This document shows, one piece after another, positions 1 to 64,000 of a DNA stretch of 64,000 nt. Source of the stretch: Acytostelium subglobosum LB1 (lineage: Eukaryota > Evosea > Eumycetozoa > Acytosteliales > Acytosteliaceae); contig NW_012236529.1 of NCBI RefSeq assembly GCF_000787575.1, positions 1,302,001-1,366,000 on the forward strand. Reading direction: 5' to 3'. Within the stretch, counting starts at the first letter, position 1. Every line of letters starts with the position of its first letter. Made by a program: the position numbers and the translations under genes. The notes below the pieces were generated by a model. It did no database searches, was not told the DNA's origin, and was given only the letters and a program-made list of their open reading frames with translations.

Positions 1-559
1 GACACTAATCAAAAACTACAAGATAATTTCTTGCGAGCTTATGTTGGGTTGTGATGAGTGGTTTTCATCATTCGATTCAGAGTTTGGTTTAACCTTTGGA
101 TCCTGAGATTGGGTGGGTGTTGATGGAATTAGCAACCATTAAGGTACGTGTGCCCATTCCCAACCAGGGAATGCATGGTCCAGCTCAAATCTCACACCTT
201 CAACCGGTAACATTACATAAATAAAAAAATGGATCCGATCACAAACAAAGGACCAATGAATGAGTTGGCTTTTGTGTTGTCACATGATGTTGTTATTGCC
301 AGAGGTTACCCCAAGAGTTTGCCCCAATCACTTTAAATCATTAGAATGTGAGGTTTGCACACTCAATCATCAAACCCATTGGTCGAACTGGATTTAAGTT
401 CCCATCGCGCCATCAAGGATCTTATTGAGCATCCAATCACTCGATCGAATGGATTGAGTTTAGTTTGACCCAGATTACAACTCAACTGATCAGCTGATTA
501 ACTGCTGTCCAGTCTTCATTATTTATTTACAACATTAGTCGAGGTCCAAAGGTTCTAAT
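1..559. other. Intergenic, no gene seen
   Basis: This stretch lies 3' of the first gene (minus strand). It has no long open frame, no RNA signature and no repeat that I recognise. Composition is mixed AT-rich with the GATTGA/TCAATC words common throughout the window. Confidence 0.5.
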
Positions 560-3500
560 CTAATTCATCGATAATAATGGTGATGATGAAGATGATGAGG
601 ATGCTGAAGATGGAGCACCCTTCTTTAGCTTATCCATTGCACTGTCTCTATCACCAATCTCTTCGTATAGCTTTCTCTTGTTGTTCTTGAGAGCACCTTC
701 GAATAGACCGACGATCAGTTGTACGCATGGTACAATCACTTGTATCAGCCAGAAGATATCTAGCATGGCAAACATGACCACCGTGACGATTTGACCGAAT
801 GATACAGTATGTGATGATGTAACATAACGGAAGAATACACTCTTTTCAACATCGACACGGAATGTGAACGAGGCTGGCGAGTCGTGGAATTGGTCGGGCT
901 CCAAATAAGACGTGGCGTTCGATATGAAGCTGTAGTCCTTGTAGCTCTGTCGATCAAACACGCACTTCTCCACCATTGGTCGCACCAGTGTAAAGTCATT
1001 ATTCGATGAATGTACATTACACTTTGTCATGAATGTTATCTATTTGATTGATTGATTGAATGTTAGTAGTGATTGGAATGATCCCAGATGGATGGACGGA
1101 TACGTACCATTGATAACAAAGATATTGATGCAGATGGACGAAGGATGGTGTCTTCGAGAGGTTGGATGACTCCGGAAACATAGGAGTTGCCAGTGTTGAT
1201 GTCCGTGTCATCATTGAGTGTGGACACATTGTAGACGATACGTTGTGCGTAGAAGTAGTTGAGCAGCGGTGTGATCTGGAATGAATAGGATGACTCATCT
1301 CCAAACTCTGCACCCTTGGCAATTGACACTTGGAATTGGCATACTGTGGCATTGTCCTCGATCTTTGATACGTTGGAGTAATACTGGAGCACCTGTGAGG
1401 CAACCATGTACTTGCACTCGCCCATGTAGTTGGGTGTCTGGCAGCCGGTCAGCACGAGGTTCAGCTCATCGATGCTGCAGTTGCCCGTGTAGCCGTACAG
1501 GTCGATTGTGACGCGCATCGGACTGCTGTCGACGATCTTGAGGTACTGGATCTCGTTGTAACGGTCGGCCAGGTTGGGGTCGGTCGACACCTGACCATAC
1601 GATCGCAGCTCGATGCTGAGGTTCTGATTGACGCTCTGGAACTGGAACATGAACAGGATCATCAGGAACAGCATAAACAGGAAGAAGTACGTGCAGAAGC
1701 TCTCGACGGCCTTTTGTGGCACGACGACCATTCGCTTCTTGCGCACGTAGACTCCCATGCCACGCGTGTCGTTGTTGATGCCGATCGGGCGGTTGGAGGT
1801 GCGCTCCAAGTAGTCTTCCTCCTTGATGTGCGCCTCGCCTGTCAGGTCGTAGAAGTTGACGCGCAACAAGTTGCGTATCAGCCGAGATTGGAAGTTGGCG
1901 TAGCGCGGCCATGGAGTGCACACACTGATCGTGAAGATGAGCGAGATGCCCAGGATGACCAGGAACCACGGGTAGGAGTTGTAGAACGTGCTCTCAAAGT
2001 CCAGCTGGTCGGTCTGGATCGGGTTGGGCACCGACAGTGACGTGTAGTTGACAGCAACACTGTCAACGGGCCACACTGTGCCGTCTGGGCAGTACTGCTC
2101 GTGTGTACACGCAGGGTAGAAAGACTGGCACTCCTCTGTCGAAGAGATGCCCATGTTGTTGCCAGTATAGTAGCCCGAGGGGCACGGGTAACAGAGCTCA
2201 AACGAGCTGTTGGATGACGGGTTGCTCACCGACTTGTACTGGCCGGGCGGACACGTGCGGCATACGCTACCGACCGAGTACCATTCCTGGCCGACTGGAC
2301 AGACGGTGTACACGTCAAACGCGTAGTTGACGAGCATCTCATCGATCGACACGAGGAACAGCTCCTGTGCGTTGAACGTGAAATAGTAGCCATAGTCGTA
2401 CATCGAGCGGTAGTTGAGGTTGGGGATCGAGGCGAGGGTGTCGATACGCACCGAGCTGCCATTGGCCTGGAACAGCTCGTAGAACGAGATGAATGCAGGC
2501 TGTTCGCTGGCTGGCGAGCCGGGCGCCGACACCACCAATATGTTGTCGCTGATCTGCACGATCGATCCAAAGTTGTCAAAGTTGGAGCTGTTGCCACCAA
2601 CCGAATCAAAGTACGTGTAGTTCGTCAATGTAATGTCGTCGCTAATAAATATGTCTGCGCTTGATTCCTCGTCGTAACCAATCACAATCCATTCCTCATT
2701 GATCGATATTGATGATGGGCAGGACCTAGAGAGTGATCGTGTGAGTGATTGAGTCATTGAATGGATGGGCATGGTCCACTTACTTTGTCCTGTTGGTATT
2801 GTACACTTCTGAGAGTTGGACGATGTGATGTGGATTGGTTACATTCAGGACGACGAATGCACTGACGTATTGTACACCAAGATGTGTCGAGTTCTTGGGC
2901 TGCATGCATACGGCACAATATGATAACGTGACCAATGTTCCATCCGTATCAATGCCCGTCACATACATCTGTCCACGCGCAGGCTGACAAGGATTGATAT
3001 TATCATCCCAATAAGCTATCTCTGAACAGTTGTCAGCTTTCTTCTCGAGCTAGATATGTTGATTGGTATGATTGTTAGTAATGAGGTCAACATGACGATG
3101 CTGGTGCAGGGTGTCAGATGCTTACATCAAGGAAACAGAAGACTAGTGGAGAGTACTTGTTCGTGCCATCGAGTAGGTTGTTCTGACATGAGCTGACGAC
3201 AAAGTTGTAGCCAACGGCAATGATGTTGCCTATTTGGCAGTCGTCCTGTCCAGTGACGTTTGGCTTATCGGGATTGATGATGTTGTTTTTCTTGTTGTGA
3301 GCATTGGTGTTGTTTGGTGGAGGTAGGAAAGTGATGATCTCATCACACTCCTTCTTTGAACTTGCGCATTCGTCCAAGTTGAATATATAGACAGCATTGT
3401 CACTTGGTGAACCAATTGCGCCAATAATCATTGTATCCCTCTTTGTGATTGGTGGCAGACCTGTTGAAGCTGGTCCAATGTCCACTGTCGAACCGTACTT

Positions 3501-3816
3501 CTTTGAAGGTGAACTGAACACCTGTGTAATAGTATATGGATTGTTGATAGAGTATGGACTAGATCAAGATTGATTGATTGAATGTTAGGGCAAGGTCAAG
3601 GGTAAGGGTATGAGGGAGAGAGATAACATACAGACTAACATTGTTCTTTGTTAAGAATGTTACAAATGGTATCTTTGAGTTGGGATTAGCACCTATTAGT
3701 GCATATCCATTATATAATGCAGTAGTCAATGAGTCGGCTTTGGTTTGTACAGGTAACATAGTGATCATTACGATCAATCCAATAAACATCAAGTACATAT
3801 TTGTTATTGACAACAT
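560..3816 (-). CDS. Signal-peptide membrane protein with Cys-rich module and three membrane segments
   Basis: Five-exon model: complement(join(560..1039,1108..2725,2784..3049,3126..3521,3628..3816)), 982 residues, all joins in phase. The start chosen is the ATG at 3816 because it opens directly on a hydrophobic signal peptide (MLSITNMYLMFIGLIV...). An ATG at 3921 in the same frame would put a poly-Q run ahead of it. The ectodomain (about residues 30-420) has many NxS/T sites and repeated hydrophobic strands ending in VVSAP-like turns, suggestive of a beta-propeller (inference). Residues about 420-500 form a Cys-rich segment with CPPGQY and CPSGYY motifs, the pattern of ephrin-receptor-like/GCC2-GCC3 repeats. 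Membrane segments lie near 534-555, 626-647 and 906-930; the tail is short and Ser-rich. Likely a surface adhesion or sensing protein, but no named family is certain. The first donor (GTTATC) is not the strongest nearby; a GTATGT three bases upstream would break phase. Confidence 0.75.
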
Positions 3817-3853
3817 ATTTCTAAAGTATGATCTTCTATCTCCTCTATAAATA

Positions 3854-3895
<42 letters not shown>

Positions 3896-4335
3896 AATAG
3901 TACAGTAGTAGTTGATATCATTCTTGTACAAGTATATATCAACTATTGGTTATGTATATATAAATATATATCAAGAGTATAGATTATGTTATATCATCAA
4001 ACATTAGCATTGTACAATGATGATGAAGTCCATGAACAAGAAAGAATGTTAAATGGAATAGTTGGATTCGTGACACCTGAATGAATGAACGTGAACAGAT
4101 ATTTATCAAATTGCGAACCCCGATGCATGAGTCCATTCTACATCTTTCAAAAGCCAAGACAAGCAAAGAGATAAAGATAATTTAAAGTCAACGACTATAT
4201 AAAGTTTAATTATTAGTTGAAGTCGGATTGATTGATTGAATGATTGAATGATGAGGTAAAGTTGAATGAATGAGGAGAGGAGGAGGAGGAGGAAAAAGGT
4301 AGTAAAGGATGGCAACGCAATGGCTGACTGGGATA
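3817..4335. other. Intergenic with (TTG)n tract
   Basis: Between two minus-strand genes. It holds a TTG run of about 14 units at 3853-3894 (poly-Q if read on the minus strand, just upstream of the chosen start of the preceding gene) and AT-rich sequence likely to carry that gene's promoter. An AG-rich stretch lies at 4273-4300. No gene seen. Confidence 0.4.
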
Positions 4336-5623
4336 CTAGAAATTGGAATGCATCAGTTGTGAATCGACTTCCAACTCAATAGCCGCTTGCAATATATCGA
4401 ATCCACTCTTTCGTTGTTGTTGTTGGTCTAAGTTGATTGAATGAATGAATATTAGTAAACTTGATTACGAATGAATGAGGTAGAGAGCGACATCATACAC
4501 AATGGTGTCACTTGAGATACATACCATAACCAGGTACACTATATTGGAAGTTGTTCTTCCTTCTCAAATAGCTGGTTCTCCACTCTCTCAGAATTGCATT
4601 CGATAGCCTCTCTTCACTGTTGTTGCCACCACTACTACTGCTACTGCCACTGCTACTACTGCTACTATGGCTACCACCACTACCACTATTATTGCCATTA
4701 TTACTAATACTACTACTGCTGCTGCCACTACTATTACTATTGCTACCACCATTACTACTGCTACTGCTGCTACTACTACTACTGCTGCCACTATTACTAC
4801 TACTATCTATTGGACTAAAGTTGACCATGGCATCATTGACGAAACCAGATCGTTCCAGACTTGATCGAAGTGAACTGATGGATGAGTCCTTGGACTTGAT
4901 CATCTCCCTGATCGAATCAAAGTTGTCCAAGATGTTGTTGGGGACCATGTCTGCGATGGGTGGCAGATCAATCTTCTGATGCATCATGGCCGTATAAATG
5001 GGAGGGCGATGCGCCTGCATCTGACTGCTGGCTGGCAGTAGCTTGGTGGGCAGGACTCCAGACATGCCAGCTCTGACAAGAGGTCCATTGTTGTTGTTGT
5101 TGGCGCAGATCGTGCCAATATTTCCATTATTGATGCTGCTTCCATTGATGCTTCCATTGATGCTTCCACTACTGCTACCAATGCTGCTGCCACTGCTACT
5201 GTTGCTCAAGCTACCCTTGGGAGTGTGCGTGGTGTGCGGTGCTTCTATCTTGGTCTCTCTTGTTTGGTTCACTTTGTAGACCTCGCGACAGCCGACGCAG
5301 TCCACGTCGACGCCTGCGTCTCGCTCGCGCAGACAAGAGTGCAGCTTTCGACTGTGGATGTGTCGGGCCTTCTGATTCTTGTGGATGTAGTTGGAGTTGG
5401 TGTCGCAGTGGACGTGGATGCAGTTGATGTACTTGTCGTTGTCCTTGCGGTAGTCGATCGTCTGGATTGTCGTCCTGATGCGCTTGGAAATGCACTGCTG
5501 GCAGTTCTCGATGCATTCGTGCGGTGCATTGTGATGCTTTGATCGATTCTGCTTGTTTCTAAAGTTGATTGTGCACCTTGTGTTGTCCCTTAGCGTATGT
5601 TTGCATTGGAATGGTCTGTCCAT
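4336..5623 (-). CDS. Protein with duplicated Cys/His (zinc-type) module and Ser/Asn/Gly-rich region
   Basis: Two exons: complement(join(4336..4427,4525..5623)), 396 residues. Donor GTATGT follows CCTGGTTATG and acceptor CTTAG joins in phase 1; the last exon gives QQQQRKSGFD... and a stop at 4336. Residues 5-47 carry C7, C17, H30/H31, H35, C37, C41 and C44; residues 65-112 repeat the layout with C68, C73, H88/H90, H95, C97, C109 and C112. The shared core is an asparagine/lysine-rich segment, then H-x-C, then C-x2-C. This looks like a zinc-binding module present twice, not a standard C2H2 finger. Residues about 150-345 are Ser/Asn/Gly low complexity. Role unknown; a nucleic-acid or protein-binding nuclear factor is an inference. 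The mirror Leu-rich frames on the plus strand are shadows of the triplet repeats. Confidence 0.75.
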
Positions 5624-8204
5624 TGTGTGTTTGTTTGTTTGGATGTTTGCCGGCAGAGTGATTGTGGTCTACGGATGGCGACTGCGGCAGCGACGGACAG
5701 AAGAGGCTTAAGAGGGTACCAAAGATTATCTTTAGATTGTATATAATATTATCTGTTGTTGTAGTTGTAGTAGTTGTTGTTGTTGTTGAAGATGAGGATG
5801 AAGATTAAGATGATAATGAGATTGCTGTCTACTGGCTTGATAGGAGGGCGCCAGGTGCAAGGTGGTGTAGTGCACTTGTGTTTTAGGATTGCAATGTTAT
5901 TGGAGTTGGAAGAAGATAACTATCCAAGTGACGACTGGCATGCCATTCTGCTTCATAACCAGAGCAAAGAAAGGAGGAGGAGAGTCGGCGGCGGGGTGGA
6001 TTGGATGTGTTGGTTGTGGCGACCAACTTACCGGGTTGTGTGTCTAATGAGTGAGTGAATGGCGGTATGTGGAGATGTAGCGCGGTCGGAGGTGCACATA
6101 CTACCCTAATCTGTCAGCGGTGGTGGTAGTGGTGTGTCTGTAAGTAAGTAAGTGAGTGAGTAAATAAGACTAATTAATTACATCACTGTCGCCAACAACA
6201 CCCAACCATCCAACCAACCAACCAACCATCAACTACTTACCCCGTCATCATCAGAACGGTCGTTGTCGCGTCGCAGGCTGTCTGTATCTGAGATTGACAG
6301 CCGGGCGGACACGCGTTGCCAGGGGTGTCGTACTAGTCGCCGACTGACGGCTGGAATTAATGCCGTGTATAAAATAGTGATTGGTCGGTTTACCCTTGTC
6401 ACCCCTTGTCTGTCCGTGGGATGAGTGATCTCTCTCCAACATATTGGCGCGGGGAATTGAGTTGGTGAGTGTGTGTGTGTTGGTGTGTTGCCATCCGCCA
6501 GCCAACACACTGGCGGCGTACAAACACCCCACCGTGGTAATGTGTGGACAGACAGACGGATGGACGGACGGACGTACGGAAAGACAGACATGTGGGTGAG
6601 TGAGTGAATGAGGATGACTGTGATCGATGGCTTCCAATCATATGGAACACTGCCTTGACTTGACTTGACTCCATTGCACTTGAATTGTTGTTGCTGCTGT
6701 GCTGCTACTGCAACGCTTGAGTTTATCACTTGCGCAACGTATCTAGATATATTGGCTTGGCTGGCTACTTGGCTATGACGTGTGGGTGAGATGTGGATAG
6801 AGAGAGATCGCCGGACACACTCCTCTCTCACCTTATTTACCCTTACCTTCTTACCTTATCTCACATCGGACGACGCCACTTCCACAACAACCAACAACAA
6901 AGTGTCTCTTTAGCAAACACTCTGCCGTTGTAAGTGAATATGAATTGAATTAATAGTATGCCCAATCTACATTATTACTGCGTCGATTCGCCTGTTGTAG
7001 ACGACAGTCTCCCTCCCCTGTCGCTCGTATTGTATACCTGTTGATGTCCGCCAATTGGCAACTGTCCTAAAGATGCTGTTTTACTATAACAAATGTGCGT
7101 GTATGTCATGTATGCGGTTGCAACTACTGCAGTCAGTTGTTGTTGTTTAGAACTTACTACCAACTAATATACCTGTATCGATCATCGTAGGTTGATTATG
7201 TTTCCGCAAGTGTAACCGTGTCCCCACACTACTGCTGCTGCTGCTGCTACCAGTTGTTATTATCATTGATTGTCAGAATAAGTGTAGAGAGTCTACAAGT
7301 TATTGCATACAGCATCCATTCAGGAGGTTGGTGCACGAGTTCCACAATGTCATGCCTGTCTGTCTTTCTGTCTGTCTGTTGGAAGGAATGCAATGACATT
7401 GTTACACCAACAACCACAACTGCAACAACAACTATTGGGTTACAAGTACTTAGAACAAACAAACATGGATGATGTACATCATTGCCAAGTACAGTAGTAG
7501 TTGGTTGGTTGGTTGGATGGTTGAACACGTGGGGAGGAGAGGACCGTCTTACAGTCATTAATCGATCAATCAATCAATCCAACCATCCCATCCATCTATC
7601 CATCTATCCATCTATGCATCACTTTGTTCGATCGATCAGTACCTCAATACAATGTAGCGGGAATGTTGATTGATATATCAATATGAATTGAATTGAATTG
7701 AATGATTGATTGAAGTATCTTCCGTAACTTTGTTCAATGATGATGTTGATGATGATAACTCATTGTTGTTGGAGCATTATTATTATTACTATTATTACTA
7801 TGGTATCTAAATAGTTAAAAGAAGATTTGCGGTATTGTAGTGTAAAATCTGATTAAGATGTGTAAAAAACAATCAGTTTTGTTGTGCACAAGACAAAACA
7901 GTGCAAAAATGATATGATTGTTTTTTGGTGATCCCAGGACCATCCACAACAATGTTTGGTATTGATATGATCGTTGACACCTGATTACATTGTTGTTGAA
8001 GTTTCTTTAAATATTTCGTATAATAATATCTCTATCTATATATATATCTTATCTTATAATATACTTTAAAGTTGGGTGAGTGATTTAGTAGAGTGGACAT
8101 AAGGGAAGATACTAGTATCAATCCCAACGAGAGAGCGAGACTGAGAGCGACCTCCTACACATCACAACCAACATCAACAATACAACATTGTAATATACAA
8201 TACA
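5624..8204. other. Long intergenic region, possible 5' UTR exons
   Basis: About 2.6 kb between divergent genes. It holds simple repeats (GTTG, TGTC, GGAC tetramers; GAATT at 7684-7700) and no convincing coding exon. On the minus strand, consensus GTAAGT donors occur near 6038 and 6236, so noncoding 5' exons of the Cys/His gene are possible but unproven. The right end, from about 8090, is AT-rich and precedes the next gene's ATG. Confidence 0.35.
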
Positions 8205-11200
8205 ATGGCAAACTATAGTTCGTCAGTAATTCTACTACTACTACTACTACAAATTCTATTACTATCATATACATCAAATGCCCAGCCATCTTGTTCAGGT
8301 AGGTACTAAATAGGCAGCCCATCAGTCAATCAGACCCGTGATGGCGAGGGGAGTTTGGGGAGCTAGGAGAAGGGGAGGAGGTTCCATCTTCATACCCTTC
8401 TTACTTTTCATACCTTACCTGTTTCGCGATATCTAACTAACATAAACAACTTACCAATCAATCATGTTATGTAGTTACTGAAAGCCCTATCATAGGAGAT
8501 TGGGGCTTTTATAATGTTGCTAATGGACTGGCATCACCATGGCAAATATCAACGGCAACACTTTCGCCAGCTTCTCAACAAAAGTTGCGACAATCATTAT
8601 ACACAACAATTGCTTCCGATCATAATAATAATATTGATGATAATCAACTCAATATATACAGTGATAAATACACAAAATCACAATCACAATCACAACCTTT
8701 ATCACACTCCACCCCGTCAACATCAACATCACTATCAACAACTACTATTACCAAATTAGGCGATGAACCTGTAGTATTCTGCACGGATGATCAATGTGGC
8801 TCATCGAAATATCAATTGATGGGCTATTATTATGCACTGTTCCCAGCGTTGCCGGGTGTCATGATGACACTTTCCCAGACGTTCACACTGTTTGACATCG
8901 ACACGTCCAAACAGACATTCATCCTGGAGTACCTTGTGTCGTCAAGTGTGCTGCAGGCCGAGACATTCTCGTCGATGAAGGTACTGGTCGACGACACTGT
9001 CGTCTACGTCTCAATTGGCAGCGTAGTCTATGGTGACCTACAACGCATCAATCTCTTGGACTACATCAACATCACATCATCTGGCGCCAACGGCTACACT
9101 CATACTCTAACATTCGCTGCAGAGTTTGTTGGTAGCACGACTGGCACAAGTGGCCGCAATATCTGCACCAGCACAACAGGATCATCATCTCCATCATCAT
9201 ACTATCAGATATCGTCTGTTGTCGTCAGACGTGTACCACTTACCACGTCGGACTTGTTGAGCCAAGATGTGTACGTGGACGTTGCAAAGGGATCGGACAA
9301 GCAGGGCACGGGCGCAATAAACGCGCCCTTCAGCACACTGGGCACAGCGCTACAATGGACCACGCCAGGCTACACTATACACCTTCAGCCCGGCGTCTAT
9401 TGTGGTCTGTCGATGGCAACGCCTCTGCTTCAGACAGATTTGAACATTCAATCAGTGAGTGGCGACCCCACCAACACGGTGCTGCACGGACAGTGGCTGC
9501 TGTCGGCCTTTCAAGTGGCCCCGAGCCAGCCCACAAAGGTGAGCGTGCAGGGCATCACCATCACCAACACCTATGCGTCGGCACGATCACCTGGAGGCGG
9601 TGCGCTCTTTGTTGAGGGCACGACCAATGTGACATTCACCAACTGCATCTTTTCAAACAATGTCGACTCAGCCAACCTTGGTGCGATTCTCCTGCGCGGT
9701 CCCAGCAACACTGTGCTCAATCTCGTGCAGTGCACCATCAACAACTGCTCAACTTCGACGTCTCAGCAGTCGACGCCCGCGGTCAATGTGCTCGGATTCG
9801 ACTCGTTCCAAGCCCTGACCATCGCGAACTCTCAGTTCACCGACAACACATACTCATTGTTTGTCGATCAGACCAATGCAGTCGACATCCACAACACAAC
9901 ATTCGTGGGTACATCACGCGCATCTACATCACTCTGTTCAGTCCAGTTCTCGCGATCCGATTACGTGGCATTCCGCAACAACACATTGACGCAACACAGT
10001 AACTGCGCGCTGTGTGTGATCAACAGCAATGTATACATGGTGTCATCATCGTTCGATCACAACTACATGACTTTCGACGGCCCCGGCGCCAACATATTCG
10101 TCAGCCAAAACTCCATCGTCAACATCACGGACGGCTCGATCACAGACTCGACCGCGACGTCGGGCACAGCGCTCTTTGTCATGGAGAACTCCAACGTCAA
10201 CATCAACACGCTGTACATTCGCGACGTGTCCACAGTGTCTAGCTTTGGCGCCATTATCTCGGCATCAGAGAGCAGCATGGAGTTCAATGACCTGACGATC
10301 GAGAACAGCACAGGCAACTACATGTTCTACCTGTTCTACAGCAATGTCAACATGGCCGCGTCGTCCATCACCCGCACGGTCGGTGGAATCTGGGCTACGC
10401 AGTCCACCGTGTTGCTGACTGACAGCACATTTAGCGAGATCGAGAAGAGCCCAGCGGAGGACTACATCTACCTGTACCAGGAGTGTCGCGTGTCAGTAAC
10501 GAGCTGCACGTTCAGCCAGCACGGCGCGTCCACCATCCACTACCTGGCTCTGACTGTCATCGACCTAAATCAGATCAACGTGCTCAACAATAGTGGTACC
10601 TTCATCAAGCTTACGCCCATGTCTTTCGTCGAGGTGACGGGCGGTCAGTACAACTACAACATGGACTCAATCTTTAGCCAGCAGGGCAACTCATATCTCA
10701 CGATCGTGAATGTTTCATTCGCAGCTAATCAGGCGGTGAGTGGCGCCGTGATCAATCAGCAGATGGGCGCCACTGCGTCCGTCTACTCGTCCATCTTCAC
10801 CAACAATATCGTCAGTAACAAGGGTGGCTGCGTGTATATTGGACCGAGCTCGTCCACAACCCTCACCAACTGCACAATGTCTGGAAATCGTGCCGAGATG
10901 GGCGGTGTCATCGCGGCTGGCGACAACGCCACACTCACTCTCTATGGCGGACAATACTTTGACAACATAGCCGTGGAGGGCGGCGGCGTCATTTTCTACA
11001 CGACGAACGTGCCAACATTCATTGACGTGCCGGTGTTCACAAACAACAATGCCACTTACGGCCCCGTGATGGCCACGCCGCCCACTTATCTCCAGCTGAT
11101 GAGCCCTTTCCCCATCAACATTGTCTCCAACATCACGCAGTTCAGCGGCCGTGTCGCCGTCCTTGATAACCTCAACCAGGTCGTGGCGTTCTCGGAGCCA

Positions 11201-13133
11201 ATGCACAAGGTTCTACCTGCAGATCAGTGGTGATACCATCGACCTTAGCTCAGTTATCAACGGCTACGCAGACTTTGACAACGTGACACTTACAGGCAAG
11301 ATTGGCACGCAGGTGTACCCCGTGTTCCTCAGCAACGACCCAACACTCAGACCGTACCTAGCCAGTCAGTCAACGATCGCCGGTTGCACGCCAGGCTCCG
11401 AGCCCACAGTGTCCGAGACCATGTGCACTGTCTGTTTGCCCGGCTCCTACGGCTTTGACGGCGAGCGCTGCATCACCTGTCCTACTGTGGCCTATTGCCA
11501 GGGCGGCACCAACGTCGAGCCACGCCACGGTTACTGGTACGACGTCAACGAGTACCCGCGCAACATATATCATTGCCCAACACCGGAGAACTGCCTGTCC
11601 AACAACACGTGCGCGCCACACACATCGGGTGTGCTGTGTGCCGTGTGCAACGAGACGGAGAGCTACTACCAGTGGGGAGGCAGCTGCGTACACTGCGATC
11701 AGAGTTCAAACTACGTCGTGTTCGTTCCTCTTGTGGCCGGCCTAATGCTCACATTCTGGGCGCAGCAGTCAGACTCATCGTCGGGCCTGATGACCATTGT
11801 CATCTACTTTGCCCAAACGCTCATCATTATGGCGCGCACCGTGGACTTTAGCATCTTCTCCATTCTCAACATGCAGATCGACACAAATACCTTCTGCCCC
11901 GGACCCTACACATTCTACCAGCTGCACTACGCCACACTGCTCTCACCCGTGTTCCTCTCATTCCTCCTGCTCATGTCCACGCTGGTGCTCATCGCCTACT
12001 ATCGCTTCCGCCCACCCACCGCACACAACCAACATGAGTCGTCTGAATCCATGAGCGAGCGCGGAATGGATGCCAACAGCAGCTTTGCCAGCAGACAGTA
12101 CAGCGCATTGATGAAGGTAGTGCTCAATGTCTATTCGCCCGTGGCGTCAGCGGTCTTTGTGATGATCTTTTGCACGCAGATTGGCACTTCGTCGCCACCC
12201 GTGCTCGTGGCCAACCCAGCGATCGTCTGTGCCGGCCACCAATACCGCGTGGCCTACGTCGTCAGCTGGACGCTATTCACGCTCGTTCTCGGTCTTCCTC
12301 TGTTGCTAGGAGTGCTGCTGGTGATCAATCGCGACAAGTTCAACGAGCCATACACGCGACGCATCTATGGAGTGTTCACTCGCAAGTACAAACACAATCG
12401 CTATGCCTGGGACGTGTTGCTTCTGATCAGGCGTCTGGTGGTTGTGATCGTGTCGTCGATGGACACTGAGTCCGAGACAAGATCTCTCTGTTTTGTCATC
12501 ATCACACTGGCATCAGTTATCCTTCAACTCAAGTACGAGCCATTTATTGGCGAGGGCGACAACAAGCTGGAGCTGACCTCGTTGATTCTCCTGTTCATCT
12601 GCTGCATCTACCTGGACAGCGACGCGTGGCCAGAGATCGAGCAGTACTTCATCATCATTGTTGGCTGCATCTTCTTGACGCATGTGATCATCACCATCGT
12701 GCTGCATTATCGCGACACTGCGCTCGAGTACATCAATCACTTCCTATACTACGCTACAAAGGGAAGACATGGCGAGAAGAAGATGGACTCTGATGACGAA
12801 GCCGAGTCGATCCTGCTGGAGCAGTCAATGTCCACTTCACTGATATTCGATCAGAACACAATCCATAACCTAGGCTTTGGTCGCTCAAAGTATGGCGCCA
12901 TTGTCTATGACACATCAATCCACGACTCCAAGGATTCGGACAAGCGATCATTGTTGGCTAGCGACTCGATGGCTGAGGATGACGACGATGATGATATTGA
13001 CGGGCCTTCATCATCCTCAAATGGTCGCCGTGAGCAATACAACAGCATTCCAGAGGCACCCAGCTCAACATCATTTGTGGAACTCGAGAAAGATGACAAT
13101 CCATCAGGTATCCCAACAGTATACCAGAGTTAG
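8205..13133 (+). CDS. Beta-helix (Pmp-like) multipass membrane protein, apparent frameshift
   Basis: Exon 1 is 8205..8298 (signal peptide with a seven-Leu core, ending AQPSCS); exon 2 starts at 8475 after a TGTAG acceptor, joined in phase 1. About 1,580 residues. Residues about 290-940 are a right-handed parallel beta-helix type array with repeated GGALF, GGCVY, GGVIA and TNCxxSNN motifs, as in polymorphic membrane protein repeats. Next come a Cys-rich EGF/TNFR-like block (about 1004-1107, CTVCLPGSYG, CITCP, CAVCN), then eight or nine hydrophobic helices and an acidic cytoplasmic tail. Such beta-helix plus multipass proteins form a family in dictyostelids. Odd: the frame changes at 11209-11210, where reading AAGGTTC as AAGTTC gives one continuous protein (...SEPMHK-FYLQISG...). 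A 13-base GT-AG 'intron' there is implausibly short. Either a sequence error or a recent inactivating insertion. Confidence 0.85.
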
Positions 13134-13248
13134 CCACAGTCCTCACTTACTCAATCAATATATTGTATAAACTCTTTAAACGAAACGACCAGACATTACA
13201 ACGTTTATTGCAACGAATGACAATCAGCGGTGACATTGAGTCGTGTTA

Positions 13249-14247
13249 TTACAGAAGTGATGCTACGATCACTACCAATCCAGCAATCAAGACGATCGAG
13301 GTCGAGACTGTGGAGGCGGCAGATTTGTCATCAATACTCGAGCTCTCATCATCAAAGATGGATGGCACACGACCAAATGTAGTTTCCTCTGGTGTTGGCT
13401 TTCTGGCTGGCTTTCCAGATGGCTTCTTTGTGTCAGATGGTGATACCTCTGAGCTATCTCTCTTTGGTGGTCTAGTTGGTTTGGGAGTGGGCTTGATTGT
13501 TGGCCTCTTGGTAGGTGGTTCAGTGGGCTCATCCTCGCTTGAAGTTGATGGAGCTGGAGTCTTTGGTGTATCTGATTTTGGAGCTGGTGTCTTTGGAGTC
13601 TCAGACTTTGGAGCTGGAGTCTCCTCGTCAACATCCTCAGTTGGTGTCTTTGGAGTCTCTGGCTTGGTAGCTGGGGTAGAAGGTTCATCAGCAGCAGGTG
13701 CAGGTGCAGCTGGTGCTGCTGGTTCAGCAGCTGGTGCTGCTGGTTCAGCAGCTGGAGCAGGAGCCTCTTCAACAACCTCTGGAGCTGATGGTTTGGCAAC
13801 TTCTGGAGCAGGTGCAGCCTTCTTTGGTGAGCTCTGACCTGGATTAAAGCAAGCAGTATCTGATTTCTCAGTAAGGAATCCGACTGATACACCTGCGTCA
13901 CAAGTGTCAGAGTCGAAGCATCTTGAACATGAACTGTAGCATCGTGGCAGACAGTCTCTGTTTGTGTTGCATGGTTGATAGTTTGAGCAGAACTCTGACT
14001 GTGTCATATATGGGCTCGCATCATCGAGGGGACAGCTGATCGATGCGTTGAAAGCTGCCTTGGCATAGGTATACGATCGCTCGGTGAACCAACTTATATC
14101 CATCTTCTTCTCGGCACATACTGCCAAAGGAAGGTTTGGACAGAATTCCGACTTTCCTCCAAGGATAGGTACACATTGTAATGCTGCATTAGCCACGGCC
14201 AATGAAGCAACTATCAATAATGTATTGATAATAATTCTGGATACCAT
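13249..14247 (-). CDS. GPI-anchored Cys-rich protein with Pro/Ala/Thr-rich stalk
   Basis: Single exon, 332 residues. A signal peptide (MVSRIIINTLLIVASLAVANA) leads into a mature region of about 130 residues with 14 or so cysteines (CVPILGG, FCPNLP, CNTNRDCLPRCYSSCSRC). Residues about 145-290 are a low-complexity stalk of EPAAPA and TPKTPAPKS repeats, probably O-glycosylated. The protein ends in SAASTVSTSIVLIAGLVVIV ASLL with no basic tail, a typical GPI-attachment signal. A surface-coat or adhesion role is inferred; the Cys domain was not matched to a named family. It converges with the beta-helix gene, 115 bases apart. Confidence 0.85.
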   Translation of the reverse strand: MVSRIIINTLLIVASLAVANAALQCVPILGGKSEFCPNLPLAVCAEKKMDISWFTERSYTYAKAAFNASISCPLDDASPYMTQSEFCSNYQPCNTNRDCLPRCYSSCSRCFDSDTCDAGVSVGFLTEKSDTACFNPGQSSPKKAAPAPEVAKPSAPEVVEEAPAPAAEPAAPAAEPAAPAAPAPAADEPSTPATKPETPKTPTEDVDEETPAPKSETPKTPAPKSDTPKTPAPSTSSEDEPTEPPTKRPTIKPTPKPTRPPKRDSSEVSPSDTKKPSGKPARKPTPEETTFGRVPSIFDDESSSIDDKSAASTVSTSIVLIAGLVVIVASLL

Positions 14248-14901
14248 TATTATTATTAATAAATATTATTATAATTGTTGTTTTGTTTTGTAGTATTACT
14301 TTGTGTTTGATTGATTGATTAATTATTATTATCACAAAGGTACTACACTACTAATATTAAAGTGTAAACTTGTGTATGTTAAGATTACCTCTTACAAATG
14401 ATCAGATTCTTAGCATACATTATATACCTACTTGATCGTGTATTCATGGTGAATGTACATTCATCCAGGATTGTGTAGAGTGGATGGAAAAGTGGATGAA
14501 TCAGCCCATAGTGTGTGAATGATGAATAGAGAGTTTGAGCATCCATCTATGATGGTGTGGTGTGGTTGTTGGAATGATGGACTAAGTGATGGAGGGATTG
14601 AGTTATGGTGTGGGTTAGTGAGCGAGAGTGATTGAGTGAGTTAATAAGAGTGGGAACCATGATGCATATATATAAGTGTGATTGTCGGAGGTGATGGTAC
14701 TTTTGATGTTCATCCAATATTGCAACGACCACCATAAGTTCTTATTGTATAGCACAGTGCACTCCACGAACATTCCCCATACACATATTCTACCAATCCT
14801 AATCATGTTGTTGATTATTATTACATTGAAGGAGAAGTCGTCGATCGGGTTGAGGGAGTTTGAGTTTGAGGAGGAGGAGGCAAGGCATTCTATTGGACAT
14901 C
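14248..14901. other. Intergenic between two minus-strand genes
   Basis: Contains AT-rich repeats (ATT triplets at 14247-14275, GATT tracts) that probably include the promoter of the GPI-protein gene. Open frames here on both strands have no conserved features. Nothing else seen. Confidence 0.4.
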
Positions 14902-16749
14902 CTATTGTCTCATCTTATCAACTAATGGCGCAAGGTAATCAAATACTTCGAGTTGATCATTCTTTTTCGCAATTCGTAATGCTTCATCTATCCTTCCTTC
15001 AGTCCTATTCGCTACAAGGAATTGTACCATTTCTAGATTACCTTTCTCTGCAGCTGAATTCATCGCATAAGGTGTACATCCTTGGGTGGTATTATCATGA
15101 AGGAATTGGACGACATCCATTCGACAATTTCTTGCCGCATTGTCCATTGTATGCTTTGTGCCACCCTCTGTTCTGTTGGCGTGCAGGAAACGAACAATAT
15201 CCAAGTGACCTTTTCTCGCAGAGTTATCCATGGCAATTGTACTGCATCCCTCTGTTCGATTCTCGTGGAGGAACTTGACCACCTCTAGATGTCCATTCTT
15301 GGACGCATTGTTCATTGCGGCTTTGGTGCATCCCTCGGTGCGTGTGTGATGAAGGAACTGCACAATGTCCATGTATCCAAATTCAGCGGCTTGGTCCATT
15401 GCTCTAACTGTGCATCCTTCAGTTCTATTATGATGTAGATACTTGAGCATCTCGAGTTGACCACCCTTTGCCGCACTGTCCATTGTGTTTGAGGTAAAAG
15501 GAAATGTCCGCCTCTCATGGATGAAGTGAACCAGATCGTGATACCCCTCATGGGCTGCAATGTCGACCAATCCAGCTGAATACATGTCTGGTCTGTGGTA
15601 CACAATGAATCGAAATACATCATTATGGCCACGTACTAATGCGGACACCAGTGAGTTCAATTCGCAGCCTTCTGTTCGGTTGAAGTGGAGGAACTTCACC
15701 ACTTCAAGATGTCCATTGGTAATTGCACCTGTCATGGCCTCCTCGGTCCAAGGCTCAGTGCGATGCTCATGAAAGAACTTCACCATATCAATGTGGCCGT
15801 CACTCGCGGCCAACTCTGTTGATTGATCAGTGCCACTCTCTGTTCTATTCTCGTGAAGGAATTTGACGACATCCAAATGTCCACTGCCAGCACTGTAGTC
15901 CATAGCATCTTCTGTACATCCCTCAGTCCTGTTGTAATGGAGGAACTTGACCACCTCCAAATGTCCATTGATAGCTGCCAAGTCCAATGCTTTAACAGAG
16001 CACCCCTCAGTGCGGTTTTCATGGAGGAACCGGACCACCTCCAGATGTCCACCCTCGGCCGCCTCATCCATTGCCCGCACACCACAGCTGTCTGTACGAT
16101 GAACATGAAGGTACCGAACCACATCCATATGTCCGTTGGCGGAGGCCAAGTACAACGCATCTTCTGATAACACCTTGTCGCCTGCAGTGCTGTGTAGATA
16201 CTCTACAAGTGGGAGACAGCCAATGCGTGCTGCCCAGTCCAGTGCATCAGAGGTGTAGCCCTCTGTACGATGTTGTTGGAGATAGATGAAGATGTCCAAT
16301 GATGCAGCATGGTCCATGGCATTCGTGGAGGCACCCATCGCACCATTTTCATTTAGGTATTGTACTAGATCAAGTCGACCAATTGAGGACATTGCATCTA
16401 TTGCCATCATTGTCTTGAAGTCATTGGGTCGATGTTTGTGAATGTATTTGATGATGTAGAGATGACCCTTGTACGTTTCGAAACTATGATCAAACAAGAA
16501 CTTTACAGTGCCTCCATAGACATTATTGATAAGGTCTAATAGTATAGTGTTTGAACATGATATCCAATGAGATACTACCTCCTCCCATCTCATCCGTTTC
16601 AATCCTTGACTATAACTACGACCATTATTATGATCATTCTTCAACAATAATGATGATTGTATATCATTAATACTACTTATAAATAAAAATAACTGTCTTG
16701 ATATATATCTATTGTTTATCACTTGTTTGAATAATGTATCTTTATCCAT
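14902..16749 (-). CDS. Ankyrin-repeat protein with 28-residue dictyostelid-type repeats
   Basis: Single exon, 615 residues, no signal peptide or membrane segment. After an N-terminal region of about 90 residues (MDKDTLFKQVINNRYISRQL...), the rest is about 17-18 tandem repeats of 28 residues with the consensus GHLEVVKFLHENRTEGCT..AMD.AA. This is shorter than the 33-residue ankyrin unit because the loop/hairpin is replaced by the NRTEGCT segment. The core repeats (about 240-390 and 450-590) are very regular. The middle (about 390-450) and the N-terminal repeats are more divergent. Large families of such proteins exist in dictyostelids; function is unknown, presumably a protein-binding scaffold. 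Confidence 0.9.
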   Translation of the reverse strand: MDKDTLFKQVINNRYISRQLFLFISSINDIQSSLLLKNDHNNGRSYSQGLKRMRWEEVVSHWISCSNTILLDLINNVYGGTVKFLFDHSFETYKGHLYIIKYIHKHRPNDFKTMMAIDAMSSIGRLDLVQYLNENGAMGASTNAMDHAASLDIFIYLQQHRTEGYTSDALDWAARIGCLPLVEYLHSTAGDKVLSEDALYLASANGHMDVVRYLHVHRTDSCGVRAMDEAAEGGHLEVVRFLHENRTEGCSVKALDLAAINGHLEVVKFLHYNRTEGCTEDAMDYSAGSGHLDVVKFLHENRTESGTDQSTELAASDGHIDMVKFFHEHRTEPWTEEAMTGAITNGHLEVVKFLHFNRTEGCELNSLVSALVRGHNDVFRFIVYHRPDMYSAGLVDIAAHEGYHDLVHFIHERRTFPFTSNTMDSAAKGGQLEMLKYLHHNRTEGCTVRAMDQAAEFGYMDIVQFLHHTRTEGCTKAAMNNASKNGHLEVVKFLHENRTEGCSTIAMDNSARKGHLDIVRFLHANRTEGGTKHTMDNAARNCRMDVVQFLHDNTTQGCTPYAMNSAAEKGNLEMVQFLVANRTEGRIDEALRIAKKNDQLEVFDYLAPLVDKMRQ

Positions 16750-17213
16750 TCTACAATTATTATGTATTGTTATCTATTGTAGAGATACATTGACCTTTTG
16801 TTAGTATTGTGACTAACGCCATTTTTTGAAGAATGTGTCTTTCTTTTGTTACACTCCATTCATTCACTTATCATTAATATAACATTCAATCATTGTTTCA
16901 GATAATCAAACCATTTTGGATTATGTGGATAGGTATCCAAATACATATTACAGATGTAGCAAAGGAAGCTAACGTCGATCAATCATTATTTACCATTGTG
17001 AATAGACAAGGGTATTTCAACGTAGGGGGCTTGTTTGATCAAATAGTTGATTGCGTCAGTCTGCAAAGAAAGAATGAATGTTGCCTGAATTGAAATGAGG
17101 GGAGACTCCAGCCATCGACATGGTTTCTTACGAAAAGGTAACAGAGAGAGACATCATCAATCAATAATGAAGATGTCTCATCATTGCCACAAAGAATCTT
17201 TATAACGACAAGA
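16750..17213. promoter_or_regulatory. Divergent intergenic region
   Basis: 464 bases between the start of the ankyrin gene (minus) and the Frizzled-like gene (plus), so it should hold both promoters. AT-rich; no specific operator-like motif was recognised. The TTG at 17184 in frame with the next gene is not a start; the first in-frame ATG is at 17214. Confidence 0.4.
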
Positions 17214-18132
17214 ATGTATATCTACCAGACAACAACAAAGTTATTATTTAGTCTAGTCTTGTTGTTTGTTGCCGTATCCAGTTCGTATCAATCAAAGTCC
17301 AACAACATTTATTGTAAACTGTTACACTTACTTACACACAACATCAAATATAGATGTCAACTCATCATCATCATCAGAGTCTTTGGACACACCTTGTGCA
17401 GTGATCCCATATCAACAGATACAATTCTGCTGGACAACTGAGGGGCCTACAAAGTATGACCTAGGTTTGATGGCAAAGGCAGGCTATCCACTGCCAGAAA
17501 ACGTGACTCAAGCACTCAACGAAAGAATCAATACCACCGACCCCGACAGATGTAGCTCCATTCCTACTAACACCACTGGCTATGACATGTTTGCCCAGGA
17601 GGCAATCGAAAGATTGAAATACCAACCTCTCAACATCTCTGCCATTTGTGCACAGAACATTGCCACCTATATCTGTACCAAGACTTTTAGATGTAAGTCT
17701 CCATGCAATGTATAACACTCTCCTGGGATAATCACTAATCAATACATGGCCATACCGCCATTGTGTCTAGATACATATCCGAATACCATGCCATTCTGTT
17801 CAAGTGTTTGCGATAGTCTGTACAAAGAATCATCTTGTGGAAATATTACAGAGATATTTACAATGGTATTTGGTATGAATTTTACATACATCCCAGCTAC
17901 GTATGAAGAGTGTATTCAAGGTTCAGTTCCCGAGCATGGTGTAGAGAAGTGCTCAATACTATCGATGACTGGAAGACTTGATAAATGGGAGTGGGTTGGG
18001 ACTATCAAAGAGATTGATCAATATCCAGGTGGAGCATTACATGGTACCCTACTAGGATTTGGTCTTCTCGGATCAATCTTACTTATTATCCTTAGTATTG
18101 GTTTAATCATGCGTAGCCAAGATTCTAAATAA
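17214..18132 (+). CDS. Single-pass protein with Frizzled-type cysteine-rich domain
   Basis: Three exons: join(17214..17280,17354..17692,17771..18132), 255 residues. Signal peptide MYIYQTTTKLLFSLVLLFVA. The ectodomain follows the Frizzled CRD cysteine plan: CAVIP....FCW, then C....ICAQNIATYICTK, then PFCSSVCDSLYKESSCG, then C and C before the membrane. NxS/T sites are frequent. One membrane helix (GTLLGFGLLGSILLIILSIG) is followed by a seven-residue tail. Dictyostelid Frizzled/Smoothened-like receptors have seven helices after this domain; this protein lacks them, so it may be a decoy or co-receptor (inference). The first intron uses a weak donor (GTTCGT) chosen because it is the only one that keeps phase. 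Confidence 0.75.
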
Positions 18133-18273
18133 AGAGTTGAGTTCTCCAAAGTCGTTAGAATCACTACTTTTTCAAAAATTTGAATCAAAGTCGCTTCAAC
18201 AGACACATTCTTGTCATTCATTTAAACCATCATCAGATTGACAAGATAGAGATAGAGATAAGAGATAGAGAGG

Positions 18274-19615
18274 ATGGATGAACAACAAGATAATGATAAT
18301 GATAACACCAACATAGACATCGACAATAATGACAATATAGATATAACATCACCATCACCATCTACAACAACAACTACAACGACAACAACTACAACAACTG
18401 CAAACAAAGATGTACATAATAATAATATTAATAATGAAGATATAGTTGATGAAGATGAGATTTATGATGATGATGAAGAAGTTGACAATGAGGAAGAGGT
18501 AGATGATAATGAGGCACCAGAGGATGAGGAAGAAGAAGAGGAGGAGGAGGAAGATACACAGATTACAACACGCACACCAACAAGAGCAAGCAAAGGAAGG
18601 ATGATGACGAGAATGGCAACTAGAAGATCACATTCACAAGTTGAGGAGCCTGTTGAGGAGGAGGAAGAAGAGGAGGATGATGAAGAGCAGGAGGATGAGG
18701 AGGATGAGGAGGATGACGAGGAGATGGTCGAGCGCATCGATGATGAGAGCGACTCGCAAGAGGATGACGACGAAAGCAATGATGACGACGATTCAGACAG
18801 CGACGAAGATAACACTGTTGCACGTGGCAAGAGCAAGAAGCGCAAGCGTGGACAGAATGATGATCAAACGGACGAGCAGCAGGAGGCCGACAGACAAGCT
18901 GCTGTGGCCGCCGCGCAAAAGGATGTGTTCCGCATGCCTGAGGACTACCTCATCCCAATCAAGATCGACCTGCAGAATGGAATCTACCGACTCTCCGACT
19001 CGTTCCTTTGGAACTTGAATGAGCAAGCGATCACACCAGAGCAGTATGCCAAGAACCTCTGCATGGACATTGACTATCCCGAGTGGTTCGACGAGATGGT
19101 GGCCCAATCAATCATCACTCAAATCAACTCACATCGCGAGATCATGAAACGACTCGAACAAATGCTGCCTCATCTCGGTAGTGAACGTCTTGTCCCAATA
19201 TTCGTAAGTCCATCATCATCCTCACTCGCGATCATGAATACCCGACTCACTCATTCAATCAATCAATCAGCTCGACCTCACAGTCAATGGACTTAACCTC
19301 AAGGATCAATTCGAATGGGACTTGTTGTCATCAAACAGTGTGGAGGCTTTTGCCAAGTCACTATGTCTGGATCTGGGACTGTCGCGAGAGTTTGAGAATG
19401 CTATATCATTCGCCATTCGCGAGCAGATACAGTTCTACTTTAGTCAGCTGACGATCAACCCCGAGAGATTCCCTGTTCGTCCACCACTGGGCGTTCAACA
19501 GGTGATCCGTAACGACTTTGAACTGCTGGTATGGACGCCATCCGTGCAGCGACAAGGTCATACACCATTCCCCTTCCCATCAATCATGATACCTCAACAT
19601 ATGACTCGCAAATAA
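18274..19615 (+). CDS. snf5: SNF5/SMARCB1 subunit of SWI/SNF chromatin remodeller
   Basis: Two exons: join(18274..19203,19271..19615), 424 residues; intron GTAAGT...CAATCAATCAG. Residues 1-205 are an acidic, Asp/Glu/Asn-rich tail, followed by a basic KSKKRKRG stretch that could be a nuclear signal. Residues about 225-390 match the two imperfect repeats of the SNF5 domain: LIPIKIDL..G.YRLSDSFLWNLNEQ.ITPEQYAKNLC, then LDLTVNGLNLKDQFEWDL....EAFAKSLC.DLGL. These repeats define SNF5/SMARCB1/INI1, a core subunit that binds nucleosomes and transcription factors. The long acidic N-terminus is dictyostelid-like; the metazoan winged-helix N-terminus was not seen. The protein ends soon after repeat 2. 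Confidence 0.93.
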
Positions 19616-19910
19616 ACAGCGTCATCAACATCATCATCGTTGTGTCAACTAGAGCAAACTACAAATAAACAGCATTGGCTACTTGGCCATGCTGTTTGTT
19701 TGAAACATTGTTTAATGTGTATACTAACTAATATTGGACAATCCTGGACCCTTTGAAGGGCAGGAGCTACTTGGCGAGACCCTAGGCCTAGGCCAAGGCT
19801 AAGGTCTCGCCAATCCAATTGAGCGAAAGAGAAGGTGGATGATGGAAAAAGGAAGGAAGTCGAACTGATTGAAGGTGATAGGTTGAATGAATGGTCCACA
19901 AACAATGTGT
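19616..19910. other. Convergent intergenic region with hairpin
   Basis: 295 bases between the 3' ends of SNF5 and the GTPase gene; both 3' UTRs probably lie here. Its main feature is the inverted repeat at 19771-19813, listed separately. Confidence 0.5.
19771..19813. repeat. 11-bp perfect inverted repeat (hairpin) with palindromic loop
   Basis: TTGGCGAGACC at 19771-19781 is the reverse complement of GGTCTCGCCAA at 19803-19813. The 21-base loop contains the palindrome CTAGGCCTAG. It sits midway between two convergent genes, where a strong hairpin could act in 3' end formation of both transcripts. It could also be the remains of a small inverted-repeat element. Confidence 0.7.
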
Positions 19911-22361
19911 TTAGGGACCTTGATAGCTGTTCTCTGCACTAGAGTTGATCAAATGGATGTTGGGTGGAAGGTTGACTGTCAGCCCGTAGGATGATGGCAG
20001 GATTGATGGAGTCATCGGCAGTGAGTTGGGCGGTGATGACGATGGCGAGTGTATGGGTGAGCCAGAGTGTGTTGATGAGCATGGTGATGAAGACGACGAC
20101 GAGGACACCGTAGACGAAGAGGTGATTGGATTATCAATGTCGATGCTGGACGAGTTGGACACGTGGGCAGAGTGGTTACGACCGTTGTTCCTGAATCCAA
20201 AGCCCATCTTCCACTTGGGATTGTTATGTTGGTTTTGTTGTTGTTGTTGTTGTTGTTGTTGTAGTTGATGTTGTTGGTTGGAGCGATGTCCATGTCCATG
20301 ATGATGATGTTGATGTTGTTCAAGTGTCGAGTATGACTGTGATATGATGCGTGGCTTTGGTTGTTGTTGCTGTTGTTGATACATGTTGTTGGTCGTATTT
20401 ACAAGGTTGTTTGGTGGAGTGGACAGTGGAGACTCCAGCTCATCCAGCTTGGACTCGAGCTGGAGGTTCTGTAACAGTGCCTCCCACTTCTTGATATTGT
20501 CCTCCAATGCCTTTTGTATCATCTCCTTTGTGATCTTGCCCTTGGAGCTGCTGTGATGATGGTGATGGTGATGATGGTGGTGATGGTGATCGGGCTGCAT
20601 CAACTTCTTGATGCCATTGCATATCTTGATGTACTCCTGACTGCGTTGCTTCTCCAGGAGTGAGAGATCGCGGAAACGATTACCGACGGAAGCCTGTAGC
20701 ATCTCGTCCAAGCTCTTGCCAATCCTGGTGTAGAACTCGTTGGCCTGGCTCTGCAACTCCATCAGTCGCTGTATATCTTGCTTGGTCGTCTCGTCCCTCT
20801 TCCTCTGCTCATCCTGCTGTTGCTGCTGTTGTAGTTGTTGTTGCTGCTTTGATGGCGAGTTGACCTCGTCGTTGGACGATGTGATCGATGATGAGGACTC
20901 TGTCAAGATTGACACGGACTCAAACTCCATGTCCAACTCATCAATATTATGTTGTTGTGATGAAGAGGATGAAGAAGGTTGTTGTTGTTGCTTCTTGGGC
21001 TTTGAAGGCGAGGACTGCTCGACATCCTCCCTCTTATCAAACATGTTGGCCATCATTGGATTGTGCATCATCATCATCGTTGGCATGGACTGCGAGGAGA
21101 TGTTGTCGCGGGATAATGACAGACGCTGCATTGTATCACGTCGTGAAGGTGATGAGGTATCATTAAGTATGATTGATGTCCTCTTCTTGGCCTCCAACTC
21201 CTTCTGCTTCTTCTCCATAACCAGTTCCAACAGCTTGTCAATGCCCTCTGTGATACCAACTGTGATTGATGGAGATGTTAGACGATTGAAATCGTGTCTG
21301 TTTGGCTAAAGGGTGTGGACTTACCATCTTTACGACAACTGGTCATCATCCAGAATGTATACTCGCAAGCCTTGCAATACTGTTGTGTCAGGGAAGGTAG
21401 AGGTTAGGACCTTGCACGTTGGGAGAAAGATAACATGTACATACATTGTCGAGGTCGGATGTTGAGATTACTGGATCGCCTAGATCTGACTTGTTGGCGA
21501 AAAGGGCAATGGGGACGCGATGATCTAGGTCGTAACGGCGTAGTACAGTCTTCCAATCATCGATGGCAACAATGGATGAGGCGGTGGTCGAGTCGAACAT
21601 GACGATAATGCCACCCGCACCATGGAAGATTGAAGACAAGTGCTTGCCCCTGATCTCTGCATGAGCCACATCAATGAACTGTATATAATAGTAACTATTG
21701 TTGTTGTTTGCTACTTGTGAATGGTCCAATGCTTCCATTACTGCTTGCCAGTGAACTGTTGGAGCCAGAGGTGGTACTGGAGTTGGAACTGGAATTGGAG
21801 TTGGAGTTGGAATTGGAGTTGGAGTTGGTGTTGCCAATGTGTGATGGACCTCTGTGCTCGGACATTACACAACGCGCCAACTCGCATGAACACTCATTGA
21901 TGTTGTTGTTTGGAGTGTTTGGTTCAAGTATCAATGTGGACAACTCTGTGCCCACTGTCGGTATATAATTGCTCGTGTAGCATGCCTGTAAGTATCTTCT
22001 AATCACACTCGTCTTGCCAACTTGTGATCCTCCGACGATCTAAAGTGTGTTGTTGGTCGCGTCCAGGCATTAGTATCTCTCTACCTTTGTCTCATAATCA
22101 TCTACATCATCAACATACAACAATCTTTAGAACGTGCTCTATTGGCAACTCTTGGTAACGTGTCTTTGGCGAGGAGGATGTGGATGTTGGTGGCGAGGCG
22201 GATGCTGAATCGAGGCCAGCTCTGGATGGTGTGGAAGTGGCTGTTTGCTCACCAGCCGTACTCATTGAATCATTTGCACTTGATGAACAAGTAGTTGATG
22301 ATGCATCCAATGTATCATCCTTCCTCGATGACCAAAACGAGTCAAAGAGTTTACTAAACAT
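19911..22361 (-). CDS. Atypical Rab-like small GTPase with long low-complexity C-terminal extension
   Basis: Five exons: complement(join(19911..21259,21325..21379,21445..21678,21869..22039,22119..22361)), 683 residues; every join keeps phase. Start is the ATG at 22361 (MFSKLFDSFW). After a Ser/Thr-rich leader of about 75 residues comes the GTPase core: P-loop GGSQVGKTS, switch-I-like YIPTVGTEL, NKSD (G4) and MTSCRKD at the G5 position. The G3 position reads FIDVAHAEIRG, so the usual DxxGQ glutamine and glycine are not conserved, suggesting poor GTP hydrolysis. The remaining 430 or so residues are Gln/His/Ser/Asn-rich with a short coiled-coil-like EKKQKELEAKKR. No C-terminal prenylation cysteine: the end is NSYQGP. 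The intron at 21679-21868 contains repeats of GGAATT/GGAGTT that also read open as SNSNSN, so an in-frame isoform is conceivable. Confidence 0.8.
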
Positions 22362-23574
22362 GGTCTGTTTGTTTATCACTGTCTTCTCTGTTTATCTCTA
22401 TGAGTATGAGAGTATGAGTATGAGTATGATTTAGGGCTTTGCTCTTGCTCTTGCTTGTGAGCCAGAAACATACACTTGTAGATGGACAGGGTAGGTCTAC
22501 CTTTGTTCTCTCTTGTTCTCCTTGTTCTCAGCTTCAGTTCAACAGACACACGAGTCGCGAACACACACACACAGTAACAACTCTTGTTGGAGTCGACAAG
22601 AACAACCACACAAGCAAAGAAAGTTGCAAATTGACTTGATTGAGCTTAGTGTGTTTGTGTTTGGTTGAGGGGTGGTAGTGATCTAGTGATGTATGAGAGG
22701 TAGTGTTGTGTACCTAGTGATGGACAGTGAGTTCCGGTAATACAAATAATAAGGTGTGTTAACCAATTGGTATATATGTTGGTATTTAAAGTTGTAAAGA
22801 TGGTGATGACTGGAATGAATGTTTGCAGTGTATTACGTATGTAGACTATGATCAAGCTGTTTTTAAACCTTAGACAAAGTAAAGTGATCGTGATCAAAAA
22901 CTTTACAAAGTTGGAAACTTCATATGAAATCGTCTCCGAGTGGTGCTGGAACCTTGGTCCCTGAAGGCGAATCAGTCCCATTATGGAAACCCCACTGATC
23001 ACTTTTTTTTCTTTTTCTGATCTCCAGCATCTAAAGTGATGATAACCTTTCTACGAGTATTCCATCTACATCACATAGGTGTCTCATCAGTTTTGTTTAT
23101 TATGATGAATCATCATTCGTATTAGTGGTGATGATTGGGTGTTGTAAGAACCAAATGATTCGTCAACAGTCGCCTACACCAAGCCCATTTGTGTAGAACG
23201 TTGTTCATTGATATGCATTTATTTAATGAAGTAAACTTACTTTGTCTTATCTCTTGTATAAGTTTATTTATTAATAGAATAACCAGGCGAGGTGACCATA
23301 CCCTGTACATCGCTCATTCATTCTTTTGAAAAGTTGTTGCAATAGTGTTGATCAAAACGAAGGAGTGCGCGACTCCCTGATCACCCACACACTCAATCAC
23401 CCCACTGTTGGCAACCTCATGCTTGCATTGTGATCCATTCATTCATCACTGAGTGACTGACTCAATCATCACTTTATTATTATTATCATCATTAGAAATA
23501 ATAACAACAAAGAAAGAGAAGAGTGATTGATCACTCAATCAATCAATCAATCAATCACATAAACCAATCCAATC
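22362..23574. promoter_or_regulatory. Divergent intergenic region, about 1.2 kb
   Basis: Lies between the starts of the GTPase gene (minus) and the GRAM gene (plus). It holds GAGTAT repeats near 22400-22430, a T-run at 23003-23012 and TCAA repeats at 23535-23560 just before the GRAM ATG. No coding exon or RNA gene was supported. Confidence 0.4.
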
Positions 23575-25462
23575 ATGAGCAGCAAGAAAGATAAGAAAAA
23601 GTCATCGTCGTCGTCCAAACATAAGAGGACATCTTCCAATAGTTCTCAGGCATCAGATATTGAAGCCTCGGATCAAAGCGATAATGAGACATTGCAAAAG
23701 AAATTCAAGATGGACATCAACAACGAACAGGCATTGGTCACGATGAAGTGTTCACACAAGTCCCGCAAGGGAAAGCTGCGCATGACCGAGCAACACCTGT
23801 TCTTCCTGGCCAACGTCCAGCTGGGCCTCACCAAAAAGAAGACGATCGCCTTCAGTCAGCTGCTGGACATGGAGTTTGATCGCAATGGTGTAAAGTTCAC
23901 ATTGCGCGAGGGCAAGTCGCAGACGTTTGTATTTGCCGACAATGAGGTGGCAGCCAATCTGATCGAAGGCCAGTGGCGCCAGAGCGGCTACAGTCGTGGT
24001 GCCGTGCGAGTGGACCTGCTGACCAACAGTCTCGAGGACAATGTGGCGCCTGGCGGCTCGCGCAGTCGCAGCAACAGCACAAGTAGCGTGGGCAGCAATC
24101 GCTCCAGTGGCAACTTTGACAAGGAATCGCGCCAGCTTAACCAGTCACTCACACTGGAGGGTCGCATCAGTGATACCTATGGCAATGATACGGAGCGTGT
24201 CACTCAATCACTTCGTCGCCACTTTGATAATGTGCCACGCGAGGAGACTGTCGTGCGCGAATATCAATGCGGTCTCAAAGGCGCACTAATGACCAGTCAT
24301 GGCAAGCTATACATCACTCAAAGATACCTATACTTCTTTGGAGGATTTGGTGCCACTCAACAAAAGGTAAGCCTCAGGCGACCATCCAACTTCAATGTCC
24401 ATATATATACTTGGAATGATTCCGATCACATGATCACTGACAACTTTCCACCTCATCCTGGAACCATTCCGCCAACCAATCAAACATAGTTCCACTTCAG
24501 ACTACTTGAGATCATGGATATTTGCATCCCAGAGAAGAGCAAGAAGTCAATACTTCTCTCAAATAGAACCGATACAGTAAGTAGCCATTTTGGTAGTTGT
24601 CGCGCACGTGACCATCACTCACTCACTCAATCAATCAAAGTACATCTTTACTGGATTTAAGGATAAACGACAGAATGTGATCAAAGCATTGAATGATTAT
24701 ATGTATGACGCCAAGATGGTTGCTGAAAACATGGTGATCACACTGGAATCATCACAATCAAAGTCAACTGGACAGTCAAAGGCACTTAACAATGTCGAGT
24801 TCATCAACAAGTCACAAGAGACAATACAAGAGTTGATCAACAGTACATTGAATCCACTGGCAGCCTCAAACTCATCGGCATCCTCCCAGACCTCAACATC
24901 ATCCACACAGCAACAACCACAACAACAACATCCTCTATCCGCGTCACAATCATCATCATTGAGCAACTCCCAGACGAATCCTGCTCAAACATCATCATCA
25001 TCACTTTCAAACTCACAGACTACCAACTCCCCCGTCACATCCACGGCGGCGGCAACCCAATCCTCCACATCAACAACACAGACTACGACCGCGCCACCAA
25101 GTGAGCCGGCAGCGGAAACAGGAACAAAGCCAGCCAAGGCCAGTAATTGGATACGTTACAAGTCCAAGTCACCAAAGGATGGCGCAACACCAACAACAAA
25201 GACACAACAACAATGGACACCTGGAACAACGTCACCCAAGTCGGGCAGCGTATCAGGATCAGAGGTGTCTTCGCCCAGGGCGTCGACTTCCACGGCACCC
25301 CAACAGCCCACAAGCACTTACAACTCGCCACCAGTGACTACACCAGCAATCATGTCGGCCAAGGCCAACGAGGTCAAGATGCAATCACTAGATGTGGCAC
25401 CCAATCCCTCCACTCCCCTCTTTATCAAGCAGCAAAGGAAGCGAAGATGTTTCTGCTTCTAA
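23575..25462 (+). CDS. Double GRAM-domain protein with basic Cys-containing C-terminus
   Basis: Three exons: join(23575..24366,24490..24576,24641..25462), 566 residues. After a Lys/Ser-rich N-terminus, residues about 45-145 form a first GRAM/PH-like domain (CSHKSRKGKLRMTEQHLFFL...). A second GRAM domain (about 215-320) has the family hallmark CGLKGALMTSHGKLYITQRYLYFFGG and continues through exons 2 and 3 (IPEKSKKSILLSNRTDT-YIFTGF). GRAM domains bind membrane lipids. Residues about 340-545 are a Ser/Thr/Gln/Pro-rich linker. The protein ends KQQRKRRCFCF: a polybasic patch followed by a four-residue CxCx end, which resembles prenylated or palmitoylated membrane anchors, though the residues are not the usual aliphatic ones. 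No VASt domain was seen. Confidence 0.88.
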
Positions 25463-25757
25463 CCTTGTGCGCGAGCGCGCGCACGCGGGCATGGATATGG
25501 CATGGACAATGACGCGTCCACCAAACCCAATCAAATCATGTATATAATGTCGGCTGGCCAGACGGCCAACTAGACTCCAATGAAGAAGTAGTTGTAGTAG
25601 CAATCAATCACTTGTGTATTGTTTATGTGTATAGGTGTCGCGCCCCTTCTCGTTATTATCTATAAAGAAGGAGTCATTGGGAGAGGGCGTGTGGTGGGGA
25701 GGAGGTGGACGGCCATGGGGATGGCGGACGGAAGGACGAACCGGCGGACTTGGACAC
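25463..25757. other. Convergent 3' intergenic region
   Basis: 295 bases between the GRAM and RNB genes. Contains a GC-rich run (GTGCGCGAGCGCGCGCACGC at 25467-25486) and a G-rich stretch around 25685-25740. No gene seen. Confidence 0.5.
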
Positions 25758-28700
25758 CTACATGGGGAACAGCGGGTGCTTGGACACGCGCACCTTGGGT
25801 ATGAGCGTGTTGCGGAAAAGCACGAACGGTTCGACCGAGAGGAAGACCTCTAGCTGGCTGGCGACCTGCAGGTCATGGTCGCCCTCGTCCAGTGAGTCGA
25901 ACTCGTTCTTGTCGCAGCTGATCTCCATGTTGAAGTCCACCAGATAGATGATCAAATGTTTGGAGGGGATGGCCAGGATGACGGCGGGAGTCGTGATCGG
26001 GCCGTGCTCCCACAGGTAGAGCGCCAGATACAGGGAGCTGAGCTTCTCGGAGATCTTGCGCTTCCACGAGATCTCGTTGTAGCGCTGGCACAGCGTGCTG
26101 AGCTGGGGGCCGATTGGCAGCGACTCCTTGAAGCGCGCCAGCGCCGCTGGGTCCTGCCAGTAGGGCTTGATCGTCAGGTCGGAGGTCCACTTTACCTCCT
26201 TGTCCAGTTGGAGTGAGAGCACTCGGTGAATGTTGACGTCCATGTATCGACGTATCGGTGCAGTGAAGTGTGTATATTGTGCATGGTCTTCGTTGGACGC
26301 CATTGATGATGTTGATGTTGATGTAGTTGAGGAGTTGTTGTTGTTGTTATAGCTGCCTTGTTGTTGTTGTAGCTTGTCCAACACGGTTATGTATCGGGTG
26401 GGATCCATCAGATGGATGGTTAGACGGCGAAGTGCCTGCATCTGCTCATAAGAGAGTAGCTTGATGCACTTCTCGACCTTTTGTTTGATGACGCGCCAAT
26501 CATCGCTGGGCGCGATCGATACCTCGTTGGTGAACTGATGAATAAAGATGTTAATGCGATCAAAGAATCGCTTGCGATTGTCCAGCTGTGAGGGTGTGAT
26601 GTGCAGCGCGGCAAGTTCGTTAGACTCGGCCGTCTTCTGGGCCAGCGAGCATGGCGCATAGATGATGCCAAACTCTGTGTTGTTCTTTAGCAGCGAGATG
26701 GCCGCAACATTGTTGGCCAAATGCATGTATTCCTGAACGAGGACGTGGCTCTCTAGCTTTGGCAGCAGGTCGACGCGGAAGGGTGTGCCATCGACTGCCA
26801 ACTCATATTGGATGTTGAGGCCAATGTCAAAGATCTCGCCTCTGTCACGTCGGATGTTGTTGAGCAGCGAGCTGACCAGGTACAGGCCCCAGATCGACTT
26901 GCTCACACGCTCCTCCAGAGACTTGCTGCAACAGTTGACAAAGTCCACTCTTTCTTTGCAGACATGGTCGAGATGGATGCGGTCAAGTATCTCTTCCAGA
27001 CTCTTGCTCGAATCCTTGATGTTCATCTCACTTGCTTGATTGTTCTGATAGTTGTCAATGCATGCGTGCTGTTGCTTGTAGCGATTGATGGTCTTTTGTG
27101 CCTTCTCATAGGAGAGATGGCCCAGCGTACGCAGGAAGCTCTTGGCGAATGTGTAGGCGATCACCTTGCCGTCTGAGCGAATCTTGACGAGCAGGGAGAA
27201 GCAGAAACGCTTCTGGAACAGTCGCAGACTGCACGTGTTGGACGACAAGTTCTTGGGCAGCATAGGGATGACCGAGCCCACGAGGTATATGGCGTTGAGA
27301 CGGAACTCAGCCTCCAAGTCCAGCTTGGAGCTCTTGTCGAGGAAGTGAGACACGTCGCTGATGTGGATGCCCACCTCAAACACGCTCTTGCCCTCGTGCT
27401 TCTCATCTAGCACTCGGAAAGACAGCGCGTCGTCCAGGTCAGTAGACGAGGGTGGGTCGATCGTGATTGGACAGAGATGCGTGAGGTCGATTCGCTGCGC
27501 TTCTTCCTCCTCTGAGGGGATCCAGTCATCGTGCATGTCGCTCAGCTCTTGTGGGAAATGCTCCGAGTGGAACACTTGGTGATTGAGCAGGATGCAGCGA
27601 GTGATGGTCATGGCGTCGAGGGGAGAGCCCGAGAAGAACTGGATGTTGCCAATGGCGTAGGAGTTGTCCTCGGAGAAGTCGGTCAGGATCAGCATGGATA
27701 AGCGACCACACCGTTCGCGCATGTGGGACACACTCATGTTGGTGATGAGGTGTAGTAGTGGCGTGGACTTCTCGTAGCACCAGAAGTAGTAGACGTGTGG
27801 ATGGTCGGGGTTGTGATGGTGGTCGCCATTCATTGATCCCAATCCATTGTTGTTGCCGTTGTGGTTGCTGATGTTGTTGTTTAGCGAGCCATCGTGTGAG
27901 GAGTGGTGTGTCTTGGCGTGCGAGGGCGCAGGGATGTTCATCTTGTCCTCATGGTCCCTGATGAAGCCCGTGACTAGCGTCGCCTTGGTCTGTGGCGCGT
28001 TGAGCAGGTTTGACTGAGAGAACAGCGCAGGGAACTTCTTAAAGTTGAATGTCGAGATGCGCTGCAGCGTGCTGAGAGAGTTGGCTGGGTATATTAGGAT
28101 CTGGTCATCGCGGAGGCCGTCCAGTATGTTAAAGTACTCGGCCTGATGCGAGTGATTGGCGTGGTGATGGTGGTGTTTGCCACCAGCGGGCGACACTGGC
28201 GACATGCCAATGGGACCGTGGTGATAGTGTTGATGTTGGTTGAGTGCCATTCCCCTGGGCATCGCGTAGTCGTCCGACGACAAGTACATCGGCTCCATTG
28301 GGATCGATCCATTGAGATTGAGTGATGACTGCACAACCGCATCGTTTACGCCTTGATAGAGGATGGGCATAGAGGTGGCCAGAGGAGAGATGGTTGGCGT
28401 CTGTGCCTGGTAGTATTGGATTGGGTCGTAGTAGCTCTGTTGAGGGTTGTGATACAGGCTGGCGGGGATGTAAGATGATGCAGTGGTTGGGTCGATGTAG
28501 GCTGCAGTGTGTTGAGGTGCCGCAGCAATGTAAACTTGTTGTTGTTGCTGCTGCTGTTGCTGCTGCTGTTGTTGTTGTTGCAGTTGTTGAGCTATCGGTT
28601 GACCTTGGATTGGTTGTTGCGCTGCAAACAAAGGGAAAGGGTCTGGAGTCGTAGTCCTTATCACAGTCTTATACTCGCCATTGAATAGCAACTTGACACA

Positions 28701-29705
28701 AGGTTGGCCGCCATTCTACATCCATTCAAAGTTTGTTTGATTAGTGATTAGTTGATGCGCTCACTCATACATTCCAGTGTCCGTCCAACTTACATCAATC
28801 TTACGCTTGCCTAGGACGTTGTAGAAGACCTCTTTGGCATGCTCGGGCGAGTTGAATAGCACGTAGAGCTGGTTGGGCTTGGCAGACTGGCGGAACTCAA
28901 AGGGACGCGAGGTGTTGAGGAAGTTGATCAGGTGCATCTCTTGCATATCGGGCACAATGTTGTGGATAAAGAGTGATCGGGACGTCCACTCGGTGTTGTC
29001 CACATATGCCTCTTTCTTAATGATGCTGTCACCTGATGTGTTGCATGATGATGATGCCGTCGTGCCAGGATGATCAATCATTGTTGCTGATGTAATTGGT
29101 GAGGATGCTGATGATGTTGATGGAGTTGTTGGGGTGGCCGTGACCACGCCATTAGTCGCCTTCTTCTTTCCCTTGCCACCACCGCCACCGCCGCCACCGC
29201 CTGGGGATGACAGACCAAGCTGTAGTCTGCTGGCGGCCTGAGGTGGTGGGGTCGATGCCAGAGGTATTGTAGTCGTCGTCATTGTTGTCGATATCAATGT
29301 GGTTGTGGTCGTCGGATGAAGAGGCTGTATCGACTGTGAGAGCGAAGCAGACTGCTTTACATGTCCATGATGTGGCTTGGGTGAAGCGTGCAATGAACCT
29401 GTTGGTATGTATATATTATTATCCATTGCCGATGCTGGCTTAATGCTACCTATTCTATGTCCACCACTTCCAGCGCCTCCACCTCCTCCACCTCCAAGTG
29501 GAGGTCCATTGTTGTTGTTGTTGATATTGTTATTATTATTATTATTGTTATACTTCTTGTGATTGTTTAGGTTGTTGCTGCCGCCGCTGCCTCCACCGCC
29601 ACCGCCACTTGGTTTGTATTGTTTGCCTGGTGCAACATATGGTTGTTGTTGTTTAGGGGATGAGTATGAATGACCACTTGGTGATGATGATGATGGTCCA
29701 TTCAT
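25758..29705 (-). CDS. RNB-domain 3'-5' exoribonuclease (RNase II/Dis3-like) with RRM-like N-terminus
   Basis: Two exons: complement(join(25758..28715,28794..29705)), 1,289 residues. The N-terminal 230 residues are Ser/Gly/Asn-rich. Residues about 240-325, crossing the intron, form an RRM-like fold (RSLFIHNIVPDMQEMHLINFL...LYVLFNSPEHAKEVF). A Gln/His-rich linker follows. The RNB catalytic domain begins near residue 715 with ITIDPPSSTDLDDALSF, which keeps the aspartates that bind Mg2+ in active enzymes, unlike inactive SSD1-type members. It continues with HISDVSHFLDKSS, LFQKRFCFSLLV, QEYMHLANNVAA and HFTAPIRRYMDVNIHR. It lacks the PIN domain of Dis3 itself, so it is closer to Dis3L2-type or plant/protist RNB proteins (inference). 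Likely cytoplasmic RNA decay. The low-complexity insert between PTRYITVLDKL and DHAQYTHFTAP is unusual. Confidence 0.88.
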
Positions 29706-30730
29706 TGTACAATTGATTGATTGATTAATTGGTTAATTGATTGATTGTTGGTTTGGTTTGATTGGTTTGTTGTCTGTTTTGTTTTGATTTATGTGATGGA
29801 TGATCAGGTGACGTCACTTATCGATTAGTTGGTGTCTGTGAGTGAGCGAGTGAGGTGAATGAATGAATTAATGAATGCGCAATATAATGCGCTGGTGAGG
29901 TGTGATGATGTGACTGTTTGTTTCAATATATCTTATGTATTGATCATGTACATGTGTGATGAATAAGTAACTAATTAAGTATAATATATATATCTAAGTA
30001 TATATAAATAAATGTGGTAATTATTAAGTCAAATTGTTGTGGTCAAATGAATGAATGATTGAAAGTCAAGTGAGAATGAGTGAGTGAATCGTGAACGTGC
30101 CTGGGCTTACAATCGCAACAAACAAACAATAACAACACAGTGTTGTTGTCTTTACTTTAGTAACTGTGATAGGATGTGCGAGGATAAAGGAGGAGGAGTA
30201 AGACAAGTCCAAAACAGTTCAAAGATGTGGGGGAATGTTGGACAATGTAGGTGAACAACATGAAAAAAAGTGTACATTGGACGAGGTTAGGGCATTTGAC
30301 ATCCCTCGAGTCAAGTCGAAACTCAATATGACCCCAAACTTAGAGTGTGGTTGAATGTGTGATTGCGAGCGAAAAGAGACCAAGTCCAAAGATGTATTTT
30401 AAATTAAAATGGTCGTCTCAAGGTGGGTCATCAAGGTAGATGATATCAATTTCCCTGGGTCCATCCATCTAGCCATGAACAATCACATCAACAACAAATA
30501 CTCTATAACCTATATCGGGTATAAGATCAATGTTCAATGATACTATCAATTCCATTTCTGTTACCCTTTCAGTTGGGTCGAATCCCCAGGGTAAGAGTTG
30601 GTTGGTTGGTTGAATAGATACATATATAACCTCTAGATTAGTCTTACAATATTGTGAGTGATGACGACGGTGTGATGATGAAATCAAAGTGATTGAGTGA
30701 GTATTGATTCCTTTGATTGAATAATTGTTT
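29706..30730. promoter_or_regulatory. Upstream region of RNB gene, no gene seen
   Basis: About 1 kb of AT-rich sequence with GATT repeats next to the RNB start, then unique sequence up to the edge of the duplicated module near 30731. Open frames here are short and unsupported. Confidence 0.4.
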
Positions 30731-31249
30731 TCCAAACAAGTGAAGTTCAATATTTGGGTGAGTGTGAAATTTGAATTTGAAATTAGCTCCCATTCTCATC
30801 GAAATAACGGTTGAGTTCAAAATGGTGGTTGGTTAGATGTGGTCCACATGTCACTCACTACTCATCTCATTGGCATTGTACTCACTCTCTCCTACTTGTA
30901 CATATACACATATACATATACATATACATACTTATGCTTATACATACATACTAATACATCAATAATAAACAACACATTGACATGTATCACTCACCACGTT
31001 GTTCTGCCTTGTTGTCTCACTACTGCTGATGAGTTACTAATGAGTTTGAGTTATGAAATCAATCAATGAGTGAGTACTAATTTACTTCTAATTGCACCAC
31101 CATCTGCTGCTTACTTACACTATCCTCTTCTTCTCTGCTTCTCTTCTCTCTTCTCTTCTGCCTTCTCCTTGACCTTGTGCCTTGAAGCCCGCTGTGTGTG
31201 GTCCTTGTCCTAGTCCTTGATCACCACCTTTGTCTCCGTCACGTCCGCC

Positions 31250-32230
31250 TTGCTGCCACGTTGTAATGAACCTCTGTCACCCACTAGGCAGACCGCCGCT
31301 ATGCTGCCACTTTGACCACAGGCCAGAACCCTTGTCTCCATCTGGACTGTTGCCATGTGCCCTGAGTGACCATAGCCCTGAACCTCTGTCCAACTAGCCA
31401 GACGATGTTGCCAGCCATGTTGACCATAGCCCAGAAGCTCTCTCCAGCTAGACAGACTCCCGCCATCTGTGACTCCGCCATGATGCCCTTAGTGACCACA
31501 GCCCCGAACCTCTGTCTCAAACTAGATAGACGTCCACCGTGCTGCCATGTTCAAGTTGTCCACAGCCATGAACCTCTGTCCCATCTTGATAGACTGCCGC
31601 CGTGCTAGCCATGACCCTGTCTCCATGTTGACTGACGGTCGCCGTGTTGCCAGCCAAGTTGACCACGGCCATGTTGACCACAGCCATGAACCTCTGTCCC
31701 CAACTAGACAGACGTCCGCCGTGCTGTCACAGCCATGTTGACCACAGCCCAGAACCTCTGTCTCCAACTAGAATGAGGTCGCCATGTGAGCTAAGTGACC
31801 ACAGCCCCGAACCTCTGTCTCAAACTTGACTGGCTGACGCAGTGCTGCCACGTTCCTCTGTCTCCATCACTACAGAAGTCGGCCATGTTGCCAGCCTCTG
31901 TCTCCAACTAGACAGACTACCGTGCGCTGATGTGCCATGCTCCAAGAACCTTTGTCTCCAACTATCCGCCATGTTGACAGCCGCCATGCTGACCACCTCC
32001 ATGCTGCCAAGATGGCCACCGTCGACAACCTCTGACTCCAACCAGACAGACCGCCACGCTGACAAGTGCGCCGCCATCCTGCCATCATGCTGTCCATCTC
32101 GAGTTGACCACAGTCCAGAACCTCTGTCTCCAACTAGACAGACTGTCACAGCCAACCGCGCCGACATGCTGCCATCTGACCAAAGCCTCTGTCTCCAACA
32201 AGACAGACCGCAGACATCCTGCCAAGTTGA
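31250..32230. repeat. C-rich minisatellite, copy 1
   Basis: About 16 degenerate units of roughly 55-65 bases. Consensus words on the plus strand are CCTCTGTCTCCAACTAGACA, GACTGCCGCCATGCTGCC and AAGTTGACCACAGCCCAGAA. It is much more GC-rich than its surroundings and strand-asymmetric. No frame stays open through the array, so it is probably noncoding. It lies 3' of the unrecognised gene at 32986-34023. Confidence 0.85.
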
Positions 32231-32248
32231 CGAGTGTATCCAACTGGA

Positions 32249-32812
32249 ATGATCATAATCAAGCATTAATAAACGATGAAGACAGGAAGGAGTTGTACAA
32301 GTGTGACTTGGAAGGAGAATAACAACAATTGGAGAAGTACAACTCAATGATGTCGCCTGGGCACGGTTGCTGCCCAACGGCTTTAAAAAAAATAAAGGCA
32401 GCACTTGTGACAATGAGAAGAAACTCTCAAAGTCAACAAAGTTGCTGCCATACCTGTCTCGACGTGCCCAAAGTCTAATAGCGACAGGTGTAGTCCCCAG
32501 GCCGTGCCCACCCCTCTTACATGATGGGCCCACCCGTCCCTCTTGCATGACAGGCCGACCCATCCCTCTTGCATGATGGGCCACGGCCACCTCCTTGCGG
32601 AGATGGCCAAATGGTGATGGGAGGAAAATGTTAGTAGTATACGGTCCTGGAAAGGTCCACCTCGGCTTGGCCTGGCTTGGCTCGGCGGCATGGCACTCGG
32701 TCTGGCACGGCACTGGCACGGCACTGGATGACTTGGAGGGAATAGACCTCGCAACGACAGGTCATCGTGTGAATGAATCACAACGTCTCCACTGTGTCAT
32801 CTGGGTTCGGGT
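32249..32812. repeat. Near-identical noncoding block, copy 1
   Basis: Aligned by eye with 37713-38276, it shows only about five differences in 560 bases, far fewer than the neighbouring sequence. It contains three 26-base units (CCCTCTTGCATGATGGGCCC type) at 32512-32582 and a run of GGCTTGG/GGCACGG words around 32660-32725. It ends about 170 bases beyond the stop of the unrecognised gene, so it could be 3' UTR or a separate noncoding element. Confidence 0.8.
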
Positions 32813-32985
32813 GATGGATGTAGGACCACTGATTGGTGTGTTGGTAACTCGACTTTGATGTTGATAATATTGGTTGTTGATGTTGATGTTGGTGGTTGAT
32901 TGGTTTCAATCGCCAGCCGAGAGATATTTGGGTTTTACCCATCACTCATCTGCTTGATCGACGGCAAGATATATAGATGTGATAA

Positions 32986-34023
32986 CTATTTGAAAAGGAG
33001 AGGGACCGGAGGAGAGAAGACTGGCTCATCCACCTCATAATCTGGTGATGGTGGGTATTGGTATCTGAGTTGTTGGTGGTGGCCAATGTCTGCTTGGGTG
33101 ACTGGATGACTGGATTGTAATGTTGGATATAGTTGGTCTCCAGGTCTCGGTCCGAGGTCGGAAGGTTGTTGATTGATTTCATTGTCTTGGATGAAAAGGA
33201 CATGGACGAGGATGGTTAGTACTTGGTTTTACAGCAGACAGGCAGACATCACTCAATCAATGAATCAATGAGTTCATTTGATTTAAACATACGATTTGGT
33301 CCCATTTGATTTGGGGTGGATACTGGTTGCCTTCTGGGGTAGACAGGCAACGATCGTAATATCCTGAGACAGATACAGTGAATGAGTTGGACATTACTAT
33401 TCTCCTGGTTGAGAGGAGCGTATGGGACAGTATTCGCAATGACAAATGCGACATCAAGAGGAACCCTGCGTGAGAACCAGACTCCATCTTGATCCTTTCC
33501 AAATAAAATCTTTGGTCGCCTGTTGTCGAACAGTGGTCTGATTGGTTTGACATATGGGCGTATGAGAAGAGTCGCGCCAATGTCAATGAAGACCTTGAAC
33601 TTCCTGATGATCGTGCCTTTTTCGGTGGCCAGAAGCAAGGTCTTGGGAACTGTCGGGTCAAACAACAGTCTAAGGGGCTTGGCTGGTGGGTAGAGTGATT
33701 GAATATAATTAAATTGCATTGTAAGAATAATAATAAAGTCGAGTTGAAGAAGGCGTAGTAGTGTTGGAAAACACTGTTTAACGTGATATTCTTGTAGTGT
33801 AGATAATAGTTTGGCAAAAGCCGAAGTAGAGAGTCTATAAATAATAATAATATGATTGATTGATATTGATTGATTGATTGGTGAGAGAGAGTGAATGTTA
33901 GTATTATGAATTAAAATGATGATAGCATTTTAGTAACATTGTAATAATGTTATTTAAGTGTACATACATATAATAGTGTGATATGGTAATGAGTGATGTA
34001 AATGCCCACTTGTCCAAGGACAT
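32986..34023 (-). CDS. Unrecognised protein, paralogue A of the tandem pair
   Basis: Three exons: complement(join(32986..33185,33293..33834,33968..34023)), 265 residues. The model rests on agreement with paralogue B: both have the same exon number, phases (2 then 1), GTATGT first donor and TATAG acceptor, and open frames across the joins. The N-terminus MSLDKWAFTSLITISHYY is nearly identical in B. Three internal segments share a theme: FAKLLSTLQEYHVKQCFPTL, PAKPLRLLFDPTVPKTLLLA and YVKPIRPLFDNRRPKILFG, suggesting a repeat of about 40-50 residues. The C-terminus is Pro-rich (RYQYPPSPDYEVDEPVFSPP) and almost identical in B, whereas the middle is about 30% identical. No signal peptide or membrane helix is convincing. 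I do not recognise the family and assign no function. Confidence 0.7.
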
Positions 34024-34059
34024 TCACCGCAATGAGAGAGTCTGTGAGTGGGTGGATAG

Positions 34060-34107
34060 AGACACTCTCGCACACTCACACACACACACACACACTCACA
34101 CACACTT
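34060..34107. repeat. CA/CT-rich microsatellite upstream of paralogue A
   Basis: ACACACAC tracts interrupted by ACT, between the stop of an upstream exon (34142) and the ATG of paralogue A (34023, minus). A matching tract lies upstream of paralogue B at 39507-39557, so it is part of the duplicated module and sits in the presumed promoter or 5' UTR. Confidence 0.8.
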
Positions 34108-34141
34108 AAAGACACATTTTGAATTAAATATTTAAATATAT

Positions 34142-34352
34142 TTAATTAACAGATTGACCATTTAACAGTCCATTTGAATTTGTATCACTCAATACCATCT
34201 CAGTGTCATCTTCAATGAAGTTCACGTTGATGACCTTGATTGAGGCACGATCGTTCCAACTGGATACTCTGATGAATGAATGAGCCTTGTAGTGAGAGAC
34301 TGCTCTGATGTCCATTGTGATCTTGATGAGCTTGCATTTGATCGGTGGTGTT
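34142..34352 (-). CDS. 3'-terminal exon of a second unrecognised module gene (partial)
   Basis: Open frame ending in TAA at 34142-34144, beginning after an ACAG acceptor at 34353. It reads TPPIKCKLIKITMDIRAVSH, then YKAHSFIRVSSWNDR, then INVNFIEDDTEMVLSDTNSN. Its 3' part is conserved in the second module (VNYIDDDTEMVLNDTNSN, 39592-39700), which supports it being coding. A possible earlier exon lies at 34615..34682 (VGHIKVEHISSLSPVG), with a counterpart near 41035-41075 (NVEHIGTQYQVG). The start and remaining exons were not resolved. Function unknown. Confidence 0.45.
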
Positions 34353-36055
34353 CTGTCTGTTTGTCTGTCTCAATGTCTCTAACTGTCTGTCCGCCTGTTT
34401 ATGTATGTTTGATTAATCGATTGAATGAGGTCATAGCATCCAATATGGGCTGAGGATTGATGCTATGATCTATCTTGCTGGGACAGACTACTGATTGAAT
34501 GACTGACTGACAGGGTGGTTGTTGTATCAATGGTCAATGGTGATACATGTCGCTTGATTGGAGTTCGCCAGGTTTTGTCTTGATATGTTTGCCAGGCATG
34601 TAATCGATGTTGACCTAGAGTCTTGTTCATCAATCCCAACTGGCGATAGAGAACTAATGTGCTCGACCTTGATGTGACCGACCTGCCTGATTGACTGACT
34701 CACTGACTGACTAGCCATTCCAGCTCCTACACACCCTATTGGACAGGTTTGATCCAATGTTGTTAACGCGCTGCGTGAAACAATGTTGATGGACTGGTAC
34801 CTGCTCGCAAGATTGTCTCTCTCACTGGCGCCATGTTGACTAAATGTGTTTGCCTTTGTGATGCGATACATGGTGCCTTTCCCAATTGACGTCTAGCCAT
34901 TGTCCTCGCTATGTTGATGGACCAGTGCTGTCTAATCCTACAATGTTGCTCAGTCCTAAAGCTCTAAGGATTCATTGATGGTGAAGTGACTCGCGAGCTA
35001 CTAACGATCTATAAGTGCCACAGAGTGACCATATCATTCAAACGAAGATTGTCCACAGCGATTTTCCATTACCACGTTTGGACGTTGCTGTTCTTTGAGG
35101 ATGTAGCATCGTTCTTGCCCTTCAACTCTATTTGGTAAGTCTGCCGCGCGCCAGGTTAGTCCTAACTCAAACTCAATCAATTAATTGAATGAGTGAATGT
35201 ATACATACTCTTCGTTTCTCTGGACAGTCCCTTTGTTTGGTCTTGTCGTTGCATCTTTGTGAACTTTGAATTGAGGTCGGTGTAGCAATACTTGTCCACT
35301 TTGATCATTCTCTGAGTGTTGTCTTTTGGGACGTTGCTATAGAATCCCATGAAGGATTATGACTCGTGGTGAGGCGTCTATGCTGAAGTCAAGTGCTCCT
35401 GGAACCTTCGCATATAGGAAGGAAGGCCAGTCCAAGCAACGCCACCTAACCGATGGAGTTGGTACTGTTGATATAGCCAACCACTAGTGGTGAATCATGG
35501 CGACCAAGATGAACCCGCTATACGCAACTATGTTGAAGTGGTCGAGCCATCTGGTGATGTGGTCAATGCGTACATTTGAGGATGAATGTGCTGGATCTTG
35601 CTTGATGACTGAATTGTGGAAGATATCCTCGGTGATGGCACCTCACCATGCATGGATCTTAGTCGAGACTCGTGACAGAGAAAGATGATCAATTAATTGG
35701 TGATCCAGGCATTTGGGAGTGATACTTGGAAACCCAGATCTGGTCGGACCGACTGTCCTCAGCATCACAGACAGGACGTCTTTGTTAATAGCCACGGGTC
35801 CTGCATCAAGTAGCACACGTTAGATTGAAGCAGAGTTGACTTGATTGGATGAGGTGGTGTCCATGTCCAACTTGCCAATCTTGATTGATTGGTCGAGTCA
35901 TGACGAGACACGGACCATATTATATGTACTGATGGTTGTAATGAATGAATGAATGAAGTGTTGGACAATGATCATTGTATCCAACACTTCACAAATAAAT
36001 ATCTTGGGATTGTTCCCCCTTCAGAAGTGTTTTGGGTGACAAAAACACCTCTTGT
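34353..36055. other. Inter-module spacer with scattered module fragments
   Basis: Apart from the possible exon at 34615..34682, this region holds only short stretches related to the second module's spacer (39700-41100). One of them, around 35512-35560, encodes YVEVVEPSGDVVNAY on the plus strand; its relative around 40795-40850 (KYVEPSGDVVNAC) is on the minus strand. No intact gene was supported. Confidence 0.4.
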
Positions 36056-36529
36056 TTTAAACAAGTGAAGTTCAATATGAGTGTGAGTGAATTTTGAATT
36101 TGAAATTCGCGCCCAATCGAATCGAATTAACGGTTGAGTTCAAAATGGTGGTTGGTTAGATGTGGTCCACATGTGTCTGTGACACTGGGTCTATACTCAT
36201 CTCATTGGCATTGCACTCACTCTCTCCTACTTGTACACATACACATATATACTTACTTACTTATGCTTATACATACAATAATAAACAACACATTGACATG
36301 TATCACTCACCACTTTGTTTTGCCTTGTTGTCTCACTACTGCTGATGAGTTACTAATGAGTTTGAGTTATGATATCAATCAATGAGTGAGTACTAATTTA
36401 CTTCTAATTGCACCACCATCTGATCTGCTGCTTACTTACACTATCCTCTTCTCTTCTCTTCTCTGCCTTCTCCTTGACCTTGTGCCTTGAAGCCCGCGGT
36501 GACACTGTCGTCCTTGCCAAGTCTGAGTC

Positions 36530-37690
36530 ACCTTACCGAACCTCTGTCCCCATCTGTGCAGACGTCCGCCATGCTGCCAAGTTGTCCACAGCCCAGAACC
36601 TCTGTCTCCTACTTGACTGAGGTGGCCATTGCTTCCTTGAGTGCCCAGTACGTCTGTCTCCCCAATCAATGAGTGAGTACTACCACCGATCACAATCTGC
36701 TCACTTATACTCTGCTTACTTACACCTTTCCCTTTTCTCTCTTCTTCTCTTCTACCTTGACCTTGTGCCTTGAAGCCCTGTTCACCACCTCTGTCTCCAT
36801 CTTGACAGACTGCCGTCGTGCTTCCACGTTGACCACAGCCACGAACCTCTGTCTCCATCTGTACAGTCGTCCGCCATTCTGCCAAGTTGTCCACAGCCCA
36901 GAACCTCTGTCTCCAGCTAGACAGACTGCCAACATTGTGACTCCGCCATGATGCCCTGAACCTCTGTCTCCAACGAGACGGCCGCAGTGTTGCCAGACAT
37001 CTTACATGGCCAAGTTGACCACAGCCAAGAACCTCTGTCTCCAACTAGCAAGACGTACGCCGTGTTGCCAGCCACGTTGATCATAGCCCAGAACATCTGT
37101 CTCCAACTTGACTGACTGCCGGCGTGCTGCTACGTTGACCACACCCACGAACTCTAAATCCCTGTGTACAGTCGTCCGCCATTTTGCTAAGGGTCCAGAA
37201 CCTCTGTCTCCATCTAGACTGAAGTTGCAGTGCTGCCCTGAGTGACCACGGCCTCCCATGCTGCCCCGAGTCCATGAACCTCTGTCCCCAACTAGACTCC
37301 GCCACTGACTGCCCATGCTGACCACCACCAAGCTGCCAAGTTGTCCATCTCGAGTTGGCCACAGCCCAGAACCTCTGACTCCATCTAGACTGCCGCCATG
37401 CTGCCACGTTGACCATAGTTCAGGACCTCTGTCTCCAACTTGACTAACTGCCACGTTGACCGCCTCCAAGCTGACCACCGTCATGCTGACCGCCTCCATG
37501 CTTCCATGATGACCACCTCTGACTCAAACCAGACAGACAGCCACGCTGACAAGTGCGACGCCATGCTGCCAAGTTGTCCATCTCGAGTTGACCACAGTCC
37601 AGAACCTCTGTCTCCAACTGGACAGACGCCACGCTGACAAGCGCACCGCCATGCTGCCATCATTGACAGACCGCAGCCATCCTGCCAAGT
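36530..37690. repeat. C-rich minisatellite, copy 2
   Basis: Same family as 31250-32230: CCTCTGTCTCCAACT, AGACAGAC, GCCATGCTGCCAAGTTGACC words in units of about 55-65 bases, interrupted at 36665-36790 by a second copy of the pyrimidine-rich leader. No continuous reading frame. Confidence 0.85.
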
Positions 37691-37712
37691 TGACGAGTGT
37701 ATCCAACTGGAA

Positions 37713-38276
37713 TGATCATAATCAAAGCATCAATAAACGATGAAGACAGGAAGGAGTTGTACAAGTGTGACTTGGAAGGAGAATAACAACAATTGGAAAA
37801 GTACAACTCAATGATGTCGCCTGGGCACGGTTGCTGCCCAACGGCTTTAAAAAAAATAAAGGCAGCACTTGTGACAATGAGAAGAAACTCTCAAAGTCAA
37901 CAAAGTTGCTGCCATACCTGTCTCGACGCTGCCCAAAGTCTAATAGCGACAGGTGTAGTCCCCAGGCCGTGCCCACCCCTCTTACATGATGGGCCCACCC
38001 GTCCCTCTTGCATGACAGGCCGACCCATCCCTCTTGCATGATGGGCCACGGCCACCCCCTTGCGGAGATGGCCAAATGGTGATGGGAGGAAAATGTTAGT
38101 AGTATACGGTCCTGGAAAGGTCCACCTCGGCTTGGCCTGGCTTGGCTCGGCGGCATGGCACTCGGTCTGGCACGGCACTGGCACGGCACTGGATGACTTG
38201 GAGGGAATAGACCTCGCAACGACAGGTCATCGTGTGAATGAATCACAACGTCTCCACTGTGTCATCTGGGTAAAGC
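37713..38276. repeat. Near-identical noncoding block, copy 2
   Basis: Counterpart of 32249-32812. The three 26-base units start at 37977. A minus-strand frame of 174 codons is open here (37722-38246), but a one-base indel near 37928 splits the same frame in copy 1, so coding is doubtful. Confidence 0.8.
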
Positions 38277-38437
38277 GATGGATGTAGGACCACTGATTGG
38301 TGCGTTGGTAATCGAATTTGTTGTTGTTGTTGGTTGTTGATGTTGGTGGTTGATTGGTTTCAATCGCCAGCCGAGAGATATTTGGGTTTTACCCATCACT
38401 CATCTGCTTGATCGACGGCAATATATATAGAGGTAAA

Positions 38438-39461
38438 TTACTGTTTGTTGAAAAGGAGAGGGACCGGAGGAGAGAAGACTGGCTCATCCACCTCATAATC
38501 TGGTGATGGTGGGTATTGGTATCTGATTCCTAGGTGGTGTTGGCCTGGGTCTGCTTGGACGGCTGGATGATTGAATGGTTTAGGTGGTTGTGGCATCATC
38601 ACTTGGTCTCCAGGTATTGGTCCGAGGTCATGTGGCTGTTGTTGGATGCCAATATCTTTGAGTGACATGGATGAGAAGCATCAAAGGTGATGATTGAATG
38701 GATCGTTAGTATTATTTTTTGACAGTAGCATGCAAGTTCATTTGATATATACTTACCATTTGGAATTGGTTCCTGTTGACCATTGGGATGATCTGGCAAC
38801 TGGTTCTCTGGTAGGTTTGTCATCCCAATGAATAGAGTTTGATGGATCTCATTGTGTGGTGTATATGTTATCCTAATTGGATCATGGACTCCATCAGTGC
38901 GCACAAGAAGTGTATAAATCACCTTTTTAGAAGATTCCTCGCCCAATAACAATGTCCTTGGTCGACTATCGAATAAACTTAGAATTGGGTACATTTTGAT
39001 GACTGCTGTTTTTTTGTCAAAGTCTATCCTTATTAGGGTGATGACCCTGTGATTTAAGTCGGCCAGCAACAAGTTCTTGGGTATGTGCCTGTTGAACAAA
39101 GGTCGAATGAGTTTGGCTGGATTGTATATATATTGATTATTATTATTATTATTATTATTCATTATTGATAGATTGATTGGTAGCGTTGGAAAACACTGTT
39201 GAGAAAGATATTCTTGTATAGCAGATAATGGTTTGGCAATAGCCGAAGTAAAGAGTCTATGATATTGATGATATTGATAGATTGATATTGATTGATTGAT
39301 TGATGAATCGTTGGTGAGTAGAGAGAGAATCAATGTTAGTATTATGAATTAGAATGATGATAGAATTATAATAACATAGTAATAATGTTATTTATGTGTA
39401 CATACATGTAATAGTGTGATAAGGTAATGAGTGATGTCAATGCCCACTTGTCCAAGGACAT
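38438..39461 (-). CDS. Unrecognised protein, paralogue B of the tandem pair
   Basis: Three exons: complement(join(38438..38655,38757..39256,39406..39461)), 257 residues. The first exon gives MSLDKWALTSLITLSHYY, then exon 2 reads ILFTSAIAKPLSAIQEYL..., a poly-N run (eight Asn), PAKLIRPLFNRHIPKNLLLA and LFDSRPRTLLLG. The last exon ends RYQYPPSPDYEVDEPVFSPP-VPLLFNKQ. Introns are in the same positions and phases as in paralogue A. The central exon differs strongly from A in sequence (about 30% protein identity by eye) and by indels, while upstream DNA and the 3' end are about 85-99% identical. No known domain recognised. Confidence 0.7.
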
Positions 39462-39506
39462 TCACCGCAATGAGAGTGTCTGTGAGTGGGTGAGTAGAGA
39501 CATACC

Positions 39507-39557
39507 CACACTCACACACACACACACTCACACACTCACACACACTCACACACACTT
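39507..39557. repeat. CA/CT-rich microsatellite upstream of paralogue B
   Basis: CACTCACACACACACACT tract between the stop of an upstream exon remnant (39592) and the ATG of paralogue B (39461, minus). Equivalent to 34060-34107. Confidence 0.8.
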
Positions 39558-39591
39558 ATAAACACTCATTTTGAATTAAATATTTAAATAT

Positions 39592-40870
39592 TTAATTAAC
39601 AGATTGACCATTTAACGGTCCATTTGAATTAGTATCATTCAATACCATCTCAGTGTCATCATCAATGTAGTTCACGTTGATGAGCCTTGATTGAGGCAGT
39701 GATCGTTCCAAATGGAGTACTCTATGTGATCAGTGGTGTACTATGTGCTTGGCAAGTGGGCATTGTGATGTTGATGCGGGTACTGAGTGATTGACTGACT
39801 GGGGGTGAGCGAGTGTTGGTTCTGAACTCTCTCTCTTGATCGTGATTGAAACTCTGTCTTGAGACTAAATGGTTGTTCACCATCCTTGAGATTCGTCCTG
39901 TCCATGTTCAATGTCGATTAGCTGCTTCATGACATAAATAGTCGAATGAACGATCAAAGGAGGTGTGTTGAACTCCAGTGGTGATCTGATGATGATGCTC
40001 AAGTTCATTGCCACATCGGTGTTCATTCTTTCTAACATTATTTGCTCAGGTTCATGAATCATTCGACAGTTGTACATATTGGACAGTCTGTTCTAATGTT
40101 GTTAACGCTGTGTGAAACAATGATTCATGGACTGGTACCATCTAAAAAGCCATTGTCTGCCCATATCGTCTTTAGGTGCTGTTCAATGTATGTGCAGTTT
40201 GAGAGACTGTGATGCTGGTCCATTGCTTTGAGGATCCGTACGGATGATGTTCCAACAACTTCAAGGCGACTCACGACGTTGGTCCTGTCTTGGCACCGTG
40301 CCGTTCTGGTGACCATGCGCTGGTTCGTCATGATCGAGCGAGTCCATGCGATTGCCCTTGAGCTGATCGTTGAGGTTGTAGGTTGCGATGTAGGTCAAGG
40401 TGTCGTCGATCACACAATCGAGTGAGTCAATGCGATTGCTCTTGAGCTGCTCGTTGAGGTCGTAGGCAATGGTCACGGTGTCGGCGTTCAGGATGTCGTC
40501 CTCGTACGCACTGACAAGCTCGGCCTCGCCCTGCTTCAGCTTGCTCAGGTTAATGTTAGAAACATTACCTTGATGTGGGCTTGAAAGGCGAGCGTCGTCC
40601 TGAGCACAGAGATCTCCTTCCTGACCTTGCTTGGACATGTTGATCATAGAGTCCGAGAACTGTGTGGCGATGACTGGTTCCAAAAGACGGCACACTGCCG
40701 CGTAGCTGCATTAAGGAGAGAGTGCCAAAGTTCTTGGCGCATCACCCAGGGCGACATTGGACAAGGGCAAGCCGACTGATCAATGATCCAGCACCTCAGA
40801 GCACGCATTGACCACATCTCCAGATGGCTCGACATACTTGAATACCAATGACTTGGGCTAACGGCTACTG
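39592..40870 (-). pseudogene. Degraded coding remnants of the second module gene
   Basis: Minus-strand pieces that look coding but do not connect into one model. At 39592-39700 is INVNYIDDDTEMVLNDTNSN plus a stop, homologous to the exon at 34142-34352. At 39877-40077 is EQIMLERMNTDVAMNLSIII then FNTPPLIVHSTIYVMKQLID, whose TPP...MKQLIDIE resembles the TPP...ITMDIR of that exon. At 40261-40695 is a hydrophilic stretch with a tandem duplication (YDLNEQLKSNRIDSLD / YNLNDQLKGNRMDSLD). At 40795-40850 is KYVEPSGDVVNACSEV. Breaks between and within pieces suggest a decayed or rearranged gene. Family not recognised. Confidence 0.4.
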
Positions 40871-41109
40871 ATCACTCAATGTCTATTGCAGTTTCATGTA
40901 TTATTGAATGGTTGTCTTGATATGTTTGCCTGTGATTGATGACGACCCAGCGCCTTGTTGATCAATCACTTGGAAGTGGGTATTGATGCCATTTGAATGA
41001 GTGTAGCGCCTCACCATCTGTACAGTGCGTCACCAACTTGATATTGAGTACCAATGTGCTCGACATTCATGGGACTGGCTGACTGACTGGCTGACTGGCT
41101 GACCCATGT

Positions 41110-41825
41110 GCCATCAGTGACCAAAGCCTCTGTCTCCAACTAGACAGACGGCGTCTCGGTCATGCTGACCGTCGCCGTGCTACCAAGTTGTCCACAGACC
41201 AGAACCTCTGTCACCAACTTGACTGTCGCCATGCTCTCATGGTGTGCCTTGCACCACGAACCTCTGTCTCCAACTTGTCTGCCGCCGTGCTTCCACGTTG
41301 ACCACAGCCATGAACCTCTGCCGCCAAGCTGCCTGACCACTATGCCCTAACTATGCTGTCTGCCATGCTGCCTGACCTCTGCCGCCATGTTGCCTCTGAG
41401 TCCATGAACCTCTGTCTCCAACTAGACAAACGGCCCGCCATGCTGCCTTGAGTGACCACAGCCCTGAACCTCTGTCCCTCTATCAATAAGTGAGTACATA
41501 AATGATCGCACCATGCTCACCTATACTCTTCTTCTCTCTTCTCTATCTTCTACCCACTTTGACCTGTGCTTTGAAGCCCGCTGTGTGCTCCTTGTCCAAG
41601 TCTGAGTCCACCGAACCTCTGTGTACAGTCGTCGGCCTTGCTGCCATGTTGACCACATCCGTGAACCTCTGCTCCAACTAGCCAGACGGCCGTGTGTTGC
41701 CAGCCACGCTGACCACGGCCATATACCACAGCCATAAACCTCTGCTCCAACTGAAGTTGCAAGCCACGCTGACCACCGCCAAGTTGTCCATCTTCAGTTG
41801 ACCACAGTCCAGAACCTCTGTCTCC
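41110..41825. repeat. C-rich minisatellite, third partial array
   Basis: Same words as the two larger arrays (CCTCTGTCTCCAACTAGACA at 41128, 41409) with another copy of the pyrimidine-rich leader at about 41520-41590 (TTTGACCTGTGCTTTGAAGC). No unrecognised paralogue gene follows it, so this is a truncated right-hand copy of the module. Confidence 0.8.
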
Positions 41826-42280
41826 AAATAAATAATAATAAATAAATAAATAAATAATTATTTGTAAGATACTTTGAAGTACCCTGACCAACCTAAAGTC
41901 TTTGAGGAACAAAGAGATGTCCCAGGAGGGTGCGAAGTCATCATCATTGTGACAGAACACACACTTTTCTACGTTTTTGAAATTTCCAACACCCACTTGT
42001 GCCCGATGACTTCCACTCGTTCACCATCACACACACTGTTGTAGACGGGGTGATCACTAAGTCCCACATCACCACGAAGTCATAGTCAGTCAGTTCCCTA
42101 TGCTGTAGTAGGGGCTATTCTCTTCCCATCATCATTCAAACATACACAACACATACACTTACTCATAAACACATTCAATTTCATTCACTCATTCAATCAA
42201 CATCCTCTATTACGACTCAACTCATTCAATTCAATTCAATTTGGTGTAATTATAAGTAATACAGATAGATAAATATATCA
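41826..42280. other. Spacer and presumed promoter of sideroflexin
   Basis: Starts with an AAAT/AATA simple repeat (41826-41860), which ends the repetitive region. A minus-strand frame at 41870-41996 (VEKCVFCHNDDDFAPSWDIS) is coding-like but isolated. The last 150 bases are AT-rich with CATTCAATCA words before the sideroflexin ATG. Confidence 0.35.
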
Positions 42281-43621
42281 ATGGAAGAGATATCAACTAA
42301 ACAATCATTGTCATCACCTTTGTTTGATGGACGTAAGTATCATATGAAAAAAAAAAAACGAACGAACGAATGAATGAATGAATGAACTAATATTTGACCA
42401 TTCAATACAAAGACTCTGGAAAGTATAATAGTTCAACATTCTTTGGAAGATTCCAGAACTTTAGAGATGTCACAGATCCAAGGTATGTGACCCCTCCATC
42501 AATATGGAACAATTCCAACCATTCCAACAACAACTAACAATCATACTTCACTCATACTTCAAGTTCAATGTTTGTTACAGAGAACGAAGTGACAGAATCA
42601 AAGAGTATATTGGATAGATTCAAGAGAGGACTGGTCGACCCAACTACACATAATGCTGAGCTTTGGAAAGCCAAGAAAGTGGTCGATGCCACCATCCATC
42701 CAGACACTGGCGAGACCATCCCACTCCCATTCAGGATGTGTTCATTCCTACCAATCAATGTTGTAATATGTGCTGGTCTACTACTTCCCAATGCATCAGT
42801 ATGTATAATTCCCATCACCCAATCAATCAATAAATCAATCAATCAATCAATCATACTAACTCACTCTCACTCAATTGGAATAATTCCAGATTGGTACAAC
42901 AATATTCTGGCAATGGATCAATCAATCATATAATATTGCACTAAATCATGCTAATAGGAATGCAAGCAATGAGATGACAAATCAACAGATTACAACCGCT
43001 TATATGTCTGCAGTTGGTATATCATGTTCATTGGCTGTTGGTCTTGGACATGCTGTCAACAAACTCAAGATACCCAATGCCTCAGTCCATGCTGGACTCA
43101 GAATGATGGTGCCATTCACCGCCGTCACCACTGCTGGTATCGCCAACGTATTCATTATGAGAGGAAATGAGATGAAGTATGTTCATAGTCCTCCACCCCC
43201 ACCCCTCCTGGACTATCCCACTCACTCAATCAATCAATCAATTAATGTTATTTTTAGGAATGGCATTGATATTAAGGACAAGTATGGACAGGTACATGGC
43301 AAGAGTAAGGAGGCTGGAAAGTCTGCGATATTCAAGGTCGCAATGTCTAGGGTGGCTACTGCATTCCCAGCATTGTTGTTGCCACCAATGGTGATGAGTC
43401 TCGTCGAGAAACTCAGTATGGTGCAGAGGTATCCAATGGTCAAGATGCCACTGAACCTTGGTCTGCTTGCTGCCATCTTCAACACATCACTGCCGGCAGC
43501 CATTGCCATGTTCCCTCAAGAGTCCACCATTGACTCAGCCTCCCTTGAACCCGAGTTCCAGGGTCTGAAGGATGCCAACGGTGACCTGATCAGAGAGTTC
43601 ACATTCAACAAGGGACTCTAA
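42281..43621 (+). CDS. sfxn: Sideroflexin (mitochondrial amino-acid/serine carrier)
   Basis: Five exons: join(42281..42332,42413..42482,42564..42798,42890..43176,43258..43621), 335 residues, the normal length for the family. Diagnostic motifs: YNSSTFFGRFQNFRDVTDP near the start, VDATIHPDTGETIPLPFRM, then IFWQWINQSYNIALNHANRN, which contains the signature NQS...N..NRN, followed by several hydrophobic helices. Sideroflexins sit in the inner mitochondrial membrane and carry serine for one-carbon metabolism. Introns are 80-91 bases and full of AATGAATG or TCAATCAATC repeats. The downstream flank at 43660-43690 has GTCC-rich words of no clear meaning. Confidence 0.93.
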
Positions 43622-44121
43622 AGTCCCTAACATCATTTTAAACGGTGCCGTCCGGACCAGTCCAGTCTTGTCCGCGGCCAGTACGATCACTACTTAATTT
43701 ATTCGCTCGTCATCATAGTAAAGACATCAAGTTTATCACAATAATAATAAGACAATCATGATTGTTCGATGGAGATGTAGATGGACCGGATAGAGTCCAT
43801 CGTTTATTGATTGATTGATTGAATGGTTGATTATATATGATTCCAAACATATAACTATATGATTAATTGATTGGAATTTGATTGCTAATGCTCTGGAGTT
43901 GGACTGGACTATGTCGTAGTCTCGTCTCGTCGTACCATTATATAACTTATAATGGTTTGTCAAAAAAGGTTGATTGATTGGATGGCTTGGTTGGTGGATT
44001 GGAGTTGATTGAATGCTGAGACTCTATCTACATATATCTAGATAAGTGGAATATGTACAATCGGGATTGTTGATGTGATTGGATTGAGTTGGAATGATTG
44101 ATTGAATGAGTGATTGGGGGC
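43622..44121. other. Convergent intergenic region
   Basis: 500 bases between sideroflexin (+) and the next gene (-). AT-rich, with ATAATAATAA, GATTGATTGA and GGTTGGTGG runs. No gene seen. Confidence 0.4.
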
Positions 44122-46014
44122 TTAGGAACACAGGATATTCTTGATGTTCATGGCAGCACCATCTTGTTGTTGCTTGGCACCGGAGGATGTTGATGGGTTG
44201 GTAATGACGATAGATGGGTTGTTGTTGTTGAGGTTGGTGTTGTTGGACTCGTCCAAATGCTCAAATTGGAATGCTGTGAGGGCCAGTACGTCAAGGGATG
44301 CACATCCAGCGCCGTTGGACTTGGTTGCAACTACTACTGGCACGGACAGAGTGGCATCATGCTGCTGGACATTGGCAATGTGCTTGGTCATTGGGACGTG
44401 GTCATAATCTGTCGATACACGTCTGGTTGGTATGTACATGTTTGATTGATTGGTGGTAGTGGGCGATGTCTTGCCAGAGGTCATCGCACGCTCAATCATC
44501 GAGCTGATTGAGTCGAGTGCTGGAATGTGTTGTGGCTGTTGCTGCTGCTTCTTTGATTGATTATGGTTGAATGACTCGGTGATGGACTCGTTGTCGCTGC
44601 TGTCCTCGTACGAGGAGCCTGGTGTCACACAGAGCGGGGTGGTGGAGACGTATGGCGTTGGAAGTGGGGACATCGATGGAACGCGCTCGCCCACCTCGCT
44701 CCTCGAGTGTGAACGCTTCACTCTCTTGGTTGGTTGGGCTGGTGATGTATAGCTCTCTTGCTCCAAGTCCTCACCATCCTCCGATTGTGATTGTGATTGA
44801 GCAATGCCCGATGTGTTGAACATCGAGTAGTCTGATTGTGGATAAAGGAATTGAACATTCTAGATTGATGAGGTATGGAGTGGTTAGTGACTAGTTGCTC
44901 GAAGGCCAAGATGTGGCTGACTGATGAGACTTACATTGAGTACTCTTTGCTCGCTGAGGTATCCAATTGAGGCGAATAAAGTGGTGATGGGAAGCATGTT
45001 GTTGACGGGGTTGTTGGTCCATCCTTTGATGACCTTGGTGAAGTTGTTGAGTTTGGTGCCCTCGGTCGATGACTTGAATGGCGCGAACGAGTTACAGTTG
45101 TCCCAGATGGCCTTGCGCATGGCCGTTGGCAGAGCATCGAGCTGGGGTGCCCACGCAGTCAGACACAGCAACTGTTGCAACACAGATGGCAAGTTGTGGC
45201 CCCATATATTAGACGAGTGGAACATGTTGTTGGACACCATGTATGGGTTGGTTGCGTCGGATGCCTCGGCCTTGAGCTGAGGGGATATCTGTTGGAAGAT
45301 CTCGCTTCCTCCTTGACTGGCCTCGACAAAGGCGAGATGCAACATCTTGATGGCGTGGATGTCGCTGTTGGTCTGACGCACCAACGAGTTGAAGTATGGA
45401 CGGAACTTGCTTGTGCACTTGGCCAAACTGTCGTAGACCTCGATGATCATTGTCGCGCCGCCCATCGGGTAGGCATTCTTTATGCTGTTGGCAGTCAATT
45501 GGCGCCATACTAATGAGCGCGCATTCTCTGAACATTCGTCAATCTGGCTGACCCAGACATCGAGTTGGCGCATTTCGTCAATCAGTGCAATCACCTCTTG
45601 AGTGTTGTTGGTCATCTGCTGCTGCTGCTGTTGTTGTTGTTGTGAATATGGCATGGGTGATACTGGGCGTGAAGTTGATGGTGATGAGTCGGCCGTAGAC
45701 TGCAGTAGCGGCGACATTGTGTTTGTTGAAGATGAGAGTGCGGGAGACATTCGTCGTGCCAAGTATATATTGTTGTTGTTATAATTATTGTTATACGTAG
45801 TAGTTGTTGTTGATGTATTGGTCGAGAAGAAGTGATGACTGGAGGAGGGGACTGATCCGATGACAGCGAGCGATGGACAGGGTTGGGCGGGCGAGGCGCA
45901 CAGGTCGGATGGACGGAGCAGCGGAATCATCATTCTTTCCTCGATCGAATGTTTCTCGATGTCTTCAGGCTTGATCTCAATTTGGTTATAATTTGCGTGT
46001 CTTCTTTGTTTCAT
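44122..46014 (-). CDS. Unrecognised protein with conserved-looking helical core and low-complexity flanks
   Basis: Two exons: complement(join(44122..44859,44935..46014)), 605 residues; donor GTAAGT and acceptor TCTAG join in phase 0. Residues 1-135 are Ser/Thr/Asn/Gln-rich. Residues about 140-355 are a compact, mostly helical domain of ordinary composition (EVIALIDEMRQLDVWVSQID, MGGATMIIEVYDSLAKC, WAPQLDALPTAMRKAIWDNC). Residues 360-605 are again low complexity with a KRVKRSHSRS basic cluster that could be a nuclear localisation signal. No signal peptide or membrane helix. A nuclear regulatory role is only an inference; I do not recognise the core domain. Confidence 0.75.
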
Positions 46015-47808
46015 TCGTTGTTTGTTGTTTGTTGTTGGAGGACCTTAAATGTGTGTGATGGTGTTAGACGTGTTGTTGGGATGGGGGCTCGTTCGGGCCT
46101 TAAGGCTATGGTCGCGGGAATGTGGCAAATGCACGGAATTGTGAGATAAACTAAAAACACACACTTTGAGCTGAGGTGCGGAGATAGATGGGATGGACTG
46201 ATGGGGCGGATGGATGTCGTCTTGATTTGGTTTGCCTTTCGCCTTTCACGTGTCAAATGAAAAACCGAATGAATTAATGTATGGGGTGCGACGAGTGTTG
46301 AATGGTATAATGTCAACAACAAAAAAGGATATTGGTAATCAAAGAGTCAATAAGTCAACTGATGACTTTATCCAAAATATCTTGATAGTTTGTTGTTTAT
46401 GTGTTCGAATCGAATAATTAACAAATAGATTATTATAAATTGTAAATTAATTAATCTAGAAGTAGATTAGATCATTAGATAGATATATACAAGATAATAA
46501 ATTAATAATAAACAAATATGGATATGGAATTAGGTTGTGATAATGAAGTCGGTTGGGTTTATGTGATAATGAGTCAAATAACTAATGGATGTTTGAAGTT
46601 GACACTTACGTTGAAATTCGTGTAAGTTCTCCTAATTAATCTACTCTACTATTAATAAGATATTATAATATAATATTTGATAACCTGTATTTGGTGTTGA
46701 TGAGTCACAATATAATTGATTGATTGATTGAAGTGTTAATGTGTGTATTTGTTTGTTTGTACAGATATTTAAAAGTGAAGTATAAATGAGTATGTTTGTG
46801 TTTATTCGTCTTTAGGACTTGAACTATCTTGAAGTTGATAAAGTGTATAAATTGAGAATATTGAAAGAGATATATTAAAGATACTACTGATTGTTGTTTG
46901 AATGAACATAGGGATAGATTGAGATAACTAATACTAATTATAGTGTACATAGCCCAATATCATGAGGCACTGTTCAGATCAATACAGATGCTAAACGATA
47001 TATATGTTCAGATTTAGTATTGTGTATCTACAACAAACAAACACTAAATATAGAAGTGTGTGGTTGTTTGGCAAGCCTCAATCAACAATCATGAGTGGTG
47101 GGGTTTGGTCACAAAGAACCACAATCATGGTCACTACCTGGTAATGGCTAGGACCAACTTCTAGTATTCATTGCCAAAGGGTAGTAGTAGGTATTCGAGT
47201 TGACTTGAATAATGAAGGATATATGCAAATATATATATTATAATAGTACTTTATGACGATAATCATGGACTAAGACAGTTGCAAACATTCTAATTAATTA
47301 ACCAAACTCAATGTATAAACAAACGATTCGATCGATTAGTAGAACAACAAACCGATTGTTGGGTTGATTTGGTTGACGATGGGATGATATCATATTCAGG
47401 TCTTGCTCGTTTGAGATTGGATACCCTTGTTGGGATGGGAAATGGGTGTTGGTATGAATTATAGGATGTGGACCATTTAACATTTTGACTACGGACTAAT
47501 GATGATGTCTACCCAGGCTGTAATACTTAGAGACAACATCAACTGATTGATCCACACAAATACTTAAACCTTTGATTTTGGGTAACAATGTAAAGATTTC
47601 GAATTCCCCCAATGGTTTCCAATGAAGGAACTTTGAAAAGTCACACACTCAAACACACACTTTTGAAGGCAGTGAGAAGACAAGACAATCGATAACAAAA
47701 GATACATACACAACATACATACATACATACATACATACAACACGTTTAATACAATACAATACAATAAACAGCCTTTATATTTATATTTATATTTATTATA
47801 TATATAAT
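46015..47808. other. Long AT-rich divergent intergenic region
   Basis: About 1.8 kb between the starts of divergent genes. Strongly AT-rich, with TGTTTGTTTG at 46748-46757, CATACATACATA at 47714-47738 and TATATTTATATTTATATT near 47776. A short plus-strand frame beginning ATG at 46518 (MDMELGCDNEVGWVYVIMSQ, about 35 codons) cannot be judged. Promoters of both neighbours are expected here. Confidence 0.4.
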
Positions 47809-47876
47809 ATGAATCCATTGGATCAACGACTGCAACAACAACAACAACAAATACTACAACAACAACAACAACAATT

Positions 47877-47916
<40 letters not shown>

Positions 47917-49473
47917 ATACAACAACTACATCAACAACAACCTTGGATACAGAGAACTACAAACAATTTGAATGGGTCACTGGCGTCGCTGATTAGAATG
48001 AGCAACATGTCGAGAGAGCTCCACGACATACTGTCGGGCTCATTCGATTCGAACGACTTGGGCGAGATAATCACCAATTCAATTCTCAATCCTGGCTCAG
48101 CGCTCAACTCGAGCATCCACATCATGCAGCATACGGCACCCGTGCTCAAGGGTGTCCTGGGCGACGTCACATTCCTCAAGCAGCACAGTCGCTCAGTCAA
48201 AGCCGTCGACTTCTCGCCACGCGACGATCACATCTTTAGCAGTGCAGGTCTCGACGGCAAGTGTGTCACCTACGACGCACGTCAAGGAAGGATACTATCA
48301 TACACAACAATCGCACATCATGGACCATCTCAACTTACAGGATGTAGGTATCGCGATCATGCATTGTGTGTGTGTCACAGATGATCAGACAACTAACTAA
48401 CAAACGAACGAACGAACGATTGATTGAATGAACGAACAAAGTGAAATACATTACAGATGGTACTAAACTGGCACTGGCAACATCAAACAACAAGATGCTG
48501 ATATATGATATAGAGACGAGTGCAGTCACTCAATCATTCGATAAGTGTAAGGGGATTGATCAGTGATGGATACGTTCATTCATTCAATCAAGTACTCACT
48601 CAATCAATCAAATAGGTGTCCCACCTGGAGGCGTAAGTATACGTTGTCCAATCGCTGTGGAGAGCTCCAATGTTATAATGGTACCCAATGCAACTGGTAG
48701 AGGAATAGCATTCCTTGATCTGAGGGCAGCATCAATCGTTAATAATATGGAGGATATACACGAGGCACAGATAAATGACATTGTTCTTCTGGACAGTGCA
48801 TGGGCACGAGAGGTTGGCGCTGCATCGGGCAACATGCCTGCCATCCTCACCGCATCATCAGACAGCACTTGTAGAGTGAGTACACGACACTACTACGCCC
48901 ATGCTCTGATCGTCCCAACTGACACCATTACCACCCGACCTCAGATTGTAGACACGCGATCACAGGTGTTGAAGAAGTTCGAGCATCGAACACAAGTGTT
49001 CTCGGTGGCACATACACCAGAGGCACCATCAATCACATCAAACTCATGCATTGCCATTGGCAGCGACAAGCTGAATGTCTATCCGCTGCAGGGTCAGCTG
49101 CCTGTATACTCATCCAACTTCCCCACTTGTAAATACGTCAGCAGGCTGAACTACTCGCGCAGTGGCCGCGCACTGTTCTGTGCCACAAACGATGGCCATC
49201 TCAGAATGTACAATAGAATCAATGGTGGCTACGATCTCAAAGGCATAGTCTACAAGCATAGCAAGGATATACAAGACATGGCAATATCAAGGAATGATGA
49301 ATGTATGTGTCGACTTGATCAAGTCGTGGTCGCGTCGCGCCGTGTCGTGTATCTAACTCATTCGTTCATTCAATCACGTAGATATCATAACAGCATCATC
49401 AGACTTCTCAGTTGGACTCATTCGCATGGGCGATCCAATCAGCGGACCAACAGAGGTTGGAGAGATCATTTAG
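47809..49473 (+). CDS. WD-repeat protein with poly-Q N-terminus
   Basis: Five exons: join(47809..48343,48457..48546,48616..48875,48945..49302,49382..49473), 444 residues, all in phase. Residues 1-45 are almost all Gln (with His). From residue about 120 onward it reads as a beta-propeller: FLKQHSRSVKAVDFSPRDDHIFSSAGLDGKCVTYDAR, then TKLALATSNNKMLIYDIET, AILTASSDSTCRIVDTRSQV, SGRALFCATNDGHLRMYNRI and DIQDMAISRNDEYIITASSD. This gives about six or seven WD40-like blades, several degenerate. The last exon closes at 49473 (GPTEVGEII). WD propellers are scaffolds; a specific complex cannot be named. The spacing of blades recalls the C-terminal propeller of RFWD3-type proteins, but no RING is present. 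Confidence 0.85.
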
Positions 49474-49629
49474 TCCAACCTTATTCAATACTTATATATA
49501 TATACAAATGTATTATATTTCAATCACTCTCATGCTCTCGTCCGCTCATTCAATCAATCAATCACATAGGCACTCAATCGATCAATCATTCAATCAAACG
49601 ACTTGGTTTATTGATTGGATTGGAATAAC

Positions 49630-51461
49630 TTAGAATGATAGGATAATGATGGACAGGACGACCCACATCATGTGGATGATCATTAATATACCTAGTCCCT
49701 GCAGGCAGGAAGGAATGATGATTGAAGGAATGAGTGGTCAGTCAAATGGACATCCATGATTCTTGATTGAACAATCACAATCACACATACCTTCATTGTG
49801 ATGCGCTTCTTAAGAAGAGCGATACGCTCGTCCTCCACAATGTCAACGACAAAGTGAGCTGGATGCGTTAGATATTGAATGTGATTGGAGATGGATGATG
49901 AGTCGGCGCCATTGCCATTGCCATTGGATGTGGTGTCCGTGTAGCTGGACACTGTATCCGATGTTGTTGTGGACATGTGCGCCATGTTGGTGGATAACTG
50001 CTGGTGTTGTGTGTTGCTGGCAGCGTTCGCTGCGCTGCCAGACACACTGCACAGAATCTGTGATTGTACGCGTTGGTAATATAGTTCACAGGAGTGGTCC
50101 TGATTAAAGAGCGCTCGTATGTTGTACAGTTTGACGAGGTGATGCAGGAGCGACTTGAACCTGCTTTCCACAGACATCGGGTCTGTGGCAATATATCTGT
50201 TCTCTTTCGCATTGAACAAGTGTACATTAGGTGATAATAATCCGCTGCAAGAGAGAGTATGTTTAGTTAGTTTGAGGTCAGAGGTGTGGCGGGCCTTTAT
50301 CCGCGGCAACACGCGGAAACACAAGTGGTAACTCGCGGGAACACGTGGAAACAGGTGGAAACTGGCGGTCACGTCTTGAGGAGGAGGTACTTACATTGAG
50401 AAACATTTTATATATAGGGTATCTACAAGTTTGGCAAGGGCATAGCTAAGAGGAAGCTTGACAGCCAGAAGGAGGAGCAAAGGCGCGAACATTGAGGGTT
50501 CGCGATGGTATAGGAGTGTGTGTAGCATGGAGACAAATGCTAGGATGATAAAGAAGAAGTCTAGCATGAGGAAGGGATGATGCGACATTAGTGGCACCAG
50601 GTCAAACTCATTCAACACCGTTGTGAAGATGGGCTCATGCGGCCGCTCACGCTCGAGCTGGTCGATGAGCTCGCGTGTCTCCTGGTGGAAGTAGCTGGCG
50701 GCGGCAAATGAGTAGCACTTGATGGACAGCGTGCCCAGGTGTGGCGAGGGCGCCGACTGGCGCTGCAAGTTGAGCGCGTGGATGGCCGCCCACGACGCCG
50801 CATTGGCGCCCATCGAGTGGCCGGTGAATATGAGACGCTTGGCCTTGCAGCGATAGGCGATGGTCATGAGTTGCTGCACGGCGCAGTAGACCCACTCGAA
50901 GCGGGCGATCGTTGCGTACAGCGTGTGTTCGCGGTCGTAGAACTGCTTCTCAAACAGGCCACACGCCACATCCAACTGCACGTCGCTGACGGCCGTCGAG
51001 CCGGTGAACGCCACAAACATGTTGTCCAGGTGGTCGAGCGCCACCACCATCTTGGTGCGCGTGTGCGTAGGCTTGTAGAAGCTGATGGAGCGCAGTGGGA
51101 TGGTGGTAGTGTGCTGCGCAATCATATTGGCAATGTCCTTCTCATAGTTGACGTAGGCCAATCGTGACAGGAACACAGACGACAGCATCAAATGGTCGTG
51201 TAGTGGACGCTTCAATGTGTCTGCATCGATGTGGCAAGAGGCAGCATCATCATCCCATCCACCATTCTGTGCCGTCTCTATATGATCATACAATGACTCT
51301 ATCCAATTAGTACTGTTCACCACAATGTTCGTGTTATCCTAATCGGGGTTGATTGTTAGTGTGTGTGCGAGTGGTCATTGATTGATTGAGCGAGTGATTC
51401 TAAGTTGTCAATCATTGTCACCTACCTTTACATTGATGACATGGTTCTCAACATTGATCAT
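49630..51461 (-). CDS. Class 3 (alpha/beta hydrolase) lipase with C-terminal membrane helix
   Basis: Four exons: complement(join(49630..49698,49791..50244,50395..51338,51426..51461)), 500 residues. The nucleophile elbow is FTGHSMGAN (GxSxG), preceded by VAFTGSTAVSDVQLD, the lipase-3 beta-strand/oxyanion region. A later LNEFDLVPLMSHHPF probably supplies the catalytic Asp and His. Hydrophobic helices at about 280-335 follow the catalytic domain, and the short final exon encodes GLGILMIIHMMWVVLSIIIL SF as an additional C-terminal helix. Such membrane-attached lipase-3 proteins resemble sn1-specific diacylglycerol lipases; substrate not determined. A tiny first exon (12 codons) was chosen because it has an ATG, a GTAGGT donor and correct phase. 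Confidence 0.85.
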
Positions 51462-52232
51462 CTTGTGTGATGGTTGACAGTAATAAGTTTTGTACACTAG
51501 ATAGACTAGAAGGTAATATTACTTAAATATATAATGTAAATAAATTATAAATATATAAATATAAAAGGAATAAATAAGATATATGTACAAAGTTATAAAG
51601 AGAATAAAGTGATTAGAGTAATAGAAATGATATGTAGGTCCAATAAAGTGTGACATGTCATCAACTTTGTCCAGCTGATGGGCCACTCGAGGGCCCTCCC
51701 AAAACAGTTCGCGATCCCTGATCACGGAAAAAAAGTCGGATCCAGCCCAGGGTCTTCCAACCAACAGTTGTTTTGTCAAAACCATAAATAATCTTGTAAC
51801 ATTGGTCAAAGACCAAATCTCATTAGATATTAACAAGGTAAACTAATATCAAATATCAATCAATCAATCACATAATACATAAGTAACTAAACTAGTACCT
51901 ATTAATACGAGTTTTCAAATACCTATTTTAATCTCGAATGTTTGAACAGGATTAGAGAGCATCATTATGATGAATATCATCAAAGGAGGATATGTAGAAG
52001 GTCATATCCGAATTATAAATATCTTATAATGATTGGTCAAACACCCTGGTATAACTAACCAATCAATCTTAACGAATTGGTGTGTGAGTGTGTGATTGAT
52101 ACAAACTGTTCTCTTGTCCACTTTTCCGGAATAGACACCTCCAAAAGGTACTTAAGTTCACGGCCGTGAACTACTACTGATTCATTCAAAACAATATCAA
52201 CTATCAATCAATCAATCAATTACATAATAAGA
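51462..52232. other. Divergent intergenic region
   Basis: 770 bases between lipase (-) and GST (+). Left part is A/T-rich; the centre (51660-51760) is GC-richer and includes GGGCCACTCGAGGGCCC. CATAATACATAAG and TCAATCAATCA runs precede the GST start. No gene supported. Confidence 0.4.
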
Positions 52233-52967
52233 ATGTCTACTGCAACCAAAACAAACATTGATCTTTATGGATGTGGATCACCAAATGTCGCTAAAGTGTA
52301 CCTTATGTTCAAGTGTCTGGGCATCAATTGCAACTTCATCGATGTAAAGTGGAGGGATGGAGAACATTATAAGCCAGAGTTTGTCCGTATCAATCCAAAC
52401 TCAAAGTTACCGGCAATCGTTGACCATGATGTCCAAGGTGAACCTATCTCTGTTTTTGAAAGCGGTAACATCCTACTCTACCTAGCTGATAAGTATGGCA
52501 TGTTCATCCCACCCAGTAGCAATATCCGTGAACGTACTGAGGTCCTCAACTGGGTCTTCTGGCAGATGGCCAACTTGGGACCGGTCATCGGTAGCTGGTA
52601 CCACTTCACCCAGTACGCCCCCGAGAAGATCGCATATCCAATCGATCGCTGTACCAAGGAGCTTTGTCGTCTGTTCCATGTTCTCAACAGGACTTTGGAG
52701 AATCGTCGTTACATCGCGGGTGACGACTTCACAATTGCCGACATGGCCATATTCCCTTGGGCAAAGATCTACTCCTGGGTTGGAGGTTTCACCAAAGAGG
52801 AGTTTCCACATCTCGATGCCTACATTGTCCGTATCCGCGAGATCAAAGCTGTCCAAGAACTCGAGGCCTTTGAGATTGAGTATCGTAGCAAGAACCCCCG
52901 GACTGATCCCACTCCCGAGCAAAGGAAGTTTATGTTTGGAGTTGACGGAAGGCAACAACTAGTCTAA
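52233..52967 (+). CDS. Glutathione S-transferase family protein (Ure2p/YfcG-like)
   Basis: Single exon, 244 residues. The N-terminal thioredoxin-like domain has DLYGCGSPNVAKVYLMFKCL, the cis-Pro motif NPNSKLPAIVD, and the glutathione-binding FESGNILLYLADKYG. The C-terminal all-helical domain includes ERTEVLNWVFWQMANLGPVI and the GST hallmark YIAGDDFTIADMAIFPW. These features match the nu-class/Ure2p-like group that includes bacterial YfcG disulfide reductases. Probably cytosolic, acting in glutathione-dependent redox or detoxification. Single-exon structure and bacterial-type similarity could reflect old horizontal transfer, but this is not shown by the sequence alone. Confidence 0.92.
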   Translation: MSTATKTNIDLYGCGSPNVAKVYLMFKCLGINCNFIDVKWRDGEHYKPEFVRINPNSKLPAIVDHDVQGEPISVFESGNILLYLADKYGMFIPPSSNIRERTEVLNWVFWQMANLGPVIGSWYHFTQYAPEKIAYPIDRCTKELCRLFHVLNRTLENRRYIAGDDFTIADMAIFPWAKIYSWVGGFTKEEFPHLDAYIVRIREIKAVQELEAFEIEYRSKNPRTDPTPEQRKFMFGVDGRQQLV

Positions 52968-53309
52968 ACTACAACCAACCAATCAATCAATAATTGTTGA
53001 CGTCGGCATTGTGTGATGACGTAATCACTTCAAAGAATACATGTTTGATCAAAAGTAGCCCATTATGTGTTTTTTCGTTCGTCTTGCCCATTGTTTGATC
53101 AATCATGGTTATGGAGATGAAACAAGTGATGTTAGGTTGGATCCGAAATACAAATCGCATTCCCTAATAAGTAGTCTTGCCGAGTTGGGATCATCATCTT
53201 CATAAGGTGGGAAGTAGTTGCCTACATCAATCACAGTGTGTGTTTGTGTGTTCCCACTCAAAGTTCATTCAATCAATCATTCTTTCAATTTCATTCATAT
53301 AGTATTATA
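52968..53309. other. Intergenic, no gene seen
   Basis: 342 bases between the GST stop and the next ATG on the same strand. Contains the presumed promoter of the LRR gene and TTCATTCAATC words; nothing else recognised. Confidence 0.4.
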
Positions 53310-56300
53310 ATGGATAATAACAATAGTCATCATTATAGTAGTGGTAGTGGAGGTAATAGCAGTAGGGATAACAGTAGGGGAGGTAGTAGTGGTAGCTTTG
53401 AGAATGGAGGCAGCGTAAAGTACATCACATCACCAACCTTTGCATCACCAAAGAGAAGCGCAGCACAAGTTAGTCAATCTCCCTTTGGTACATACACTGA
53501 TCCAGATGACCTACTCCTTGCTGTGGCCAAACATCTTCAAGTCAATGGTATGTGCATCATCATTGATTGAATGAACATCAATACTTACATGTTGAACATT
53601 ATGATGATGTAGAGAAGAAGCTTGTTGTAGGAGAAGATAGTTTATTCTTGAATGTATGGAGTCTGGATCATCTTTGTTTGTATATGAGTGGAAAGAGAGT
53701 GTCATTCAAGTTGACAAGGAATCAGTTGTTGGATACACAGTATACAATATCATTGATCAAACGTTTAAAGGTCATTTCAAACATACCCAAGCTAATTGAG
53801 AAGGCCAAAGACTTTGATCTCACTCCATTCGAATCGTTGACATCTCTCGAACTCAACTCAATCAAACCATACCTGATAACAGATATCCAACAACTATCCA
53901 ATCGTCTCACAAAGGTAACATCTCCGCATGTCACTCACTCCCATCCCATACTCACTCATTCATTCTATCCATCCAGCTCACATTACACGAGTCATTGTTC
54001 ACTTTGGACGAACTGATACAGATTGGCGATGCAGTGAATGGCGTGCGGGACACGGCGACTGGACGATATTGGTCCCGTCTGGCAACATTGGACTGTTCAT
54101 TCAACTATATTCCAAAGATAGATCAGTCGATACAGGGTCTGGTGGCATTGGAGAAGTTAAACTTGGAGGGCAACCTAATCACTACAGTGGAGAATCTACA
54201 AGAATGCGTGTGGCTCAAGTTACTCAACTTGTCCTACAACAAGATCGAGTCGACTGATCGCATCTTTGCGTCGGTGGGCATGGTAACACACTTGTCACTG
54301 CGCGCCAATCTATTGACTACGGTCGATGGCTTGAACAAACTGTTTGGACTCGAATACTTGGACATCAGTTACAATCAAATCAAGGACATGGAGGAGATGT
54401 TCAAGCTGAGAGGTCTTCCGCAGCTTGTCTGTCTCAACGTCGAGGGCAATCCTTTTGCTAATGCCAAGCACTATCGCGCGTACATCCTATCAACCTTCTT
54501 TGAGAATGTATGTGCTCCCTTCTAGCCGCACCATTGCCAGTGCTAACATGCCCATTCAATCAATCTATCAATCAACAGGACATGGACTCATTGGAATCAA
54601 GAGAGTTCTATTTGGATGGCATTGGCATTAGTGATGATGAGGCCGAGACTATGAGGAAGAGCAAGAGTCAGAGTTTGAATGGGATCACTACTTCGCGATC
54701 AAATAGGATTGGTCCAATGCGGGAGGACAGGTCAAAGCCGGGATTCTACATTGCTCCCAACGCAGTGATATCAAAGAGTGATAGCAAGAGCTCATCACCA
54801 TACATGGCATCTGTATCATCACAACCAAATCATCCAACCAGTCCATTGCTGAAGCGAGTGGTCAGTCTTGATCAAACGGATGCCCAAGCATCACAGGCAC
54901 CAGTGGTCGAGTACAATGAAGAGGTCAAGGAGAAGGATGACAAGTTTGCTGAGGAGAAGAAGTTATTGAAGGATATAGAGACATGGCGCAAGGAGGGTCA
55001 AGACTCCTGGCTAAGCATATTGAATGAGAGGATGCAGGAGACTGGTCTTCATCATCAACAGCCGCAATATCAGCATCACAAAGTACATCCATTGGTTGAC
55101 GATTCACGCGATGGAAGGAAGGTCAAGATCATAAAGAAGAAGGTTAAGAAGGTGGATGGATCATCGCCCGTCCCCACAACCGCGACTCATTCAACATCAT
55201 TGCCAACTCAAACCTCATCATTCTTAATGGCGCGTCCAGAGGGCCTGTCGCCACTCAGCGCCAAACAACTGCCCCAGAAGCAACAACAACAGTGGACATC
55301 TCCAAAGTTCAATATATCATCACCAATCGTGGCCAGCGAGCCCAAGGTGCCAGAACTCAAGCTGTATGTCTTGGTGCGAGAAGGACACGTGGACCAGAGC
55401 ACTGACTAACCGAATCCCAATCAATCAGACAAGGACAGGTGTTCAAGGTTACCAAGTTTGGAATCAATCAGGAGATATTGTTGGAGATCAAGTCGGATAC
55501 ATTGAGCGAGTATAATCCAAAGTCTGCCAACTTGTTGATGTCCAATCCATTGTCAGCAATAATCTTTGTAAAGAAACTACTACGAGCCAACAAGGGCATT
55601 ATAGAGATTACATATGGTCGCAAGTTCAAGGATGGCTTGCCAGAGAGCTTTGACAAGGAAGCATATCTGACGACCGACGACGAGCAGACCCTGCGAATAG
55701 ATGAGCAACTGCGGCCACACGCCAAAGAGTACACGATGCGCTGCGTCGACTGCTCTGAGAAGTACGTCTGCCAGGAGGTGACAGAGTTTAGCGAGTGCCC
55801 CAAGTGCAAGTCGCGCTACCTCTTCTTTGTGCCCCACGACGTGGGCAGTCTGCGCAAGCTGTCCAGTCCCACAGCCATGTCCGAGTCGTGGAGTGCGCAA
55901 CCATCGGCTGCTATCACATCCACAGTCCTCAAGACGTCCAGCTCATTGATTGGCGCGCTGGCCAACGAGCCCCTGCAGAGCGCCGTGAGCGACGATGACC
56001 TGAACAACCAAGTGGTGAACGATCTGACCCTCCAGCAGCACTTTAGGAACAACCTATTCGATAGCCAAGAGTCCTACATTTACATCATGCACACGTACTA
56101 CATCACTTATAACAATCAATTGAAGGAGGACCAGCAGGAGGAGCGGCCCATCTTCTTCCTGCTGACCACACGTGCGATCTACCTGCTCAAGGCTGAGAGG
56201 AAGGCACTGGCGGCACAAGATGTCAATTTCTCACGTATCCGATCAATCAAACTCAAAGAACTACGCAAGGTAAACATTGGATTACTCTATCAATCATTCA

Positions 56301-57020
56301 GTATCGAGCTTAGTGATGTTGCCTATGTATTCCTCAAGCGTTCACACGAGTCCAATCACAAGTAAGTCCTTGGCCCATGGGCCAGTGCCCTCCATGGAGG
56401 GCGATGAATGATGGCCACTCACTTACTCAATCAACCCTCATCAATGTACAGGTTACTGGATTCAATATTCGAGGCGACCAAGAAGGCCGAGTTGTCAATA
56501 CAGCCAACCTACAAGAACAATGAGACGATGAGCAACATTGAGTCATTCATAGACTCAAGGAAGAGCTTTGAACTCTACATCATGTTATTCCAAAGAGTGT
56601 CATCCAAGTGTAAGTCTGATCCACATGACTGGAACCATTCCAACTCAATTGCTCACTCACATATCCAATCAATCAATAGTACAACCTAGAAGTCTGATTA
56701 TAGAATCAGATAGGATATATATAATGATTGAGAATTATAATCAATGGCCATTACTTAATAGGAGTGTAAAGACTACATCGCCACAGTTCACATTGGTCAA
56801 GTCATTCAAGATAACAGATATATCATGTTTACATTACTCATTGAACAACAATCCAACAGAGGTCACAATCATCTTTGAGAATGCCAACATCGAGGGTATA
56901 CATCAATGGATACTACAATGTGCACATCAAGTTGAGAGCACCAAGATCGTCAGTGTTCTCTCCAAGCTCTGGCGACGTCGACATAACAATGGTGCCAACC
57001 TAAGAATAAACGATTGGTAG
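53310..57020 (+). CDS. LRR protein with zinc-ribbon-like and PH-like regions (STK11IP-like)
   Basis: Seven exons: join(53310..53547,53613..53914,53977..54507,54579..55363,55429..56361,56452..56609,56680..57020), 1,095 residues with every junction in phase. After a Ser/Gly/Asn-rich leader, residues about 80-180 are a helical region. Residues 195-357 hold five leucine-rich repeats (LATLDCSFNYIPKIDQSI, LEKLNLEGNLITTVENL, LKLLNLSYNKIESTDRI, LEYLDISYNQIKDMEEM) with the cap GNPFANAKHYRAYILSTFF. A basic/low-complexity linker follows. At about 723-750 is a four-cysteine pair, C-x2-C...C-x2-C (CVDCSEKYVC, CPKCKSRYLFF), then PH-like segments (IFFLLTTRAIYLLKAE, LIIESDRIYIMIENYN) up to the end. This order resembles the LKB1-interacting protein STK11IP and nischarin families. 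The assignment is by architecture only. Confidence 0.8.
56371..56402. repeat. Two adjacent perfect palindromes inside an intron
   Basis: TGGCCCATGGGCCA (56371-56384) and GCCCTCCATGGAGGGC (56387-56402) are each perfect palindromes centred on CCATGG, two bases apart, in the 90-base intron between exons 5 and 6 of the LRR gene. Confidence 0.85.
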
Positions 57021-57239
57021 TTGTTGTAGTATTGTAATAATCATGATTGTCTGACAGATATGAGTGTGGTGTCGTTGCAATCAATAAGTTGTTCAAAGAA
57101 TAGATGGGCTGGGTCGGTGGCTGGACACACTCACCCAACTTTTTGTTCATCTGATTAAATATTTGATGGACATCAATCTTGATGTGAATTCAATCAATCA
57201 ATAGATATAATATATACTTATAACAAATAATAAATAATA

Positions 57240-57823
57240 ATGTCAGCAAACAAGGCTAGTTTGGAAAGGATTTATAAACAGTTGGACACCAATGGTGACA
57301 ATGTCCTCGATGTGAATGAGCTATCTGTTGCCTTTGCCAAGGCAGGCCAGAAGCCAACATTGTCCGAGGTCTATGCCATGATCTCATTGGTCGATACTAC
57401 AGGAGTATGTATCTCTGTCTCCATCTTCAATCAATCTCACTAACTCAATCAATCAATCAATCAACTTATAGAAAGGAACAGTTGGATTTGATGACTTTTG
57501 TACTATGGTCGAGAAGGTACATAGAGGTGAGCTTCCAGCATCAACTGGAATTCCATCATTGATTAAGGGTGCTTGGGAGGATTATATCGTCAGTGTCAAC
57601 AAGCCTGTCGAGAAGAACATTCCAACTAAAGTGTCAAAGAAGGGCAAGGGTGAGGCACATGCCGAGGCACCACAAGGCGAGAAGTATAAGATTGGTGGAA
57701 AGACTCAAAAGGCCACATACAAGAGTATGTATTATAATTATTTTCTTGTTATGTATATGTATACTAACTAATCAATCTATTATAGACCTCCCTGGCAAGA
57801 GATCACTTACTGATCTTCCATAA
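57240..57823 (+). CDS. Small EF-hand protein
   Basis: Three exons: join(57240..57404,57472..57724,57786..57823), 151 residues. The first EF-hand loop is canonical, DTNGDNVLDVNE (about residues 16-27). A second, DTTGKGTVGFDD (about 52-63), spans the first intron and is degenerate at position 12 (Asp for Glu), so Ca2+ binding there may be weak. The C-terminal third is Lys-rich (KVSKKGKGEAHAEAP) and ends YKNLPGKRSLTDLP. Probably a cytosolic Ca2+ sensor; the exact family was not recognised. Confidence 0.85.
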
Positions 57824-58299
57824 GAAGTGGATTGTTGGAGTTATGTTGGTTTGTCCAACTTAAAGCACATTGTAATCATTTAGTTAGTTAGCCTAGTATT
57901 CTAACAAACTTATATACAATAATACAATACAATACTATTTATTTGTACAAGTTGGATCACTGTCTTGGTCATCGGATGTTGTTGTTTTGAAGTTGTGTGA
58001 GGGCAAGGGCAAGGGCAAGGGTTAGGGTTTTGAAACTGAAGATTCGTGAAGATGACATCGAACTTATTGTTACTCTTATTACTTACACCTTTCATACTTC
58101 ATACATATACATATACATATATATTTAATACACGTAATATCAAACAGATGATTATGATATAGTTGGATTCGAATACATAATATAAAGGAAGAGAGAGATA
58201 ATATATATATTGATGTTTGATTGAGAGTTGAGATACCAAGAACAAGAACAAGAGGATTGATTGTTTGTCAACAACAACAACAATAATATCAAACAAACA
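57824..58299. other. Intergenic, no gene seen
   Basis: 476 bases between two plus-strand genes. Contains GGGCAAGGGCAAGGGCAAGG (57991 onward), CATATACATATACATATA, and AT-rich sequence before the next ATG. Confidence 0.4.
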
Positions 58300-61200
58300 A
58301 TGGAATCAACATCAACAACAACACCAACATCAACATCGACAACAAGTTCCCCTCCACCACCACAACAGCAACAACAACAACAGAATACAATGATGATGAT
58401 AAGGACAAGTTTACAGAGCAATAAGTTGGAGATTGATGACGTTGTATTAAAGGATACATATGTGTTGCGTAATCTGAAGATCACGTCATTGGTCGATCAT
58501 CCAGTGACAGTATCACTGAGATCAGATCTGCAGCAGATCGCCTTTCAGAGCACCAACGAGAATCTACAGGACACAGACACAGAGATACCAGTACAGGACG
58601 ATGACTTTAATCAACTGTTCAACGAGGTGAACATTATCGATCAGATCACATTGCAGCCCCACCAGACCAGCAACGTCGTCATGTCCTTCCGGCCCTCATC
58701 GCTGCTGAACCAGCAGGACCAGGACGACCTGCGTCAAACAGGCTTCTACAACTACTTTGAGGTCAAGGGCAAGCTCTATCTGACCGTGGCTGTGCCTGCC
58801 GCAGCCGCACCCGCCACGACCACACCCGAGGCCATTCAGGAGGAACAGCAACAGCAACAACAACAACAGGATACTACTCCCGCCGCGGTAGTAGCCCAAC
58901 AACAGCCACCACAGCCACAACCAATGATCATTGATGTACTCACAAGAGTATGTCGTTCACAGATTAAGGTCGATGTCAAGGAGGTGATCTTTGACGACTG
59001 CGTCGTGGGCACGACCTACATCAAGGACCTGACGATCTGGAATCGCTCAGAGATGCCACTGCGCTTCTCAATCTACTGCAAGGAGAAGGCCATCAGCATG
59101 TTCCAATTCACCGACTACTCCACGGGCCAACCCATGTCTGTTGACAACCAGATCGTGCCCAGCTACTCCTCGCTCTCGATGCGAATTGGGTTCACGCCCA
59201 CCTCTATCGGGCAATCAACCTACAAGTTCAAACTAGAGAACAAGAACGACACGTCCAACTACGAGCTAGTAGTCGTGCACGCCACCGTGTCCAATGAGCA
59301 ACAGATTGTAAGTTTGATCGATCATCCTCGCATTGATGTGAGCCCAACGCTAATCAATCAATCAACACCAACTTGTAGGAGTTGATTCAGGTCAGCAACA
59401 ACTCATTCGACATGGGTGACTGCTATAGCGATGTGCCCACTTATAACAAGTTCACGGTGAAGAACATCAGCGAGGAACCAGTGGATATTAGCTTCAACAG
59501 CGACCTGTTTGACGAGGTCACCTTCCTGCTCCACGAGGAGGAGGAGAAGGACACCAACAAGAAGAAGAAGGCCACAACCGAGCCAGCGACAACAATTGGC
59601 GAGCATCGCGTGCCCTCGGCAGAGGAGTCGTCGCGCACTGGCAAGAAGGAGGTCAACGAGGAGATCGAGGAGATGACACTGAACCCAGGCGCCGAGCGCG
59701 TGATACACGTGCGCTTCATCCCCAAGCCCATGTTCTCAGCGAGCGACTCTCGCCAGTTCCGTCTCACAGCCAAGTCGTTCCGTCTGCTGCTCAAGTACGG
59801 AAAGTCCACGCTCAAGACCAAGCAGAAGAACAAAACGATCAAGGTGGCCAGCCGCGTGTGCACCTCCAGCTTCACAATCCCCACAGACATCAACCTCGGC
59901 GACTGCACGGTGGGCCAGCTGATCTCGCCCGTTGTACATATCACCAACCAGTCGGACCTGCCCGCGCTCATCCAGCTGCGGTACCAGTCCAAGGTCATCG
60001 CTTTCCGCCTCCAGTCGATCCCCATCCCGCCACGCCAGTCCTACGACCTGCAGATGGACTTCCTGCCGCGCAAGAACAACCCCGAGTACCGCAAGCAGAT
60101 CACTTTTGTCAATGCCAACAACCCGGACAACACCGAGTATCTCGAGGTGCGCGCCAACAACATGGACGAGCAGTCCATCTCGGTGCACTCACGCTACTAT
60201 CATCTCGAGACGCCGTTCTCGCGTAACTATATCGACTTTGATGAGGTCATTGTCAACTGCCCCTCAATGCGCACGTTCAACATCAAGAACACGTCCAAGT
60301 CGACGTTGACGCTGTCGCTCAGCACGTCGTTGCCCGAGGAGATCAAGCTGTACCGCGAGAATGTTCGCGACATCAGTGCCATACCCACGCAACTACAGAT
60401 CACACGTCAGTCGCTGGTGCATGACTACATCACAAAGTTCTTTGAGGGCGAGGAGATCGACCCCATCGGCGCCAAGAACTACGGCGCGCGCAACCGTGGC
60501 GTCAACAGCCAGTACCTGGACCTAGCCCTGCCCAAGACCAAGTCACAGGTGTCTGGTGCCAAGAAGAAGGCCTTTGCCGACCTCCATCAGGCGCCAACAA
60601 CGTCGACCGCGTCCTCCACCACCAACTCGCGCACCAACTCGCGTGCTTCCTCCCCAACGCACGAGTTTGAGCGTGGGCCGTCACAGCACTCCAACGTTAA
60701 TGATGACACGTTCGACAGCGACACCACTGGCACGCACACTCTCGAGTCGGCCTCCTCCTACATGTCCACTGCGTCCAACCTCGGCTCATTCCCGCTCTCA
60801 CAGCTGGTCACCTCATTCGAGGACAACACATTGCCATTGTTCACCGACTTTGAATCGGAAACCAGTTACATTCAATCACAGATAGAGAAGTACAAGCGAC
60901 TGGAGATAATAGTGCAGTCGGGTCAATTGATGCCCGCCAACACAATAGAGTTGGCTTGCGACGAAGAGATCACAATCTACATTGTATTCGTCGTATTGGA
61001 TTCCAAGCGACCATGGCTTGGTGGCAAGCTCAAGAACATGGAGGCCAAGCTATTCATCACATTGCAGAAGCAGAATGACAAGCCATTGCTCAACACTGCT
61101 GTTAGAGAGATGAATGTAAGTGTGCACTCAATCGGTCAGTTGATCAATCGATCACTTACTCACTCACTAAACTCAATCAACATTAGATCACTACCAAGGT

Positions 61201-64000
61201 GTGCAAGTCAATCATGGATCTGGCACAGAGGAACATCAACTTTGGAAGCATCGTTCAGTATGATTATCGAACAAAGACATTGGTCATCAACAACTTGACA
61301 CAGGTGCCACTCATCTATCGCATCAAGAAGTCTGGTTCAATCACAAGTGGCAACCTCAACATTACAAGTATTGACAGAATGGGTATAGTCAGGCCATTCA
61401 GAAAGAGAGTATGTTTGTCAAATGAGTGCACTCAATCAATTATTCAATCCAATCACTAACCTCATTCAATCAATCAAACATAATAGGAAGTACAATTCGT
61501 ATTCAAACCAACATTCTCTGGAATATTTGATGAGAAGTTGATCATTGAGAACATTTATGATAGTGGAAACAATCAGACTGTTCATATCAAGGCCAATGTG
61601 AAGAGGCCACGTCATTTCTTCTTGAACACACTGGACATTGACTTTGGTCCTTGCTTGATCAAGGGCAAGTCGATCACCAAGCGAATCACACTCACAAACA
61701 CATCGACCCAGAAGCGTGTGTTCAAGATCATCGACGACACGCCCAGCACCTTTGAGAGCTGTTTGAACAAGCTGTTCTTCCGTCTGGAGGAGCGCGGCGC
61801 GCTGTCCATCTCCAAGGAGGCCGAGATGGAGATCGACATGTTGGAGCGCAAGCTCAAGATCTGTCGAAGAAAGGGCCAACACGAGAAGGCTCTCAAGCTC
61901 AACATGCAGATTGAAAAGTTGCGTAACTCTGGTACACCAACCATGCCCATGATCCCAATCAGCCGCGCAACATCACCTGCACTCGAGTCTGAGGATGGCG
62001 GCAACCCCAATCCATCAGCGGCGGCAGCACCAGCACCCTCGACTATTACCCCAACGACCCCAGTGTCCGCTGACCAGTCCAGCATGTCCAAGGTCAGGGA
62101 CAACTCAATCACATTCGAAGTCGATGGCGGTGGCATTCAGAACATTTTGGTGTACTTTGCACCAATCCCCAAGCCAGGACGACGCCAATGGTACGGCAAG
62201 GAGGAGGGCACAGGCTCCATCCTCGTCTACGAGTCCAAGAACATCGACGTCACCAAGAAGCTCAACTATGCCGCGACAATCTGCTTTGACGAGGAGACCT
62301 ACCGCCAGAACATGTCGCAGTCGGTGCTGGTCGATGATTCCCTCACCCGCTCGCCAATGGTGCCAGTCATCATCAGTCCCGCCGCATCGCCCAAGTCGAC
62401 CATCGTCACGTCCACAGCAACATTGATCAGGCCCATTGCTGCCAAGCCGGCGGGCATGGCTACGACGATGCTCACGCTCACCCCGCCCAAGCTCGACCTT
62501 GGCGAGGTGCGTGTCTACGAAGACATCCCCTTCAGATTCACCCTGGCCAATCATTCTGGCTTCCGCGTCAACTACGAACTGACCATCGTGCCCGCCACAT
62601 CGACGAGCATCACCAGCACGCCAGCTTCACCGCCAACCACCATGCAGTCAATGTGTCCACTCATTCTCAAGCAAGAGAAGCAGGGAGTGATTGAGCCATA
62701 CGGACGCAGGAACATCGAGGTTGTGTGTCAGCCACAGTTCCCAGGCAAACAAACGCATACCATCCTCGTCAAGTCAAGCTCGCACGCCACCTTTGAAGCC
62801 AGCTTCCAGGTTACCCTCAGTCCTCGTCCACCCCAATACGTACTGTTCCCCGACCTCCCTTCATCCCAAATCCTAGACTTTGGTGACTGCTACTACGACA
62901 AGTCCAAGAAGTTCTCCAAGACTTCGTCCTTCCGTCTGGACAATCTATCACATGTAAGTTGAATAAGTGAGTGCGTGAGTGGCGCGACGCACAAACTAAC
63001 GACCAACCAATCAATCAAACAAAGAAATCATTGTACATCAGTATGAAGTCCAACTTGTCGATGCAAATATTCATCTTCCAGGACGAGAAACTCACAAAGC
63101 CAGCGGACAACATATTCCTCAAGGGTTACGAAAAGTCGTTGGTGTACATTTGTTTGCAGCCAAGCATGACGTCCGAGAACTACATCGATGGACATTGTCG
63201 TGAGTTGGTCGGAGGTATCCGAGTCAAGGTGCACGACACTGAGCACCACAGCCTCTACGAGAACACCATCAAGTTCACGGCATTGGTCGGAAAGAGCATT
63301 ATCCGTGTGGGCAAGACACTCATTGACCTGGGCTCCACACGCAACATTGGCGACACAGTTAGCGGCAGCTTCAACATTGCCAACGTCACCACTCTGCTCC
63401 CGCTGACCTACACGATCACCCACTCCAAGAACCTCAAGCTGTCTAAGGTCGAGGGCACATTGGATGGCGCAGAGACCCCGCACGGAATGTCCAAGGAGAG
63501 GATCCACTTCTCTCTGCACACCCCCGTCTATGGCCTTTACGAGGAGAAGGTCATCATCGCCAACCTCGCCTGCCCGGGCCAGAAGCTCGAGGTCAACATC
63601 AGGCTGCTGGTGGACGACGCCTCGCTCCTGACCAACCTACCACTCAACTCAAACAGCTGCGACATCCTCAAGTTCGAGGACATATATGTCGAACCACTGG
63701 CACAGCTGCTGCTGGACGACAAGCGAGCCACAGACTTCTCAATCTCGCGAGGTTACACTGACAGGTCGGCACAGGCCTCCCTGCTCATGCCATTCACCAT
63801 GCGCAACTTCTTGAAGTACGACATTCGCATCTACCCCAAGAGCAACCTGCACTTGATACTCTTTGTTCATGAGCCATCGGTCGAAGAGCTGGCCTCTTCA
63901 ATCATCCCAGGCACGCCCGATAAGCGTCGCTCAATCAGACTGTGTGGCAAGCCATTCGTGCTGAGCAGCGACCAGAAGATCATGGTGTACCCACATCCAC
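58300..64000 (+). CDS. Giant ASH-domain (ASPM-SPD-2-Hydin type) protein, 3' end beyond window
   Basis: Exons: join(58300..59307,59379..61115,61187..61408,61487..62953,63025..>64000), at least 1,803 residues, open to the window edge. It is built from about nine Ig-like ASH/MSP-type units, each with a strand pair like (I/L)DFG(D/S)...G......T(F/L)N(I)xNxSxxP. Examples start near residues 218 (VKEVIFDDCVVGT), 338 (NSFDMGDCYSDV), 500 (DINLGDCTVGQ), 610 (NYIDFDEVIVN), 921 (RNINFGSIVQ), 1027 (LDIDFGPCLIKG), 1320 (KLDLGEVRVYE), 1440 (ILDFGDCYYDK) and 1570 (TLIDLGSTRNIGD). Poly-Q and Ser/Thr-rich inserts separate some units. ASH proteins act at centrosomes, spindle poles and cilia; dictyostelids lack cilia, so a centrosomal scaffold such as a CEP192/SPD-2 relative, or a TMEM131-like protein, is more likely than Hydin. 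Which one cannot be settled from this part. Confidence 0.85.

Follow-up and report, generated by a model that had tools for sequence, protein, structure and literature searches.

A tandem pair of modules in the window, the 64,000-nucleotide stretch of Acytostelium subglobosum LB1 DNA analysed here, very probably belongs to a low-copy dispersed family in which two classes of gene body (A and B) stay apart while the flanking DNA is exchanged between units. A and B are two old, stable gene types, each well conserved, within repeatedly copied flanking DNA. The two modules share one orientation (A, 30.7–36.0 kb; B, 36.05–41.8 kb), and the paired genes lie on the minus strand, with two exons each, encoding predicted proteins of 208 (A) and 207 (B) amino acids. 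The array is laid out as follows:

30726–31196, plus strand: leader of module A, the left end of the array, with a conserved TTTGAATTTGAAATT-type stretch (left ends compared).
31197–32239, plus strand: minisatellite region of module A, built of degenerate units that contain GAACCTCTGTCTCCAACTAGACAGAC (genome-wide pattern search).
32240–32770, strand unassigned: noncoding core of module A (cross-copy identity, frames, RNA folding).
32986–33185, minus strand: coding exon 2 of gene A, C-terminus ...PPSPDYEVDEPVFSPPVPLLFK followed by a stop (splice sites, reading frame, pN/pS).
33186–33292, minus strand: intron of gene A, 107 bp, GT...AG.
33293–33719, minus strand: coding exon 1 of gene A, class A (genome-wide exon-1 survey, pN/pS).
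33720–34240, minus strand: 5′ leader and upstream region of gene A, where the Fst-like profile returns to about 0.
34241–36047, strand unassigned: tail of unit A, in which a remnant (34737–34801) matches the SacI-derived tail of unit B.
36048–36501, plus strand: leader of module B, 84.98% identical to leader A.
36502–37702, plus strand: minisatellite region of module B (pattern search, TRF).
37703–38235, strand unassigned: noncoding core of module B (99.06% identity with its counterpart in A).
38438–38655, minus strand: coding exon 2 of gene B, protein identity 92–100% across at least eight B places.
38656–38756, minus strand: intron of gene B, 101 bp, GT...AG (scripted splice of the window copy).
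38757–39162, minus strand: coding exon 1 of gene B, class B, at no fewer than eight places genome-wide.
40050–40833, minus strand: within the tail of unit B, a decayed piece of a host gene for a SacI/inositol 5-phosphatase (synaptojanin-type).
41100–41825, plus strand: minisatellite of a truncated third unit at the right array end, matching the minisatellites of A and B.

Identity between A and B in the window was plotted in 100-column alignment blocks. It ranged over 82–99% in the leader and 42–86% in the minisatellite, was 85–100% over 32173–33066 and 75% over 33067–33154, fell to 40–59% over the gene body (33155–33752), and reached 74–95% over 33753–34319; the last block gave 47% on just 15 aligned columns. 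The cores agreed at 99.06% over 533 columns, with about 5 differences. Gene bodies were about 50% identical in DNA and 29–32% in protein, the exon-1 proteins being 29% identical. The first-pass annotation had described a tandem two-copy module with a near-identical noncoding block and an exon of about 30% protein identity, less alike than its flanks, and all of this agrees with our values. The exon that it placed in the middle of the gene (33293–33834 and 38757–39256) is actually the first coding exon; its extra 5′ bases reach into the leader, which has a disrupted frame in several copies. Greater divergence of the exon than of its flanks was borne out by the block identities; greater divergence than in the introns was not, since the segment 33220–33279 within the gene A intron gave a between-class difference of 0.61, as high as the exon. 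An Fst-like measure of class differentiation (9 A and 6 B copies, excluding C55_1, C56_1 and C54) was about 0 in the core, 0.90–0.98 over 33160–33759, and about 0 again far upstream, declining upstream of gene A from 0.79 at 33760 to 0.00 at 34239. The divergence block runs from within exon 2 to the 5′ leader, the small intron included.

Genome searches, the counts from which are lower bounds, located leader, minisatellite, core and gene together on at least 11 contigs, with exon 1 at 12 or more A-like and eight or more B places. For leader A there were at least 17 long matches, every one at a module site; apart from the self-match, these 16 were 81–88% identical; five short matches (36–88 bases) lay outside module sites. 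All 60 of the listed genome-wide matches to the minisatellite pattern (two or fewer mismatches) fell at module sites, the reversed control yielding 0, and TRF reported a 58-bp period in the module B minisatellite. Among the core matches listed, only C55:966605 (251 bases, 84%) and C23:51604 (43 bases) were off-site. Core-to-core spacing was about 5.4–6.1 kb at six tandem sites, and the class order was permuted (B–A) at C55. The SacI-type fragment, 75% identical in DNA to C49:705587–706231, where the matching frame carries Syja_N and Exo_endo_phos2, aligns piecewise, with pieces in different frames.

The dispersion of the copies, with little in common between their fetched flanks outside the module, and the fairly constant left end would suit a transposable element of conventional type carrying two ORFs. 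We regard that reading as unlikely, since genes A and B have no Pfam match, two tail ORFs gave no transposase (one no match, one a sub-threshold DUF5577), the left-end 18-mer has no inverted copy (up to four mismatches) towards the right end of the array in the window, the right ends are ragged, the splicing of the genes speaks against RNA-mediated copying, and 0 tRNA genes were found in the window and 23 loci. On this last count (ARAGORN, bacterial code) tRNA-targeted insertion was rejected. A role as centromere marker, one locus to a contig, was also rejected: placed at random, 11 sites would all fall on different contigs with probability 0.15, and 10 sites with probability 0.21. More speculatively, and with low probability, the A–B pair could be a selfish two-gene element of linked conflict or drive partners, with the core helping it to replicate or spread; a circular intermediate, if there is one, would account for the ragged ends of the arrays and for the B–A order at C55.

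Evidence for exchange came from the polymorphic sites, counted in the same 9 A and 6 B copies. All data derive from one gapped assembly, and some apparent exchange could stem from near-identical repeats having been misassembled. The core has 24 polymorphic sites in each class, 11 of them shared by A and B (0.37 expected by recurrence), and 0 fixed differences; the gene body has 73 and 23, none shared (1.09 expected), and 236 fixed A–B differences. Shared sites numbered 7 in the 5′ segment (1.42 expected) and 9 in the upstream segment (1.63 expected), and the four-gamete test failed for 14 of the 36 informative pairs of core sites. Shared core polymorphisms without fixed differences, and the reverse in the gene body, therefore indicate that flanks were exchanged across classes and loci; together with the differentiation profile, they give good support to the earlier proposal of flank homogenisation by gene conversion sparing the exon. 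Core identity was 96.6–100% among the 17 copies compared (C55_1 excluded), irrespective of class (means: AA 98.42, BB 98.27, AB 98.42%), and the A and B cores at C41 are identical to each other. Same-locus A/B cores were 98.66% identical vs 98.35% between loci, a weak excess (permutation P 0.05; six A–B pairs, that of C43 lying 46 kb apart), and the same comparison in five other segments gave permutation P of 0.08 to 0.78. Because same-locus units are just weakly more alike, local conversion is not clearly shown. The broken C43:749 copy and the C1 copy, of which only the first 100 bases and the entries in the search output are known, are absent from the core matrix, class profile, site counts and pN/pS.

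The near-equal AA, BB and AB core identities are what star-like spread predicts, and together with the core spacing at the six tandem sites they would fit a single conversion that replaced the flanks in one class, after which the A–B pair spread as a block with no later exchange. Given the four-gamete failures and, barring hotspots or assembly errors, the excess of cross-class core polymorphisms over recurrence, such a history is very unlikely. Under repeated flank exchange, which we favour, units of about 5.3–6.1 kb would stand in short arrays, often one per ancient class, A then B, each unit being one two-exon gene with a predicted protein of about 208 residues. Noncoding unit parts would swap between classes and between loci far apart, through either ectopic gene conversion or unequal crossing-over, with the gene bodies outside the exchange, A and B now being too unlike to recombine readily; exchange tracts would stop in exon 2 and the 5′ leader, giving a sharp divergence peak. 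Mechanically, lack of homology alone could separate the bodies without selection for difference. The family would offer an unusually clean natural case of two gene types kept separate inside DNA exchanged across many loci.

Within each class, the gene is well conserved. Gene bodies were >96% identical in nine of 11 A copies (one of the nine compared over 380 of 598 bases) and in all seven B copies compared, window copies counted, and "hypervariable", the term first applied to the exon, does not describe them. Most same-class copies were 96–99% identical over the gene body, C50 and C54 (both A) being more diverged. Exon 1 is full-length at nine of the A-like places, with protein identity of ≥97% at eight of these and of 96–100% at all eight B places; the C43 B exon 1 holds an in-frame stop. 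Of the 11 A copies examined, 10 had both the donor and the acceptor of gene A, and C54 lacked a donor match (donors were found by pattern, that of W_B by a second pattern, and that of C50_2 was read from the translation). Values of pN/pS were 0.37 (eight A copies) and 0.36 (seven B copies) for exon 1 and 0.36 (eight A copies) and 0.32 (B copies) for exon 2, the class-A sums excluding C50_1, C56_1 and C54, with C50_1 given separately. These ratios suggest that purifying selection keeps both gene classes intact. Between classes, exon 2 is near neutral (pN 0.160 vs pS 0.174), and exon 1 of the window pair has dS of about 2.8 and dN of 0.76; synonymous sites are saturated, and the between-class dN/dS ratio, which the first-pass annotation had proposed as a check, therefore says little.

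Diversifying selection of an arms-race or recognition type on the exon, put forward from the unlikeness of the two window copies, also draws on C50, a full-length A copy with 83% identity in exon-1 protein and differences clustered in a middle stretch, and on C54 (76% over 1–93) and the broken C43:749 copy (50%), which bear a similar variant stretch. It is nonetheless highly improbable in view of the within-class protein identities and pN/pS, the ratio near 0.5 for C50 against A (dN about 0.10, dS about 0.19), and the lack of a TIG or other Pfam domain. A conserved exon can look hypervariable when just two copies are compared.

The predicted proteins differ in net charge (A, +7; B, −2), and their homology is recognisable (best cross-class E about 1e-6). 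Neither matched Pfam up to E 10, TIG/IPT included, or has a membrane-strength hydrophobic stretch (the highest Kyte–Doolittle mean over 19 residues was 1.25 for A and 0.76 for B); on these grounds a tgr-like receptor was rejected, and neither a surface-recognition role nor the earlier suggestion of a recognition-type locus finds support here. For exon 1 of B, aligned with A, AlphaFold2 reached a mean pLDDT of 43; a PDB profile search gave a single weak match (E 1.3), a PHROGs search no match, and viral contigs no confirmed match. The A and B proteins may be functionally distinct, co-regulated partners.

The yeast HML/MAT/HMR mating-type idiomorph cassettes hold unlike gene cores within common flanks in several copies. 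A and B likewise form two dissimilar gene cores in common flanks and multiple copies; unlike those cassettes, they have some 20 copies, the classes are often adjacent in one genome, and they are recognisably homologous. The A/B pattern appears to match the "peak of divergence" known from gene duplicates that undergo conversion, such as human red/green opsin exon 5, as excerpts of PMC3924837 describe it (Teshima and Innan), with homogenised flanks, shared polymorphisms and divergence limited to part of the gene. Unlike such duplicates as portrayed there, the family has some 20 units on 11 contigs and about 50% of sites divergent, intron included, and the segment most alike across units is the noncoding core. 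Of the wtf genes (meiotic drivers) of Schizosaccharomyces pombe, as described in PMC6526906, most have five or six exons; in the drivers a single gene yields both poison and antidote, Tf elements or LTRs often lie alongside, and spread by segmental duplication has been proposed. The wtf genes too are spliced, occur in multiple copies at several loci, and show repeats and nonallelic gene conversion; the A/B family differs in its two exons and two gene classes. TgrB1 and TgrC1 of Dictyostelium, polymorphic transmembrane allorecognition proteins according to part of a preprint (PMC12324515), are likewise a social-amoeba gene pair, at a locus that has undergone recombination and duplication, but A and B showed no TIG/IPT domain or membrane segment in the searches made. 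A limited literature search on Acytostelium subglobosum and gene conversion returned other subjects only, and absence from print is not claimed; one on the Dictyostelium mating-type locus retrieved no work on that locus.

The core was rejected as a coding gene, the long minus-strand frames of single copies not being kept open across copies. Rfam families were also rejected, all eight matches falling under gathering scores; the best were two SCARNA7 matches (E about 1e-5, score 37 vs 65 required) overlapping CA-rich repeats. RNA folding of the core gave z of −3.2 (plus strand) and −3.7 (minus strand). By a rough yardstick, matched unit-tail pieces averaged 90% identity vs 97.4% for the core, with exon 1 at 95.4% (A) and 98.3% (B). 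The core may serve the unit as a functional noncoding element, its greater likeness across copies than that of matched tails of the same units giving a specific lead.

Modules A (30.7-36.0 kb) and B (36.05-41.8 kb) lie in tandem in the window (C53:1302001-1366000), within a genome of 30.7 Mb on 56 contigs. The window has a G+C content of 46.05%, and a published account of the Acytostelium subglobosum genome gives a compatible 55.0% A+T (PMC4334915). The genes in and around the array are as follows:

25758-28691, minus strand: RNB-domain gene, flanking the array on one side
28761-29705, minus strand: open reading frame without a Pfam match, beside the RNB-domain gene
32986-33185, minus strand: gene A, coding exon 2
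33293-33719, minus strand: gene A, coding exon 1
38438-38655, minus strand: gene B, coding exon 2
38757-39162, minus strand: gene B, coding exon 1
42568-43621, plus strand: sideroflexin gene, flanking the array on the other side

The introns (107 bp in A, 101 bp in B) are both GT...AG and equal in phase, and the predicted proteins have 208 (A) and 207 (B) residues. When the modules were aligned in 100-column blocks, leader blocks were 82-99% identical and minisatellite blocks 42-86%; identity was then 85-100% across 32173-33066, 75% across 33067-33154, 40-59% in the gene body (33155-33752 in A) and 74-95% across 33753-34319. Because the gene body is this diverged and the noncoding cores (32240-32770 and 37703-38235) are nearly identical, with about 5 differences in 533 columns, the dip between alike flanks described in the first-pass annotation is real and clean; it is a pattern of a kind already known.

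The modules belong to a dispersed family, for which genome-search counts are lower bounds. Of the 26 matches to a core-plus-3' probe, spread over 11 contigs, all but two fell at module sites; the exceptions are C55:966605 (251 bases, 84%) and C23:51604 (43 bases). Protein queries, tallied from the search rows, placed A-like exon 1 at 12 sites (nine full length, one partial on C56, one diverged on C54 and one broken at C43:749) and B exon 1 at eight, with the exon covered in all eight and an in-frame stop in one. Exon 2 was matched at all 20 exon-1 places (at C43:749 with E no better than 5e-4), with an extra weak match at C56:1069668 (E 0.03). All 60 minisatellite-pattern matches and all 17 long leader matches lay at module sites; five short leader matches lay elsewhere. 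The tandem order is A-B at C53 (the window), C21, C40, C41 and C50, and B-A at C55; on C43 an interval of 46 kb separates oppositely oriented A and B units, C56 carries two inverted A copies, and C23 an A by itself. At C54 a second leader enters an assembly gap, and at C1 a B unit lies close to the end of an 11-kb contig. Fetched flanks beyond the module, of which hardly any came from C54, C23 and C55, had little in common, bar short or local repeats (e.g., C40 near 257-258.6 kb).

Class differentiation, computed from nine A and six B copies, was about zero over 32260-32799, 0.34-0.42 up to 33039, 0.80-0.84 up to 33159 and 0.90-0.98 from 33159 to 33759, then fell through 0.79, 0.66, 0.38 and 0.30 to near zero from 34000 (0.17 in one interval). 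The core had 24 polymorphic sites in each class, 11 of them common to both (0.37 expected from recurrent change), and no fixed A/B differences, and 14 of 36 informative pairs failed the four-gamete test, whereas the gene body had 73 polymorphic sites in A and 23 in B, none in common (1.09 expected), and 236 fixed differences. The remaining segments took intermediate values, with 7 shared sites and 2 fixed differences over 32800-33039, 2 and 15 over 33040-33159, 7 and 10 over 33758-33999, and 9 and 0 over 34000-34239. The shared core polymorphisms and the steep differentiation uphold the earlier proposal of gene conversion sparing the exon, and argue that flanks are exchanged between the classes with the gene body kept apart. 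Exchange appears to reach between loci as well, since A-B pairs from one locus showed just a slight excess of identity in the core (P 0.05) and no clear excess in other segments.

Diversifying selection on the exon, the other explanation offered, was not borne out, given high within-class identity and an exon 1 pN/pS, summed over all pairs, of 0.368 (eight A copies) and 0.364 (seven B copies). Exon 2 gave 0.357 and 0.324 for the same numbers of copies, and these ratios of 0.32-0.37 point to purifying selection within classes. Gene bodies of 10 other A copies were 96.5-98.8% identical to that of the window's A copy (C56_1 over 380 of 598 bases), except C50 (90%) and C54 (82%), and those of six other B copies were 96.6-99.3% identical to that of the window's B copy; segment 33850-34140 was 82-96% identical to other copies. 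In C50_1 (fetched locus L012:6563-6988) and C54 (L031:3063-3338) the middle of exon 1 is a variant sequence, related to the broken copy C43:749225-749597. These copies make up a minor A subtype, which may be a third type of sequence or a mosaic of older date; between C50 and A, dN was near 0.10 and dS near 0.19.

The A and B proteins had no relatives in Pfam, PHROGs or viral contigs, the eukaryotic genome search covering this genome alone, and a PDB search gave a single weak match (E 1.3); by these comparisons the family is without a match in the libraries searched. A structure model (mean pLDDT 43) was too poor for use, with two runs of strands visible. We infer that A and B are putative soluble, functionally distinct partners expressed from common regulatory DNA. 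The leaders (30726-31196 and 36048-36501 in the window) carry a conserved stretch resembling TTTGAATTTGAAATT, with GCGCCC after it in 7 of the 11 listed; it may be a promoter site, possibly of E2F-like type. Upstream of the genes, a short open end, ...DTNSNGPLNGQSVN-stop, is conserved at 34146-34340 and in homologous segments; protein search gave 27 matching pieces, all at module sites and often with broken frames.

Mean identity between copies was 97.4% in the core, 86.3% in the leader, 95.4% (A) and 98.3% (B) in exon 1, and 90% in matched tail pieces, a rough yardstick that is if anything flattered because still-matching pieces alone were counted. Since the core exceeds the tails, it is either constrained or most often converted. 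On either strand the core folds more stably than shuffled sequence (z -3.2 and -3.7), which is no proof of an RNA. The unit B tail holds a decayed piece of a SacI/inositol 5-phosphatase gene (40050-40833); a related gene lies at C49:704200-707200 (L081), its frame open across the 718 codons fetched, and similar pieces occur in unit tails at C41, C43, C50, C54 and C21. A piece of about 79 bp from the same tail (about 39949-40027), probably a small separate repeat, recurs at 81-95% identity at C50:644405, C50:669368, C36:402325, C36:421211 and C36:421666.
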